DNA from: Saccharopolyspora hordei
GTDB taxonomy: Bacteria > Actinomycetota > Actinomycetes > Mycobacteriales > Pseudonocardiaceae
Direction of reading: 5' to 3'
NCBI RefSeq assembly: GCF_013410345.1
Contig: NZ_JACCFJ010000001.1
Coordinates: 2,145,001 to 2,209,000 of the forward strand
Length of the DNA: 64,000 nucleotides
Positions 1 to 64,000 of the stretch are shown here, piece after piece. The notes below the pieces were generated by a model. That model saw nothing but the letters and a program-made list of their open reading frames with translations. It searched no databases and was not told the origin of the DNA. The number at the start of each line of letters is the position of its first letter. Within the stretch, counting starts at the first letter, position 1. The position numbers were made by a program, and so were the translations under genes.

Positions 1-1446
1 TACCAAGAGCAGATCATGGCGATCGCGCAGAAGGTGGCCGGCTACAGCCTCGGTCGAGCGGACATCCTGCGCCGCGCGATGGGCAAGAAGAAGAAGGAGG
101 TGCTGGACCAGGAGTTCGAGGGCTTCCGGGACGGGATGCTCGCGCAGGGCTTCTCCAACGAGGCCATCGAGAAGCTGTGGGCCACGGTGCTGCCCTTCGC
201 CGGCTACGCGTTCAACAAGTCGCACGCGGCGGGTTACGCCCTCGTGGCGTACTGGACGGCCTACCTGAAGGCGAACTACCCGGCCGAGTACATGGCCGCC
301 CTGTTGACCTCCAACGGCGACAACAAGGACAAGATGGCGGTCTACCTGGCCGAGTGCCGCCGGATGGGCGTCAAGGTGCTCTCGCCGGACGTCAACGACT
401 CCAAGGACACCTTCGCCGCGGTCGGCTCGGACATCCGCTTCGGCATGAGCGCGATCCGCAACGTCGGGTCGAACGTGGTGGCCTCGATCGTCAAGACCCG
501 CGAGGAGAAGGGCCGCTACACGTCCTTCACCGACTTCCTGGACAAGTCCGAGATCCTGGTCTGCAACAAGCGGGTCATCGAGTCGCTGATCAAGGCCGGC
601 GCCTTCGACTCGCTCGGGCACACCCGCATGTCGCTGGTGCAGCACCACGAGAGCGCGGTGGAAGCGGTCATCGGCCTCAAGCGGCAGCAGGCGATGGGCC
701 AGTTCGACCTGTTCGGCGCCGACGACTCGGCCGACAGCGCGGAGTCCTCGCCGCTGGCGCACCTGACCTTCAGCCCGGAGGAGTGGCCGCGCAAGCAGCT
801 GCTGTCCTACGAGCGGGAGATGCTGGGCCTGTACGTCTCGGCGCACCCGCTCGACGGCGCCGAGCGCCTGCTGGCGCCCTACCAGGACACCAGCATCGCC
901 GAGCTGGTCGGCGGGGAGCGGGAGGTCGGCGCGGGCAAGGACCAGATCAAGATCGCCGGGATGATCTCCGGCATCCAGCGCCGCATCAACAAGAACGGCC
1001 ACCCGTGGGCCATCGTCACGCTGGAGGACCTGGACGCCAGCGTCGAGGTGCTGTTCTTCCCCAAGGCCTACGAGATGTTCGCCGACTGCCTGGTCGAGGA
1101 CACCGCGCTGGCGGTCAAGGGCCGCGTCAACGAGCGCGAGGGCACCATCAGCGTCTTCGCCTCCGACGCGGTGCCGGTGGACATCTCCGCGGCGGAGACG
1201 GACCCGGGCACCGACCCGGCGTTCGTGATCAAGGTGCCGGTGAGCCGGGTGGACCAGTCGCTGGTGCAGGAGCTCAAGCGCACCCTGCAGGCGCACGCGG
1301 GGACCACCCCGGTGCACGTCAAGCTGCAGAGCCCGCGCGGGGTGACCCGCCTGGCGCTGTCCAGCGACTACTTCGTCTCCACCGAGAACGGCCTGCAGGG
1401 CGAGCTCAAGGGCCTGCTCGGGGCGGGCTGCTTCGAGTCGGTGTGA
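1..1446 (+). CDS. dnaE: DNA polymerase III alpha subunit, C-terminal part (5' end outside window)
   Basis: Open from the first base of the window (YQEQI precedes the first Met at base 16) to TGA at 1444-1446, giving the last 481 residues. The chain reads through the end of the polymerase domain (GYAFNKSHAAGYALVAY, as in the replicative C-family polymerase), the tandem helix-hairpin-helix region around residues 140-210, and an OB-fold (KIAGMISGIQRRINKNGHPW near residues 320-360). It is the catalytic subunit of the chromosomal replicase. No exonuclease insertion as in PolC is visible, so DnaE rather than PolC. DnaE1 versus DnaE2 cannot be proven from this fragment, but the intact C-terminal OB fold and tail favour DnaE1. 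A strong hairpin follows the stop. Confidence 0.95.
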   Translation, partial: YQEQIMAIAQKVAGYSLGRADILRRAMGKKKKEVLDQEFEGFRDGMLAQGFSNEAIEKLWATVLPFAGYAFNKSHAAGYALVAYWTAYLKANYPAEYMAALLTSNGDNKDKMAVYLAECRRMGVKVLSPDVNDSKDTFAAVGSDIRFGMSAIRNVGSNVVASIVKTREEKGRYTSFTDFLDKSEILVCNKRVIESLIKAGAFDSLGHTRMSLVQHHESAVEAVIGLKRQQAMGQFDLFGADDSADSAESSPLAHLTFSPEEWPRKQLLSYEREMLGLYVSAHPLDGAERLLAPYQDTSIAELVGGEREVGAGKDQIKIAGMISGIQRRINKNGHPWAIVTLEDLDASVEVLFFPKAYEMFADCLVEDTALAVKGRVNEREGTISVFASDAVPVDISAAETDPGTDPAFVIKVPVSRVDQSLVQELKRTLQAHAGTTPVHVKLQSPRGVTRLALSSDYFVSTENGLQGELKGLLGAGCFESV

Positions 1447-1452
1447 TCCGGT

Positions 1453-1482
1453 GGGCGCTCCCCGGTGGCTGGGGGAGCGCCC
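1453..1482 (+). terminator. Hairpin terminator after dnaE
   Basis: Perfect 11-bp inverted repeat (GGGCGCTCCCC, 8-nt loop, GGGGAGCGCCC) seven bases after the dnaE stop. There is no U-tract, which is common for hairpins at gene ends in high-GC actinobacteria. Confidence 0.75.
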
Positions 1483-1610
1483 GCGCTCGCTCGCGTGGTG
1501 GCGACGACGTACCGGCCAGGCTGAGGCGGTTCTCAGGTCCGGGTGACACGCGGCCGTGAACGGGGTTCACTGGGAGGAGCGGTCACCACTGCCGAGTGCG
1601 AAGGAAACCG

Positions 1611-2834
1611 ATGTCCACCACCGAGGCGCGCACCGAAGAGCCCGTCTTCGACGCCGAGTTCGTCAACGACCTGCACGCGCGGTACGCCGAGATCCGCGGC
1701 ACCACGCCGGTCCAGCGCATGCGCACCCAGAACGGCCTGCCGGTCTGGGTCATCACCCGGTACGCCGACGCCCGCGCCGCGCTGGCCGATCCCCGGCTGA
1801 GCAAGGAGGGCGCGCGGATCCGCGAGGTGATCAACGCGAACCTGCCGCCGGACTCCGACCGCCGGGCGTTCGACGACTCGTTGGCCGCGCACATGCTCAA
1901 CACGGACCCGCCGGAGCACACCCGGCTGCGCAAGCTCGTGGTCAAGGCGTTCACCAGCCGCCGGGTGGAGGCCCTGCGCCCGCGGGTCGAGGAGATCACC
2001 GCGCGGCTGCTCGACGGGATGGCCGAGCGTTCCGAAGTGGACCTGCTGGACGCCTTCGCGTTCCCGCTGCCGATCCAGGTGATCTCCGAGCTGGTCGGCG
2101 TGGACCAGGAGCGCCGGGACGAGTTCCGGGCCTGGACCAACGACCTGGTGGACGCCGACCGCGACGCGGCGGGCAAGGCGGTCGTGGCGATGGCCCAGTA
2201 CCTCGTCGAGCTCATCGCGGACAAGCGCACCCACCCCGGCGACGACCTGCTCACCGCGCTGATCCACGCCACCGAGGACGAGGACCGGCTCAGCGACCAG
2301 GAACTCGTCTCGATGGTGTTCCTGCTGCTGGTGGCCGGGCACGAGACCACCGTCAACCTCATCGGCAACGGGGTGCTGCACCTGCTGCGCCACCCCGAGC
2401 AGTGGGCGGCCCTGCGGGAGGACCCGGACCTGGTGGCCGGGGCGGTGGAGGAGATGCTGCGCTTCGACGGGCCGGTGACGCACGGGACCTTCCGCTTCAC
2501 CACCGAGCCGCTGCCGGTCGGCGACCAGGTCATCCCCGCCGGGCAGGTCGTGTGGGTCGGGCTGGCGGCGGCCAACCGCGACCCGGAGCAGTTCCCGGAG
2601 CCGGACCGGTTCGACATCACCCGCGACGCGCACGGGCACCTCGCCTTCGGCCACGGCATCCACTTCTGCCTCGGCGCGCAGCTGGCCCGCCTGGAGGCGC
2701 AGGTCGCGCTGCGCGGGCTCGTCGAGCGGTTCCCGCACCTCAGCCCGGCGGCGCCGCTGGACGAGGTGCAGTGGCGCTTCAGCACCCTGATCCGCGGCCT
2801 GCGCGCCCTGCCGGTCCACCCGCACGGGAGCTGA
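1611..2834 (+). CDS. Cytochrome P450
   Basis: Encodes 407 aa, a normal length for a soluble bacterial P450 monooxygenase. The I-helix oxygen-activation motif is GHETT (residues 243-247), the K-helix ExxR is E281-R284 (EMLR), and the heme-ligand loop FGHGIHFCLG places the axial thiolate at Cys353. No membrane anchor is present. The start at ATG 1611 is preferred over an in-frame GTG at 1596 because AAGGAAA lies just upstream. It stands alone: no ferredoxin or ferredoxin reductase gene is adjacent, so redox partners must come from elsewhere. The sequence resembles the CYP105/CYP107-like actinobacterial enzymes, but the substrate cannot be told. It ends four bases from the convergent antiporter gene. 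Confidence 0.95.
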   Translation: MSTTEARTEEPVFDAEFVNDLHARYAEIRGTTPVQRMRTQNGLPVWVITRYADARAALADPRLSKEGARIREVINANLPPDSDRRAFDDSLAAHMLNTDPPEHTRLRKLVVKAFTSRRVEALRPRVEEITARLLDGMAERSEVDLLDAFAFPLPIQVISELVGVDQERRDEFRAWTNDLVDADRDAAGKAVVAMAQYLVELIADKRTHPGDDLLTALIHATEDEDRLSDQELVSMVFLLLVAGHETTVNLIGNGVLHLLRHPEQWAALREDPDLVAGAVEEMLRFDGPVTHGTFRFTTEPLPVGDQVIPAGQVVWVGLAAANRDPEQFPEPDRFDITRDAHGHLAFGHGIHFCLGAQLARLEAQVALRGLVERFPHLSPAAPLDEVQWRFSTLIRGLRALPVHPHGS

Positions 2835-2838
2835 GCGC

Positions 2839-4338
<1,500 letters not shown>

Positions 4339-4481
4339 CGCATCCCCGCTCGGCCGCGTGCTCCGTGGACCAAGTACAGCAACAACGACCGGGGAACGCG
4401 GCCCCACCACGCCCGACCCGGTGGCGATCGTGTCCCGACGTCACCCCGGGACCGGGACCCGGCGCGGGTTCGGGACCGCGG

Positions 4482-6470
4482 TCAGCGGAGGGCGATGATC
4501 GTGTAGGGGCCGACGTCGCGCTTGACGAAGCGGGGGGAGTCGAAGACCGCGGGGTCGAAGTGGACGTCGTAGTCGCGGACGTTCGGCAGCTGCGGGAAGG
4601 CGTCGGCCTTGAGCTGCAGCACCAGCTTGGCCTCCTGGCCCGGGGGCAGTTCCACGTCCGCGTACGGGCTGGCCGGGTTGGTCAGGATGAACACGTTCGG
4701 CGTGCGGAACGCGCTGTCGCGGAGCATGCCGAGCAGTTCGTCGCTGGTCTTCGCGCCGGCCCACCGGTGGATCTCGGCGGCGCGCTCGTCGTAGTCGGCG
4801 AGCGGGTTGGCGTAGTGCGGCGTCTCCTGCTGGAAGCCCCAGTAGGGCTTGAAGGACATCAGCTTGTAGTCGGTGCTCAGCAGCAGGTTCTGCTCCGGGG
4901 CGCGGCCGGTCAGCTCGGCGACCGCGCGGATCTCGTCGTCGAGCCACGCCCCGGGCTCCTCCGGGTCGCGGTGGCCCTTCGCGTTGTCGCCGGTGGGGTA
5001 GTAGTCCTCGTAGGCGGTCTCGACCGAGTCCGCCAGGGCGAGGCCGATCGCGCCCTGGTTGATCGTGATCGCGCCGAGCATCCCGAGCGCGCAGGCGACC
5101 ATGCTGATCTGCAGCGCGTACCGCCGGTCCAGCACGCGCCGCGCGTACCCCACCAGCTCCAGCAGGCCGAACACCCCGGCCACCGCGAGCGTGACGTCGA
5201 GGATGACGTTGAGCCGGAAGGCCAGCAGCGTGGTCTTGGCGACCAGCGCCAGCGTGGAGAGCACGAACCAGCAGTAGACCGCGATGACGATGGTGAGCAT
5301 CGCCGCCGCGACCTCGCTGCGCCGGCAGCGCGCCAGCAGCCACACCAGGCCCGCCAGGCACAGCACGCCGAACGCGGTGCCCTGCATCATCGGCACCGGC
5401 AGGAAGGCGCCGTCCTCCGGCAGGTAGTGCTGCGCCGCGCTGCGCGGGTTGTCCAGCAGGAAGCTGGTGCCCAGCAGGTAGGGCAGCCAGACCAGCAGCG
5501 CGATGACCAGGCTGACGATCCCGATCGGCAGCAGCCGCAGGAACAGCTGCCGCACCGTCGGCCACCACGCGCTGCCCTTGTGCACCCGGAAGGCGCCGAT
5601 GAGGACCGCCATGGTCAGCACCATCAGCACCGCGAAGCCGAAGTGCAGGGTGTAGGTGATGGAGGCGAAGCCGACGTAGACCCCGATGCACACCAGCGTC
5701 CACCGCGGGGCCTCCGGTCGCCGCAGCGCGTGCCAGGTCAGCACCGCCACCGGGGCCAGCCACGCCGCCGACGGCCAGGCGTAGGGCTCCTCGACGCCGT
5801 GCAGCATCCCGGCCAGCGCGGTGGCGATCGCGGCCAGCAGCGCGATGCGGCGGCGCAGCACGACGCTCCACAGCGTGAACGCCACGACGGTGGTGACCGC
5901 CACCCAGGTCAGCGCGTACGGCTTGTACGCGGCCCAGCCCTCCCAGCCGATGAGGTTCGCGAACCGCCCGCCGAGCCAGAACCAGCCGCCCGGGTAGTAG
6001 GGCGGGGTGTCGACGTAGTTCATGTCGGCCAGGCCGGGCGTGCTGGCCATCCGCGTCATGTACTGCATGCGGAAGCCGTTGTCCACAGAGGACCCGCCGT
6101 AGTAGTACCGGGTGGCCTGCAGCGGAACGGCCAGCGCGATCGTGCTGAACGCGCTCAGCGACACCCAGGTCCCGAGCACCTGCAGCCAGCGTGGCGAGCG
6201 GCGGTGCCCGACGGCCAGCAGCAGGAACAGCGCGGCCAGCACCACGCCGCTGCCCACGGAGGCGAGCGCCTCGGGCGCGTAGCTGGGTTCGCTGATGCTC
6301 AGACGCGCGGCCGCGAACTGCAGCAGCAGGCTCACCACCGCGGCGACCACGGCGCACAGCAGCAGCTCGGCGACGGTGCTGCGCAGCGGCAGGCGGACGG
6401 CTGAGTCCCGCCGCGGTTCGTCGATCGGGCTCGGTCCGGTCAACAGGAGGCTCGGCAGGATTCCCGCCAC
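4482..6470 (-). CDS. aftA: Galactan 5-O-arabinofuranosyltransferase (AftA-like)
   Basis: Encodes 662 aa, close to the ~640 aa of mycobacterial AftA. About eleven to thirteen hydrophobic segments (from residue ~30) are followed by a soluble extracytoplasmic C-terminal domain. Family features are the DNGFRMQYMTRM and PPYYPGGWFWLGGR loops after the second helix, which hold acidic residues expected for a GT-C enzyme. AftA adds the first arabinofuranose from decaprenyl-phospho-arabinose onto the galactan of arabinogalactan at the membrane. GTG 6470 is the start because AAGGA lies 8 nt upstream; longer in-frame extensions have no support. Its presence indicates an arabinogalactan cell wall. No emb-type partner lies nearby; assignment within the GT-C group rests on recognised motifs. 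Confidence 0.85.
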   Translation of the reverse strand: MAGILPSLLLTGPSPIDEPRRDSAVRLPLRSTVAELLLCAVVAAVVSLLLQFAAARLSISEPSYAPEALASVGSGVVLAALFLLLAVGHRRSPRWLQVLGTWVSLSAFSTIALAVPLQATRYYYGGSSVDNGFRMQYMTRMASTPGLADMNYVDTPPYYPGGWFWLGGRFANLIGWEGWAAYKPYALTWVAVTTVVAFTLWSVVLRRRIALLAAIATALAGMLHGVEEPYAWPSAAWLAPVAVLTWHALRRPEAPRWTLVCIGVYVGFASITYTLHFGFAVLMVLTMAVLIGAFRVHKGSAWWPTVRQLFLRLLPIGIVSLVIALLVWLPYLLGTSFLLDNPRSAAQHYLPEDGAFLPVPMMQGTAFGVLCLAGLVWLLARCRRSEVAAAMLTIVIAVYCWFVLSTLALVAKTTLLAFRLNVILDVTLAVAGVFGLLELVGYARRVLDRRYALQISMVACALGMLGAITINQGAIGLALADSVETAYEDYYPTGDNAKGHRDPEEPGAWLDDEIRAVAELTGRAPEQNLLLSTDYKLMSFKPYWGFQQETPHYANPLADYDERAAEIHRWAGAKTSDELLGMLRDSAFRTPNVFILTNPASPYADVELPPGQEAKLVLQLKADAFPQLPNVRDYDVHFDPAVFDSPRFVKRDVGPYTIIALR

Positions 6471-6694
6471 TTCACGCGTCCTTCGGCGTAGCTGACATGG
6501 GGGCTCGCGCAGAATAGATGATGTGCGCTGCGCACCCCGTCGTCGGGTGATGCGGGCAGTGTGCGGGAGACCGCTAGGGTGACCGGAGCGGCCGGTCGCC
6601 GTTGCGAGATCGCGGGTCCCGCTGGAACCGTGGTCGGGTACCCGGAGGAACCGCAGCCCGGGACTGCGGTCAGGCGCCACGAGGAGGTCGGCGG

Positions 6695-7321
6695 GTGGCG
6701 GACAGCGCCCAAGCACCCGGCGGGGAGTCCTGCGGCACTCGTGCTGCCCCGGAACGGGTGGGGGCCGGGGTGGAGCACCTGCTGGTCCCGCACGCCGCGG
6801 CGGCCCCGGTGCCGCGCGTGGTGGTCAAGGCCGACCTGCTGCCCGCGGTGAGCGCGGTGTCGCTGGTCGCGCTGCTCGGGCTGCCGCTGGGCTGGCTGTG
6901 GTCCCGGCTGGCGCCGCCGCAGCAGAGCGTGCTCGGCCCGAACGGTTCGCTGACCCCGCTGCTGGTGGAGAGCTACCACGCCTTCGACGCGATCGCGATC
7001 TTCTCCCTGCTGTCGTTCGGCACCGGCCTGCTGACGTCCTCGGCGCTGTGGTGGGTGCGCCGCCGCCGTGGCCCGGTGCTGCTGGTCGCGGGCGTGCTGG
7101 GCGCGCTGCTGGCGTCCTGGATCGGCGTGCGGACCGGCGCCTCGTTCGCCGCCGAGCTGTACCCGGTGCCCACGGACCCGCAGCTGGGCGATCTGGTCAC
7201 GGTGGCCCCGGAGATCAGCACGTGGTGGGTGCTGCTGGTGCAACCGCTGGCGGTGGCCCTCGGCTACGGCCTCGCCGCCTCCTGGAACGGCCTCGACGAC
7301 CTGGGCCGCCGCCGGGCCTGA
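6695..7321 (+). CDS. Membrane protein, DUF2567-like
   Basis: Encodes 208 aa with four hydrophobic helices (roughly residues 45-65, 90-110, 120-140 and 175-195) and a short basic C-terminus. The pattern, including a conserved-looking loop TGASFAAELYPVP before the last helix, matches the actinobacterial DUF2567 family; function is unknown. GTG 6695 is chosen because GAGGAGG lies 7 nt upstream. A TAGGGT hexamer at 6576-6581 is a possible -10, leaving a leader of about 100 nt. It is divergent from aftA and convergent with the next gene, whose stop is 5 nt away. Confidence 0.8.
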   Translation: MADSAQAPGGESCGTRAAPERVGAGVEHLLVPHAAAAPVPRVVVKADLLPAVSAVSLVALLGLPLGWLWSRLAPPQQSVLGPNGSLTPLLVESYHAFDAIAIFSLLSFGTGLLTSSALWWVRRRRGPVLLVAGVLGALLASWIGVRTGASFAAELYPVPTDPQLGDLVTVAPEISTWWVLLVQPLAVALGYGLAASWNGLDDLGRRRA

Positions 7322-7326
7322 GCCGG

Positions 7327-8274
7327 TCAGCCGTCCGCGCGGAAGGACCGGGTCAGCTTGTCGAGGTCCTCCGCGCTGAACGCGCCTTCCACCTCCTGGT
7401 CGGCGGCGGCGAGGAGGACCACCGAGCTCGCCCCGTCGCTGTTCGTGGCGAGCACGCTGGCCAGCACCGACGGCGAGTCGCACGGTCCCGGGTTCGGCAG
7501 CGTCACGCGCGCGGTCACCCGGACCGCGGGGATGCCGCCGGGGAGCGAGATGTTCTCGGGCGCGCCGGTCTCGACCACCGGGGGGACGTCGTTGCGCGTG
7601 TAGGCCAGCTCGATGAACTTGGCCAGCGTCTCGGTGGCCACCGTGGTGTCGTCGGGCCCGCGCCGGGCGGTCGCCCCCGCGGTCGCCCGGTAGCTGCGCG
7701 GGTCGCCGGGGCAGAAGCCGACCTGGTAGTCGGCCACCCCGGTCATGGTCACCGGGTCGTCCGGCGGGCCGAAGGCGTGGATGTTCTCCGGGTCGGGGTC
7801 GAGCTCCCAGTCCATCGGCACGTCGTAGAGCGCGGTGCGCTTGGGCACCCGCACCACCTGCCAGCCCGGCACCACCGGCGTCAGGTCGGCGTTGGCCGCC
7901 GTCGTGGGCGCGGTCGAGGTCGCGGTCGACGTGGGGGTGCTCCGCGTGGTGGGCTGCGGCGGGGGCGGCCCCGCCTCGTCCCGGCCGCTGGTGGCGAGCA
8001 CGACGACGGTGGTGACGAGGCCGATCACGGCCACCGCGCCGAGCGCGATCGCGGCGACCAGCGGCCCGCGGCTCTTCTTCGGCGGCTGCGGGCCGGGGAA
8101 CCCGCTGACCACGCCCGGGTACTGGGGTGGCTGCGGCGGCTGGGTGAACGCGCCGAAGCCCTGGTACTGCGTGCCGGACGGCTGGCTCGGCGCACCGCCC
8201 AGCGGTTGACCGGTCAACGGGTCGTACTGCTGACCGTGCTGGTGAGGACCCCAAGGACCACCGGGTGAGGACAT
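7327..8274 (-). CDS. Membrane-anchored exported protein of unknown function
   Basis: Encodes 315 aa in three parts: a Pro/Gln/Gly-rich cytoplasmic N-terminus (residues 1-65), one transmembrane helix (about 69-92, LVAAIALGAVAVIGLVTTVV), then a Pro/Thr/Ser linker and a ~190-residue extracytoplasmic domain. That domain has two cysteines (in GFCPGDP and GPCDSP) that could form a disulfide. The layout resembles actinobacterial DUF8017-type surface proteins, but no function can be given. ATG 8274 is preceded by TAGGAT with a 6-nt gap, so the mRNA is probably leaderless. Confidence 0.8.
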   Translation of the reverse strand: MSSPGGPWGPHQHGQQYDPLTGQPLGGAPSQPSGTQYQGFGAFTQPPQPPQYPGVVSGFPGPQPPKKSRGPLVAAIALGAVAVIGLVTTVVVLATSGRDEAGPPPPQPTTRSTPTSTATSTAPTTAANADLTPVVPGWQVVRVPKRTALYDVPMDWELDPDPENIHAFGPPDDPVTMTGVADYQVGFCPGDPRSYRATAGATARRGPDDTTVATETLAKFIELAYTRNDVPPVVETGAPENISLPGGIPAVRVTARVTLPNPGPCDSPSVLASVLATNSDGASSVVLLAAADQEVEGAFSAEDLDKLTRSFRADG

Positions 8275-8323
8275 GCGGTGATCCTAACCAGCCCCCCGGC
8301 CGCGGTCGGCCGGAACCGGAACG

Positions 8324-9004
8324 TCAGTTGGTGCTGGTGGGTTGGGCGAACTCGGTCAGCGGCGCGGGCACGGCGCGCAGCTCGCGGAGGAACTCCGCTT
8401 CCCGCAGCAGCAACCGGCGGACGAGGCGCAGCCGGGCCAGCGGGTCGGTCTCGGCCAGCAGGTCCTGCCGGTCCTCCACGGTGAGCACGCAGTCGTCGGC
8501 GAGCAGGTAGGACAGGTCCGCGAGGTCGACGTCGGCGCCCGGCGCCTCGCGGCGGCCGCCGCGCAGGCCGGTGGCGTGGTAGCGCTCGTGCGCCGCGCGG
8601 GCCGCGGTGGTCAGGTGCTCGCGGCGGGCCGGCGAGTCCCGCTCGGGCTCGGTGTCCGGCAGCCACTGCACGTTCGCGACGAGGTACGGCGCGGTGCTGC
8701 GGTCGATCTGCAGCAGCCGGAACCGGCGCTCGCCGGTGGCGCTGACGTCGTAGCGCCCGCCGGGCAGCTGGCGGACGGTGTCCAGCACGGCGGAGCACCC
8801 GACGTCGTACATCGAGTCCACGTTGTCCTCGCCGACCTCCCAGCCCTGCTTGATGGCGACCACCCCGAAGCGGCGGTCCGGCACGGCTTCGCCGACGAGG
8901 TCCTCCACCAGCTGCCGGTAGCGCGGTTCGAAGACGTGCAGCGGCAGGTGGCCGCCGGGCAGCAGCACCGACCCGAGCGGGAACAGCGGTAGGACGTCCA
9001 ACAC
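8324..9004 (-). CDS. LON peptidase substrate-binding (N-terminal) domain protein
   Basis: Encodes 226 aa. The start [21 protein letters not shown], followed by [14 protein letters not shown], is the hallmark of a stand-alone Lon N-terminal domain (PUA-like fold); the C-terminal half is helical. No ATPase or Ser-Lys protease domain is present, so it is not a protease itself and may bind unfolded or modified proteins. The start is GTG 9004, preceded by TAGGTT and a 6-nt gap, which suggests a leaderless transcript. It sits 45 nt downstream of nrtR on the same strand, but no functional link to NAD metabolism is evident. Confidence 0.88.
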
Positions 9005-9049
9005 GCCCCCAACCTACTTGCCGTCCCGCGCGCCGGCCTCGCGAGAAGG

Positions 9050-9754
9050 TCAGCTCGGTGGGCGGAACACGGCGAACGGGTCGGTGACCTGCAGGTCCCG
9101 GCTGGTGAAGCGGAACAGCGCCGGCGGTCGGCCGCCCGAGGGGCCCGCGGGGACGGTGCGGCCGGTGGGTTCCAGCGCGCCGCGGCGGGTGAGGACGCGC
9201 TGGAGGTTCGTCGCCGCGACCTGGTAGCCGAGCGCGGCGGAGTAGATGCCGCGCAGCTCGGAGACGGTGAACTCGGAGGGTGCCAGCGCGAAGCCGATGT
9301 TGGTGTAGGAGAGCTTGGCGCGCAGCCGGTCCCGCGCGGCGAGCACGATCTCGTGGTGGTCGAAGGCGGTCGGCGGCAGGTCGTCGACCGGGTGCCAGCG
9401 GGTGTCGGCGGGGACCTCGGGGTCGACGTCGGAGGGCACCAGGCCGAGGAAGGCGGTGGCCACCACGCGGCGGTCGGGCACCCGGTCCGGGGCGCTGAAG
9501 ACCGACAGCTGCTCGACGTGCGACAGCTTGTGCACGTCGACCTTCTCGGCGAGCTGGCGGCGGATCGAGGTCTCCACGTCCTCGGTGGCGGCCAGCCGCC
9601 CGCCCGGCAGCGCCCAGCGGTGCACGTGCGGTTCCCGCGCGCGCTGCCAGAGCATCACCTGGAGCTGGTCGTCGCGCACCCGCAGCACCCCGGCGAGCAC
9701 TTCGTGACCGGCGTCGCAGTCGTGCGGGCGCTCGGCGGTGTTAGGATGAGGCAC
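9050..9754 (-). CDS. nrtR: NrtR-type Nudix-related transcriptional regulator of NAD biosynthesis
   Basis: Encodes 234 aa: an N-terminal Nudix-like domain (about 15-150) and a C-terminal winged helix (about 160-230, [17 protein letters not shown]). The Nudix box is degenerate: [20 protein letters not shown] has Gln and Lys where the catalytic glutamates of REUxEE belong, so it probably senses ADP-ribose or NAD derivatives without hydrolysing them. It is divergent from nadABC, as are the NrtR/NdnR repressors of actinobacteria. GTG 9754 is the start; a perfect TATAAT lies 7 nt upstream inside the palindromic operator, so the gene is probably leaderless and autoregulated. Confidence 0.88.
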
Positions 9755-9777
9755 GTTTTCGATTATAAGGCGAAAAC
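9755..9777. promoter_or_regulatory. NrtR operator / divergent promoter between nrtR and nadA
   Basis: A 23-bp inverted repeat, GTTTTCG - 9 nt - CGAAAAC, directly abuts the nrtR start codon. On the minus strand it contains TATAAT (9762-9767), 7 nt before GTG 9754. On the plus strand TATAAG (9764-9769) can serve nadA, whose start is 75 nt away. Repressor bound here would block both promoters. AT-rich palindromes of this kind are the known targets of NrtR/NdnR. Confidence 0.8.
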
Positions 9778-9844
9778 CTCGGAGCGCGTGTCCGGGGTGC
9801 GAACGGGCCTCCCGGCCACCGGGGGATCCGGCGAGGAGGACGAC

Positions 9845-10876
9845 ATGGCCGTCACCGCCACGTGGGAGCGGACCGACGCCGGCTACACGGGCGTGCGGGC
9901 CGACGCCGAGTGGGCCCGCGAGGTCCGCGCGCTGGCCGAGGAGCGGGACGCCGTGCTGCTGGCGCACAACTACCAGCTGCCCGAGATCCAGGACGTCGCC
10001 GACCACACCGGGGACTCGCTCGCGCTGAGCCGCATCGCGGCCAGCAGCACCGCGAGCACCATCGTCTTCTGCGGTGTGCACTTCATGGCCGAGACCGCCA
10101 AGATCCTCAGCCCGGACAAGACGGTGCTCATCCCGGACGCCCGCGCGGGCTGCTCGCTGGCCGACTCGATCACCGCCGAGCAGCTGCGCGCCTGGAAGGC
10201 GGAGTTCGCCGAACGCACCGGCACGCCGCCGGTCGTGGTGTCCTACGTCAACACCACCGCCGAGGTGAAGGCCGAGACCGACGTCTGCTGCACCTCCTCC
10301 AACGCGGTCGACGTGGTGCGCTCCGTCCCGGCCGACCGCGACGTGCTGTTCTGCCCGGACCAGTTCCTCGGCGCGCACGTCAAGCGGGAGACCGGCCGGG
10401 AGAACCTGCACGTCTGGGCCGGGGAGTGCCACGTGCACGCGGGCATCAACGGGCCGGAGCTCGCCGAGCGGGCGGCGGCGGACCCGGACGCGGACCTGTT
10501 CATCCACCCGGAGTGCGGCTGCGCGACCTCGGCGCTGTACCTGGCGGGGGAGGGCACCGTCGCGGAGGAGCGGGTGAAGATCCTGTCCACCGGCGACATG
10601 CTGACCGCGGCGCGCTCCACGGGCGCGCGGTCGGTGCTGGTCGCCACCGAGGTCGGGATGCTGCACCAGCTGCGCAAGGCCGCGCCGGAGATCGACTTCC
10701 GCGCGGTCAACGACCGGGCCTCCTGCCGGTACATGAAGATGATCACCCCGGCGGCGCTGCTGCGCTGCCTGCGCGAGGGCGCCGACGAGGTCGACGTGCC
10801 CGCCGACGTCGCCGAGCGCGCACGGGCCTCGGTCGAGCGGATGATCGCCATCGGCGCGCCCGGCGGCGGCGAATGA
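9845..10876 (+). CDS. nadA: Quinolinate synthase A
   Basis: Encodes 343 aa. Condenses iminoaspartate with dihydroxyacetone phosphate to quinolinate, using a [4Fe-4S] cluster. Likely cluster ligands are in DVCCTSSN (Cys148/149), HPECGC (Cys224) and RASCRYMKM (Cys294), the spacing of the longer NadA type. ATG 9845 has GAGGAGG upstream; the open frame extends to 9746 but that would run through the operator. It is the first gene of the nadA-nadB-nadC operon and overlaps nadB by four bases (ATGA). Control by NrtR is inferred from the operator in its leader. Confidence 0.96.
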
Positions 10877-12477
10877 GCTGGGAGGCGGGCGCGGACCTGC
10901 TCGTCGTGGGCACCGGTGTGGCGGGCATGACCGCCGCGCTGCGGGCCCGCGAGCTGGGCCTGCGGGTGCTGGTGGTCAGCAAGGACACGGTGTCGGCGGG
11001 CAACACAGGCTGGGCGCAGGGTGGCATCGCCGTGGTCCGGCCCGACGAGCGCGACCCGGAGGACAGCCTGGAGCAGCACGTCCAGGACACCCTCGCCGCG
11101 GGGGCCGGGCTGTGCTCGCGCACGGCGGTGCGCGAGGTCCTGGCCGGCGGTGCGGCGGCGATCGAGCGGCTGCGCGCGGCCGGTGCCCGGTTCGACGTGG
11201 GGGCCGACGGGGCGCTGGCGCGGACCCGCGAGGGCGGGCACAGCGCGTTCCGCGTGATCCACGCGGGCGGGGACGCCACCGGTGCGGAGGTCCAGCGCGC
11301 GCTGGCCGAGGCGGTGCGGGACGGCGGGATCCCGGTGCTGGAGCGGCACTGCGTGGTCGAGCTGCTGCGCGGCGAGGACGGCGCGGTCGCCGGGGCGCTC
11401 GCGCTGGACCCGGCGGACCGGCCGGGCGTGCTGCACGCGCCCGCGGTGCTGCTGGCCGCGGGCGGGCTCGGGCAGCTCTACGCCGCCACCACGAACCCCG
11501 AGGTGTCCACTGCGGACGGTGTGGCGCTGGCGCTGCGGGCCGGGGCGACGGTGGCGGACCTGGAGTTCGTGCAGTTCCACCCGACGGTGCTCTACACGCC
11601 GGGCGGCCCGCGCGGCCGCCGCCCGCTCATCACCGAGGCGGTGCGCGGCGAGGGCGCGGTGCTGGTCGACGTGCACGGCCGGCGCGTCATGGCCGGCGAG
11701 CACCCGCTGGAGGACCTCGCGCCGCGGGACGTGGTGTCGGCGGCGATCACCCGCCGTGCCGCGGAAACCGGTGCGGAGCACGTCTTCCTGGACGCGACGG
11801 GCATCGGCGCGACGTTCGCCGACCGGTTCCCGACGGTGCACGCGGCCTGCCGGGCGGCCGGGATCGACCCGGTGCGCGACCCGATCCCGGTGGCCAGCGC
11901 CGCGCACTACTCCTGCGGCGGCGTGATGTCCGATGTGGACGGACGCACGGCGGTGACCGGTCTCTACGCGGCGGGCGAGGTGGCCTGCACCGGGCTGCAC
12001 GGCGCGAACCGGTTGGCCTCCAACAGCTTGCTGGAGGGCCTCGTGGTCGGGGCGCGCGCGGCCGAGGCCGCGGCCAAGGACCTGGGCTGCGGACGGCTGA
12101 CCCGCCGAGGGGTCGGCGAGGTGGTCCCGCCCGCGCTGGCCGTCGTCGACCGCGAGCTGCTGCAGACCACCATGAGCCGCCACGCGGGCATCGGACGCTG
12201 CGAGGAAGGGCTCGCCGAGGCCACCAGGGTCCTGGACGGTGCGGCGGTCGTCCGCCCGCTGCGGACCCGGCGGGCGGTGGAGGACGCCTCGCTGCTGCTG
12301 GTCGCGCGGGCACTGCTCGCCGCGGCCCGGCAGCGCGCCGAGTCGCGCGGCTGCCACCGGCGCACCGACTTCCCGGACACCGACGACCTGCGCTGGCGGC
12401 GCAGCACGGTGTTCCGGCTGGACGCGTCGGGCTGGCTCATCCACACCACCGCCGGGATCACGAGGAGCGCGGCATGA
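10873..12477 (+). CDS. nadB: L-aspartate oxidase
   Basis: Encodes 534 aa. An FAD enzyme that oxidises aspartate to iminoaspartate for NadA. It shows the dinucleotide-binding [13 protein letters not shown] at residues 10-23, [10 protein letters not shown] near residue 45, the substrate loop QFHPTVLY, the active-site Arg region [13 protein letters not shown] and the C-terminal FAD contact [13 protein letters not shown]. These match the succinate dehydrogenase/fumarate reductase flavoprotein family, and the neighbours settle it as NadB. The start overlaps nadA's stop and its own stop overlaps nadC's start (both ATGA), so the three genes should be translationally coupled. Confidence 0.96.
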
Positions 12478-13322
12478 CGATCGACATCGACCAGGCCCGC
12501 GAGGTGGTGCGCACCGCGCTGGCCGAGGACCTGCGGTACGGGCCGGACGCGACCACCGAGGCGACGGTCCCGGCCGACGCGGTCGCCGAAGCGGCGTTCG
12601 CCACCCGGCGGGCCGGGGTGCTCGCGGGCCTGCCGGTGGTGCGCCTGGTGCTCGACGAGGTCGTCGGCGCGGACGGCTACGCCGTGCTGGCCGAGCGCGC
12701 CGACGGTGACGCGCTGGCGGCCGGTGACACCGTGCTGCGGGTCAAGGCGCCGGTCCGCGGCCTGCTCACGGCCGAGCGCACCGCGCTGAACCTGCTGTGC
12801 CACCTGTCCGGCATCGCCACCACCACCGCGGCGTGGGTCGAGGCGGTGGCGGGCACCGGCTGCCGGGTGCGGGACAGCCGCAAGACCCTGCCGGGCCTGC
12901 GCAGCCTGCAGAAGTACGCGGTGCGCTGCGGTGGCGGCGTCAACCACCGGATGGGCCTGGGCGACGCGGTGCTGATCAAGGACAACCACGTGGTCGCGGC
13001 GGGCTCGGTGGTGGCCGCGGTGCGCGCCTGCCGGGCGCACGCCCCGGACCTGCCGATGGAGGTCGAGGTGTCCACGTTGGACGAACTCGACGCGGTGCTG
13101 GCCGAGGACGTGTCCCTGGTGCTGCTGGACAACTTCACCCCGGAGCAGTGCGCGGAGGCGGTCCGCCGCGTCCGCGCGGTCTCCCCGGGCACGGAGCTGG
13201 AGGCCTCGGGCGGCCTGACCCTCGACGTGGCCCGGGCCTACGCGGAGACCGGTGTCCAGTACCTGGCGGTCGGCGGTCTCACCCACTCCTCCCCGGCCCT
13301 GGACCTCGGCCTGGACATGTGA
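12474..13322 (+). CDS. nadC: Nicotinate-nucleotide pyrophosphorylase (carboxylating)
   Basis: Encodes 282 aa, a normal QPRTase length. It converts quinolinate and PRPP to nicotinate mononucleotide and CO2, completing de novo synthesis up to NaMN. Visible motifs are the PRPP/quinolinate-binding RDSRKTLPGLRSLQKYAVRCGG, HRMGLGDAVLIKDNH and the barrel strands EVEVSTLDEL and LEASGGL. Last gene of the nad operon; no clear terminator follows before the CPBP gene 230 nt downstream. Confidence 0.96.
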   Translation: MTIDIDQAREVVRTALAEDLRYGPDATTEATVPADAVAEAAFATRRAGVLAGLPVVRLVLDEVVGADGYAVLAERADGDALAAGDTVLRVKAPVRGLLTAERTALNLLCHLSGIATTTAAWVEAVAGTGCRVRDSRKTLPGLRSLQKYAVRCGGGVNHRMGLGDAVLIKDNHVVAAGSVVAAVRACRAHAPDLPMEVEVSTLDELDAVLAEDVSLVLLDNFTPEQCAEAVRRVRAVSPGTELEASGGLTLDVARAYAETGVQYLAVGGLTHSSPALDLGLDM

Positions 13323-13552
13323 CCACGCGCTGCGCGCCAGCAGGCAGGTCGACCTCGTGCGCGAGCGGGTCCGGCCCCGCCGGCAACCGCTCCTGCCGAG
13401 GAGCAGACCCGTGTCGTCGGCTCCGACGGGTGGCGGAACGCGGTCAGGCGTCCGTCATCGTCAGCGTCAGCTCGCACGACGGGGTGGGCACCTCGCGTGA
13501 CCGAACGCTACCCGTGGTGACCGGAGACAACGGCATCGGGGATGATCCGGGT

Positions 13553-14503
13553 GTGGTGAGCGATCGGGAAGAGCGCCGTCCAGGACCTGACCGACCCGAC
13601 CGGGGGCTGCCGTCACCGCTGCTGGGTGGGATCGACCGGGCTCGGCGGCCCACCGGGCCGGTGCTCGGGGTGGCCGTGGTCGTGGTGTGCCTGCTGGTCG
13701 GGCAGACCGCCGCCGCCCTGGTGCTGTTCCCGCTGTTCGGGGCTTCCCCGACGGCCGCGCGCGGCGGGTCGATGACACTGGTCGACCAGCTCGCGACGAT
13801 GCTCAGCTTCCTCGGCATCGCCGGGATGCTCGCGCTGTGGGTGCGGCTGAAGGAGCGACGGCCGTTCGGCAGCCTCGGGTTCCTCCCCGCCTCGCGCGTC
13901 GGGGTGCACCTGGCGACCGGGGCGGTGGTCGCGGTGGTGCTGCTGGGCGTGCCGGTCGGCGTGAACCTGCTCAGCGGGCAGTTCGACGTCGCGGCCGTGC
14001 ACACCGCGCAGGTGGGCTGGGCGTTCGTCGCGCTCGTCGGGTTCGCCGTGCAGGCCGGCACGGAGGAGGTCCTCACCCGCGGCTACCTCGTGCAGGTCAC
14101 CTACCGGAAGTGGGGCCTGACCACCGCGGTCGTCCTGCAAGCCGTGGTCTTCTCGCTGCTGCACGGCACCAACCCGGACGTCGGCGCGGTGGCGCTGGTC
14201 AACATCCTGCTCATCGCGCTGCTGCTGGCGTTCTGGGCGCTCGCCGAGGGCGGGCTGTGGGGCGTGTGCGCCTTCCACGCGGTGTGGAACTGGTGCCAGG
14301 GCAACGTCTACGGCATCGAGGTGTCCGGCATGGACGTCCGGACGACGGTGCTGACCACCGTCGGTGCCCCGGGCAGCGCGGAGGTGCTCACCGGCGGCGG
14401 GTTCGGCATCGAAGCCAGCCTGCTCACCACCGCCGTCCTCGCCGTCGGCACGGTGCTGGCGTTCCTCGCCTTCCGCCGCCGCGTCCGGGCCGCGGCGCGG
14501 TGA
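13553..14503 (+). CDS. CPBP family intramembrane glutamic endopeptidase
   Basis: Encodes 316 aa with about seven hydrophobic helices. The three CPBP (Abi/Rce1-like) motifs are present in order: EExxxR in TEEVLTRGYL, FxxxH in VFSLLHG, and HxxxN in FHAVWNW, the likely catalytic residues within the membrane. Substrate unknown; such proteins process prenylated proteins in eukaryotes and can serve in bacteriocin immunity or peptide maturation. GTG 13553 is preceded by GATGAT with a 6-nt gap, suggesting a leaderless start; an adjacent GTG at 13556 and one at 13514 are alternatives. It converges on the methyltransferase gene, 7 nt apart. Confidence 0.87.
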   Translation: MVSDREERRPGPDRPDRGLPSPLLGGIDRARRPTGPVLGVAVVVVCLLVGQTAAALVLFPLFGASPTAARGGSMTLVDQLATMLSFLGIAGMLALWVRLKERRPFGSLGFLPASRVGVHLATGAVVAVVLLGVPVGVNLLSGQFDVAAVHTAQVGWAFVALVGFAVQAGTEEVLTRGYLVQVTYRKWGLTTAVVLQAVVFSLLHGTNPDVGAVALVNILLIALLLAFWALAEGGLWGVCAFHAVWNWCQGNVYGIEVSGMDVRTTVLTTVGAPGSAEVLTGGGFGIEASLLTTAVLAVGTVLAFLAFRRRVRAAAR

Positions 14504-14510
14504 CGTCGCC

Positions 14511-15329
14511 TCAGGGCTTGCGGCCCAGCCCGGCCAGCGTGGTGGTGTCCTGCCGCGAGACCTCCGAGGGTTCCGCGCGCCACAGGCCGGACCGGACCAC
14601 CCCCGGCTCCACCAGCTCCAGCCCGGTGAAGTAGCCCGCGATCTCCTCCGGCGAGCGGTGGTTGTACGGGACCGCGCCGGACTCCGCGTACTGCCGGGCC
14701 GCCTCCACCGCCACCGGGTCGGTGTCGTCGACGTCGAACAGCGCCAGGTAGGAGCCCGACGGCAGCGCCGCCAGCAGCGTGTCCACGATGGACCGCGCCT
14801 GGGCGTGCTCGGGGATCAGGCCGAGGATGCCGAACAGGATCAGCCCCACCGGCTGGTCGAGGTCCAGGGCCTCCCGGGCGGCCTCGACGATCGTCTCGGG
14901 CTCGCGGACGTCGGCGTGGACGTACCGGGTGCTCCCCTCCGGCGTGCTGGTCAGCAGCGCACGGGCGTGGGCGAGCACCAGCGGGTCGTTGTCGACGTAG
15001 ACGATCCGGCTCTCCGGGGCGGCCCGCTGCGCGATCTCGTGGGTGTTCTCCGCGGTCGGCAGGCCGGTGCCGACGTCCAGGAACTGCCGCACCCCGCACT
15101 CGGTGACCAGGTGCCGGACCATCCGCCCCAGGCAACCCCGGCTGGCCTGTGCCGCCGCCTTCATGCCCGGGAAGACCTCGAGGAACTCCTCGCCGGCGGC
15201 CCGGTCCACCGCGTAGTGGTCCTTGCCGTCGAGCCAGAAGTTCCACACGCGGGCCGCGTGCGGCACGGTGGTGTCCATCTCGTCGGAGACGGTGGACCCC
15301 CGTACCTGGATGTCTTCGGATTCGGGCAT
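14511..15329 (-). CDS. SAM-dependent methyltransferase, DUF574 (S-adenosyl methyltransferase) family
   Basis: Encodes 272 aa. The N-terminal PHAARVWNFWLDGKDHYAVDR signature and the SAM-binding QFLDVGTGLPTAENTHE, then VYVDNDPLVL, are those of the actinobacterial DUF574/PF04672 family, often expanded in these genomes with unknown substrates. Asp at the end of the second strand (YVDNDP) should bind the SAM ribose. ATG 15329 is chosen because GGGAG lies about 8 nt upstream; ATG 15362 is in frame and possible. It is downstream of, and co-directional with, the hydrolase gene, separated by 158 nt. Confidence 0.85.
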   Translation of the reverse strand: MPESEDIQVRGSTVSDEMDTTVPHAARVWNFWLDGKDHYAVDRAAGEEFLEVFPGMKAAAQASRGCLGRMVRHLVTECGVRQFLDVGTGLPTAENTHEIAQRAAPESRIVYVDNDPLVLAHARALLTSTPEGSTRYVHADVREPETIVEAAREALDLDQPVGLILFGILGLIPEHAQARSIVDTLLAALPSGSYLALFDVDDTDPVAVEAARQYAESGAVPYNHRSPEEIAGYFTGLELVEPGVVRSGLWRAEPSEVSRQDTTTLAGLGRKP

Positions 15330-15452
15330 TCCGGGTTCTCCCTGGAGCATCGGGTCGATCACTGGCAGCTACTGTCTACCTCATCACGGCCCCGTGCTGG
15401 GAGGCTTCGCGCGGATCGGGCCGCGACCACCCGGAACGCCCACCGCGGACCG

Positions 15453-15478
15453 CGGGCACCCCCGGCGGGAGGCGCCCG
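15453..15478 (-). terminator. Weak hairpin after the hydrolase gene
   Basis: CGGGCACC / GGCGCCCG, pairing except for one A-C mismatch, 10-nt loop, just past the stop of the minus-strand hydrolase gene. No U-tract; low confidence. Confidence 0.35.
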
Positions 15479-15487
15479 TGGTCGGCG

Positions 15488-16279
15488 TCAGAAGCGGCGG
15501 TTGGCCAGGACCGGGATGGCCTGGCGGGCCTGCTCCACCGCGGCCGGGTCCACGTCGACGACCAGCACGTCCGGGGCGTCGCCGAGCTGCGCGTGGACCT
15601 GGCCGAACGGGGTGGCGACCAGGCTGTGGCCGATGCCGGTGGGGGCCTTGCCGCTCGGTTCCCGGCCGACGCTGCGCGGGTCGGCCTGGCCGACGGCCAC
15701 CACCCACGACGTCGAGTCCAGGGCGCGAGCGCGCACCAGCAGCTCCCACTGCTCCCGCTTGCCCTCGCCGGCTCCCCAGGACGCCGAGGTGACGATCACC
15801 GAGGCGCCCCGGTCGGCCAGCCTGGTGCACAGCCCGGGGAAGCGGACGTCGTAGCAGGTCGTGAAGCCGATCGTGGTGCCGTCGAGGTCCACCGTCACCG
15901 GCTCCGCGCCGGGAGCGACGGTGTCGGACTCGGCGAAGCCGAACGCGTCGAAGAGGTGGATCTTGTCGTAGCGGGTGTCCAGCCCGCGGCCGGTGATGAG
16001 CAGCGTGTTGGTGACCCGGCCGTCGTCAGCGGGGGTGAACATGCCCGCCACCACGGCGACGCCGGCCTCACCGGCCAGCCGCCGCACCTCGGTGGCCCAC
16101 GGCCCGTCCAGCGGCTCGGCCAGCGGGGCGAGCGTCACCCCGAAGCACGCCATGGTCGCCTCCGGGAACACCGCGAGGTCGGCCCCGGCCTCGGCGGCCC
16201 GGCGGACGCCGTCGGCCACCAGCTCCAGGTTCGCCGCCGGATCCGGACTGCTCACGATCTGGCACAACGCGATCCGCAT
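15488..16279 (-). CDS. Carbon-nitrogen hydrolase (nitrilase superfamily)
   Basis: Encodes 263 aa. The Glu-Lys-Cys triad of the nitrilase superfamily is readable: Glu40 in FPEATMACFG, Lys106 in RYDKIHLF, and nucleophile Cys142 in GFTTCYDVRFPG. The CYDVRFP context fits omega-amidase/amidase-type branches more than true nitrilases. It should hydrolyse an amide or carbamoyl bond in the cytoplasm. GGAGG lies 6 nt before ATG 16279. It is divergent from the GntR gene with a shared regulatory region, and belongs with the MHS transporter and DUF2848 gene in one putative uptake-and-degradation locus. Substrate unknown. Confidence 0.88.
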   Translation of the reverse strand: MRIALCQIVSSPDPAANLELVADGVRRAAEAGADLAVFPEATMACFGVTLAPLAEPLDGPWATEVRRLAGEAGVAVVAGMFTPADDGRVTNTLLITGRGLDTRYDKIHLFDAFGFAESDTVAPGAEPVTVDLDGTTIGFTTCYDVRFPGLCTRLADRGASVIVTSASWGAGEGKREQWELLVRARALDSTSWVVAVGQADPRSVGREPSGKAPTGIGHSLVATPFGQVHAQLGDAPDVLVVDVDPAAVEQARQAIPVLANRRF

Positions 16280-16297
16280 GCACACCCTCCACAACGT

Positions 16298-16324
16298 TAC
16301 GATGTCTGTATACCAGCGATATGC
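16298..16324. promoter_or_regulatory. Promoter and putative GntR operator, copy 1
   Basis: A plus-strand -10 (TACGAT, 16298-16303) is followed after 4 nt by GTATAC (16308-16313) and by TATGC (16320-16324). The pattern GTATAC-n-A-n-C-nn-TATGC recurs at 18324-18340 with the same distance to a -10. It lies between the divergent hydrolase and GntR genes, overlapping the expected start of GntR transcription. Confidence 0.65.
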
Positions 16325-16340
16325 AACAAAGGGGTACTCG

Positions 16341-16967
16341 TTGCCGTCCGGACGCGAACTCGCCTACGCCCACCTCAAGGACGCCGTCCTCAGCGACCCG
16401 GCGATGCAGGGGCAGTTCGTCAACGAGCAGGCCCTCGCCGACGAGATCGGGGTGTCCCGCACGCCGATCCGCGAAGCACTGCTGCTGCTCGCCGCCGAGG
16501 AGCTGGTGCAGCTGGTGCCCAAGCGCGGGGCCTACGTCGCGCCGGTCGGCGGTCGGGAGATCCGCGAGCTGTTCGAGGTCCGCGCCGTGGTCGAGCGCTA
16601 CGCGGCCCGGCGCGCGATCGAGCTCGACGCGGTGCCGGTGGCCGAGATGCGGACCGAGCTCGACGGCCAGCGCGCCCTCACCGCCGACGACGAGGCCCGC
16701 GCGTTCATCGACCACGACCACCGGTTCCACGCCGCCCTGGTCCGCGCGGTCGGCAACGACCTGCTGACCAAGACCTACGACGGGCTGCGCGCCCGGCAGG
16801 TCCGCGCGGGCATCGTCGCGCTGTACTCCAGCGGCGACCGCCGCAAGGCGGTGCTGGCCGAGCACGAGGCCATCCTCGGGGCCCTGGTGGCCGGGGACGC
16901 GGCGGCCGCCGAGGAGGCGATCACCGCGCACCTGGCGGCCACCCAGCAGGTCCTCATCGAGGGCTGA
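16341..16967 (+). CDS. GntR family (FCD subfamily) transcriptional regulator
   Basis: Encodes 208 aa. An N-terminal winged helix (about 8-72) includes the typical recognition stretch VNEQALADEIGVSRTPIREAL. The C-terminal all-helical FCD ligand domain (about 80-205) carries the metal-binding pattern with Asp/His residues (DHDHRFHAAL and EHEAIL). Such regulators sense carboxylic acids. TTG 16341 is preferred because AAAGGGG lies 6 nt upstream; an in-frame ATG at 16302 would place the operator inside the coding region. It ends 8 nt from the convergent MHS transporter gene. Autoregulation and control of the three neighbours is inferred from shared operator-like sites. Confidence 0.87.
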   Translation: MPSGRELAYAHLKDAVLSDPAMQGQFVNEQALADEIGVSRTPIREALLLLAAEELVQLVPKRGAYVAPVGGREIRELFEVRAVVERYAARRAIELDAVPVAEMRTELDGQRALTADDEARAFIDHDHRFHAALVRAVGNDLLTKTYDGLRARQVRAGIVALYSSGDRRKAVLAEHEAILGALVAGDAAAAEEAITAHLAATQQVLIEG

Positions 16968-16975
16968 CGGCGGTC

Positions 16976-18265
16976 TCACCGCGCGTCGCGGCGGCCCAGC
17001 GCGAGGCCGACCAGCGTCACCGCGCACGTCGCCACCAGGTAGGCCGCCGGGGCCACCCAGGTGCCGAAGTGCGCGAACAGCGAGGTGAACAGCAGCGGGG
17101 CCAGCGCGCCGCCGACCACGCCCGCCAGCGTGTAGGCCAGCGACGCCCCGGTGGAGCGCAGCGCCGGGCTGAACTGCTCGGACACGAACGCCGCCTGCGG
17201 GCCGTACATCAGGGCGTGCCACACCAGGCCGACGACCACCCCGAGGACGAGCATCGTCGCCGAGCCGCCCTCGATCATCGGGAAGAAGACGAACGGCCAC
17301 ACGCCCGCGCCGACCGCGCCCACCGCGTAGACCCGGCGCCGCCCGAGCCGGTCGGACAGCGCACCGGCCAGCGGCATGAGCACCAGCTGCAGCGAGGAGC
17401 CGAGCATGACCCCGGTGACCGCCCAGCTCTTGGGCAGCTGCAGCTGCTGCGTGGCGTAGGTGAGCACGAAGACGGTGAACAGCGCGTAGAGCACGTCGGG
17501 GCCGACGCGGGAGAGGATCGCCGACACCAGCGCCCGCGGCTCGCGGGTGAGGACCTCGCGCACCGGCGCCCCGGCCTGCTCGCCCCTCTCCTGCAGCTGC
17601 TTGAAGACCGGGGTCTCCTCCAGCCGCACCCGGATCCACATGCCGAACAGCACCAGCACCGCGGAGACGAGGAACGCGACCCGCCAGCCCCAGGCCAGGA
17701 ACTGCTCCTGGGTGAGCGTCGCGGCCAGCACCGCGAGCACGCCGTTGGCCATGAGGTTGCCCGCGGGCGGGCCGATCTGGGCGGCGGACGCCCAGAACCC
17801 GCGGTGCTTCTCGCTGCCGAACTCGCTGGACAGCAGCACCGCGCCGCCCCACTCGCCGCCGATGCCGACGCCCTGCGCGAACCGCAGGACCACCAGCAGC
17901 ACCGCGCCGAGCGCGCCGACCTGGCCGTGCGTGGGCAGCAGTCCGATGAGGAAGGTGGAGATGCCGGTGACCAGCAGGGTGATGACGAGGACCTGCTTGC
18001 GGCCGAGGACGTCGCCGAGCCGGCCGAACACGAAACCGCCCAGCGGGCGGGAGACGTAGCCGACGGCGTAGGTGGAGAACGCCAGCAGCGTGCCGGACAG
18101 CGGGTCGTGGCTGGGGAAGAACAGCTGGCCGAACACCAGCGCCGAGGCCACCGAGTAGGCGGCGAAGTCGTACCACTCCAGGGAGGTGCCGGACAGCGAG
18201 GCGACGAACGCCTTGGCCAGGTCCTTGCGAGGTGGCCGCGCGGTGGCGGGGAGGGCTTGAGTCAT
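16976..18265 (-). CDS. MFS transporter, metabolite:H+ symporter (MHS) family
   Basis: Encodes 429 aa with 12 predicted membrane helices. The start LSGTSLEWYDFAAY is the MHS signature; GRLGDVLGRKQ after helix 2 and DRLGRRRVY after helix 8 are the two conserved major-facilitator loops, and GIGGEWGGAVLL fits helix 5. Relatives import shikimate, citrate, alpha-ketoglutarate, proline-betaine and similar carboxylates with protons. AAGGA lies 5 nt before ATG 18265. It is divergent from the DUF2848 gene across the second GntR-like site. It is expected to import the substrate of the neighbouring hydrolases. Confidence 0.9.
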   Translation of the reverse strand: MTQALPATARPPRKDLAKAFVASLSGTSLEWYDFAAYSVASALVFGQLFFPSHDPLSGTLLAFSTYAVGYVSRPLGGFVFGRLGDVLGRKQVLVITLLVTGISTFLIGLLPTHGQVGALGAVLLVVLRFAQGVGIGGEWGGAVLLSSEFGSEKHRGFWASAAQIGPPAGNLMANGVLAVLAATLTQEQFLAWGWRVAFLVSAVLVLFGMWIRVRLEETPVFKQLQERGEQAGAPVREVLTREPRALVSAILSRVGPDVLYALFTVFVLTYATQQLQLPKSWAVTGVMLGSSLQLVLMPLAGALSDRLGRRRVYAVGAVGAGVWPFVFFPMIEGGSATMLVLGVVVGLVWHALMYGPQAAFVSEQFSPALRSTGASLAYTLAGVVGGALAPLLFTSLFAHFGTWVAPAAYLVATCAVTLVGLALGRRDAR

Positions 18266-18313
18266 CGAGGTCCTTGTCGTGCGACTTGCCGTGTCGAGGC
18301 CCGGGTCAGTTGT

Positions 18314-18340
18314 GATACTGAATGTATACAACCCGTATGC
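18314..18340. promoter_or_regulatory. Promoter and putative GntR operator, copy 2
   Basis: GATACT (18314-18319) is the likely -10 for the DUF2848 gene. Four bases later come GTATAC (18324-18329) and TATGC (18336-18340), with the same spacing as in copy 1 at 16298-16324. It lies between the divergent MHS transporter and DUF2848 genes. Confidence 0.65.
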
Positions 18341-18356
18341 CGGTTTGGAGGGGATT

Positions 18357-19034
18357 GTGTTTCCACTGCGTTTCGATGTCAACGGCGAGACCGTCGAGGT
18401 CCCGGTGACGACCGTGCTCAACGGCGGCTACGCGGGCCGCAGCCAGGAGGACGTGGCCGCGCACGTCGCCGAGCTCGCCGAGCTCGGGGTGCCCGCGCCG
18501 ACCCGGACGCCGTGCCTGTACCCGGTCGCGCCCTACCTGGCGATGCAGACCGAGCAGGTGCCGGTCCAGCACGACCGCACCTCCGGCGAAGCGGAGTGGG
18601 CGCTCGTCGTCGCCGGCCCGGAGGAGCGCGACGTGCTGCTCACGGTGGCCTGCGACCACACCGACCGGGCCCTGGAGGTGCACGGCGTGGCGTGGAGCAA
18701 GCAGGCCGGTCCCGACGTGCTGGGCGGCCGGGCGTGGCGGCTGGTCGACGTCGCCGACCGCGTCGACGAGCTCACCCTCACCGCGTGGGCCGGGGGCCGG
18801 CAGATCCAGCGGGGCACCCTCGCCGAACTGCTGCCGCCCCAGTACTGGCTCGACGAGCTGCGGCAGCGCGGTCTGCTGCGGCCCGGCACCGTGCTGCTGT
18901 CCGGCACCATCCCGATGGACGCCGAGGTCGACCAGTTCGCCGACTCCTGGCGGGTGGAGCTCGGCGACCCGCAGACCGGTGACACCCTCTCCTGCGAGTA
19001 CCGCCTCGACCGGATGCCCGAGCCGGTGGCGTGA
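18357..19034 (+). CDS. DUF2848 family protein
   Basis: Encodes 225 aa, the size of DUF2848 proteins. Recognisable features are the opening RFDVNGETVEVPV, VLNGGYAGRSQEDVAAHVAEL, the central PTRTPCLYPVAPYL, and GTVLLSGTIPM near the end. The family is distantly reminiscent of fumarylacetoacetate-hydrolase-like folds and is usually found beside carboxylate or amide catabolic genes; its reaction is not established. GTG 18357 has GGAGGGG upstream. Context (MHS importer, nitrilase-type hydrolase, GntR regulator) suggests a role in breaking down the imported compound. A 12-bp hairpin follows the stop. Confidence 0.8.
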   Translation: MFPLRFDVNGETVEVPVTTVLNGGYAGRSQEDVAAHVAELAELGVPAPTRTPCLYPVAPYLAMQTEQVPVQHDRTSGEAEWALVVAGPEERDVLLTVACDHTDRALEVHGVAWSKQAGPDVLGGRAWRLVDVADRVDELTLTAWAGGRQIQRGTLAELLPPQYWLDELRQRGLLRPGTVLLSGTIPMDAEVDQFADSWRVELGDPQTGDTLSCEYRLDRMPEPVA

Positions 19035-19038
19035 GCCC

Positions 19039-19074
19039 GGCCGGGACGCCGCGGCAGCCCGGGGCGTCCCGGCC
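19039..19074 (+). terminator. Hairpin terminator after the DUF2848 gene
   Basis: Perfect 12-bp stem GGCCGGGACGCC / GGCGTCCCGGCC with a 12-nt loop, four bases after the stop codon. It is followed by GGTTGATC without a real U-tract. Confidence 0.75.
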
Positions 19075-19109
19075 CCGGTTGATCCTGATCACTCGGGGCG
19101 GACCGCTTG

Positions 19110-19139
19110 TTGAGAACATTTTGCAGTAGTGCTTAGAGT
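19110..19139 (+). promoter_or_regulatory. Promoter of the ABC transporter operon
   Basis: TTGAGA (19110-19115) and TAGAGT (19134-19139) are separated by 18 nt, and the GTG start follows 6 nt after the -10. This predicts a leaderless mRNA; no ribosome binding site is visible. Confidence 0.6.
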
Positions 19140-19145
19140 TCACGG

Positions 19146-20735
19146 GTGTTCGAACGTCGTGGCTCGCTGCCAGCCCTCCTCGTCGCCCTGGCCCTGCTCG
19201 GTGCCGGGTGCGCGGCGCCGTCCTCGCCCGGGTCGTCCGACCCCGGGTCCCTGCTGCTCGCCGACGGCTACGAGCCGGAGAGCCTGAACCCGCTGCTGGG
19301 CTACGGGGCGGAAGGGGCCGCCAAGTTCTACGACGGGCTGCTGGCGTTCGACGGGCGTGCCGAGCTGCGGCCCGCACTGGCCGCCGAACCGCCGCAGTCC
19401 TCCCCGGACGCCAAGACCTGGACGGTGAAGCTGCGCGACGGCGTGCGCTTCCACGACGGCACCCCGTTCGACGCCGAGGACGTGGTCGCCACCTACCACG
19501 CGGCCATCGACCCCGCCTACGCCTCCACCGTCAGCTCCGACTACGCCATGCTCGCCGACGTGCGGGCGCTCGACCCGCACACCGTGCAGTTCGACCTGAA
19601 GATCCCGTACTCGGCGTGGCCGTCCAAGTTGGTGCTGGGCATCGTGCCGAGCGAGAAGCTGGCCACCCCGGAGCCGCTGGAGAACTCCGAGCTCAACACC
19701 AAGCCCGTCGGCACCGGCCCGTACGAGCTGGTCGAGTGGCGGCAGGGCGACCAGATGACCTGGAAGGGCAACCCCGACTACTGGGGCGGCGCACCGGCCA
19801 TCGGCGAGGTCACCGTGGTGTTCGCCAAGGACGACAACACCCGTGCCCAGCGCCTGCTCTCCGGCGAGTTCGACGGCACGGTGCTGCCGCCGGTGCTCGC
19901 CGAGAGCGTCGGCCGCGACGGCTACCGCACCGTGCACCACCGCACCGCCGACTTCCGCAGCATCGCCCTGCCCAACGACCACCCGGTCGCCGGTGACCGG
20001 GCGGTGCGCACCGCGCTGAACCTCGCGGTCGACCGGCAGGGCATGATCGACGCGTTGCTGGGCGGCCACGGCACCCCCGCCCACGCGCCGATCCCCGAGT
20101 CCATGGGCGCCGCCTTCGAACCGGCCGCCCGGTTCGACTTCGACCCCGAGCGGGCCAAGGCGCTGCTCGACCAGGCCGGCTGGCGGCCCGGCCCCGACGG
20201 GGTCCGCGAGCGCGACGGGGTGCGCGCCCAGTTCACGGTGATGTACTTCGCCGACGACAGCCTCCGCAAGGACCTGGCCACCGCCTTCGCCTCGGACGCC
20301 CGGGCGATCGGCATCCAGGTCGACCTCGCCGGGGTGGACCGCTCCGCGGTCCCGGCGCGCATCGGCCACGAGGGCATCGTGCTCGGCGGCGGCAACCCGA
20401 TCGACCCCGACCCGCAGGTCTACACCAGCCTGCACTCGTCGGTGATCGGCACCGGCACCTACAACAACCCGGGCCGGTACCGCAACGCCGAGGTGGACGC
20501 CGCGCTCGACCGCGCCCGCCAGGAGCTCGACCCGGCCGAGCGCGCGGAGCTCTACCGGCAGGCCCAGCGCGCCTACGTCGCCGACCCCGGCCTGGTGTAC
20601 CTGGCGTTCATCGACCACAGCTACGTGATGCGCGAGGGCCGCTGGACCGGGTACCAGCCGCCGGTCGAGCCGCACACCCACGGGACGACCTGGGGGCCGT
20701 GGTGGAACGTCGAGGACTGGGAACCGCAGGCGTGA
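19146..20735 (+). CDS. ABC transporter substrate-binding lipoprotein (peptide/nickel family)
   Basis: Encodes 529 aa. A lipoprotein signal ends in the lipobox LLGAGC, so Cys22 would be lipidated and anchored outside the membrane. The rest is a family 5 (OppA/NikA-like) binding protein: NPLLGYGAEGAAKFYDGLL, the signature WTVKLRDGVRFHDGTPFDAEDVV, and GPYELVEWRQGDQMTW. It captures an oligopeptide, nickel chelate or similar ligand and hands it to the permease pair encoded next. The stop overlaps the first permease start (GTGA). The specific ligand is not evident. Confidence 0.9.
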   Translation: MFERRGSLPALLVALALLGAGCAAPSSPGSSDPGSLLLADGYEPESLNPLLGYGAEGAAKFYDGLLAFDGRAELRPALAAEPPQSSPDAKTWTVKLRDGVRFHDGTPFDAEDVVATYHAAIDPAYASTVSSDYAMLADVRALDPHTVQFDLKIPYSAWPSKLVLGIVPSEKLATPEPLENSELNTKPVGTGPYELVEWRQGDQMTWKGNPDYWGGAPAIGEVTVVFAKDDNTRAQRLLSGEFDGTVLPPVLAESVGRDGYRTVHHRTADFRSIALPNDHPVAGDRAVRTALNLAVDRQGMIDALLGGHGTPAHAPIPESMGAAFEPAARFDFDPERAKALLDQAGWRPGPDGVRERDGVRAQFTVMYFADDSLRKDLATAFASDARAIGIQVDLAGVDRSAVPARIGHEGIVLGGGNPIDPDPQVYTSLHSSVIGTGTYNNPGRYRNAEVDAALDRARQELDPAERAELYRQAQRAYVADPGLVYLAFIDHSYVMREGRWTGYQPPVEPHTHGTTWGPWWNVEDWEPQA

Positions 20736-21706
20736 GCCGTGCCATCGGCCGCCTGGTGCTGCGGCGGATCGGGTTCGCCGTGCCGGTGCTGGTGGTCGTG
20801 GCGCTCGGGGTGTTCCTGCTCGCCGCGGCCTCGCCGTTCGACCCGATCCACCAGTACTACGGCGTGGAGCTCTACACCGCCTCGGCCGCCGACATCGCGC
20901 GGGTGCGCGCCCAGCTGGGCGTCGACGACCCGGTGCTGGTGCAGTTCTGGCACTGGCTGACCGGGCTGGTCGGCGGCGACCTCGGGGTGTCCCGCTCGTT
21001 CCGGCAACCGGTGGCGCAGGTCGTCGCCGAGCGCCTGCCGTGGACGGTCCTGCTGGCCGCCACCGGGCTGCTGCTGGCGGTGCTGCTCGCGCTGGTGCTG
21101 GGCACGGTCGCGGCGTGGCGGCAGGGCGGCTGGGTGGACCGCGTCGTCACCGCCATCGGCCACGCGCTGGAGGGCGTGCCGCCGTTCGTGCTGGCGCTGC
21201 TGTCCATCGCGGTGTTCTCGCTGGGCCTGGGCTGGTTGCCGGTGGCGGGGCTGACCGACGCCGGCCAGACCGTCTCGGTCGGCCAGGTCGTGGAGCACCT
21301 GGCGCTGCCCGCGCTGGTGCTGGGCGTGTCGCAGTCGCCGTGGCTGGTGCTGCACGTCCGGCAGTCGATGCTGACCTCGCTGGCCGAGGACCACGTGACC
21401 GGGGCGCGGGCGCGCGGCCTCGCCGAGCGGGTGGTGGTGCTGCGGCACGCGCTGCCGACCGCGCTGCTGCCGTTCGTCACGCTCATCGGCGCGCGCATCC
21501 CGGAGCTGGTCACGGGGGCGGTGCTGGTGGAGGAGGTCTTCTCCTGGCCGGGGCTGGCCGCCGCCGTGGTCACCGCCGCGACCGCGGTGGACTACCCGCT
21601 GCTGGCGGTGCTGACCCTGGTGGCGACCGCGGCGGTGCTGCTCGGGTCGCTGCTCGCCGACGTCGCCGCCGTCCTGCTCGACCCGAGGGTGGCCGCCGAT
21701 GGCTGA
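20732..21706 (+). CDS. ABC transporter permease (DppB/NikB-like)
   Basis: Encodes 324 aa with six membrane helices and the long periplasmic loop after helix 1 (FDPIHQYYGVELYTASAADI, then LGVDDPVLVQFWHWLTGL) typical of the first permease of peptide/nickel ABC systems. The cytoplasmic EAA loop (TGARARGLAERVVVLRHALP) contacts the ATPase. GTG 20732 overlaps the upstream stop by four bases; its end overlaps the next permease by eight. Confidence 0.92.
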   Translation: MSRAIGRLVLRRIGFAVPVLVVVALGVFLLAAASPFDPIHQYYGVELYTASAADIARVRAQLGVDDPVLVQFWHWLTGLVGGDLGVSRSFRQPVAQVVAERLPWTVLLAATGLLLAVLLALVLGTVAAWRQGGWVDRVVTAIGHALEGVPPFVLALLSIAVFSLGLGWLPVAGLTDAGQTVSVGQVVEHLALPALVLGVSQSPWLVLHVRQSMLTSLAEDHVTGARARGLAERVVVLRHALPTALLPFVTLIGARIPELVTGAVLVEEVFSWPGLAAAVVTAATAVDYPLLAVLTLVATAAVLLGSLLADVAAVLLDPRVAADG

Positions 21707-22571
21707 GATGACCGCGCAGTGGCGGCCCGCGGGCCGCACCCGGACCGCCCGCGCGCACCCGCGGACCCGGTACTGGGGCGCCCTGGTGACGCTGGTGGTG
21801 CTGGTGGTGGCCGCGTTCGCCGTGCCGGTGCTGTTCGGCAGCGAGTCCGTGCGCTACGACTCGGTCCGCCTCGCGCCGAGCCCGGCGCACCCGTTCGGCA
21901 CCGACTCCGGTGGCCGCGACCTGTTCGTGCAGTCGCTGACCGGGCTGCGGGTCTCCTTGCTGGTGGCCGGGACCAGCGCTGCGGTGTCCACTGTGCTCGG
22001 TTCGCTGGTGGGCGCGGTCGCCGGGGCGCTCGGCGGGTGGCCGGACCGGTTGCTGATGCGTCTGGTGGACACCGTCAACTCCGTCCCGCACCTGCTGCTG
22101 GGCATCGTGATCGTCGCGCTGTACCGGGGGAGCCTCGGTGCGGTGGTGCTGTCGATCGCGCTGACGCACTGGACGACGGTGGCCCGCATCGTGCGCTCGG
22201 AGGTGCTGTCGCTGCGCAGCCGCCCGTACGTCGAGGCGGCCATCGCGGGCGGCTCGTCGCGGTGGCGGATCCTGGTGCGGCACCTGCTGCCGGCGATCGT
22301 GCCGCAGGCGGCCCTGTCCGCGGTGCTGCTGGTGCCGCACGCGGTGTGGCACGAGACCGCGCTGAGCTTCCTGGGGCTCGGCCTGCCGCCGCACCTGGCC
22401 AGCATCGGCACCATCCTCGGTGCCGGGCGCGAGGCCGTGCTGCTCGGCGCCTGGTGGATCGTGCTGTTCCCGTCGCTGCTGCTGGTGGCGACCACCCTGG
22501 CGGTGTCCGGGCTGGCCGCGACCTGGCGCGACCGCGTGGTCCCCCGACGCCGATCGGAGCTGGCCCTGTGA
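21699..22571 (+). CDS. ABC transporter permease (DppC/NikC-like)
   Basis: Encodes 290 aa. After a basic N-terminus comes one helix (ALVTLVVLVVAAFAVPVLF), the family motif HPFGTDSGGRDLFVQSLTGLR, then five more helices. The EAA loop is VEAAIAGGSSRWRILVRHLLP. It pairs with the preceding permease. ATG 21699 overlaps the previous gene by eight bases; ATG 21708 in the same frame is an alternative. Confidence 0.92.
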   Translation: MAEMTAQWRPAGRTRTARAHPRTRYWGALVTLVVLVVAAFAVPVLFGSESVRYDSVRLAPSPAHPFGTDSGGRDLFVQSLTGLRVSLLVAGTSAAVSTVLGSLVGAVAGALGGWPDRLLMRLVDTVNSVPHLLLGIVIVALYRGSLGAVVLSIALTHWTTVARIVRSEVLSLRSRPYVEAAIAGGSSRWRILVRHLLPAIVPQAALSAVLLVPHAVWHETALSFLGLGLPPHLASIGTILGAGREAVLLGAWWIVLFPSLLLVATTLAVSGLAATWRDRVVPRRRSELAL

Positions 22572-22621
22572 CCGCGAGGAGGTACGGGAACGGACTCGGC
22601 GACGAGGTGGGAGGTCGGCGG

Positions 22622-23566
22622 ATGAGTGAGGCCTTGCTCGAGCTGCAGCGGTTGTCCGTCCGGTTCCTGCTTGGGCGGGACGTGCGGGTGCGCGCCGTGA
22701 CCGACGCGACGCTGCAGCTGCGGCCCGGCCGGGTGCTGGCCCTGGTCGGCGAGTCCGGGTGCGGCAAGTCCGTGCTCGCCTCGGCGCTGCTCGGGCTGCT
22801 GCCCGGCAACGCCGAGGTGCGCGGCCGGGCGCTGCTGCGCGACGGCCTCGACCTGCTGTCCGCGCCGGAACCGGTGCTGGCCGGGCAGGTGCGGGGACGG
22901 CGGATCGGGCTGGTGCCGCAGTCGGCGAGCACCCACCTGACCCCGGTGCGCACCGCGCGCAGCCAGCTCGTCGAGACCATCGAGGCCCTGGACGGCGCGC
23001 TCGACGCGGACACCCTCGCCGAGCGCGTCGGCCTGGACCCCGCCGACCTCGACCGGTACCCGCACGAGCTCTCCGGCGGCATGGCCCAGCGGGTCGCGCT
23101 CGCCCTGGCGCTGGCCGGCGACCCGCAGGTCATCCTCGCCGACGAGCCCACGACCGGGCTCGACCGGCCGCTGGTGCACCGCACCGTGGACCTGCTCGCC
23201 GAGACCGCCACCGAGGACCGCGCGGTGCTGCTCATCACCCACGACCTCGCCGCGGCCCGGCGGGTCGCCACCGACGTCGCGGTGATGTACGCCAGCCGCA
23301 TCGTGGAGGCCGGGCCGGCCGCGGAGGTGCTCGCCGAGCCCTGGCACCCCTACACCGCGGGGTTGCTGGGCGCCCTGCCCGACGGCGGGTTCCGGCCGAT
23401 CCCCGGCCACCCGCCGGTGTTGACCGAACTGGACCGCATCGAACGGGAGTGGGGTTGCGTGTTCTGCCAACGGTGCCCGGACGTGCCCGGCTTCGCGCCG
23501 TGCACGGGTGACCCGGAGCTCGTCGACCACGGTGGCCGCTGGGTCGCCGCGCACCCGCCGTGCTGA
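22622..23566 (+). CDS. ABC transporter ATP-binding protein (DppD/NikD-like)
   Basis: Encodes 314 aa: Walker A GESGCGKS (near residue 45), Q-loop LVPQSAST, signature LSGGMAQRVALALAL, Walker B VILADEPTTGLD and switch His in LLITHD. The C-terminal ~60 residues carry the oligopeptide-transporter extension with Cys residues (CVFCQRCP and FAPCTG), which in this family may bind an iron-sulfur cluster or metal. GGGAGG precedes ATG 22622. It overlaps the second ATPase gene by seven bases and should form a heterodimer with it. Confidence 0.92.
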   Translation: MSEALLELQRLSVRFLLGRDVRVRAVTDATLQLRPGRVLALVGESGCGKSVLASALLGLLPGNAEVRGRALLRDGLDLLSAPEPVLAGQVRGRRIGLVPQSASTHLTPVRTARSQLVETIEALDGALDADTLAERVGLDPADLDRYPHELSGGMAQRVALALALAGDPQVILADEPTTGLDRPLVHRTVDLLAETATEDRAVLLITHDLAAARRVATDVAVMYASRIVEAGPAAEVLAEPWHPYTAGLLGALPDGGFRPIPGHPPVLTELDRIEREWGCVFCQRCPDVPGFAPCTGDPELVDHGGRWVAAHPPC

Positions 23567-24195
23567 GCGCGACCGGTGTGGTCGCCGGGTACCGGCGCGG
23601 CGAACCGGTGCTCGACGGCGTCTCGCTCGACCTGCCCGCCGGCACGGTGGTCGGCCTGGCCGGGCCCAGCGGCTGCGGCAAGTCCACCCTGGCCCGGGTG
23701 CTGGGGCTGCTGCACGAGCCGTGGTCCGGTCAGGTGTCGCTCGACGGCGAGCCCGTCGGCGGCTTCCGGCACGCCACCCCGAAGGCGCAGCGCGCCGCCA
23801 TCGGCATCGTCTTCCAGCACCCGCGGCCGGCCGTCGACCCGCGGTTCACCCTGCGCGAGGTCATCGCCGAGCCGTTGCGCGCCACCGGCGCGCCCGGGGA
23901 CGTGGACGAGCTGGCCGAGGAGGTCGGGCTGACCCCCGAGCTGCTCTCCCGGCGCCCGCACGAGGTCAGCGACGGCCAGCTGCAGCGGGCGTGCCTGGCG
24001 CGGGCGCTCGCGCTGGAGCCCCGGTACGTGGTCTGTGACGAGATGACCGCCATGCTCGACGCCTCCACCACGGCGGCGCTGGTGCAGGTCGTGGACCGCC
24101 GGGTGCGCGAGCACGGGACCGGGGTGCTGGCGATCAGCCACGACGAGGACCTGCTCGGCCACTGGGCGGCCCACGTGGTGCGCCTGGACGGGTGA
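23560..24195 (+). CDS. ABC transporter ATP-binding protein (DppF/NikE-like)
   Basis: Encodes 211 aa, shorter than its partner and without the C-terminal oligopeptide extension. Walker A is GPSGCGKS; Walker B is VVCDEMTAMLD, with Met-Thr replacing the more usual Pro-Thr. The signature motif is VSDGQLQRACLARALA, that is Asp instead of the first Gly of LSGGQ. His in AISHDEDLL is the switch residue. With the previous gene it powers the transporter. The altered signature suggests an asymmetric ATPase pair. Last gene of the operon; a 131-nt gap follows. Confidence 0.9.
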   Translation: MLSATGVVAGYRRGEPVLDGVSLDLPAGTVVGLAGPSGCGKSTLARVLGLLHEPWSGQVSLDGEPVGGFRHATPKAQRAAIGIVFQHPRPAVDPRFTLREVIAEPLRATGAPGDVDELAEEVGLTPELLSRRPHEVSDGQLQRACLARALALEPRYVVCDEMTAMLDASTTAALVQVVDRRVREHGTGVLAISHDEDLLGHWAAHVVRLDG

Positions 24196-24326
24196 ACGGT
24201 GCCGCCTCCGCGCCGCCCAGGACCGCCGGGTGCGGGAGCGGCGCGCGGGGCGGGTGTGACAAGGTGGGGCACTGCGCGGTCGCGGGGGACCGCTCGGCAA
24301 GTGACGACGGACCCGAGGAGTCGACG

Positions 24327-24485
24327 GTGAACGAGGGCGAAGGCACCACATTCATGCAGTGGCGGGAGCGGGCCCAGACCGAGGTGCGCGACGACCGCCC
24401 CAAGATGCGCGCGGTGATGATCACCGCGGCAGCCGTGGTCATCATCGGGATCGTGGTGGGAGCCCTGTTCCTGCTGCTGTCCTGA
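24327..24485 (+). CDS. Small single-pass membrane protein
   Basis: Encodes 52 aa. A charged N-terminus (EGEGTTFMQWRERAQTEVRDD) precedes one hydrophobic helix (residues about 30-51, VMITAAAVVIIGIVVGALFL). GTG 24327 has GAGGAG about 7 nt upstream, and codon use is normal for the window, so it looks real. Function unknown. A strong bidirectional hairpin follows. Confidence 0.65.
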   Translation: MNEGEGTTFMQWRERAQTEVRDDRPKMRAVMITAAAVVIIGIVVGALFLLLS

Positions 24486-24494
24486 CGCTCCGGC

Positions 24495-24528
24495 GAGCGC
24501 GCGGCCGCCCGGGCGCGGCCGCGCGCTC
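24495..24528. terminator. Bidirectional hairpin terminator
   Basis: Perfect 14-bp stem GAGCGCGCGGCCGC / GCGGCCGCGCGCTC with a 6-nt loop, between the convergent small membrane gene (stop 24485) and the CNNM gene (stop 24543). Confidence 0.8.
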
Positions 24529-24542
24529 CCACCGCCGTTCTC

Positions 24543-25835
24543 TCAGCTCTGGTCGTCGAGCCGGGTGACCCGCAGCTGGGACACCCGGTGTCCTTCCATC
24601 GCCCGGACGGTGAAGCGGTACCCGAGCGCGTCCGCGGAGTCGCCCTCCTCCGGGACCCGGCCGAGGAGGCTGACCACGAACCCCGCCACGGTGTCGAACG
24701 GCCCGTCCGGCAGGCGGATGCCGGTCTGCTGCTCGAAGTCGCTGCGGTGCAGCAGCCCGTCGACCTCGTAGCTGCCGTCGGCCTTCGCGCCCGCGGGGGC
24801 CGCGCTCGGGTCGTACTCGTCCCAGATCTCGCCGACGACCTCCTCCACGAGGTCCTCGACGGTGACGATGCCCGCCGTCCCGCCGTACTCGTCGACCACC
24901 ACCGCCAGGTGCCCGCCGCGCCGCCGCCGCATCTGCGACAGCGTGGCCAGCACGGGCTTGCTCGCCGGCAGCGCGATCACCGGGCGGGTCAGGTCGCCGA
25001 CCGTGCGCGCGTCGCCGCGGTGCGCGCGGGTGAGCAGGTCGCGCACGTGGATGAAGCCCACGACGTCGTCGGCGGTCTCGCGGATGACCGGGTACCGGGA
25101 GTGCGGCTTGTCCGCCACCGCCTCGATCGCCTCGGAGACCGGCGTGGTGACGTCCAGGAAGTCCACCTCGGTGCGCGGCACCATCACCTCGCCGAGCACC
25201 CGGTCGGTGGCCCGGAACGCGTCGCTGAGCAACCGGCGCTCCTCCACGGTCAGCTGCTCGTTGGTGCGCACCATGTCGCGCAGCTCCTCCTCGCTGACCG
25301 GCTCCTCGTGCGCGCGGGGGTCCATGCCGAGCAGCCGCACCACCCCGTTGGTGGACTTCGACAGCAGCCAGATCACCGGGCGCGACAGGCTCGCCAGCCG
25401 GTCCAGCACCCCGGCCGTGGCCAGCGAGACGCCCTCGGGCTTCTGCAGCGCCAGCCGCTTGGGCACCAGCTCGCCGAGCACCAGCGACAGGTAGGACACG
25501 AACAGCGTCACCAGGATCAGCGCGATCGACGCGGCCAGCCCGATCGGCAGCCCCCACCCGGCCAGCACCGGCTCCAGCCGCACCGCGATGGTCGCGCCGC
25601 CGTAGCTGGAGGCGAAGAACCCGGCGAAGGTGACGCCGATCTGGACCGCGGAGAGGAAGCGGTTGGAGTCGGCCCGCAGCTTCGCCACGCGGGCACCGCG
25701 CCGGTCGCGCTCGGCGAACTTGCGCACCTGGCTCTCGCGCAGCGACACCAGCGCGATCTCCGCGGCCGCGAAGTACCCGCCGACCAGGACGAACAACAAC
25801 ACCAAAGCGAGGTTCCAGACAACACCGCCCACCAC
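24543..25835 (-). CDS. CNNM/CorC family membrane protein (hemolysin family)
   Basis: Encodes 430 aa in three parts: an N-terminal CNNM (DUF21) domain with about four membrane helices (1-190, including GYFAAAEIALVSLRESQV), a CBS pair (about 205-330, with VMVPRTEVDFLDV and HLAVVVDEYGGTAGIVT), and a C-terminal CorC_HlyC domain (about 345-425, GRVPEEGDSA). Such proteins act in magnesium and possibly cobalt efflux; the hemolysin label is historical. The start is one of two adjacent GTGs (25835/25832) after AGAGGA. Related genes often come as tandem pairs, but only one copy is present here. Confidence 0.9.
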   Translation of the reverse strand: MVGGVVWNLALVLLFVLVGGYFAAAEIALVSLRESQVRKFAERDRRGARVAKLRADSNRFLSAVQIGVTFAGFFASSYGGATIAVRLEPVLAGWGLPIGLAASIALILVTLFVSYLSLVLGELVPKRLALQKPEGVSLATAGVLDRLASLSRPVIWLLSKSTNGVVRLLGMDPRAHEEPVSEEELRDMVRTNEQLTVEERRLLSDAFRATDRVLGEVMVPRTEVDFLDVTTPVSEAIEAVADKPHSRYPVIRETADDVVGFIHVRDLLTRAHRGDARTVGDLTRPVIALPASKPVLATLSQMRRRRGGHLAVVVDEYGGTAGIVTVEDLVEEVVGEIWDEYDPSAAPAGAKADGSYEVDGLLHRSDFEQQTGIRLPDGPFDTVAGFVVSLLGRVPEEGDSADALGYRFTVRAMEGHRVSQLRVTRLDDQS

Positions 25836-25919
25836 TCGATCCTCTCACCCGCAGCGCCCTCGCGAGAGCTGCTGCGGACGGCGCGGCGGTCGTGGCCGGC
25901 CCCCGGCGCGGCGCCTCGC

Positions 25920-26597
25920 TCAGCCGACCGAGCGCCAGTACTGGCGCCGCTGCGCGTCGCGCACCACGATGCCGTGCTCGGCCAGTTCGGCGCGCAGCAG
26001 GGCGGCTTCCTTGCGGTCGCGCTTGCGCAGCGCGCGTTCCCGGTCGGCCATCAGCACGTTGACCCGCAGCGGCAGCTCGGAGTCCTCCTCGTCCCACAGC
26101 CGGTACTCGTGCGGGTCACCGTCGTGCCACGGGTAGCCGTGCTCGGTGAAGGCCGTGCGCAGTGCCGCGCGGTCCAGATCGGACCGCCGGCGGGCGAGCT
26201 CGGCACCGGAGGCGTCCAGCACCACGAAGTCCCTGCCGTCGACGAAGACCGCGTCGACGTCACCGCGGTCGAGGTGCTGCTCGGACCGGCCCACCCGCAA
26301 CGTGATCCGCTGCGGCGACACGGTGACGTTCAACCGCTCCTGCGCGAACAGCCCGGCGAACCCGAAGCCGATGAGCGCGCCGATCGCGACGGCGCCGACC
26401 GTGCCCTGCGGGTCCGGCACCGACGCGGCCAGCTCGAACACGCCCTGGAACGGGGCCCACGACAACCCGGCGACCCAGCCCGACGCCCACCGGAGCAGGA
26501 GCCCCACCAACGCGCCGGCGACCGGGCAGATGATCCACATGGCACGGCGCAGCAGCGCGTGCTCGGCCACTGTGGTCGGAGCGGGTTCGCTAGCCAT
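25920..26597 (-). CDS. YqeB-like membrane protein
   Basis: Encodes 225 aa with two hydrophobic helices in the first half (about 20-42 and 65-90), then a soluble half containing VTVSPQRITLRV, VDAVFVDGRDFVVLDASG and RRRSDLDRAALRTAF, typical of YqeB-type proteins. Function unknown. ATG 26597 is preceded by GACAAT with a 6-nt gap, so a leaderless transcript is likely. It lies 84 nt from the CNNM gene on the same strand. Confidence 0.75.
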   Translation of the reverse strand: MASEPAPTTVAEHALLRRAMWIICPVAGALVGLLLRWASGWVAGLSWAPFQGVFELAASVPDPQGTVGAVAIGALIGFGFAGLFAQERLNVTVSPQRITLRVGRSEQHLDRGDVDAVFVDGRDFVVLDASGAELARRRSDLDRAALRTAFTEHGYPWHDGDPHEYRLWDEEDSELPLRVNVLMADRERALRKRDRKEAALLRAELAEHGIVVRDAQRRQYWRSVG

Positions 26598-26651
26598 GCC
26601 CCCATTGTCGCCGTGCCGCTGCTCGGGACCTGACGCGCCCGCGAACAGCAG

Positions 26652-26686
26652 CGGGCCCGGGACACCGCGGTGGCGTCCCGGGCCCG
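26652..26686. terminator. Hairpin terminator after the carboxypeptidase gene
   Basis: Perfect 12-bp stem CGGGCCCGGGAC / GTCCCGGGCCCG with an 11-nt loop, 20 nt past the stop of the minus-strand M14 gene. Confidence 0.75.
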
Positions 26687-26705
26687 GTACCCCTCTCTCG
26701 TCAGG

Positions 26706-27965
26706 TCATGCGCCCGCCTCGCGGAGCAGGATGTCCACCGCCGCGTCGTTGCGCGCGGTCTCCTCCTCGATCACGTCCGCCGGCGGGTAGAAGCCGTCGA
26801 GGCCGCCGCCGTTGGCCGGGTACATCTCGAAGGTGTAGGCCAGGATCTTGTGCTGGCCCCACATCCAGTCGAGGCTGTCGCCGTCGGTGATGTAGAGGTC
26901 GCTGGACTGCTGCGGGGTGTAGCCGTTGGTCTGGGCCATCTCCTCGCCGACCCGCGCGAACCGGTCGTACTCCTCCTGCGTCATGCCCTCGGTGACGTCG
27001 TCCTGGGTGTGCCCGAACGGCCACAGCACCAGCTCGGAGTAGGTGTGGAAGTCGATCGCGGCCTTGATCTGCTGGGTGCCGCTCACCACGCGGGAGTCGA
27101 TGAAGTCGCGCATCGCCGCGGTCTCCGGCGCCGACCACGCCGCGCTGCCCCGGTAGTCCTCGGCGTCGGGGTCGTCGCTGGAGCCGCCGCAGCAGCCCCA
27201 CTTGAAACCCCAGTTGCGGTTGACGTCGGTGCCGGTGTCCTGCCGGTTCTTCCGCCAGCCCTGGAACTCACCGGACTCGACGTCGTAGGCCGAGCCGTCC
27301 GGGTTGACGATCGGGATCACCCAGATCTCCCGGTTGTCCACCGCCTCCGTCACCGCCTGGTCCGAGCCGTAGCCGTCGGTGAAGCGGTTGGCGATGCGCA
27401 GGCACATCTCGGTGGTGAGGTGCTCGCGGGCGTGCTGGTTGCAGTCGAAGAGCACCTCGGGCTCGTCCTCGTCCTGCCCGACGTTGTCGCTGATCTTCAG
27501 CACCGGGATGTCGCGGCCCTCGAAGGACTTCCCGATGCTGGACTTCTCGGCGATGTCGGGGTGGTCGCTGACGATCTGGTCGAGCTCGGCGACGGTCTCG
27601 TCGTAGGTGTGGTAGCCCTCGTAGCCGGGCGGGAAGTCACCGGGTCGGGCCTGGCCGCGGTTGATCCGCTGCAGCGCCTCGCTGACCGGGACGCCCTCGC
27701 CGAGGGCGAACCCGGCGGCCCGCAGCCGCTCGGCCTGCTCCGGGGTCGCCTCCACGGTGGCCACGCCGTCGCGGACACCGATGACCTGGGCGCCGGTGCG
27801 GTTGATCTCGGTGCGGCTGGTGCTGTCGGTGCCCGGGACGGTGTAGATCGCCGGGTCCTGCGCGGTGGGTGCCGGCTCCGCGGACACGCTGGCCGAGACG
27901 GGGGCCAGCAGGGCCAGGCACGCGGCGGCCGCCACAGCCGCTGCCTTGCGCCGTGAGCTGAACAT
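26706..27965 (-). CDS. Secreted zinc carboxypeptidase, M14 family
   Basis: Encodes 419 aa. A Sec signal (residues 1-29, [18 protein letters not shown] then ASVSA) directs export. A propeptide-like region (about 30-115) follows, then the M14 catalytic domain. Zinc ligands are His178 and Glu181 (HARE) and His307 (DFHTYSE); the general base is Glu380 in YTFEMYP; substrate-binding NPDGSAYD and RKNRQ are also present. It removes C-terminal residues from extracellular peptides. Two adjacent Cys (WGCCGG) may form a disulfide with Cys elsewhere. GGAGA precedes ATG 27965. It is divergent from hisD. Confidence 0.93.
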
Positions 27966-28171
27966 CGGGTCTCCGATCGATCACTGGTGGTGACGTGGAG
28001 AGGTTGGAGGACGGCCCAGGTGTTGGCAAGCCACTGGCGAACAATGGTCGCCCGTTGACGTCTTCCCGTTCGGTGGACGTCGGGTGTGACCGCCGACCGG
28101 GTTCGGGGACAGCCCGTGACGTCGGCGATTACCCTGGTCGGTGCAACCTCGATGCCATGGGAAGGACGCTC

Positions 28172-29482
28172 ATGCTCACCCGTACCGACCTGCGCGGTCG
28201 CGTTCCGTCCACCGTCGAGCTGCGCGCCACGCTGCCGCGCGCCGAGATGGACGTGGAGCACGTGCTGCATCGGGTCCGTCCGGTGGTCGAGGAGGTCCGC
28301 GACCGGGGTGTGCCGGCCGTCCTGGACTTCACCGAGAAGTTCGACGGAGTCCGACCGGGTCGGGTGAGGGTCGGCGCGGCCGAGTTGCGCCGCGCGCTCG
28401 GCGAGCTCGACCCGGCGGTGCGCAGCGCGCTGGAGGAGTCGATCCGCCGCGCCCGCGCGGTGCACGCCGACCAGCGGCGCACCGACGTCACCACGCAGGT
28501 CGTCCCGGGCGGCACCGTGACCGAGCGCTGGGTGCCGGTCGCCCGCGTCGGCCTGTACGCGCCCGGCGGCCTGGCGGTGTACCCGTCCAGCGTGGTGATG
28601 AACGTGGTCCCGGCGCAGGAGGCCGGGGTGGAGTCGCTGGTGGTGTGCAGCCCGCCGCAGGCGGAGTTCGGCGGCCTGCCGCACCCGACGATCCTGGCCG
28701 CCGCGCAGCTGCTCGGCGTCGAGGAGGTCTGGGCGGTCGGCGGCGCGCAGGCGGTGGCGCTGATGGCGCACGGCGGCGAGGACACCGACGGCACCGAGCT
28801 GGCGCCGGTGGACATGGTGACCGGGCCGGGCAACGTCTACGTGACCGCGGCCAAGCGGCACCTGCGGAGCCTGATCGGCATCGACTCGGAGGCCGGGCCG
28901 ACCGAGATCGCGGTGCTGGCCGACGAGACCGCCGACCCGGTGCACGTGGCCGCGGACCTGATCAGCCAGGCCGAGCACGACCCGCTGGCGGCGAGCGTGC
29001 TGGTGACCTCCTCGCCGGAGCTGGCCGACGCGGTGGACGCGGAGCTGGAGCGCCGGGTGGCGAACACCAAGCACTCCGAGCGGATCCGGACCTCGTTGAG
29101 CGGCAAGCAGTCCGGCTGCATCCTGGTGTCCACTGTGGAGGACGGTGTCCGAGTGGTGGACGCCTACGCCGCCGAGCACCTGGAGATCCAGACCGCGGAC
29201 GCCGAGCAGGTGGCGGCGCGGGTGCGCAACGCGGGCGCGATCTTCGTCGGTCCGTACGCGCCGGTGTCGCTGGGCGACTACTGCGCCGGGTCGAACCACG
29301 TGCTGCCCACCGGCGGCTGCGCGCGGCACTCGTCCGGGCTGAGCGTGCAGAGCTTCCTGCGCGGCATCCACGTGATCTCCTACAGCGAGCAGGCGCTGCG
29401 TGACGTCGCCGACCACGTGGTGGCGCTGGCCGACGCCGAGGACCTGCCCGCGCACGGCCAGGCCATCACCGCCCGCTTCTGA
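28172..29482 (+). CDS. hisD: Histidinol dehydrogenase
   Basis: Encodes 436 aa. Catalyses the last two steps of histidine synthesis, L-histidinol to L-histidine with two NAD+. Typical motifs are [33 protein letters not shown], the zinc-site region SQAEHDP and the C-terminal [23 protein letters not shown] 28172 has GGAAGG about 6 nt upstream. A TACCCT hexamer near 28131 is a likely -10, giving a short leader of about 30 nt. First gene of a hisD-hisC-hisB operon. Confidence 0.96.
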
Positions 29483-31233
<1,751 letters not shown>

Positions 31234-31239
31234 CCTGCC

Positions 31240-31312
31240 GCGACCGCTCGACCGCGGTCGCTCGACGTGGAGGGGAGGGCACGCCGCTCAGCGGGCGGCT
31301 GCCCTCCCCTCC
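31240..31312 (+). terminator. Double hairpin terminator after hisB
   Basis: A first 8-bp stem (GCGACCGC / GCGGTCGC, 31240-31261) is followed by a perfect 13-bp stem GGAGGGGAGGGCA / TGCCCTCCCCTCC (31269-31281 and 31300-31312), whose 18-nt loop can itself pair. This separates hisDCB from what follows and shows that hisH needs its own promoter. Confidence 0.8.
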
Positions 31313-31474
31313 GTCGTGTCGAGAGCGTTCCAGCCCCTGCGCGGGCCTGGTGTGACACGCACGGTAGTCCGGTTGGGGCAAGCGTTGGCAACCGTTCGGA
31401 TGACTCGTGTGGTTCATGGATGCGTCATCCCGGCGTCTCCTCCTCGTGAGCTCTGTCGACGACGATGACGTGCC

Positions 31475-32125
31475 GTGACTGGACTCGCTCGACCGCGGGG
31501 GCTCACCGGCGACGTGCCCCCGGCGCACGACCACGCAGCCGCGCCGACCCCACCGGGCCGGACCGACCGCCGGCACCCGGGGTGCTCCGGCGCGGCGTGG
31601 CCGCGGGGCTGCGCGTCGCCCTACCGTCCGCAGGTCTCGGGAGCGTTGCACGGTGAGGCGGTCGCGCTGCGGCTCGGCAACGCCAGTGCGTCCTCCGCGC
31701 ACTTCGCTGTCCACTCTGGAGCGGGAGCGCCACCGTCCTCAGTGGACGTCCTCGGCGAGGCCGTGGTGAGCGTGCCGGTCCGCGACTCCTACCGCCTCGC
31801 GGTGCAGGGCCCGGACCGGTTCCGCTTCGAGCTCAGCGGGTCGCGCACCGGTGAGGCCGCGGGCGTCGACGTCCAGGCCCGCCACACCGAGCACGGCCTG
31901 GCGCTGGAGCTGCGCAACGACGGCCCGCAGGACATCACGCTCCGGCTGCGCTCGGTGGGCCACCCCGGCCACGAGGAGCAGGTCCGCGTCGCCGCGGGCG
32001 GAGCCCAGCCGCTGGCGTGGCCCACCCACCGGGGCTGGTACGACGTCGAGATCACCACACCCCAGGACACCACCTACCGCTGCCGCGTCACCGGCCGCTC
32101 CGACGACGCCCGCGCCACGGGCTGA
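31475..32125 (+). pseudogene. C-terminal remnant of a phosphocholine-type phospholipase C
   Basis: An open frame of 216 codons that reads as the tail of a bacterial phospholipase C. An RRxxxGDL-like stretch (RPRGLTGDVPP) and a degenerate Pro-rich linker come first. Two DUF756-like C-terminal repeats follow: SGALHGEAVALRLGNASASS ending in YRLAVQGPDRFRFELSG, and LALELRNDGPQDITLRLRS ending in GWYDVEI. The ~500-residue catalytic phosphoesterase domain that should precede this is absent; upstream DNA holds only the hisB terminators and no signal peptide. I interpret it as a gene that lost its 5' part. It might still be translated from GTG 31475, but no ribosome site is seen. Confidence 0.65.
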
Positions 32126-32161
32126 CGCCGTCAGCCGGACCGGCTCGATAGGCTGCGCGGC

Positions 32162-32320
32162 ATGGGTGACTTCCTGCCGGTCCTGCTCATCGCGCTCGCG
32201 GGGTTCCTCGTCGGCGGTGTGTACGCGACGTGGAAGACGGCGCGCGGTCTCGCGATCCTGCTCGCCGTCGCCGCGGTCATGGCCCTCGTCGGCGGCATCG
32301 GCTGGATGGTCTACGGCTGA
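32162..32320 (+). CDS. Small two-helix membrane protein
   Basis: Encodes 52 aa with two hydrophobic helices (FLPVLLIALAGFLVGGVY, about 4-21, and AILLAVAAVMALVGGIGW, about 31-48) around a short polar loop ATWKTARG. TAGGCT (32149-32154) lies 7 nt before ATG 32162, fitting a leaderless mRNA. Function unknown. A long hairpin separates it from convergent dctA. Confidence 0.6.
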   Translation: MGDFLPVLLIALAGFLVGGVYATWKTARGLAILLAVAAVMALVGGIGWMVYG

Positions 32321-32330
32321 ACCGGGCGGA

Positions 32331-32382
32331 CACAGCGAAAGGGGCGTCTCCCACCGTGCGGCGGGAGGCGCCCCTCGCTGTG
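32331..32382. terminator. Bidirectional hairpin terminator
   Basis: Long imperfect stem: CACAGCGA at 32331 pairs with TCGCTGTG ending at 32382, with an inner GGGGCG/CGCCCC and CTCCC/GGGAG core and a short loop. It lies between the convergent small membrane gene and dctA, serving both. Confidence 0.75.
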
Positions 32383-32386
32383 CCGG

Positions 32387-33742
32387 TCAGCTCGTGGCGG
32401 CCGGCGCCGCCTCGTCCTCCTTCGCCGGGGCCTCGTGCTCGTCGACGAAGGTCTGCTCGTTGAACGGGGCATCGCCGCTGAAGACCTGCTTCATCTGGTC
32501 GCGGTCCAGCTCCTTGGTCCAGGCCCCGATGAGGACGGTGGCCACCGCGTTGCCCGCGAAGTTGGTCAGGGCGCGCGCCTCGGACATGAAGCGGTCGATG
32601 CCGACGATGAGGCCGACGCCGTCGAGCAGCTCCGGGCGGTGCGACTGCAGACCGCCGGCGAGGGTCGCCAGGCCCGCGCCGCTGACGCCGGCCGCGCCCT
32701 TGGAGGCGATCATCATGAACAGCAGCAGACCCACCTGCTCCGGGATCGACAGCGGGTCGCCCAGGGCGCTGGCGATGAACAGCGAGGCCATGGTCAGGTA
32801 GATCATGGTGCCGTCCAGGTTGAACGAGTAGCCGGTCGGCACGGTGATGCCCACCACCGGCTTGCTCACCCCGAGGTGCTCCATCTTCGCGATCAGCCGC
32901 GGCAGCGCCGCCTCCGACGACGAGGTGGACACGATCAGCAGGAACTCGCGCCCCAGGTACCGCAGCAGCGAGAAGATGTTGACCCGCGCGAACAACCACA
33001 GCACCGGGCCCAGGACGAGGAAGATGAACAGCACGCAGGTCGTGTAGAAGCCGACCATGATGATCGCCAGGCCCTTGAGCGCTTCCACACCGGTCGCGCC
33101 GACCACCGCCGCGATGGCGCCGAACGCGCCGACCGGGGCCGCCCACATCACCATCGCCAGCATCTTGAACACCAGGCGCTGGATGTGCTCGATGCCGCGC
33201 AGGATCGGGGCGCCCTTGTCACCCAGCGACTGCAGCGCGAAACCGGCGAGCAGCGCGACGAGCAGCGTCTGCAGCACCTGCTCCTGCGCCAGCGCGGACA
33301 CCAGCGTGTCGGGGATGATCCCGAGCAGGAACTCGGTGGCGCTCTCCGCCTCCTCGCTGGCCTGCTCCGCGCCCTGGCCGCGGATCGCGTCGGTGATCTG
33401 CAGGCCCTCGCCGGGGTGCAGCACGTTGCCCACCAGCAGGCCGATGATCAGGGCGACCACCGACATGACCACGAAGTACCCGAGGGCGAGACCGCCCACC
33501 TTGCCGACCTTCGCGGCCTGCCGGACGCCGCCGACGCCGAGCACGATGGTGCAGAAGATGACCGGGGCGATCATCATCTTGATCAGGTCGACGAAACCGC
33601 TGCCCAGCGGCTTGAGGGCCGTGCCGACGTCGGGGGCGAGGAAGCCGACGGCGATACCGGCCAGCACGGCGACGATCACCGCGATGTAGAGGTAGTGCGT
33701 CTTGTCCCGGCGACGTGGTGTCGCAGCGTCGTTGCTTGCCAC
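32387..33742 (-). CDS. dctA: C4-dicarboxylate/cation symporter (DctA-like)
   Basis: Encodes 451 aa, a dicarboxylate/amino acid:cation symporter. Eight helices and two re-entrant hairpins are suggested. Signatures include STSSSEAALPRLIAKME, the substrate/cation region GYSFNLDGTMIYLTMASLFIA and ASKGAAGVSGAGLATLA, with Asp/Arg in VGIDRFMSEARALTNFAGN. It imports succinate, malate or fumarate with protons or Na+. GTG 33742 has GGAG 7 nt upstream. A CitA/CitB-like two-component system lies 2.2 kb away and is a plausible controller. Confidence 0.9.
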   Translation of the reverse strand: MASNDAATPRRRDKTHYLYIAVIVAVLAGIAVGFLAPDVGTALKPLGSGFVDLIKMMIAPVIFCTIVLGVGGVRQAAKVGKVGGLALGYFVVMSVVALIIGLLVGNVLHPGEGLQITDAIRGQGAEQASEEAESATEFLLGIIPDTLVSALAQEQVLQTLLVALLAGFALQSLGDKGAPILRGIEHIQRLVFKMLAMVMWAAPVGAFGAIAAVVGATGVEALKGLAIIMVGFYTTCVLFIFLVLGPVLWLFARVNIFSLLRYLGREFLLIVSTSSSEAALPRLIAKMEHLGVSKPVVGITVPTGYSFNLDGTMIYLTMASLFIASALGDPLSIPEQVGLLLFMMIASKGAAGVSGAGLATLAGGLQSHRPELLDGVGLIVGIDRFMSEARALTNFAGNAVATVLIGAWTKELDRDQMKQVFSGDAPFNEQTFVDEHEAPAKEDEAAPAATS

Positions 33743-33781
33743 AGTTGCGCTCCAACCTGGGCGGGCCGGTCACACTCGGCT

Positions 33782-33809
33782 CCGCTCCGTGGCCCAGGTC
33801 ACGGAGCGG
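33782..33809. promoter_or_regulatory. Inverted repeat upstream of dctA
   Basis: Perfect 10-bp arms CCGCTCCGTG / CACGGAGCGG with an 8-nt spacer, 40 bp before the dctA start and 112 bp past the TetR stop. It could be an operator for a dctA regulator or a hairpin in the dctA leader. Confidence 0.45.
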
Positions 33810-33920
33810 TCGGGAAGAGACTATCGGTGTCCGGCAACGGCGCAGTCACGCTTTCGTTCATTCTGTTCACAATCGTGGCGCTTCGTCCGGATCTCGTCAC
33901 AGCGGTGTTGACCTGGGGTT

Positions 33921-34532
33921 TCAGTGCCCCCGGGTGATCGGGCGACCACGCAGCGCGATCTCGGCGGCCCGCCGCACGGCGCCGGAGGTCGCGCCCGCGT
34001 CGCCGGGATCGACGTGCATGGCCGCGTCGACCGCGCCGAGCAGGGCACCGGTGAGCGCCGCCGCCTGCAGCTCGTCGAGCTCGTCGGGGAAGGCGTCGCG
34101 GAGAGCGCGCGCCAGCTCCTGCTGGAGGGCCGACGTGCGCAGCAGCGCTCCCGCGCGCAGGACCGGGACCTCGGCGAGCAGGCGGGCGCGGACGCGGGTG
34201 AGCTCGTGGTCCAGCGGGAAGCTCCACGCCGTCGCCGTGCTGAGCAGCTCGGTGGTACGCAGCAGCAGGTCTTCGGGCGACTCGTCCGCCGTGCGGTCGG
34301 CGAAGGCCTGCGCCAGCAGCTCGCCGTAGACCGCGTCGTCGGCGAAGACGACCTCGTCCTTGGTCGCGAAGTAGTTGAAGAACGTCGCGGGCGAGACCTC
34401 GGCGGCCGCCGCGATCTCCGCGACCGTGGTGCTGTCGTAGCCCTGGGCGTCGAACAGCCGGAGCGCGGCCTCGACCAACGCCCGCTTCGTGCGCCGCTTC
34501 TTGCGCTCCCGCAGTCCGAGCTGTTCCGCCAC
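33921..34532 (-). CDS. TetR family transcriptional regulator
   Basis: Encodes 203 aa. The N-terminal HTH (about 10-60) is clear: RTKRALVEAALRLFDAQGY, STTVAEIAAAAEVSPATFFNYF, ATKDEVVF. The C-terminal ligand domain is unassigned. GTG 34532 is preceded by TAGGAT with a 7-nt gap, so it is probably leaderless. It is divergent from an FAD monooxygenase gene, with a palindromic operator between them, a classic arrangement where the repressor senses the monooxygenase substrate. Confidence 0.9.
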   Translation of the reverse strand: MAEQLGLRERKKRRTKRALVEAALRLFDAQGYDSTTVAEIAAAAEVSPATFFNYFATKDEVVFADDAVYGELLAQAFADRTADESPEDLLLRTTELLSTATAWSFPLDHELTRVRARLLAEVPVLRAGALLRTSALQQELARALRDAFPDELDELQAAALTGALLGAVDAAMHVDPGDAGATSGAVRRAAEIALRGRPITRGH

Positions 34533-34551
34533 GCCGGTGATCCTACATCCG

Positions 34552-34576
34552 CTCCAAACTTGGAGTCGCTCCAAGT
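34552..34576. promoter_or_regulatory. TetR operator between the regulator and the monooxygenase
   Basis: Perfect inverted repeat ACTTGGAG-TCG-CTCCAAGT (34558-34576), with an extra CTCCAA at 34552-34557 making a second overlapping palindrome CTCCAA-AC-TTGGAG. It covers the -35 (TTGGAG, 34560-34565) of the monooxygenase promoter, whose -10 is TAGCGT at 34582-34587, and lies just upstream of the TetR -10. Confidence 0.75.
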
Positions 34577-34594
34577 TCTGCTAGCGTCGGTCCC

Positions 34595-35854
34595 ATGACC
34601 GAGCGAACCGGGTGTTGCGTGGTCGGGGGCGGACCGGCCGGGATGGTGCTGGGCCTGCTGCTGGCCCGCGCCGGCGTGGAGGTCACGGTGCTGGAGGAGC
34701 ACCACGACTTCCTGCGGGACTTCCGCGGCGACACCGTCCACCCCTCGACGCTGCGGCTGCTCGACGAGCTCGGGCTGGGGGAGCGGTTCGCCGAGCTGCC
34801 CGCCGCGCACATGGCGCAGATGCGGATCCAGGTCGGCGGCACCACCGTGGTCATGGCCGACTTCCGGCGGCTGCGCCCACCGCACCGGCACGTCGCGATG
34901 GTGCCGCAGTGGGACTTCCTGGACCTGCTGGCCACGGCCGCCGCCGAGGAACCCACCTTCACGCTCCGGATGGGCAGCGAGGTGACCGGCCTGCGCACCG
35001 ACGCCACCGGGCGCGTCACCGGGGTCCGCTACCGCGACGACGGCGGGGTGGAGCACGAGCTTGCGGCGCCGCTGACCGTCGGGTGCGACGGCCGCTGGTC
35101 GGTGGTGCGCCGCGCGGCCGGGTTGCGCCCGGTCGGCTTCGAGGTCCCGATGGACGTCTGGCAGGTGCGCGTGGCCAAGGGCGGCACCGCGGCGGACGGC
35201 GAGGTGTTCGGCCGGTTCGGCGGCGGGCAGGCGGCGGTCACCATGGACCGCGGCGACTACTACCAGGCCGCCTACCTGATCCCGAAGGGTTCCGACGGAG
35301 CGCGCCGCGCGGAGGGCCTCCCGGCGTTCCGGCGCCGCGTGGCCGAGCTGTTCGGCTGGTCGGACGACCAGCTGGAGCAGGTGCGGTCGTGGGACGACGT
35401 GAAGCTGCTGCGGGTCGAGATGAACCGGCTGCGGCGCTGGTACCGCGACGGGGTGCTGTGCATCGGCGACGCCGCGCACGCGATGTCCCCGGTCGGCGGG
35501 ATGGGGGTCAACCTCGCCGTGCAGGACGCGGTCGCGGCGGCGCGGTACCTGGCCGAGCCGCTGCGGCGGGGACGGGTCCCCACCAGCGCGCTCGCGAAGG
35601 TCCAGCGGCGGCGGGCGCTGCCGGTGGCTGTGGCGCAGCGGTCGCAGCGCGGCGAGCACGAGCTGCTGCTGCGCCCCGCCCTGGACGGCACGCTCGACGA
35701 GGAGGCGCTGCCGCTCCTGCTGCGGCTCCTGCTGCGGCTCCTGCGGCGCTTCCCCGTCCTGAGCGGGCTGACCGGCTACCTCGGCGGCGTGGGCGTCCGG
35801 CCCGAGCACGCCCCCGCGTTCGCCCGGCGACCACGGGCGACGTCCCGCCGCTGA
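34595..35854 (+). CDS. FAD-dependent monooxygenase (PHBH-like, PF01494)
   Basis: Encodes 419 aa. Class A flavoprotein hydroxylase features: CCVVGGGPAGMVLGLLLA (FAD ADP-binding), the DG motif in TVGCDGRWSVVR, and CIGDAAHAMSPVGGMGVNLA (FAD ribityl). It should hydroxylate an aromatic or polyketide-like compound using NAD(P)H and O2. ATG 34595 lies 7 nt after a TAGCGT -10 with no ribosome site, so the mRNA is probably leaderless. The C-terminal part has a 12-bp repeat giving LPLL-LRLL-LRLL. Expression is likely relieved when the divergent TetR protein binds its ligand. Confidence 0.9.
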   Translation: MTERTGCCVVGGGPAGMVLGLLLARAGVEVTVLEEHHDFLRDFRGDTVHPSTLRLLDELGLGERFAELPAAHMAQMRIQVGGTTVVMADFRRLRPPHRHVAMVPQWDFLDLLATAAAEEPTFTLRMGSEVTGLRTDATGRVTGVRYRDDGGVEHELAAPLTVGCDGRWSVVRRAAGLRPVGFEVPMDVWQVRVAKGGTAADGEVFGRFGGGQAAVTMDRGDYYQAAYLIPKGSDGARRAEGLPAFRRRVAELFGWSDDQLEQVRSWDDVKLLRVEMNRLRRWYRDGVLCIGDAAHAMSPVGGMGVNLAVQDAVAAARYLAEPLRRGRVPTSALAKVQRRRALPVAVAQRSQRGEHELLLRPALDGTLDEEALPLLLRLLLRLLRRFPVLSGLTGYLGGVGVRPEHAPAFARRPRATSRR

Positions 35855-35938
35855 CCCGCGCAGGTGGTCGGGTTTCCGCAGGTCGGGCGTGGTGTAGCCT
35901 CCGAGGGTCCCCCGCTCGACACCTCTACCGGATCTGCC

Positions 35939-37555
35939 ATGCCTCCTGCCGACGCACGCAACGGGTTCGGTCGCGTCCGACCGCAGTGGAGCCTGGCCCG
36001 CCTGCTGTTCGTGCTCCAGGTCGTGGTGGTGGCCGTCGTGGTCCTCGCCGGCACCGCGCTGGTCTGGTACGGCGCGAAGCAGCGCAACGAGGACGCCGCG
36101 CGCGACGAGGTGGTGGCGGTGGCCCGCACCCTGGCGGCGCAGCCGGACGTGGCGGAGGCCCTGGCCGCGCCGGACCCGGCCGCTGTGCTGCAACCGCTGG
36201 CCGAACGGGTCCGCGCGGACACCGGGGTCGACTTCATCACGATCATGTCCCCGCAGGGCATCCGCTACACCCACCCCGACCCGGCGCGCATCGGGCAGCC
36301 GTTCCTCGGCCACATCGAGCAGGCGGTCGCCGGGCAGGTGTTCACCGAGACCTACCCCGGCACGCTCGGGTTCTCGGTGCGCGCCGTGGTGCCGGTCCAC
36401 GACGGCGCGCACCGGCTGGTCGGGCTGGTCTCCGACGGCATCACCGTGGAGTCGATCTCGCAGGAGCTCGAGCAGCAGGTGGGCGTGCTGGTGCTCGTCG
36501 CCGCCGGTGCGCTGCTCGTCGGCGGGGCGTTGACCTACCTGGTCAGCGCCCGGCTGCGCCGGCACACGCACGGCCTGCGGCCCGACGAGCTCAGCCGCAT
36601 GTACGAGTACCACGACGCGATCCTGCACGCGGTGCGCGAAGGGCTGCTCCTGGTCGCCCCGGACGGCCGGGTGACGCTGTGCAACGACGGCGCCGGCGTG
36701 CTGCTCGGCCGGGACCCGCAGGACGTCGAGGGGCGCCGGGTGACCGAGCTGGGCCTGCCGGAGTCCCTGGCGGACAGCCTCGGCGCGGGGACGGTCCGCG
36801 ACGAGGTGCACCTGACCGACGAGCGGGTGCTGCTGGTCAACGTCTCGCCGATCCGCAGCGGGGGCCGCGACCTGGGTTCCGTGGTCACCTTCCGGGACCA
36901 CACCGAGCTGCAGGCGCTCAGCGGTGAGCTGGACTCGATGCGCGGCTTCGCCGAGTCGCTGCGCTCCCAGGCCCACGAGTCGGCCAACCGGCTGCACACC
37001 GTGGTGTCGCTCGTCGAGCTCGGCCGCGCCGACGAGGCCGTCGCCTTCGCCACCGCCGAGCTGGAGCTCGCCCAGCAGCTCGCCGACCGCGTCGTCGGGG
37101 CGGTCGGCGAACCGGTGCTGGCCGCGGTGCTGCTGGGCAAGAGCGCCGAGGCGGGGGAGCGCGGGGTGGAGGTCGTGCTCACCGAGGACAGCGAGATCGA
37201 CGAGGTCGACCTGGCGCGGGTCGACTCCCGGGACCTGGTGACCGTCCTGGGCAACCTGGTCGACAACGCGGTGGAGGCCGTGGTGGAGCGCCCGCACCCG
37301 CGGGTGGAGGTCACCGTCCGCTCCCCCCCGGAGGGCGTGCTGATCCGGGTCGCCGACAACGGGCCGGGCGTGGACCCCGAGTCCGCGCGGCGGCTGTTCG
37401 CGCGCGGCTGGTCGACCAAGGACTCCCAGCGCGGTCTCGGGCTCGCGCTGGTGGGTCAGAGCGTGCGCCGCTACGGCGGGGACGTCGAGGTCTCCCACGA
37501 CGGCGGGGCGGTGTTCACCGTGCGGCTGCCGACCGGATCGGACGTGGTGCGGTGA
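35939..37555 (+). CDS. Sensor histidine kinase, CitA/DcuS-like
   Basis: Encodes 538 aa. Order: cytoplasmic start, membrane helix 1 (about 22-45), an extracytoplasmic PAS-like sensor (about 50-180, with DTGVDFITIMSPQGIRYTHP), helix 2 (about 182-202), a cytoplasmic PAS (about 225-320), then the kinase core. The phospho-accepting residue is probably His346 in SQAHESANRLHTV; the ATPase N-box is LVDNAVEAV, then DNGPGV and GLGLAL. Citrate/C4-dicarboxylate sensors share this layout. It overlaps the regulator gene by four bases. The ligand is inferred to be a carboxylate, given dctA nearby. Confidence 0.9.
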   Translation: MPPADARNGFGRVRPQWSLARLLFVLQVVVVAVVVLAGTALVWYGAKQRNEDAARDEVVAVARTLAAQPDVAEALAAPDPAAVLQPLAERVRADTGVDFITIMSPQGIRYTHPDPARIGQPFLGHIEQAVAGQVFTETYPGTLGFSVRAVVPVHDGAHRLVGLVSDGITVESISQELEQQVGVLVLVAAGALLVGGALTYLVSARLRRHTHGLRPDELSRMYEYHDAILHAVREGLLLVAPDGRVTLCNDGAGVLLGRDPQDVEGRRVTELGLPESLADSLGAGTVRDEVHLTDERVLLVNVSPIRSGGRDLGSVVTFRDHTELQALSGELDSMRGFAESLRSQAHESANRLHTVVSLVELGRADEAVAFATAELELAQQLADRVVGAVGEPVLAAVLLGKSAEAGERGVEVVLTEDSEIDEVDLARVDSRDLVTVLGNLVDNAVEAVVERPHPRVEVTVRSPPEGVLIRVADNGPGVDPESARRLFARGWSTKDSQRGLGLALVGQSVRRYGGDVEVSHDGGAVFTVRLPTGSDVVR

Positions 37556-38232
37556 TCGCGGTCCTGGTGGTGGAGGACGACCCGCTCGTCGGCGAGGCGC
37601 ACGAGGCCTACGTGAACCGCATCGACGGGTTCGCGGTGGCCGGGCGGGTCCGCACCGGGCAGGAGGCGCTGCGCTTCGTCGAGCGCACCCCGGTGGACCT
37701 GGTGCTGCTGGACCTGCGGCTGCCGGACATGGACGGCCTGCAGGTGGCGCGGGCGCTGCGCAACGCGGGCAGCAACACCGACGTCATCGCGGTGACCTCG
37801 GCCCGCGACCTCAAGGTGGTGCGCGCCGCGGTGTCCAGCGGGGTGGTGCAGTACCTGCTCAAGCCGTTCACCTTCGCGGCGATGCGGGAGAAGCTGGAGC
37901 ACTACGCGCGGTTCCGCGCGAGCCTCGGTCACGACCGGGAGGTCAGTGGTCAAGCGGAGATCGACCGGGCCTTCTCGGCCCTGCGCGGCGTGGACCGCGC
38001 GGCGCTGCCGAAGGGCATGAGCGACGAGACGCTGGCCGCGGTGGTCTCGGAACTGCGCGCGGCCCCGGAGGGCGCCTCGGCGGGCGCCGTCGGCGAAGCC
38101 GCGGGGGTGTCCCGGGTGACCGCCCGCCGCTACCTCGAGTACCTGGTGGACAACGGCATGGCGGAACGCCGGCCGGTCTACGGCGGGGTGGGGCGCCCCG
38201 AGATGACCTACCGCTGGGTGGGCGAAGCCTGA
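37552..38232 (+). CDS. Response regulator, CitB/DcuR-like
   Basis: Encodes 226 aa. A receiver domain (1-120) has acidic residues VVEDDPLV, phospho-Asp54 in LLLDLRLPDMDG, and Lys in LLKPFTF. The C-terminal helix-turn-helix (about 155-215, SAGAVGEAAGVSRVTARRYLEYL) is of the CitB type. GTG 37552 overlaps the kinase stop. Its cognate kinase is the preceding gene; a target could be dctA on the other side of the TetR pair. Confidence 0.92.
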   Translation: MIAVLVVEDDPLVGEAHEAYVNRIDGFAVAGRVRTGQEALRFVERTPVDLVLLDLRLPDMDGLQVARALRNAGSNTDVIAVTSARDLKVVRAAVSSGVVQYLLKPFTFAAMREKLEHYARFRASLGHDREVSGQAEIDRAFSALRGVDRAALPKGMSDETLAAVVSELRAAPEGASAGAVGEAAGVSRVTARRYLEYLVDNGMAERRPVYGGVGRPEMTYRWVGEA

Positions 38233-38240
38233 CCACACCA

Positions 38241-38312
38241 TCCACAGTGGATCACCCGCGGTGGTTCACAGTGGACCGCCTGTGGTCGTCCACAGTGGAT
38301 CAACGGCGGTCC
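38241..38312. repeat. Three tandem 24-bp repeats around TCCACAGTGGA
   Basis: Units at 38241-38264, 38265-38288 and 38289-38312. Each opens with the palindrome TCCACAGTGGA (TTCACAGTGGA in the second), followed by a GC-rich variable half. They fill the 67-bp gap between the response regulator stop and the convergent soxR stop, and the last unit overlaps the final codons of soxR. Confidence 0.75.
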
Positions 38313-38758
38313 GCTCTGGGCCGCAGCAGCGGCGCGCCGGGCCCGGACTCCGCGAACTTGTCATCGGCGTTGTGCAGCGCGCAGGTGCGCAGCGAGAGGC
38401 AGCCGCAGCCGATGCAGCCGGTCAGGCGGTCGCGGAGGCGCTGCAGGCCGTCGATCCGCGCGTCCAGCTCGTCGCGCCAGCGGCGGGACAGCCGGGCCCA
38501 GTCCGCCTTGGTCGGCGCGTGGTCCTCGGGGAGGGTGGAGAGCGCGGCGGAGATCTGCTCCAGGCTGAGCCCGACGCGCTGCGCGGAGCGGATGAACGCC
38601 AGGCGGCGCAGCACCGCCCGGTCGTAGCGGCGCTGGTTGCCGCTGGTCCGGGTGCTGGAGATCAGCCCGCGTTCCTCGTAGAAGCGCAGCGCGGTCTGCG
38701 CGACCCCGCTGCGGTGGGCGACCTCGCCGATGGTCAGCGTCTTCGGAAGCTTCGACAC
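38300..38758 (-). CDS. soxR: Redox-sensitive transcriptional activator SoxR
   Basis: Encodes 152 aa, MerR family. The N-terminal HTH is TIGEVAHRSGVAQTALRFYEERGL. A dimerisation helix follows, then the [2Fe-2S] motif CIGCGCLSLRTC (CX2CXCX5C) specific to SoxR. Redox-active compounds oxidise the cluster and turn on target promoters with long spacers. The start is GTG 38758, with TAGCCT 7 nt upstream (leaderless). It is divergent from the transketolase operon, whose promoter holds a SoxR-like box. Confidence 0.93.
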   Translation of the reverse strand: MSKLPKTLTIGEVAHRSGVAQTALRFYEERGLISSTRTSGNQRRYDRAVLRRLAFIRSAQRVGLSLEQISAALSTLPEDHAPTKADWARLSRRWRDELDARIDGLQRLRDRLTGCIGCGCLSLRTCALHNADDKFAESGPGAPLLRPRADRR

Positions 38759-38820
38759 GTCCGCCAGGCTAGCGGAGACAACCTCGACATAGGTAGAAGT
38801 TCGTTCCTGCCGTCCAGAGC

Positions 38821-38851
38821 TTGACCTCGAGTGAACTCGAAGTTCGATCCT
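38821..38851 (+). promoter_or_regulatory. SoxR box within the transketolase promoter
   Basis: TTGACC (38821-38826) and GATCCT (38846-38851) are separated by 19 nt, the over-long spacer expected for MerR-family activation. Overlapping and filling the spacer is CCTCGAGTGAACTCGAAG (38825-38842), a near-palindrome resembling the SoxR consensus CCTCAAGYTAACTTGAGG. The ATG follows 6 nt after the -10. Confidence 0.65.
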
Positions 38852-38857
38852 GGGAGC

Positions 38858-39553
38858 ATGACGATCACGACAACGGGCGGCTACGCCGACCTCCGGCCGC
38901 TCATGAGCGCCATGACGGGCGACGAGAAGCACTCCGCCGCCGCGACCTCCACGCTCGACGTGCTGTGGGTGCTCTACGACCAGGTCCTCTCGGTCGACCC
39001 GCAGCGTCCCGACGACCCCGACCGCGACCGGTTCCTGCTGTCCAAGGGGCACGGGCCGATGGCCTTCTACGCGGTGCTGGCCGCCAAGGGCTTCCTGGAC
39101 CCCGCCGAGCTCTCCGGCTTCGGCGAGTTCCGGTCCCGGCTCGGCTTCCACCCCGACCGGGTGCTGGCGCCCGGTGTGGAGATCAGCAGCGGCTCCCTCG
39201 GGCACGGCCTGCCGCTCGGGCTCGGCATGGTGCTGGGCCTGCGCGCCCAGGGCCGGCACCGGCCCCGGGTCGTGGTGCTGGTCGGCGACGCCGAGCTCGA
39301 CGAGGGCAGCAACCACGAGGCCATCCAGGTCGCCGGGCGGTGGGGGCTGGGGCAGCTCACCACCGTGGTGGTGGACAACCAGTCCTCCAGCACCGGCTGG
39401 CCCGGTGGCATCGCCGAGCGCTTCACCCGCGAGGGCTGGGCCGCGCACACCGTGGACGGCCGCGACCACGACCAGCTCCGCCGCGCCCTCACCGACACCC
39501 GCCCGGACCGCCCGCTCGCGGTGGTCGCCGAAGTCGAGCCCAAGGAGCAGTGA
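38858..39553 (+). CDS. Transketolase, N-terminal (TPP-binding) subunit
   Basis: Encodes 231 aa. Carries the thiamine pyrophosphate half of a transketolase: SKGHGPMAFYAVLA, SSGSLGHGLPLGLGM, and the GDG-type motif GDAELDEGSNHEAIQ ending in VVVDNQ. Asp-Ala-Glu replaces the canonical Asp-Gly-Glu. Together with the next gene it makes a split transketolase moving two-carbon units between sugar phosphates, or a related ketol transfer. ATG 38858 is chosen over GTG 38831 because the latter lies within the promoter. Overlaps the next gene by one base. Confidence 0.88.
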   Translation: MTITTTGGYADLRPLMSAMTGDEKHSAAATSTLDVLWVLYDQVLSVDPQRPDDPDRDRFLLSKGHGPMAFYAVLAAKGFLDPAELSGFGEFRSRLGFHPDRVLAPGVEISSGSLGHGLPLGLGMVLGLRAQGRHRPRVVVLVGDAELDEGSNHEAIQVAGRWGLGQLTTVVVDNQSSSTGWPGGIAERFTREGWAAHTVDGRDHDQLRRALTDTRPDRPLAVVAEVEPKEQ

Positions 39554-40464
39554 TGACCACCCCGACCATGCGCGAGCAGTTCGTGCAGACCACCACCGAC
39601 GCCCTCGACACCGACCCGCGGGTGGCCCTCGTGCTGGCCGAGATCTCCGCCGACCGCTTCGTGGCGGCCGCCCAGCGGCACCCGCACCGGGTGCTCAACG
39701 TCGGCATCCGCGAGCAGGCCATGGTCGGCGTCGGCGGCGGGCTGGCGCTGACCGGGCTGCGACCGATCGTCCACTCGATCACGCCGTTCGTCGTGGAACG
39801 CCCCTTCGAGCAGCTCAAGCTCGACTTCGGCCACCAGGGCGTCGGCGCGATCGTGGTCAGCACCGGCGCCTCCTACGACTACTCGGAGTCGGGCCGCACC
39901 CACATGGCGCCCGGTGATGTCGCGCTCATCGACAGCCTGCCCGGCTGGACCGTGCACGTCCCCGGCCACCCGGCCGAGGTCGACGCGCTGCTGCGCGCGG
40001 CCCTGCCCGGCGACGACCCCGTCTACCTGCGGCTGTCCGACCGGACCAACGCCGAACCGCTGGTGACCGGACCGGGCTGGCACACCGTGCGCACCGGTCG
40101 GCGGGGCGTGGTGCTGGCCGTCGGCCCGATGCTCGACCCGGTGCTGACCGCCACCGCCGCGCTGGACGTCACCGTGCTCTACACCGCCACCGTCCGCCCG
40201 TTCGACGCGGAAGGCCTGCGCGCCGCGGTGCGCGACGCGACCGCCGACGTGGTGCTGGTGGAGCCGTACCTGCGCGGCACCTCGACGCACGAGGTCAACG
40301 ACGCGCTGGCCGACGTCCCGCACCGGACCCTGGCGCTGGGCGTGCGCCGCGACCAGGAGCTGCGCGCGTACGGGACGGCCGAGGAGCACGAGGCCGCGCA
40401 CGGTCTGCGACCGACCGCGATCGCCGCGGCGGTCCAGGACTTCCTGGAGAGGGCGGCGCGATGA
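39553..40464 (+). CDS. Transketolase, C-terminal (pyrimidine-binding) subunit
   Basis: Encodes 303 aa. The pyrimidine-binding domain includes RVLNVGIREQAMVGVGGGLAL, with the conserved Glu that activates TPP, followed by the transketolase C-terminal domain (about 180-300, VVLAVGPMLDPVL). Split two-gene transketolases of this type also occur in archaea and in secondary-metabolite clusters. TGATG junction with the N-terminal subunit indicates translational coupling; it overlaps the PPOX gene by four bases. Confidence 0.88.
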   Translation: MTTPTMREQFVQTTTDALDTDPRVALVLAEISADRFVAAAQRHPHRVLNVGIREQAMVGVGGGLALTGLRPIVHSITPFVVERPFEQLKLDFGHQGVGAIVVSTGASYDYSESGRTHMAPGDVALIDSLPGWTVHVPGHPAEVDALLRAALPGDDPVYLRLSDRTNAEPLVTGPGWHTVRTGRRGVVLAVGPMLDPVLTATAALDVTVLYTATVRPFDAEGLRAAVRDATADVVLVEPYLRGTSTHEVNDALADVPHRTLALGVRRDQELRAYGTAEEHEAAHGLRPTAIAAAVQDFLERAAR

Positions 40465-40853
40465 CCTTCTCCGAGCGTGAGGTCGAGTACCTGGGGAGCC
40501 AGCGCCTGGGGCGGCTGTGCACCCTCGGGCCGCGCGGGGAACCGCAGGCCCGGCCGGTGGGCGTGCACCTCGGTCCGGGCGGCACGATCGACGTCCACGG
40601 CTACGACAACGCGCGGTCGCAGAAGTGGCGCAACGTGCTCCGCGATCCGCGCGTGACGATCGTGGTGGACGACATCGCCTCGCGGGCCCCGTGGCGGGTC
40701 CGCGGCGTCGAGGTCCGCGGCGAGGCGGAGGCGCTGCTCGGGGCCGGGCCCACCGACGGCGGGCTGAGTGGCGACGTGATCCGCATCCGTCCGGAGCGGA
40801 TCCTCTCCTGGGGCCTCGACACCGACCGGCTCACAGCCCGCGACGTGGCCTGA
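40461..40853 (+). CDS. PPOX class, probably F420-dependent, oxidoreductase
   Basis: Encodes 130 aa, a small split-barrel flavin/deazaflavin-binding protein of the pyridoxamine-5'-phosphate oxidase superfamily. It shows LGRLCTLGPRGEPQARPVGV, the central KWRNVLRDPRVTIVVDD and RGVEVRGEAEAL. Length and motifs match actinobacterial PPOX class F420-dependent enzymes, but cofactor choice is inference. Last gene of the SoxR-associated operon; ATGA overlap with the transketolase gene. Confidence 0.8.
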   Translation: MTFSEREVEYLGSQRLGRLCTLGPRGEPQARPVGVHLGPGGTIDVHGYDNARSQKWRNVLRDPRVTIVVDDIASRAPWRVRGVEVRGEAEALLGAGPTDGGLSGDVIRIRPERILSWGLDTDRLTARDVA

Positions 40854-40878
40854 CCCCGCGCGCCGGTAGCCTGGGACC

Positions 40879-41508
40879 GTGGCACGAGTCGTCATCTTGG
40901 ACTACGGATCAGGCAACCTCCGCTCCGCCGAACGCGCGCTGCAGCGCGCCGGCGCCGACGTCGAGGTGACCGCCGACCATCGTGCCGCGATGGAGGCCGA
41001 CGGCCTGGTGGTTCCCGGCGTCGGCGCCTTCGCCGCCTGCATGGAGGGCCTGCTGGAGGTCGGCGGCGACAAGATCATCGACCACCGGCTGGCCGGCGAC
41101 CGCCCGGTGCTGGGCATCTGCGTGGGCATGCAGGTGCTGTTCGACGAGGGCGTCGAGCACGGCATGCAGGCCAACGGCTGCGGCCAGTGGCCGGGCACCG
41201 TCGAGCGGCTGCAGGCCGACGTCCTGCCGCACATGGGCTGGAACGAGGTGGAGGCGCCGGAGGGCAGCGTGCTCTTCGCCGGGATGGAACCGGGTACCCG
41301 CTTCTACTTCGTGCACTCCTTCGCCGTGCGCCGGTGGGAGCTGGAGCCCTCGGACTCGATCGAGCCGCCGCTGGTGACCTGGGCCGAGCACGGTGAGCGG
41401 TTCGTCGCCGCGGTGGAGAACGGCCCGCTCATGGCGACGCAGTTCCACCCGGAGAAGTCCGGGGAGGCGGGCGCCCGGCTGCTGCGCAACTGGTTGGACA
41501 GCCTGTGA
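40879..41508 (+). CDS. hisH: Imidazole glycerol phosphate synthase, glutaminase subunit
   Basis: Encodes 209 aa, class I glutamine amidotransferase. The triad is Cys81 (GICVGMQ), His190 and Glu192 (FHPEKS). It feeds ammonia to HisF, encoded 3.5 kb downstream. GTG 40879 follows TAGCCT (40867-40872) by 6 nt, so it seems to have its own leaderless promoter rather than belonging to the PPOX operon. Its stop overlaps the start of a small membrane protein gene. Confidence 0.95.
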
Positions 41509-41708
41509 CCCGTCGCCACGGCATGCTGAGCCAGCGCACGATCCGGCTGGTCGCCGTGCTGCTGGCCGTCGGTCTGGTGTCCGGCATGGGCGCGCCGTAC
41601 CTGCTGCAGGCCGGCTTCCCGCTGTGGACGGTGCTGCTCCTGGTGGTCGTGGTGCTCGCGGTGCCGGTCGCGGCGGTGCTGCACTCGGAGCGCTCGTCGC
41701 GGCGCTGA
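41505..41708 (+). CDS. Small membrane protein between hisH and priA
   Basis: Encodes 67 aa with two hydrophobic helices (about 14-34 and 40-58, ending [10 protein letters not shown]). GTG 41505 overlaps the hisH stop by four bases, suggesting coupling; ATG 41523 is an alternative. Unknown function. Small membrane genes at this point in his operons are seen in relatives, but I cannot name a family. Confidence 0.65.
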
Positions 41709-41769
41709 GGCGGTGTGCCCGCCGGTGGCGGTCGTGGCCGGTCGGGGCGCTGCCAGTAGGGTTGGGGCC

Positions 41770-42501
41770 GTGAGTTTCACGTTGCTTCCCGCAGTTGACG
41801 TTGCCGATGGGCAGGCGGTCCGCCTCGTGCAGGGCGCCGCCGGCTCCGAGACCTCCTACGGTGACCCCTTGGAGGCCGCGCTGACGTGGCAGCGCGCGGG
41901 AGCGGAGTGGATCCACCTGGTCGACCTGGACGCGGCGTTCGGCCGCGGCTCGAACCGCGAACTGCTGGCCGAGGTGACCCGCGAGCTCGACGTGCAGGTG
42001 GAGCTGTCCGGCGGCATCCGCGACGACGCCTCCCTGGAGGCGGCGCTGGCCACCGGCTGCGCGCGGGTCAACCTGGGCACCGCGGCGCTGGAGAACCCGG
42101 AGTGGGCGGACCGCGTGGTCGCCGAGCACGGCGAGCGGGTCGCGGTCGGCCTGGACGTGCGCATCACCGAGCAGGGCCACCGGCTGGCCGCCCGCGGCTG
42201 GACCAAGGACGGCGGCGACCTGTGGGAGGTGCTGGCGCGGCTGGATGCGGCCGGCTGCCGCCGCTACGTGGTCACCGACGTGAGCAAGGACGGCACCCTG
42301 CAGGGGCCGAACACCGAGCTGCTGCGCGAGGTCTGCGCCCGCACCGAGGCACCGGTGATCGCCTCCGGCGGTGTGTCCAGTGTGGACGACCTGGTGAAGC
42401 TGTCCGAACTGGCCCCGCTCGGCCTGGAGGGCTCGATCGTCGGCAAGGCCCTGTACGCGCGGAACTTCACCCTCGAAGAGGCTCTCGCCGCGGTCCGCTG
42501 A
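41770..42501 (+). CDS. priA: Phosphoribosyl isomerase A (bifunctional HisA/TrpF)
   Basis: Encodes 243 aa, a (beta-alpha)8 barrel isomerase. The start [20 protein letters not shown] and the first-half motif ELSGGIRDD with Asp in [10 protein letters not shown] are those of actinobacterial PriA, which serves both HisA (ProFAR isomerase) and TrpF (PRA isomerase). The trp cluster in this window has trpE, trpC, trpB and trpA but no trpF, which supports dual function. GTG 41770 follows TAGGGT (41757-41762) by 7 nt: a leaderless start. Its 3' end overlaps the AraC remnant on the other strand by 35 bp. Confidence 0.92.
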
Positions 42502-43010
42502 CCCGCCGGCCGGTCCGCGCGTACCGGCCCGGAGCCACCCCGAGGACCCGCGTGAAGTGCCGGGTGAGGTGGGACTGGTCGGAGAAGCCCACGGCGACCG
42601 CCACCTCGCTCGGCGGCTGCCCGTCGAGGAGCAGCCGGCGCGCCAGGTCGACGCGGCGTGACGTGACGTACTGGTGCGGCGGGACGCCGAACGCGGTGCT
42701 GAAGGTCCGCACCAGGTGCGCGGGGTGCGCGTGCAGCACCCGCGCGGTCTCGGCCAGCGTGGTGCCGTCCCGGAGCCGGGCGTCGAGCAGGTCGCGCAGG
42801 TCGTGCGCCAGCCCGCACCCGTCCACCGCTTCGGTGGTGAGCCGGGGCCGCAGGTGCGTGCGCAGGCGCTCGCAGACCAGCGCCAGCCGGCTCTCCGCCT
42901 CGAGCTCCTCGCCGGGGCGGGCGAGCGCGGCGTGCACCTGCCCGATGCGCGTGCGCAGCAGCGGGTCGACGATCTCCGCGTCCACGGCCGGTCCGGTGGA
43001 GCTCTCGTCC
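42467..43010 (-). pseudogene. 5'-truncated AraC family regulator
   Basis: The C-terminal part of an AraC regulator is intact: a linker VHAALARPGEELEAESRLAL, then two HTH motifs (LAETARVLHAHPAHLVRTF and SEVAVAVGFSDQSHLTRHF, ending VLGVAPGRYA). The N-terminal cupin-like ligand domain (~130 residues) is missing. Upstream of about 43010 the same bases read, on the other strand, as the interior of a DUF2000 gene. So a deletion removed the 5' ends of both divergent genes. The border (about 42985-43010) is approximate. A shortened HTH protein could still be made, but no start signal is evident. Confidence 0.7.
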
Positions 43011-43380
43011 ACCTGGCGGCCTGGCAGCGGTTGAACGTGACCGCCTTCGCCGTCAGCGGCCTCGGCACGTCGGTGCCCGAGCTGATCGGCGAACCGTACG
43101 AGGACGCCGACGGCGTCGAGCACCTCCCGATGTTCCGCCAGCCCGTGCTGGTCTTCGAGGCGACGAAGGAGGTGCTCGCCGCCGCGCACCGCACGGCGCT
43201 GTCCCGGTCGCTGCCCATCGTGGTGTTCACCTCCGACCTGTTCCGCACAGGCCACGACCAGGACGACCGGGCGGCGGTGCGGGCGGTGGGCATCGAGCGG
43301 CTCGACCTGGTGGGGAGGCCGTGCACGGGCCGCGCAACCAGGTGGACGAGGTCGTCCGGGGCGCGCGCACGCACCCCGGA
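43005..43380 (+). pseudogene. 5'-truncated and frameshifted DUF2000 family gene
   Basis: Starts mid-protein at LAAWQRLNVTAFAVSGLGTS, continues with PELIGEPYEDADGVEHLPMF and VVFTSDLFRTGHDQ, and is thus a DUF2000 (PF09391) protein lacking its first ~15 residues. Near 43310-43318 the frame is lost after GIERLDLVG; the expected tail (HGPRNQVDEVVRGARTHP) continues in another frame from 43321. Both defects point to a dead gene. AraC regulators are often divergent from DUF2000 genes, which explains the pairing with the remnant next to it. Confidence 0.7.
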
Positions 43381-43456
43381 CCGCCGGTCGGTCCACCGGG
43401 GGAATCGGGGGACGACTCCGGGAAGATCCGGATCCACTGCACCGGGGCGGCCGACA

Positions 43457-43499
43457 CGATCGTGATCGAGGTCCGAGGGACGGGCCTCGATCACGATCG
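43457..43499 (+). repeat. 15-bp inverted repeat just before the Tap-like peptidase
   Basis: Perfect arms CGATCGTGATCGAGG (43457-43471) and CCTCGATCACGATCG (43485-43499) with a 13-nt loop. The right arm ends inside the GGAGG ribosome site (43499-43503) of the gene starting at 43509. It may be an operator, the terminator of the decayed upstream gene, or a structure that affects translation. Confidence 0.65.
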
Positions 43500-43508
43500 G
43501 AGGTCTTC

Positions 43509-44966
43509 ATGCGACGACGGGCGTTACCCGCCCTGGGGGCGTTGCTGGCCGCCGGTGCGACGCTGGGTGCCGCCGTGCCGGCGGTGGCCGAGCCCGCCCT
43601 GGAGTGGCAGCCCTGCCCGGAGAACGCGGAGGTGCAGTGCGCCACCGTCCCGGTGCCGCTGGACTGGGAGCAGCCGGACGGCGAGCAGATCGAGGTGGCG
43701 GTGGCCCGCCGACCGGCGACCGGCGAGCGGCTCGGCACGCTGGTGTTCATGCCCGGCGGTCCGGGCGGCACCGGCGTGGACCAGCTGATCGCCGCGTCCC
43801 CGTTCTCGCCGGAGCTGAGCGAGCGGTTCGACGTGGTCAGCTACGACCCCCGCGGGTTCGGCCGCAGCGCCCCGCTGCAGTGCGACACCGAGCTGGTCAG
43901 CGTGATGCCGGACATCCGGCCCGGGCCCGAGCGCTTCGCGGAGCTGCAGCGCTACAACCAGGAAGTCGCCGCTGACTGCCGCGCCCGCAGCGGTCCGCTC
44001 ATCGACCACGTGGACGCGGTCAGCGTCGCCCGCGACATCGACGCGCTCCGGCAGGCGCTCGGCGAGGAGCAGCTCAGCCTCTACGGCATCTCCTACGGCA
44101 CGCTGGTCGGGCAGATGTACGCCGAGCAGTTCCCGGAGCGGGTGCGCGCGCTCGTGCTCGACAGCGTCATGGACCACAGCCTCAGCGCCGGCGACTTCTA
44201 CACCACGCAAGCGGAGGCGGCCGAGGACTCCTTCGCCGAGTTCGCGAAGTGGTGCGCTGAGGACGCGCAGTGCGCGCTGCACGGCGAGGACGTCGGCGCG
44301 GTCTTCGACGAGCTCTACGAGCGGGCCGAGCGCGGCGAACTGCACGCGCCGGGCGACCCCAGCACGCCGATCGGGCCGGTCGAGCTGAGCCGCACCGCGA
44401 TGAGCCACTTCTACCAGCCGGACTGGGAGCACTTGGCCGTCCAGCTCAAGGCGCTGCGCGACGACCAGTCGGCGCCCACCGCGCTGGCCGTGCCCGAGAC
44501 GGTCCCGTACTCGGTGGCCGCGTTCTGCGGCGACTGGACCATCGACATCGACACCGCCGAGCAGTACGCGCAGGTGTGGCAGCGGCAGGCCGAGGCCGCG
44601 CCGCACATGCGGTTCGGCGTGGGCGGTGGGGTCGCGTGGGGCTGCGTCGACTGGCCCTCGCCGGTCCAGAACCCCCAGCACGTCCCGCAGATCCGCACCG
44701 AAGCGCCGGTCCTGGTCGCCAACGCGCTCCACGACCCGGCCACCGGGTACAACTGGGCGACCACAGTGGACCAGCAGATCGAGCAGGCCACGCTGCTGAC
44801 CTACGACGGCTGGGGCCACGGCGTCTACTCCCGCAGCGAGTGCACCACCTCGGCGGTCGACCGGTACCTTGTGGACGGCGTGGTCCCGCCGCAAGGCACG
44901 CACTGCGCGGCGGTGCCGCCGACGGACAACCCGCCGACCAAGCCGTACGTCGGCTGGGACGGCTGA
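43509..44966 (+). CDS. Secreted alpha/beta hydrolase, tripeptidyl aminopeptidase (Tap)-like
   Basis: Encodes 485 aa. Signal peptide residues 1-27 ([21 protein letters not shown], cleavage after AVA). The alpha/beta-hydrolase core has the oxyanion loop [10 protein letters not shown] and the triad Ser195 (GISYGT), Asp409 (LHDPATGY) and His437 (WGHGVY). The C-terminal Tap-like domain has four cysteines likely in disulfides. Members release tripeptides or hydrolyse proline-type esters/amides outside the cell. GGAGG precedes ATG 43509, overlapping a hairpin. Confidence 0.92.
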
Positions 44967-45018
44967 GCGCGCTCGCCCCGTGCACCGCACCGCACGGCCG
45001 TGTCTCTACCCTGGGGGC

Positions 45019-45792
45019 ATGGCCGTTGCGGTGCGAGTGATCCCCTGCTTGGACGTCGATCAGGGGCGGGTCGTCAAAGGTGTGAACTTCACCAACCTCC
45101 GGGACGCGGGCGACCCCGTCGAGCTCGCCCGCGCCTACGACGCGGAGGGCGCCGACGAGCTGACCTTCCTGGACGTCACGGCCTCCTCCGGCAACCGGGA
45201 GACCACCTACGACGTGGTCCGCCGCACCGCCGAGCAGGTGTTCATCCCGTTGACCGTCGGTGGCGGGGTGCGCAGCACCGACGACATCGACCGGCTGCTG
45301 CGCGCCGGGGCGGACAAGGTGAGCCTGAACACCGCGGCGATCGCCCGGCCCGAACTGCTCAGCGAGGCCTCGCAGCGCTTCGGCGCCCAGTGCGTGGTGC
45401 TGTCGGTCGACGCCCGCCGGGTGCCCGAGGGCGGGCAGCCGACCGCGTCCGGCTACGAGGTCACCACCCACGGCGGCCGGCGCGGCACCGGGATCTGCGC
45501 GGTCGAGTGGGCGGCGCGCGGCCAGCAGCTCGGCGTCGGCGAGATCCTGCTCAACTCGATGGACGCCGACGGCACCAAGGCCGGGTTCGACCTGGAGATG
45601 ATCCGCGCGGTGCGGGCGGCCGTCGACGTGCCGCTGATCGCCAGCGGTGGCGCCGGGGCGGTCGAGCACTTCGCGCCCGCGGTGCGCGCGGGGGCGGACG
45701 CGGTGCTCGCGGCCAGCGTCTTCCACTTCGGACAGCTGAAGATCAGCGAGGTCAAGGACGCCCTGCGCGCGGAAGGGATCACGGTGCGATGA
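45019..45792 (+). CDS. hisF: Imidazole glycerol phosphate synthase, cyclase subunit
   Basis: Encodes 257 aa, (beta-alpha)8 barrel. The catalytic aspartates lie in [14 protein letters not shown] (first strand) and [13 protein letters not shown] (fifth); phosphate-binding GGGVRS and [11 protein letters not shown] are present. With HisH it forms IGP and AICAR. ATG 45019 follows TACCCT (45007-45012) by 6 nt, indicating a separate leaderless promoter. It overlaps hisI by four bases. Confidence 0.96.
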
Positions 45793-46130
45793 GCGAGCTC
45801 GACCCGGCGATCGCGGCTCGCCTCAAGCGCGGCCCCGACGGGCTGGTCCCGGCGATCGCGCAGCAGCGCGGCACCGGCGAGGTGCTGATGATGGCGTGGA
45901 TGGACGACGAGGCGTTGCACCGCACCCTCACCACCCGCCGCGCCACCTACTACTCCCGCAGCCGGCAGCAGTACTGGGTCAAGGGCGAGACCTCCGGGCA
46001 CACCCAGCACGTGCACGAGGTCCGGCTGGACTGCGACGGCGACACGATCCTGCTCGTCGTCGACCAGGAGGGCGCGGCCTGCCACACCGGCGACCACACC
46101 TGCTTCGACGCCGACGTCCTCCTCTCCTGA
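45789..46130 (+). CDS. hisI: Phosphoribosyl-AMP cyclohydrolase
   Basis: Encodes 113 aa, the monofunctional HisI without a HisE domain. Opens the PR-AMP ring in step 3. Motifs: [32 protein letters not shown] and the zinc/magnesium-site run [13 protein letters not shown] with Cys in [13 protein letters not shown] 45789 overlaps the hisF stop. hisE and hisG are not in the window. Confidence 0.95.
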
Positions 46131-46190
46131 CCCACACGCCCGCACCACGAGCACCAGACGCCGGCCGGGCGCGCTGGGGTCCCGGCGCGG

Positions 46191-46835
46191 TCACGCCGGG
46201 TGGGGCGGGGACTCGGCGGGGTCCAGGTCGCCGGTGAGGTAGCGCTGCAGGTTCGGGGCGATCGCCGCCACGACCGTGTCGTGGTCGGCCGAGGCCAGGG
46301 GCTCCAGCCCGACCACGTAGCGGGCCATGCCCAGGCCGATGACCTGCGACCCGCACAGCGCGCCGCGCAGCTCGGGCCGGTCCACGTCGAGCGCCCGGAC
46401 CAGCTTGTCGAACATCACGTTCTGGATGAACTCCCGCAGCATCGACACCGCGGCGTCGTTGGACGAGACGCTGCGCACCAGCGCCGCGAACTGGCCGCCC
46501 CCCGCGTCGTCCCACGCGGTGAGGAACCGCCGCAGCAACCGCTCGGCCAGCTGCTCCCGGTCGCCGGCCAGCAGTTCCGGCAGCACCACCTCCAGGTTCA
46601 CCGGGATGTGCACCGCCGCGGAGAACAGCCCCGCCTTGCCGCCGAACCAGTGGTTGACCATCGCCGGGTCGACCCCGGCCCGGCTCGCGATCTCGCGGAC
46701 CGTGGCGCCTTCGTAACCCTGCTCGGTGAAGACCTCGCGCGCGGCCGCGAGCAGCGCGGCCTTGGTGTCGGCACCGCTGCGCCGCCTCCCGCGCCGCTTC
46801 GGCTCGCCGGCGCTGCTGTCGATCCCACTGCTCAC
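46191..46835 (-). CDS. TetR family transcriptional regulator
   Basis: Encodes 214 aa. N-terminal [50 protein letters not shown]. The C-terminal domain (about 90-210, with [14 protein letters not shown] and [19 protein letters not shown]) resembles the TetR_C type common in actinobacterial regulators next to efflux genes, yet no efflux gene is adjacent. GTG 46835 has GAGGA 7 nt upstream. It is convergent with hisI and divergent from trpE with only 88 bp between. Confidence 0.88.
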
Positions 46836-46923
46836 CCGCTCATCCTCGCCGTTGCGGCGCGCCGCGGGCAAAGCGGCTGGAGGGCGCGCGCGGGCCGGAA
46901 CGGGTGGGCGGCACAATGACGAC

Positions 46924-48501
46924 ATGGTCGGCGACGGTGACATCGGCTCCATCAGTCCTGGGCGCGAGGAGTTCCGCGCCCTCGCCGCGGACCGCCGGGT
47001 GATCCCGGTGGTGCGGCGGTTGCTCGCGGACGACGAGACCCCGCTCGGGGTGTACCGCAAGCTCGCCGGGGACCGCCCCGGGACGTTCCTGTTCGAGTCC
47101 GCGGAGAACGGGCGTTCCTGGTCGCGGTGGTCCTTCGTGGGGGCGCGCAGCGCCGCCGCGCTGACCGTCCGCGACGGGGCCGCGCACTGGATGGGCACCC
47201 CGCCCGTCGGCCTGCCGTCCAGCGGCGACCCGCTGGAGGCGCTGCGCGAGACCGTCCGGCTGCTGCACACCGACCCGCTGCCCGGGCTGCCGCCGCTGAC
47301 CGGCGGCATGGTCGGCTACCTCGGCTACGACGCCGTGCGGCGGCTGGAGCGGCTGCCCGAGCTCACCGAGGACGACCTGCAGATCCCCGAGCTGGTCATG
47401 CTGCTGGCCACCGACCTCGCCGCGCTGGACCACCACGAGGGCACCATCACCCTCATCGCCAACGCGGTGAACTGGGACGACAGCCCGGAGCGGGTGGACG
47501 CGGCCTACGACGACGCGGTGCGGCGGCTGGACGAGATGACCGAGCGGCTGTGCACCCCGTCGGAGCCGACGGTGGCCGCCTTCTCCCGGCCGAGCCCGCA
47601 GTTCGTGCGCCGTCGCCAGCCCGAGGAGCACCACGCGGCCGTGGAGAAGGCGAAGGAGGCCATCCGCGCCGGGGAGGCGTTCCAGGTCGTGGTCTCCCAG
47701 CGCTTCGAGATGGCCACCACGGCCGACGCGCTGGACGTCTACCGCGTCCTGCGCACCACCAACCCCAGCCCGTACATGTACCTGCTGCGGCTGGAGGCGC
47801 CGGACGGCGGCAGCCCGTTCGACATCGTCGGCTCGAGCCCGGAGTCACTGGTGACGGTGCGCGACGGGCAGGCCACCACCCACCCGATCGCCGGAACCCG
47901 GTGGCGCGGCGCGGACGAGGACGAGGACGCGCTGCTGGAGAAGGAGCTGCTCAACGACGACAAGGAGCGCGCCGAGCACCTCATGCTGGTCGACCTCGGC
48001 CGCAACGACCTGGGCCGGGTCTGCAAGCCGGGCTCGGTGCACGTCGTCGACTTCTTCCGCATCGAGCGCTACAGCCACGTCATGCACATCGTGTCGACGG
48101 TGACCGGGCAGCTCGCCGACGACAAGACGGCGTTCGACGCGGTCGCCGCCTGCTTCCCGGCGGGAACCCTGTCCGGGGCGCCGAAGCCGCGGGCGCTGGA
48201 GCTCATCGAGGAGCTGGAGCCGACGCGCCGCGCCCAGTACGGCGGCGTGGTGGGCTACCTGGACTTCGCCGGGGACGCCGACACCGCGATCGCGATCCGC
48301 ACCGCGCTGGTCCGCGACGGCACGGCCTACGTGCAGGCCGGCGGCGGCATCGTGGCCGACTCGGACCCCGTCGCGGAGGACCAGGAGTGCCTGAACAAGG
48401 CGCGCGCGGTGCTCAACGCCGTCGCCACGGCGGAGACGCTGGCCCGCCCGACCGGCGCGCACGTCACGGAGGAGCGGGTTGACCACCGGGCCGGGATCTG
48501 A
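46924..48501 (+). CDS. trpE: Anthranilate synthase component I
   Basis: Encodes 525 aa. Converts chorismate to anthranilate with glutamine-derived ammonia. The N-terminal domain has the tryptophan feedback motif (FLFESAENG in place of LLES). The chorismate-binding domain shows [43 protein letters not shown] and [14 protein letters not shown] 46924 follows CACAAT by 6 nt, a probable leaderless start. No Trp-rich leader peptide is visible upstream. No trpG or trpD follows, so the partner subunit is encoded elsewhere. Confidence 0.95.
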
Positions 48502-49084
48502 GCCCCGTCGCTCCCGCGGGCTGCTGTGGCTGGTGGTGCTGCTGGCCCTGGCCGCGGCGGGGACGCTGTGGGGCGCCAGCGCGCTGGTGTGGGCCGAGCA
48601 GGTGTTCCGCGGCCCGTTCGGCAACGAGGTCCCGGTCGAGCTGAGGGGTGCGGACCTGCGCGCCGAGCTGGTGCCGATGGCCTTGGCGTCGCTGGCCGCC
48701 GTCGCGGCGGTGCTGGCCACCGGGAGCTGGTTGCGGCGCGCGGTGGGGGCGCTCGTGGTCGTCGCGGGCGCGGTGCTGGCCTGGCGGTCGGTGCAGCTGC
48801 TCACCGGCGCGGCACCGGTCTCGTCCGCACCGGGCGCCCCGCCCGGCAGCACGCCGGTCGGGGAGGTCACCGCGCAGCTGCCCGGGCCGCTGCTGGTGCT
48901 GCTCGCCGCGCTGCTGCTGGTGGTGGCGGGTGTGTTGGTGCTGGTGCGGGGCGGGCGGATGCCCGCGATGGGGGCGAAGTACTCAGCCCCCGGTACGGCG
49001 AAGCGGGCGTCCCACGATCCGGACCGGCAGATGTGGCAGGACCTCGATGCCGGACGGGATCCGACCGACGACCGACCGCGGTGA
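48479..49084 (+). CDS. Trp biosynthesis-associated membrane protein (TIGR02234-like)
   Basis: Encodes 201 aa with about four hydrophobic helices ([20 protein letters not shown], residues about 12-32; then about 55-75, 82-100 and 130-150) and a hydrophilic tail ending [18 protein letters not shown]. Position between trpE and trpC and the MWQDLDxGxDPT ending match the actinobacterial family of trp-operon membrane proteins with unknown role. TTG 48479 has GGAGGAG upstream and overlaps trpE by 23 nt. Confidence 0.85.
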
Positions 49085-49155
49085 TTCGTCCGGGTTTCCC
49101 GGCCGCGTCCGAAACCGCTGTTCGGGCCGGTGCTGGACGGGGGCACGGGCTGCCC

Positions 49156-49176
49156 GCAAGGGCCGAAGGTCCTTGC
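49156..49176 (+). terminator. Hairpin between the trp membrane gene and trpC
   Basis: GCAAGGGCC-GAA-GGTCCTTGC: a 9-bp stem with one G-U pair and a 3-nt loop, 72 nt after the membrane protein stop. No U-tract. It may end the trpE transcript before the downstream promoter at 49229. Confidence 0.4.
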
Positions 49177-49239
49177 TGCGCTGGGACGTTCCGGACACCC
49201 CTTGGTAGGCCGGGTCCCGGGTGAGGTTTAGCATCGGCC

Positions 49240-49365
49240 ATGCGACGGCACGGCGGGAAGGGGAGTGTCGTGATCGAGCGCAATGAGTTCCTCTGCGCAT
49301 CACAACCGTTGATCAGGGACTTGCGGGTGGCTGTTCGGGGCAGGGCCGGCGAGGTGTTCGCGTGA
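49240..49365 (+). CDS. Small ORF translationally coupled to trpC
   Basis: A 41-codon frame. TAGCAT (49229-49234) lies 5 nt before ATG 49240, as in other leaderless genes here. The product is basic, begins [20 protein letters not shown], has no tryptophan and no membrane helix. Its TGA overlaps the trpC GTG (GTGA), so its translation could deliver ribosomes to trpC. An internal GTG (49270) after AGGGGAG is an alternative start. The third codon position is less GC-rich than in neighbours. Function unknown; it may be a real small protein or only a leader. Confidence 0.5.
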
Positions 49366-50174
49366 CCGTTTTGGAATCCATCATCGAGGGCGTTCGCGAA
49401 GATCTGGCGGTCCGCGAGTCCGCGATCCCGTTCGACGAGATCAAGCAGCTGTCCGCGGCGGCGGCTCCGCCGCACGACGTGCTCGCCGCGCTGCGTGCGC
49501 CGGGCGTGGGCGTCATCGCGGAGGTCAAGCGGCGCAGCCCGTCCAAGGGCGAGCTGGCCGAGATCGGCGAACCGGCCGACCTGGCCGCCGACTACGCCGC
49601 CGCTGGGGCGCGCGTGATCAGCGTCCTCACCGAGGGCCGTCGCTTCGGCGGCTCGCTGGCCGACTTCGACGCGGTGCGCGCTCGGGTCACCGACACCCCG
49701 TTGCTGCGCAAGGACTTCATCATCAGCCCGTACCAGGTGCACGAGGCCCGTGCGCACGGTGCCGACATGGTGCTGCTCATCGTCGCCGCGCTCGAGCAGA
49801 ACGCGCTGGAGGCGCTGCTCGACCGGGTGGAATCGCTGGGCATGACCGCGCTGGTGGAGGTGCACACCGCCGAGGAAGCGGACCGCGCGCTGGAAGCAGG
49901 GGCGAAGGTGATTGGCATCAACGCCCGCAACCTGCATACGCTCGAGGTGGACCGCGACGTGTTCGGGCGGATCGCACCGGGGTTGCCCCAGGACATCCTC
50001 AAGATCGCCGAGTCCGGCGTGCGCGGCCCGAGCGACCTGATGGCCTACGCGGGGTCGGGTGCTGACGCGGTGCTGGTCGGCGAAGGCCTCGTGACCAGCG
50101 ACAATCCCAAGACGGCCGTCACCCAGCTGGTGACCGCCGGATCGCACCCCGCGTGTCCGCGGCCGAGCCGGTGA
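49362..50174 (+). CDS. trpC: Indole-3-glycerol phosphate synthase
   Basis: Encodes 270 aa, monofunctional (no fused TrpF). Closes the indole ring from CdRP. Motifs: [13 protein letters not shown] (catalytic Lys), [38 protein letters not shown] and [14 protein letters not shown] 49362 has GAGG about 7 nt upstream and overlaps the small ORF's stop. The 35-nt gap before trpB and strong ribosome site there indicate one operon trpC-trpB-trpA. Confidence 0.95.
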
Positions 50175-50209
50175 TCGCACGGGGCGGCGAGGCACAGGAG
50201 GTGGAGGCG

Positions 50210-51472
50210 ATGACCGTGGGGGCAGACACCGCGCGCGCACACCGCGCGGGCAAGGCGGTGCCGGACGGGCACGACCCGGACGAGCGCGGCCACTTCGGCG
50301 AGTACGGCGGCCGGTTCATGCCGGAGGCGCTGATCGCCGCCCAGGACGAGCTCGCCGCCGAGTACGCCAAGGCGCAGCGCGATCCCCAGTACCTCGCTGA
50401 GCTCGACGACCTGCTGCGCAACTACGCGGGGCGCCCGTCGCTGCTGACCGAGGCCAAGCGGTTCTCCGAGCACGCGGGCGGCGCGCGGATCCTGCTCAAG
50501 CGGGAGGACCTGAACCACACCGGTTCACACAAGATCAACAACGTGCTGGGCCAGGCGCTGCTGGTCAAGCGCATGGGCAAGCGCCGGGTCATCGCCGAGA
50601 CCGGCGCCGGGCAGCACGGCGTGGCCACGGCCACCGCCTGCGCGCTGCTCGGCCTGGAGTGCGTCATCTACATGGGCAAGGTCGACACCGAGCGGCAGGC
50701 CCTCAACGTGGCGCGGATGCGGCTGCTGGGCGCCGAGGTGATCCCGGTCAGCACCGGCTCGGCGACCCTGAAGGACGCCATCAACGAGGCCCTGCGCGAC
50801 TGGGTCGCCAACGTCGACCACACCCACTACCTGCTGGGCACCGCCGCGGGCGCGCACCCCTTCCCGATGATGGTCCGCAACTTCCACCGGGTCATCGGCG
50901 ACGAGGCCCGCGAGCAGGTGCTGGAGCTGACCGGCCGGCTGCCCGACGCGGTCGCGGCCTGCGTCGGCGGCGGCTCCAACGCGATCGGCATCTTCCACGG
51001 CTTCATCGACGACCCCGGCGTGCGGCTGGTCGGCTTCGAACCGGCCGGGCACGGCCTCGACTCCGGCGAGCACGGCGCCACCCTCAGCCAGGGCACCCCG
51101 GGCACGCTGCACGGCGCCCGCTCGTACCTGCTGCAGGACGACGACGGGCAGGTCACCGAGGCGTACTCGATCTCGGCCGGGCTGGACTACCCCGGTGTCG
51201 GGCCGGAGCACGCGTACCTCAAGGACACCGGCCGCGCCGAGTACCGGTCGGTGACCGACGACGAGGCGATGCAGGCGTTCCAGCTGCTGTCGCGCACCGA
51301 GGGCATCATCCCCGCCATCGAGTCCGCGCACGCGCTGGCCGGGGCGCTGGACCTGGGCAAGGAGCTCGGCCCGGACGCGGTCATCGTGGTCAGCCTCTCC
51401 GGACGCGGGGACAAGGACATGGACACCGCGGCCACGTACTTCGGGCTCGTCGACGAGGAGGGTGCGCGGTGA
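50210..51472 (+). CDS. trpB: Tryptophan synthase beta chain
   Basis: Encodes 420 aa. The PLP Lys is Lys108 in HTGSHKINN; phosphate binding is [21 protein letters not shown] near the N-terminus and [12 protein letters not shown] at the end are typical of TrpB1. It joins indole with serine. ATG 50210 (GGAGG upstream) is preferred; the frame is open from GTG 50153, overlapping trpC. GTGA overlap with trpA. Confidence 0.96.
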
Positions 51473-52263
51473 AGCTCCGCGAGGTGTTCCAGGAGTGCCG
51501 GGAGGAGCAGCGCGCCGCGCTGATCGGGTACCTGCCCGCGGGCTTCCCCACGGTGGACGGGTCCAAGGAGCTGTTCCAGGCGATGCTGACCGGCACCGAC
51601 GGTGCCACCGGCTGCGACGTCGTCGAGGTCGGCATCCCGTTCTCCGACCCGGTGATGGACGGGCCGACCATCCAGGCGGCCAGTGACAAGGCGCTGCGCG
51701 CGGGCTTCCGGTTGCGCGACGTCTTCGACGTGGTGTCCTCGATCGCCGAGGCCGGTGGGAACGCCGTGGTGATGACCTACTGGAACCCGGTGCACCGCTA
51801 CGGTCCGAACGCCTTCGCCCGCGACCTCAAGGCGGCCGGCGGGCTCGGCGTCATCACCCCGGACCTGATCCCGGACGAGGGCGAGGACTGGATCGCCGCG
51901 ACCGACGAGCACGGCGTGGACCGGATCTTCCTGGTCGCCCCGTCCTCCACGGAGGAGCGGCTGGCGCTGACCGCGAAGGCCACCACCGGGTTCGTCTACG
52001 CGACGTCGGTGATGGGCGTGACCGGTGCTCGCGAGAGCGTCGGCTCGGCGGCGGCGGGCCTGGTCCAGCGCACCCGGGCGCACACCGACCTGCCGATCGG
52101 GGTGGGTCTCGGCGTGCGCAACGGTGCGCACGCGGCCGAGGTGGCGTCCTTCGCGGACGGCGTCATCGTCGGCTCGGCCTTCGTGACCCGCGCGGAGCAG
52201 GAGGGCGCCGACGGCGTCCGCGAGCTCACCGCAGAACTCGCCCGAGGCGTCCGCAGCCGCTGA
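51469..52263 (+). CDS. trpA: Tryptophan synthase alpha chain
   Basis: Encodes 264 aa. Releases indole from IGP for TrpB. The motif [20 protein letters not shown] includes the catalytic acidic residues, preceded by [18 protein letters not shown] and GVGLGVRN complete the phosphate site. GTG 51469 overlaps the trpB stop. Last trp gene; lgt starts 170 nt downstream from its own promoter. Confidence 0.96.
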
Positions 52264-52433
52264 GGCCCGACGTCCGCTCCGGCTCGCGCCGCTCCCGGAC
52301 ACCAGCCGGGTGAGTCTGAACGGGTGACCGGGGTGGGCTGTTCGCGTGAGCGGGGTGTGCGGGACAGCGCTTCGGTCGGGAACCCAGCGGGGGTCGCGTA
52401 CCGCGGGCTGTGGCGCCCGATACCGTTAGCGGT

Positions 52434-53447
52434 GTGAGTGCCCCGGTTGCCGCCACGGTGAGTCCGTTCCTGGCCAACATCCCGAGCCCACCGCAAGGGG
52501 TGTGGCACATCGGGCCGGTCCCGCTGCGCGCCTACGCGCTGTGCATCATCGCGGGCATCGTCGCCGCGGTCTGGATCGGCAGCCGCCGCTGGGTGGCGCG
52601 CGGGGGCACCGAGGGCACGGTCCTCGACGTCGCGGTGTTCGCGGTGCCGTTCGGCCTGGTCGGCGGTCGGCTCTACCACGTGGCCACGGACTGGTACAAG
52701 TACTTCGGCCCGGACCGCAACCCGCTGGACGCGCTCAAGGTCTGGGAGGGCGGCCTCGGCATCTGGGGCGCCGTCGCGCTCGGCGCGGTCGGCGCCTGGA
52801 TCGGTTGCCGCCGCTACGGCGTCCCGCTGGCCGCGTTCGCCGACGCCGTCGCGCCCGGCATCGTGCTGGCCCAGGCCATCGGCCGCCTGGGCAACTGGTT
52901 CAACCAGGAGCTCTACGGGGCGCCGACGGACGTGCCGTGGGGCCTGGAGATCTACCGGCGCGTCGACCCGGAGACCGGCCTCAACGACCCGATCGGCGGG
53001 GTGGCGCTGGACCAGGCCCCGATCACCGTCGTGCACCCGACGTTCCTCTACGAACTGCTGTGGAACCTGCTGGTGTTCGCGGTGGTCCTCTGGGCGGACC
53101 GCAGGTTCCGGATGGGCCGCGGCCGGGTGTTCGCGCTCTACGTCGCCGGCTACACCCTCGGCCGGTTGTGGGTCGAGCTGATGCGCACCGACGAGGCCAC
53201 CCTGGTCTTCGGCGTCCGCATCAACGTCTTCACCTCGCTCATCGTCTTCGCCGGCGCGGTGCTGTACCTGGTGCTGGTGCGCGGCACCCGCGAGGACCCC
53301 GAGCTGCTCAGGGGCACGTCGGGAACCAGCGAGGGCTCCGCGGACCCGGCGTCCCTCGAGGGGGAGGGGAGCGCGCAGCCGCGCAGCGACTCCGAGGAGC
53401 GCGGCTCCGAGGAGTCCGACGAGCGCAGCCCCGAGAAGCAGGAATGA
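52434..53447 (+). CDS. lgt: Phosphatidylglycerol-prolipoprotein diacylglyceryl transferase
   Basis: Encodes 337 aa with about seven membrane helices. The Lgt signature is [13 protein letters not shown] (essential Arg/Asn); [22 protein letters not shown] and [12 protein letters not shown] are further conserved regions. It adds diacylglycerol to the lipobox Cys of prolipoproteins such as the two binding proteins in this window. The C-terminal ~50 residues are an acidic, Ser/Glu-rich tail as in other actinobacteria. GTG 52434 follows TACCGT by 7 nt, a leaderless start. Its stop is 2 nt from the convergent IclR gene. Confidence 0.95.
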
Positions 53448-53449
53448 CG

Positions 53450-54208
53450 CTACGGCGCGCCGAGGGCGTGGGAGAGCCGCGCCGCGGCGTCGACGACCGC
53501 GGCCGTGGCGTGCTCGAGGTGGTCCGGCGGTAGCCGGACCACCGGGGCCGAGACGTTGAGCGCGGCGACCGTCGTGCCGCGGAAGTCGCGGACCGGCGCC
53601 GCGACGGCGACCAGGCCCGGTTCCAACTCCTCGACGGCGACGCTGCACCCCGCCCGCTCCTCGGCGCGCAGCCGCTCGCGCACCGCCTCCGGGCTCCGCG
53701 GAGCCCGCTCGGTGCCGGGCAGCCTCCCCGGCTGAGCCGCCAGCAGGGCCTCGACCTCGTCCTCCGGGCGGCCGATCAGCAGCGCGCGGCCGCTGGACGT
53801 GCAGGTGAGCGGGGAGAGCCGGCCGATCCACTCGTGCGGCTGGAGGGTGTGGCCCGGGCGTTCGGCCAGCACCGTCACGGCCGCGCCCCCGTTGAGCACG
53901 GTCAGGTACGCCGCTTCGCCGGTCGCGCGCATCAGGCCGCGCACCACGGGCGCCGCCTGCCGCAGCAGGCGGCTGTCGCTGGCCGCCCCGGCGAGGGCGA
54001 ACAGCTGCCAGCCCAGCCGGTACTCCAGCGTGTCCGGGTCACGTTCCACGAAGCCGTTCTCAGCGAGCACCTTCAGCGTGCGCGAGACCTGCGTCTTCTC
54101 CTTGCCGAGCGCCTCGGCGACGGACTGCACGCGCAGCGGTCCGGACCCGAGCGCGCGCAGCACGTCCAGGGCTCGCTGGACGCTGCTCAACCCATCAGTG
54201 GCCACCAC
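53450..54208 (-). CDS. IclR family transcriptional regulator
   Basis: Encodes 252 aa. The N-terminal winged helix (SSVQRALDVLRALGSGPLRV, VAEALGKEKTQVSRTLKVLAENGFVERD) is followed by the IclR effector-binding domain (about 80-245, with LTCTSSGRALLIG and SVAVEELEPGLVAVAAPV). GTG 54208 or the next codon GTG 54205 is the start; GAGAAT lies 6 nt before the latter. It is divergent from the asnB-like gene with a 76-bp gap, so it may control that gene; its effector is unknown. Confidence 0.9.
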   Translation of the reverse strand: MVATDGLSSVQRALDVLRALGSGPLRVQSVAEALGKEKTQVSRTLKVLAENGFVERDPDTLEYRLGWQLFALAGAASDSRLLRQAAPVVRGLMRATGEAAYLTVLNGGAAVTVLAERPGHTLQPHEWIGRLSPLTCTSSGRALLIGRPEDEVEALLAAQPGRLPGTERAPRSPEAVRERLRAEERAGCSVAVEELEPGLVAVAAPVRDFRGTTVAALNVSAPVVRLPPDHLEHATAAVVDAAARLSHALGAP

Positions 54209-54284
54209 CTCATTCTCGCGGATCGCGTGCGCATGGAGCAACGGGCGTTGCTGCATGGCGCACCGGTTCGTACGGTCGAGCTCC

Positions 54285-55778
54285 ATGTGTGGAATCGCCG
54301 CTGTGCACGACCCGACGTCCGTCCCGACCGGAGAACCGATGCTCGCCGCCCTCGCGCACCGCGGGCCCGACGGCAGCGACCACCGGCGAGTCGGGCGGCA
54401 CGCGTGGCTCGGGCACACCCGGCTGTCGATCGTGGACCTCGACGGCGGGAGCCAGCCGATGGCGGGCCCGGACGGCTGGACCCTGGTCTGCAACGGGGAG
54501 GTCTACAACCACGCGGAGCTGCGCGAGGACCTCGGCGAGCAGCACTTCCGCACCGGCTCGGACAGCGAGGCGGCCCTGGTGCTGCTGGCCCGGTGCGGCC
54601 CGGCCGCGCTGCACCGGGTGCAGGGCATGTGGGCGCTGTGCGCCGCCGCGCCGGACGGCCGGTTCGTCGCCGCCCGGGACCGGCTCGGCATCAAGCCGCT
54701 GTACTGGGCCGAGGTCGGTGGGACCCGGTGGTTCGCCTCCGAGCTGCGCGCGTTCCCGGCCGCGGTGCAGGACGCCGTCGAGACCTTCCCGCCCGGCTGC
54801 TCGTGGACCCCGGAGACCGGCCTGGTCCGGTTCGCCGACCCGGTGCCGGACCCCGACGGGGCGCCGGACTGGGCCGCGCTGCCCACCGAGGTCGCCGAGA
54901 AGGCGACCCGCGAGGTGCTGGTCGACTCGGTCCGGCGGCACCTGATGGCCGACGTCGAGGTCGGGGTCTTCCTCTCCGGCGGGCTGGATTCCAGCATCGT
55001 GGCCGCGATCGCCGCGGCCGAGTGCGCCGAGGCCGGGCAGCGGCTGAAGACCTTCGCGGTCGGCACCGCCGGCTCACCGGACCTGCGGGCCGCCCGCGCC
55101 GCGGCGGAGCACCTCGGGACCGAGCACCACGAGGCGGTCTTCGACGCCGAGCGCGCGGTGGCCGTGCTGGACGACGTGGTGCGGTCCGTGGAGTCGTTCG
55201 ACGCGAGCCTGGTCCGCAGCGCGGTGCCCAACTGGTTCCTGGCCGAGCTGGCCTCCCGGCACGTCAAGGCGGTGCTCACCGGGGAGGGCGCGGACGAGCT
55301 GTTCGCCGGGTACGGCTACTACCACCGCGCGCACGCCGACGACCTGCCGGCGGAGCTGGTGCGCACCATCGGCGCGCTGCACGGGCTCAACCTGCAGCGC
55401 TGCGACCGGGTCACCATGGCGCACGGCCTGGAGGCCCGCGTGCCGTTCCTGGACACCGACGTCATCGCGCACGCGATGTCGTTGCCGGCGGAGCTGAAGG
55501 CGCTCGAGGACGGTGTGGAGAAGGCGCACCTGCGCCGCGCGTTCAGCGGCTGGCTGCCCGACGAGCTGCTGTGGCGGCGCAAGGCCCAGTTCGGCACCGG
55601 CAGCGGCGCGCAGGACCTGCTGACGCCGTACTGGGAGTCCCGCGTGACCGACGCGGAGCTGGCCGCCAGTGCCGCCCCGGTGCGCACCAAGGAGGAGCTG
55701 GCCTACTACCGCACCTTCCGCCGCGCCCTCCCCGACGTCCGGGTGGACGCCGTCCTCACCCGCTTCGCCACGGCGTAG
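54285..55778 (+). CDS. asnB: Asparagine synthase (glutamine-hydrolysing)-like protein
   Basis: Encodes 497 aa. The N-terminal class II amidotransferase has nucleophile Cys2 (MCGIAAV), HRGPDG and LSIVDL, with CNGEVYN; the C-terminal synthetase domain has the PP-loop VFLSGGLDSS, LTGEGADELFAGY and HGLEARVPFLD. It uses glutamine and ATP to amidate aspartate or a related acid. It is shorter than the ~600-aa AsnB forms, so a special substrate is possible. ATG 54285 follows TACGGT by 8 nt (probable leaderless start). The neighbouring IclR gene may regulate it. Confidence 0.9.
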   Translation: MCGIAAVHDPTSVPTGEPMLAALAHRGPDGSDHRRVGRHAWLGHTRLSIVDLDGGSQPMAGPDGWTLVCNGEVYNHAELREDLGEQHFRTGSDSEAALVLLARCGPAALHRVQGMWALCAAAPDGRFVAARDRLGIKPLYWAEVGGTRWFASELRAFPAAVQDAVETFPPGCSWTPETGLVRFADPVPDPDGAPDWAALPTEVAEKATREVLVDSVRRHLMADVEVGVFLSGGLDSSIVAAIAAAECAEAGQRLKTFAVGTAGSPDLRAARAAAEHLGTEHHEAVFDAERAVAVLDDVVRSVESFDASLVRSAVPNWFLAELASRHVKAVLTGEGADELFAGYGYYHRAHADDLPAELVRTIGALHGLNLQRCDRVTMAHGLEARVPFLDTDVIAHAMSLPAELKALEDGVEKAHLRRAFSGWLPDELLWRRKAQFGTGSGAQDLLTPYWESRVTDAELAASAAPVRTKEELAYYRTFRRALPDVRVDAVLTRFATA

Positions 55779-55841
55779 TGCCCCCACCTCGGGACCTCCG
55801 CCGCCGGGCACGCTGGGCGAGCTCCGTCGTGCGGCGTGGGG

Positions 55842-56615
55842 TCACTCCCGGACGGGGGCGATGACGGGGGCGCCGTCGGGGGTGTGCAGGACGGTGACGC
55901 GGGCGGTGTAGCGCTCCTCGAGGACCGCCGGGGTGAGGACTTCGGCGGGGCTGCCTTCGGCGGCGGCGCGGCCGGAGTCCAGCAGGAGCAGGCGTTCCGC
56001 GTACTGGGCCGCCAGCGTCAGGTCGTGCAGCGTCATGACCACCGTCGTGCCCAGCTCCCGACGCAGCTCGTCGACCAGGTCCAGCAGCGCCTGCGCGTGC
56101 CCGACGTCCAGGCCGGTGGTCGGCTCGTCGAGCAGCAGCACCCCGGCCCGCTGGGCCAGGGCGCGGGCCAGCACGGCGCGCTGCCGCTCGCCGCCGGAGA
56201 GCGTGGCCAGCGCGCGGTCGGCCAGCCGCGCCAGGTCGAGGCGGTCCAGCACGGTGCGCACCACCTCCCGGTCGGCCGGGCCCTCGCGGCCCAGCAGCCC
56301 GAGGTGCGGGGTGCGCCCGAGGAGCACGTAGTCGGTCACGCTCAGCCCGATGGGCAGCTGCGGGATCTGCGGCGCGTAGCCGATCGCGCGGGCCCGCTCG
56401 CGGCGGCGCAGCTCGGCCAGCGGGCGGCCGTCGACCAGCACCCCGCCCTCGTGGCGCACCAGCCCCGCGATGGCCTTGAGCAACGTCGACTTGCCCGAGC
56501 CGTTGGGGCCGATCACGCCCAGCCAGCCACCGGTGTCCACAGTGGTCGAGATGCCGGAGAGCACCGTGGCGCTCCGGTACCCGGCGGACAGCTCGCGCAC
56601 CTCCAACCGGCTCAT
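55842..56615 (-). CDS. btuD: ABC transporter ATP-binding protein, cobalamin uptake (BtuD-like)
   Basis: Encodes 257 aa. Walker A GPNGSGKS, Q-loop YAPQIPQL, signature LSGGERQRAVLARAL, Walker B VLLLDEPTTGLD and His in MTLHDLTL place it in the FecE/BtuD/HmuV class. Iron-siderophore and B12 ATPases look alike; the cobalamin riboswitch ahead of the operon favours B12. ATG 56615 has GGGAG upstream; ATG 56648 is in frame but less likely. Last gene of btuF-btuC-btuD. Confidence 0.88.
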   Translation of the reverse strand: MSRLEVRELSAGYRSATVLSGISTTVDTGGWLGVIGPNGSGKSTLLKAIAGLVRHEGGVLVDGRPLAELRRRERARAIGYAPQIPQLPIGLSVTDYVLLGRTPHLGLLGREGPADREVVRTVLDRLDLARLADRALATLSGGERQRAVLARALAQRAGVLLLDEPTTGLDVGHAQALLDLVDELRRELGTTVVMTLHDLTLAAQYAERLLLLDSGRAAAEGSPAEVLTPAVLEERYTARVTVLHTPDGAPVIAPVRE

Positions 56616-56664
56616 GCCGCTCCCGCCTCTCCACGGTCCACAGTGCACTGCGGCGCGGGTGTGC

Positions 56665-57690
56665 TCATGCGCGCCTCCGGTGCAGCAGCGCGGCGAAGAA
56701 CGGCGCCCCGGTGAAGGCCGTGATCACGCCGATCGGGATCTCCGCCGGGGCGAGCAGCGTGCGGGCCAGCATGTCCGCGAACACCAGGAACGCGCCGCCG
56801 AACAGCAGCGACATCGGCACGATGATCCGGAAGCTGCCGCCCATCCCCAGCCGCACCAGGTGCGGCACCACCAGGCCGACGAACCCGATCAGCCCGGCCG
56901 TCGACACCGCCGCCGCGGTGGCCAGCGACGCGGCCACGAGCACCAGGAACCGCACCCGCCCCGGGTGCACGCCGAGCGCGGCGGCCTCCTCGTCCCCGGT
57001 GCCCAGCAGGTCCAGCAACCGCGCGCACGCGCACAGCACCACCGCGGAGACCACCAAGTACGGCAGCACGATCAGCACTTCCCGCCAGCCGGTGGTGGTC
57101 AGCCGCCCCAGGATCCACATGTACACCTGCTGCAACGACTCCACCCGCAGCTGCTGCACGAACGTCTGCGCGGCGGTGAGGAACGCCCCGACGGCGACCC
57201 CGGCCAGCACCAGCGTCGCGGTCTCCCGGCCCGCCGAACGCCCGACCACCCAGGTCAGGCCGACGCCGCCCAGCGCGCCGGCGAAGGCCGCCGCCTGCAC
57301 CGGCACCGACGTCCCCGGCTGCGGGACGCTGGTGAGCACGACGGTGACCGCCAAGCCCGCGCCGGAGGCCGCGCCCAGCAGGTACGGGTCGGCCAGCGGG
57401 TTGCGGAACACGCCCTGGAACGCCGCCCCGGACACCGCCAGCGCCGCACCGACCAGCACCGCGAGCACCACCCGCGGCACCCGCAGGAACCAGAGGATGG
57501 CCGCTTCCCGCTCCGACAGCGGCGAGACACCGCCGGTGAGCTGCGCGACGATCTCGGCGAGCACCCGTCGCCAGCCCAGCTCGGCCGCGCCGAGCAGCAC
57601 CGACAGCAGCACCCCGGCCACCAGCACGGCCACCCCGGCCACCACGTGCCGGGGGCGCAGCGTGGTCTGCGGCAGAGCCGTGCCCGTCAC
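56665..57690 (-). CDS. btuC: ABC transporter permease, FecCD/BtuC family
   Basis: Encodes 341 aa with about ten membrane helices. Conserved pieces: LRVPRVVLAVLVGAALAVSG, FRNPLADPYLLGAASGAGLA, the ATPase-contact region AAALGVHPGRVRFL, and GLIGFVGLVVPHLVR. It forms the homodimeric channel for cobalamin (or, less likely, siderophore) uptake. GTG 57690 overlaps the binding-protein stop (GTGA), so the two are coupled. Confidence 0.9.
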   Translation of the reverse strand: MTGTALPQTTLRPRHVVAGVAVLVAGVLLSVLLGAAELGWRRVLAEIVAQLTGGVSPLSEREAAILWFLRVPRVVLAVLVGAALAVSGAAFQGVFRNPLADPYLLGAASGAGLAVTVVLTSVPQPGTSVPVQAAAFAGALGGVGLTWVVGRSAGRETATLVLAGVAVGAFLTAAQTFVQQLRVESLQQVYMWILGRLTTTGWREVLIVLPYLVVSAVVLCACARLLDLLGTGDEEAAALGVHPGRVRFLVLVAASLATAAAVSTAGLIGFVGLVVPHLVRLGMGGSFRIIVPMSLLFGGAFLVFADMLARTLLAPAEIPIGVITAFTGAPFFAALLHRRRA

Positions 57691-58628
57691 CCCTGCTGCG
57701 CCTTGGTGACCCCGTCGGCGATGGCCCGCACCAGGTCCACCACGCGCGGCCCCCACCGGCCGGCGACGTCGTCGTCGAGCTCGAACACGCGCCCCTCGCG
57801 CACCGCGTCGAGGGTGTCCCAGCCGGGCCGCTGGCCCACCGACGCGGCGGTGACCTGGCAGCACTCGACGTCCGAGACGAAGATCAGGTCCGGGTTGGCC
57901 TGCACGATGTGCTCCTCGGACAGCTGCGGGAAGTCACCGCCCGCCGGGTCGGCGATGTTCTGCAGCCCGAACAGGCTGTAGACGTTGCCGACGAAGCTCT
58001 GCGAGGTCGCGGTGTAGTGGTCCGGGCTCACCTCGTGGTAGTAGGTCAGCGGTTCGGGCGGCTTGGGGGTGTCGCGGACGATCTCGTCGATCTCGGCGCG
58101 CATCCGGGCCACCAGTTCGGCGGCCTCCCGGGTGTGCCCGGTGGCCTGGCCCAGCACCTCGATCTGCCGGTAGGCCTCGTCCAGGTCCTTCGCCGCCGGG
58201 GTGAGCAGCGTCGGCACCTGCGCCGCCGCGAGCCCCTCGGCCAGCGGGGCGGCGCTGTCCGGGGCGATCACCAGGTCCGGGTTGTGCCCGCCGATGGTCG
58301 CGGCGTCCGCGGTGAACGAGGTGAGGTCGGTGCGCGGCGCCTCCGGCGGGAAGTCGGAGTACTGGTCGACCGCGACGACCTGGTCCCCGGCGCCGATGGC
58401 GAACAGGGTCTCGGTGGCGGTCGGCGACAGCGAGACGATCCGCTTCGGCTGCTGCGGCAGGGTCACCGGGGGCTGGCCGGGCAGCTCCACCTTGACCGGG
58501 AACGCCGCGGCCGGGTCGTCGGCCGGCGCGGGCGTCTCGGAGCGGGGGCGGGTGGCGCAGCTCGTGACCCCGACGAGCAGGGCCAGCACGGCGAGCATCA
58601 GGGTGGCGAGTCGGCGGAACCCGGTCAT
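57687..58628 (-). CDS. btuF: Cobalamin-type ABC transporter substrate-binding lipoprotein (BtuF-like)
   Basis: Encodes 313 aa. Signal peptide with lipobox (LLVGVTSC; Cys near residue 25), then a class III periplasmic-binding fold: PKRIVSLSPTATETLFAIGA, GGHNPDLVIAPDS, and a long backbone helix before LTYYHEVSPDHY. A vicinal Cys pair (DVECCQV) is unusual. It captures vitamin B12 outside the membrane. ATG 58628 has AGGGAAG upstream. An upstream in-frame extension to 58793 would run through the riboswitch and is rejected. Confidence 0.9.
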   Translation of the reverse strand: MTGFRRLATLMLAVLALLVGVTSCATRPRSETPAPADDPAAAFPVKVELPGQPPVTLPQQPKRIVSLSPTATETLFAIGAGDQVVAVDQYSDFPPEAPRTDLTSFTADAATIGGHNPDLVIAPDSAAPLAEGLAAAQVPTLLTPAAKDLDEAYRQIEVLGQATGHTREAAELVARMRAEIDEIVRDTPKPPEPLTYYHEVSPDHYTATSQSFVGNVYSLFGLQNIADPAGGDFPQLSEEHIVQANPDLIFVSDVECCQVTAASVGQRPGWDTLDAVREGRVFELDDDVAGRWGPRVVDLVRAIADGVTKAQQG

Positions 58629-58704
58629 GTCTTCCCTACGGTCTTCGGTCGGTGCAGCAGGGCGAGGCCGGGGGCGAACCGACACCGCACCCCTGCACCG
58701 GGGG

Positions 58705-58845
58705 TGGCGGACATCGACACCACGCGCAAGGCGACCTGGCTCGTGCCCGGCGTCCGTCGGGCCATCGCAGTTGCGGCACAGCACCGGGTTCACACCGGTT
58801 TCGCTTGGCGCTGGCGTCCCGCGAGCACCCCGTGGAACGGGGGCT
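58705..58845 (-). ncRNA. Cobalamin riboswitch upstream of btuFCD
   Basis: Read on the minus strand, the leader contains the cobalamin riboswitch core in order: GAAACCGGTGTGAACCCGG, GCTGTGCCGCAACTG, and GAGCCAGGTCGCC. The GGTG-nnAA-nCCGG, CCGCAACTG and GCCAGG blocks are the conserved adenosylcobalamin-binding elements. It ends about 75 nt before the btuF start. High B12 should switch the transporter off. Confidence 0.85.
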
Positions 58846-59328
58846 CTGAGCTGGAAAGATATCAGGACCGATCACGCCGCTGATCCGCTGCGCCGGGTGG
58901 CGTGGAGCACGGGACTACCCCGCTGCGCACCCAGCGGTTAGATTGGGCAGCGGATCGTGTTCGCCGCAGGGCGACCCGAAGCGTTCTCACGGTGAGTGGC
59001 GTGGTCGCCGCTCACGGGGCGGAGTGTCCCACCACACGCGCGGTGCCCGGGCCCTAGTCGCCGCAGGAAGCCCCTGGGCAGCCGCTGTTCGTAGTTGACA
59101 CGGGTGCGTTACGGCAAGATGGTCAGCATCACGTCAAGAGTGCTGCTTCCGGGTGTCGTGGCTGTTAAAGTTCCCTGAACGCTCCGGTCGCGGACGGGCG
59201 CCCCCTGCCCGTCTTCTGCCGCGACACCGAAGCCATCCGCGGGCCAGCGTCGTCCCGTGCCCAGAAGTCATGAAGTCGCCACCGGCCGTCGGCTTCCAGC
59301 ACGAGTTTCGACGAGGGAGGTCTGCGCA
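58846..59328. other. Non-coding region between the riboswitch and gltB
   Basis: About 480 bp with no convincing gene. It contains a 10-bp hairpin (GTGAGTGGCG-tggt-CGCCGCTCAC, 58992-59015, one G-U pair) and a possible plus-strand promoter for gltB: TTGACA at 59095-59100 and GATGGT at 59118-59123, spacer 17 nt. That leaves a gltB leader of roughly 200 nt, in which I recognise no known riboswitch. The btuFCD promoter must also lie here or just inside, around 58850-58900. Confidence 0.45.
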
Positions 59329-62300
59329 GTGGCCTTTTCCGCCGTCCCCGCGGCCCAGGGCTTGTACGACCCGGCCGCGGAACAGGATTCCTGCGGCGTC
59401 GCCATGGTCGCTGACATCCGCGGACGCCGTTCGCACGGCATCGTCGCCGACGCGTTGACCGCGTTGGCGAACCTCGAGCACCGGGGCGCCGCCGGTGCCG
59501 AGCCCACCAGCGGTGACGGCGCGGGCATCCTGGTCCAGCTGCCGGACGAGCTGCTGCGCGCCGAGGTGGGGTTCGAGCTGCCGGAGCCCGACGCGGCCGG
59601 GCAGCACCGCTACGCCGCGGGCATGGCGTTCCTGCCCGCCGATGCCGAGCAGCGTCGCCGCGCGGTGGAGCTGGTCGAGCGGATCGCCGCTGAGGAGCAG
59701 CTGCGCGTGCTGGGCTGGCGCGACGTGCCGGTCACCCCGGACGAGGCGGGCGTGGGCACCACCGCGCGGGAGTGCATGCCGCACTTCGCGACCCTGGTCG
59801 TCGCCGGGCAGCACGACGAGGCCGGGCTGGAGCTGGACCGCCTGGCGTTCTGCCTGCGCAAGCGCGCCGAGCGGACCGCGGCGAAGGAGGGCCTGGAGCT
59901 CTACTTCCCGTCGCTGTCCTGTCGCACCATGGTCTACAAGGGCATGCTCACCACCGAGCAGCTGCCCGACTTCTTCCCGGACCTCACCGACGAGCGCCTG
60001 GTGAGCGCGATCGCCCTGGTGCACAGCCGGTTCTCCACCAACACCTTCCCGTCGTGGCCGCTGGCGCACCCGTTCCGCTACGTGGCGCACAACGGTGAGA
60101 TCAACACCATCCGCGGCAACCGCAACCGGATGCGGGCCCGCGAGGCGCTGCTGGAGTCGGACCTGATCCCGGGCGACCTGTCCCGGCTGTACCCGATCTG
60201 CGCCGAGGACGGCTCGGACTCCGCCTCCTTCGACGAGGTGCTGGAGCTGCTGCACCTGGGCGGCCGGTCGCTGCCGCACGCGGTGCTGATGATGGTCCCG
60301 GAGGCGTGGGAGAACCACGCTGAGATGGACCCGAAGCGGCGGGCCTTCTACCAGTTCCACGCCAGCCTGATGGAGCCGTGGGACGGCCCGGCCTGCGTCA
60401 CCTTCACCGACGGTTCGCTGGTCGGTGCGGTGCTGGACCGCAACGGCCTGCGCCCCGCCCGCTGGTGGCGCACCGCCGACGACCGCGTGGTGCTGGCCAG
60501 CGAGACCGGTGTGCTCACCGTCGAGCCGTCCGAGGTGGTCGCCAAGGGCCGGCTGCAGCCGGGCCGGATGTTCCTGGTCGACACCGCGCAGGGGCGCATC
60601 GTCGACGACGAGGAGATCAAGTCCGAGCTCGCCTCGGAGAACGCCTACGAGGAGTGGCTGCACGCCGGGCTGCTCAACCTCGACCAGCTGCCCGACCGCG
60701 AGCACGTGGTGCACACCCACGAGTCGGTGGTGCGCCGCCAGCTGGCCTTCGGCTACACCGAGGAGGAGCTGAGCCTGCTGCTGGCGCCGATGGCCACCAC
60801 CGGCGGTGAGCCGCTGGGCTCGATGGGTGCCGACACCCCGCCCGCGGTGCTGTCGAAGCGCTCGCGGATGCTCTACGACTACTTCGTGCAGCAGTTCGCG
60901 CAGGTGACCAACCCGCCGCTGGACGCCATCCGCGAGGAGCTCGTCACCTCGGTGGCGCGCGTGATGGGGCCGGAGCAGAACCTGCTGGAGCCGTCGCCGG
61001 CGTCCTGCCGGCACGTCGTGCTGCCCACCCCGGTCATCGACAACGACGAGCTGGCCAAGCTCATCCACATCAACGACGACGGCGACCTGCCCGGGTTCTC
61101 CTGCGCGGTGCTGTCCGGCCTGTACGAGGTCGACGGTGGCGGCCAGGCGCTGGCCGAGGCCATCGAGCGGATCCGCGAGGAGGCCTCCGAGGCGATCGCG
61201 AACGGGGCGCGCGTGCTGGTGCTCTCCGACCGCGACTCCGACCACCTGAGGGCGCCGATCCCGTCGCTGCTGCTGGTCTCGGCGGTGCACCAGCACCTGG
61301 TGCGCACCAAGGAGCGGCTGCGCGTGGCGCTGGTGGTGGAGAGCGGTGACGCCCGCGAGGTGCACCACATCGCCACCCTGCTCGGCTACGGCGCCGCGGC
61401 GGTCAACCCGTACCTGGCGTTCGAGACCATCGAGGACATGATCGCCACCGGGCAGATCACCGGTGTCCGGCCCAAGGTGGCGATCCGCAACTACGTGCAG
61501 GCGCTGGTCAAGGGCGTGCTGAAGGTGATGTCCAAGATGGGCATCTCCACCGTCGGCGCCTACACCGCCGCGCAGGTCTTCGAGGCCGTGGGCCTGTCCG
61601 CCGACCTGGTCCGCGAGTACTTCGAGGGCACCACCTCCAAGCTCGGCGGCGTCGACCTGGACGTGCTGGCCGAGGAGGTCGCGCAGCGGCACCGCCGCGC
61701 CTACCCGGACAACCCGACCGAGCGGGTGCACCGGCGGCTGGAGACCGGCGGCGACTACTCCTACCGCCGCGAGGGCGAGCTGCACCTGTTCACGCCGGAG
61801 ACGGTGTTCCTGCTCCAGCACTCCACCAAGACCGGCAAGTACGACGTGTTCCGCCGCTACACCGCGGAGTGCGACCGGCTGGCGGCCGAGGGCGGCACGC
61901 TGCGCGGGCTGTTCAAGCTCGAGAGCGGCCGGGAACCGATCGACATCGACGAGGTCGAGCCGGCCTCCGAGATCATGAAGCGGTTCTCCACCGGTGCGAT
62001 GAGCTACGGCGCGATCTCCGCCGAGGCGCACGAGACGCTGGCGATCGCGATGAACCGCATCGGCGGCAAGTCCAACTCCGGTGAGGGCGGCGAGGACGTC
62101 GACCGGCTCTACGACCCGGAGCGGCGCTCCGCGGTCAAGCAGGTCGCCTCCGGCCGGTTCGGCGTCACCAGCGAGTACCTGGTCAACGCCACGGACATCC
62201 AGATCAAGATGGCGCAGGGCGCCAAGCCCGGTGAGGGCGGTCAGCTGCCCGGCCACAAGGTGTACCCGTGGGTGGCCAAGACCCGGCACTCCACGCCGGG

Positions 62301-63879
62301 CGTGGGGCTGATCTCGCCGCCGCCGCACCACGACATCTACTCGATCGAGGACCTGGCGCAGCTGATCCACGACCTCAAGAACGCCAACGAGCACGCCCGC
62401 GTGCACGTCAAGCTGGTGTCCGAAGTGGGCGTCGGCACGGTCGCGGCGGGTGTGTCCAAGGCGCACGCGGACGTGGTGCTGATCTCCGGCCACGACGGCG
62501 GGACCGGTGCGGCGCCGCTGACCTCGCTCAAGCACGCTGGCACGCCGTGGGAGGTCGGCCTGGCCGAGACGCAGCAGACGCTGCTGCTCAACGGCCTGCG
62601 GGACCGCATCACGGTGCAGGTCGACGGCGGGTTCAAGACCGGCCGCGACGTCGTGGTGGCGGCGCTGCTGGGCGCCGAGGAGTACGGCTTCGCCACCGCG
62701 CCGCTGGTGGTCGAGGGCTGCGTGATGATGCGCGTCTGCCACCTCGACACCTGTCCGGTGGGCGTGGCGACCCAGAACCCGGAGCTGCGCAAGCGCTACA
62801 CCGGCAAGGCCGAGCACGTGGTGAACTTCTTCGAGTTCATCGCGCAGGAGGTCCGGGAGTACCTGGCGCAGCTGGGCTTCCGCACCCTCGACGAGGCGAT
62901 CGGCCAGGTCTCCGCGCTCCGCGTGGACGAGGCGGTGGAGAACTGGAAGGCCCGCGGGCTGGACCTCTCCCCGGTGTTCGCCGAGCCGAAGACCCCGTAC
63001 TCGCCGGTGCGGCGCCGGGTCCGCGAGCAGGACCACGGCCTGGACCGGGCGCTGGACCGCACGCTGATCCAGCTCGCCGAGGCGGCGCTGGAGGACGCCC
63101 GCCCGGTGAAGCTGCAGCTGCCGGTGCGCAACGTCAACCGCACCGTCGGCACGCTGCTGGGTGCGGAGGTCACCCGCCGCTACGGCGGTGACGGGCTGCC
63201 GGACGACACCATCCACGTCCAGCTGGAGGGCTCGGCCGGTCAGTCGCTGGGCGCCTTCCTGCCGCGGGGCATCACGCTGGACATGGTCGGCGACGCCAAC
63301 GACTACGTCGGCAAGGGCCTGTCCGGCGGGCGGGTCATCGTGCGCCCGCACCCGGACGCGCCGTTCGCCGCCGAGGACCAGGTGATCGCGGGCAACGTGA
63401 TCGGCTACGGCGCGACGAGCGGTGAGGTCTTCCTGCGCGGCAAGGTCGGCGAGCGCTTCGCGGTGCGCAACTCCGGCGCGCTGCTGGTCGCCGAGGGCGC
63501 GGGGGACCACGCCTTCGAGTACATGACCGGTGGCCGCGCGGTGGTGCTCGGCGGCACCGGCCGCAACGTGGGCGCCGGCATGTCGGGCGGCATCGCCTAC
63601 GTGCTGGACCTGGACCCGGTGCGGGTGAACACCGCGATGGTGGACCTGCAGCGGCCCAGCGCCAAGGAGCTCAAGTGGCTGCAGGAGGTCGTGCAGCGCC
63701 ACCACGAGTACACCGGGTCGACGGTGGCGGCCTCGCTGCTGGGTGACTGGCCGCGGCGCTCCGCAGCGTTCCGCAAGGTGATGCCGCGCGACTACCAGCG
63801 GGTCTTGGAGGCCATGCGGATGGCCAAGATCGAGGGCCGGGACATCGACGAGGCGATCATGGAGGCTTCCCGTGGCTGA
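59329..63879 (+). CDS. gltB: Glutamate synthase (NADPH) large subunit
   Basis: Encodes 1516 aa, the expected length. Order: short propeptide (1-21), class II amidotransferase with nucleophile Cys22 after processing (EQDSCGVAM), central domain, FMN-binding synthase barrel ([39 protein letters not shown]), the [3Fe-4S] cysteines Cys1131, Cys1137 and Cys1142, and a C-terminal beta-helix. Makes two glutamates from glutamine and 2-oxoglutarate with GltD. GTG 59329 has GGGAGG 8 nt upstream. It overlaps gltD by eight bases. Confidence 0.97.
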
Positions 63880-64000
63880 CCCGAAGGGATTCCTGAAGCA
63901 CACCCGGGCCGAAGCCCCGAAGCGCCCCGTCGACGAGCGGCTGGGCGACTGGCACGAGGTCTACGCGGCACTGTCCGCTGAGGAACGCAACGAGCAGGTG
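63872..64000 (+). CDS. gltD: Glutamate synthase small subunit, 5' part (runs off window)
   Basis: GTG 63872 with GGAGG (63861-63865) 6 nt upstream; 43 codons are visible. The start [20 protein letters not shown] followed by RLGDWHEVY is the typical GltD N-terminus, before its iron-sulfur and FAD/NADPH domains. Overlap with gltB's stop and the usual gltBD order support the call. Confidence 0.92.

Follow-up and report, generated by a model that had tools for sequence, protein, structure and literature searches.

What controls a compact four-gene locus of the actinomycete Saccharopolyspora hordei, and what kind of compound might its products break down? The locus lies in the 64,000-nucleotide stretch of DNA that we analysed (the window), part of a host genome of 5.78 Mb in one contig, and its genes run in alternating directions: a nitrilase-superfamily hydrolase gene (NIT, minus strand), a gntR gene (plus), the gene of an MHS-like transporter (minus) and that of a DUF2848 protein (plus). 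According to a preliminary description, two matching promoter-operator modules, one in each divergent intergenic region, join the four genes into a regulon of the GntR protein. The reading that we favour, with a probability of roughly 80%, is that a FadR-type repressor controls a four-gene catabolic regulon through arrays of GTATAC-like boxes, phased at 11 bp and lying over both divergent promoters; that a carboxylate effector releases it; and that an oxo-acid amide or cyclic amide is imported and broken down.

The four genes and their products

The genes and candidate sites are listed in Table 1. The start codon of NIT was chosen by the GGAGGG upstream of its ATG. Mouse Nit2 (2w1v) was the best PDB sequence match of the encoded protein (E 2e-30) and, judged by sequence comparison, the nearest solved structures appear to be of the Nit2 type. 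Nit2 has omega-amidase activity. NIT shares with the Nit2-type enzymes this ranking and the CN_hydrolase domain; it differs in falling under the cut-off of every specific NCBIfam equivalog and exception model, including the deaminated glutathione amidase model NF033621 (192 bits against a curated 355), and an omega-amidase role is putative. The transporter had TIGR00883 (metabolite/H+ symporter) as its best NCBIfam match, yet scored below the curated cut-off of 443.45 bits, and for this reason we term it MHS-like only.

Table 1. Genes and candidate regulatory sites of the locus, in window coordinates
Feature	Position	Strand	Evidence or remark
NIT, nitrilase-superfamily C-N hydrolase, 263 aa	15488..16279	-	Pfam CN_hydrolase 135 bits
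TACGAT, -10-like hexamer of the gntR promoter	16298..16303	+	TANNNT conservation; promoter function putative
Operator A, two boxes 11 bp apart, GTATAC-N5-ATATGC, GTATACCAGCGATATGC, NIT/gntR divergent intergenic region	16308..16324	+	
FCD-type GntR regulator, 208 aa, TTG start	16341..16967	+	PF00392 (GntR) 52.9 bits, cut-off 27; PF07729 (FCD) 84.7 bits, cut-off 24.3; start predicted
MHS-like MFS transporter, 429 aa	16976..18265	-	MFS_1 128 bits; TIGR00883 379 bits
TGATAC (box 0 of operator B), 11 bp before GTATAC	18313..18318	+	ATAC position conserved
Operator B, boxes 1 and 2, GTATAC-N5-GTATGC, GTATACAACCCGTATGC, MHS/DUF2848 divergent intergenic region	18324..18340	+	
DUF2848 protein, 225 aa, GTG start after GGAGGGG	18357..19034	+	PF11010 245 bits; predicted FAH-fold metal-dependent enzyme

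The regulator has both domains expected of its class, a GntR winged helix at the N-terminus and an FCD domain at the C-terminus. It matched the PDB entry 3fms (E 2e-21), and one Asp and three His of the FCD domain align with the Asp and His residues of 3fms which are presumably its metal ligands. Its start was put at the TTG at 16341 because an AAGGGG lies upstream and because the in-frame ATG at 16302 falls inside the promoter; that ATG would also precede the likely transcription start. With the starts so assigned, the distance from the end of the site to the plus-strand start codon is exactly 16 nt in both regions.

The layout NIT(-) gntR(+) MHS(-) DUF2848(+) was found in 69 of the 80 named loci, which are the best 80 of 163 relatives. 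DUF2848 itself is scarce: among 396 genomes of the phylum, five have it, the host being one of them. Other broadly shared neighbours of the locus were lineage-specific. The ABC-transporter operon downstream (19146 on) was considered as a further part of the regulon and rejected: of 84 loci scanned, four of them just 3.6 kb in length, 21 had a solute-binding-protein match, and no additional site was found in the window.

Phased boxes in the two divergent intergenic regions

Both modules were confirmed in the sequence at the positions and with the spacing originally described. Four nucleotides separate TACGAT (16298-16303) from the site of region A, between NIT and gntR, and four separate GATACT (18314-18319) from that of region B, between the transporter and DUF2848 genes, where the whole element reads TGATAC-N5-GTATAC-N5-GTATGC and GATACT overlaps box 0. 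When up to two mismatches were allowed, the window contained these two matches only, with 0.02 expected from 100 shuffles. In the host genome the pattern had two exact matches, none with one mismatch and seven with two, and a reversed-pattern control gave five at up to two mismatches; GTATAC-N5-RTATGC occurs there exactly twice, at the same two places. The pattern thus did not recur at random positions elsewhere, as had been envisaged as an outcome against the original proposal.

Since the two sites had served to define the pattern, the independent evidence is their conservation, which we followed in two sets of sequences. The first comprised 100 genomes (the host and relatives), of which 29 have a close DUF2848 orthologue of at least 68% identity. 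GTATAC was present upstream of DUF2848 in all 29, host included, and in the NIT-gntR gap of 25 of the 26 loci in which these two genes are neighbours; the one exception has GTATGC-N5-GTATGC at this place, and L041, L060 and L064, having no such neighbouring pair, were left out of this count. GTATACN5RTATGC had 74 exact matches in the 100 genomes. By our own classification, 52 lie at this locus (one of them, in G021, at a remnant), 9 at a gene for an OsmC-like protein and 13 elsewhere, the surroundings of three of the latter (L110, L117 and L118) having been viewed; the reversed form of this looser pattern gave four matches. The second set was the 80 named loci, amounting to 1.27 Mb. A search of both strands gave 132 exact copies there, and all of them lie in the two regions, defined as running from 280 bases upstream of the DUF2848 or gntR start to 70 bases past it. 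With the window added, GTATAC was found in 77 of 77 distinct region B sequences and in 68 of 73 distinct region A sequences, and conservation in relatives is accordingly observed for both halves of the locus. These counts are not independent, because many of the relatives are close and the two sets overlap.

The same loci reveal a phased array whose boxes are exactly 11 bp apart, two at the regulator/nitrilase region and three at the transporter/DUF2848 region. For 156 GTATAC anchors in the 80 named loci, the offset of a second box (GTATAC-, GTATGC- or GCATAC-like) was +11 in 151 cases and -11 in 52, with 12 for the next most frequent offset. The upstream box distinguishes the regions: ATAC at -9 to -6 was present in 65 of the 77 distinct B sequences and in none of the 73 A sequences. 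A Streptomyces plasmid locus displays the clean three-box form GCATAC-N5-GTATAC-N5-GTATGC. Because GTATAC is self-palindromic, the sequence accords both with dimer sites placed next to each other and with inverted repeats that overlap.

The part of the original proposal that concerned the -10 hexamers finds support in region A only. All 18 of the same-genus loci have a TANNNT there, 4 or 5 nt ahead of GTATAC, as do 2 of the 7 loci from other genera that possess GTATAC at this place; this conservation within the genus favours the -10 reading. The hexamer of region B, on the other hand, coincides with the third box, and what is kept there is ATAC. We therefore rejected the idea that the two hexamers are one matched kind of element. 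For the minus-strand transporter and nitrilase promoters, no clear -35/-10 pair was discerned by eye.

Occurrence of the site with and without the regulator

Relatives in which the locus is broken up, plasmids with a different regulator and an unlinked OsmC-like gene together provide a natural experiment on how the operator travels with the regulator. In three Kutzneria genomes, MHS/DUF2848 and gntR/NIT are at separate places and each place has an array, those at gntR/NIT with one mismatch to the pattern. In S. indica (G012/G494), NIT, gntR and the transporter gene have stayed together while DUF2848 is 54 kb away, and a site was again found at each. At the distant loci L072-L074, where DUF2848 is 32-34% identical, the same period recurs in arrays that have up to two mismatches; the array of L072 precedes a short ORF (nitrilase-like by eye) and DUF2848, and those of L073 and L074 precede the transporter gene. 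Conversely, two Rhodococcaceae plasmids encode a DUF2848 protein 70-72% identical to that of the host and have an IclR gene in the place of gntR; no GTATAC is present upstream of DUF2848 in either (in one of them a GTATAC lies within a gene, at 6638). The search for GntR in these two cases covered the plasmid records only. A Priestia locus with GntR, MFS, DUF2848 and nitrilase genes has no GTATAC, which indicates that the gene set and the operator can separate, and none was present in the six proteobacterial regions scanned or at the distant DUF2848 loci L067, L068, L069 and L071.

In relatives, the regulon appears to have a fifth member. A site overlaps the ATG of an unlinked OsmC-like gene in 11 of 11 orthologues (at least 71% identity to L105), exactly in nine and with one mismatch in two, and was found in 0 of 20 more distant OsmC genes; the 31 loci examined were 30 of the matches listed plus L119. 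In five of the 80 named loci (best 80 of 163), an OsmC gene is inside the locus and adjoins the nitrilase gene. The host has no OsmC orthologue of this kind, its only match being a more distant OsmC gene.

The GTATAC found near the regulator's own gene and near its presumed targets fits NyGTM-N0-1-KACNy, given as the operator consensus of the FadR (FCD) subfamily in PMC4494728. Weaker extra boxes, 7-12 nt from the centre of the site on one or both sides, are described there for many groups. The boxes found here differ from these in being conserved nearly as well as the centre, in their strict 11-bp distance and in lying to either side of the centre at the DUF2848 promoter. Likewise a GntR-type repressor of a catabolic pathway, E. 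coli NanR has three similar boxes in a row, (GGTATA)3, and according to PMC8012715 its cooperativity requires a 32-residue N-terminal extension. The NanR boxes are listed in PMC4494728 as direct repeats; in our array a central palindrome has flanking boxes 11 bp off. Only six residues precede the start of the 3fms match in the window regulator, and with so short an N-terminus cooperativity, if any, would use a surface other than that of NanR. Extra half-sites and three-box GntR operators were thus already known; the novelty here is the strict, symmetric 11-bp array together with an apparently unstudied enzyme family.

Three other explanations of the sites were weighed. That the likeness of the two regions is a coincidence has next to no probability: the motif is short and was found by eye, but the shuffles predict a small fraction of one match in the window and GTATAC is present in every distinct region B sequence, and this conservation refutes chance similarity. 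It is very unlikely, too, that the conserved elements are core promoters, with GTATAC as the -10 element (TATAC), rather than operators. For the OsmC genes, the promoter that fits best by eye does have GTATAC as its -10 (in L120, for instance, TTGCCA, 17 nt, TATACC, 6 nt, ATG), and in region B the sequence of the upstream box (TGTGATACT) would also pass for an extended -10. Such an overlap with a promoter is also what a repressor site would show. Moreover, the conservation extends beyond a hexamer to two or three boxes with a fixed 11-bp period, and core promoters would be expected genome-wide, whereas the exact pattern occurs mostly at these genes (61 of the 74 matches in the 100 genomes, 132 of 132 in the named loci). 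We give equally little credence to an array bound by another regulator, such as a second GntR paralogue, to which the linked GntR would be a mere neighbour. GntR paralogues are numerous in actinomycetes (19-30 matches in each of five genomes searched), and Kibdelosporangium banguiense (L204) keeps the sites by DUF2848 with no close GntR orthologue, its best match being 33% identical. Against another regulator, however, speak the co-occurrence of site and GntR orthologue after the locus has split, the absence of the site upstream of DUF2848 where IclR is present, and the fit of GTATAC to the FadR-subfamily consensus.

Comparative evidence is thus what assigns the sites to the linked GntR. The conserved layout, the conservation of both sites, their retention after splitting, the absence of the site alongside IclR and the consensus fit strongly support a single FCD-type GntR regulon that would cover all four genes, as the preliminary description had put forward. 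When substrate is lacking, GntR dimers bound to the arrays, and thereby covering the divergent promoter regions of both gene pairs, would repress the four genes, gntR included. Binding of a carboxylate effector, which is probably the substrate itself or an intermediate, at the FCD metal site may then free the DNA.

DUF2848 and a candidate pathway

The AlphaFold2 model of the DUF2848 protein had a pLDDT of 92.4, and both Foldseek and VIA-align matched it to structures of the fumarylacetoacetate hydrolase (FAH) fold, at 10-22% identity. The protein carries the E-x-E, D..R, K, Q and T of that fold: E78, E80, D100, R104, K115, Q151 and T184 align with their counterparts in 6v77, are invariant in 37 of 37 sequences, and are what we take to be the metal and catalytic residues. 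It scored 23.1 bits against PF01557, under the gathering cut-off of 23.9, and has a family of its own, PF11010; for these reasons we describe the fold, which is a prediction, as that of FAH and do not call the protein an FAA_hydrolase member. From the FAH superfamily as represented by fumarylpyruvate hydrolase, HpcE-type isomerases and FAHD1, it is set apart by this low identity, by its separate Pfam family and by its link to an amidase. An amidase or nitrilase gene was clustered with DUF2848 in 16 of the 16 annotated plasmid regions opened; the partner is of the nitrilase type in the Gram-positive loci seen and annotated as "amidase" in the proteobacterial ones.

Under the favoured reading of the locus, the compound taken up by the transporter would be a cyclic amide or the amide of an oxo acid. 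DUF2848, with its predicted FAH fold, would carry out a metal-assisted step of the enolate type (hydrolysis, tautomerisation or decarboxylation), and together with the Nit2-like amidase might open or cleave the compound to ammonia and a central 2-oxo acid, the ammonia being released from the amide at the nitrilase step. We infer the order of the two enzymatic steps as well as the class of substrate, and the latter is only loosely indicated because the transporter is under the cut-off of the MHS model and the nitrilase under those of the specific equivalogs. A broader proposal is tentative, and we would not expect it to hold in full: DUF2848 may be an undescribed FAH-superfamily activity that has an amidase as its partner in different phyla and serves nitrogen salvage by opening or cleaving an amide, either cyclic or of an oxo acid. 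In Actinomycetota it would be under a three-box phased operator that holds two or three FCD-GntR dimers round a central palindrome, and in some species OsmC would be a detoxifying fifth member. The literature searched contained no described function for DUF2848 (mentions of PF11010 concern, by title, malaria and related parasites) and no paper on such a nitrogen-salvage pathway. It held nothing on GntR with GTATAC and FCD, on OsmC with nitrilase and GntR, or joining ketoglutaramate, nitrilase and fumarylacetoacetate hydrolase. The locus supplies DUF2848 with a predicted fold, catalytic residues, a recurrent amidase partner, a transporter, a regulator and a precise operator, and its function is therefore directly approachable; the effector of the regulator would name a compound of the pathway.

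A more specific alternative, which we regard as unlikely, is that the substrate is a heterocycle of the pyrrole-2-carboxylate type. The ring would be hydroxylated by an enzyme encoded elsewhere, DUF2848 would turn the hydroxylated ring, or a tautomer of it, into alpha-ketoglutaramate, and the Nit2-like amidase would convert this to 2-oxoglutarate and ammonia; the HpaB-like nature of the first enzyme and the chemistry of the route are assumptions of ours. A monooxygenase is missing from the window module, and the only HpaB gene of the host is far off (C1:3063152) with no exact or one-mismatch site. HpaB enzymes act on many substrates, and pathways for aromatic amides would fit equally. An HpaB-type monooxygenase is nonetheless present at distant DUF2848 loci (L067 and L071-L074 by model; L244, L250 and L252 by annotation), several of which also have a flavin reductase and cupin together with a nitrilase or amidase. 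L072-L074 among them have the mismatched arrays described above.

A predicted operator at an OsmC-like gene and in disrupted loci

In regions L120-L130 from other genomes, a copy of the predicted GTATAC-N5-RTATGC operator, either exact or with one mismatch, encloses the start codon of an OsmC-like gene. The promoter of this gene is apparently leaderless there, with GTATAC in the -10 position. The same OsmC sites were found in L105-L109, L111-L113 and L116. The S. hordei genome has no orthologue of the operator-bearing OsmC-like gene.

The locus is broken in S. indica (G012/G494; L115, L255, L041), where 54 kb separate the transporter from DUF2848 and the 12 N-terminal residues are missing from the transporter match; both predicted operator sites are retained. 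A remnant locus (L114) persists in genome G021, in which no DUF2848 match was found. Its regulator, judged by eye, appears truncated, and predicted operator A, in the nitrilase/GntR intergenic region, is still present.

Genes adjoining DUF2848

The peptide-type ABC transporter genes listed below carry no operator; such genes adjoin DUF2848 in several other genera too.

Transporter genes neighboring DUF2848 in the window
Feature	Position	Remark
Peptide-type ABC transporter genes, led by one for an SBP_bac_5 protein	19146-24195	Adjoins DUF2848

DUF2848 loci of other composition

An HpaB-type monooxygenase is encoded in DUF2848 loci L067 and L071-L074 (by model) and L244, L250 and L252 (by annotation), accompanied by a flavin reductase and a cupin in L067 (by model), L250 and L252 (both by annotation), and by a UbiD-type decarboxylase in L072. 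These loci possibly represent a heterocycle or aromatic-amide pathway.

In Paracoccus/Thioclava (L240, L243, L248), DUF2848-amidase operons include a TRAP transporter along with a "putative hydro-lyase", and in Thioclava (L243) 5-oxoprolinase genes adjoin the operon. Two Rhodococcus/Prescottella plasmids (L236, L246) combine DUF2848 and a nitrilase with an IclR regulator; genes for a TIM-barrel protein and a pyroglutamyl-peptidase lie nearby.
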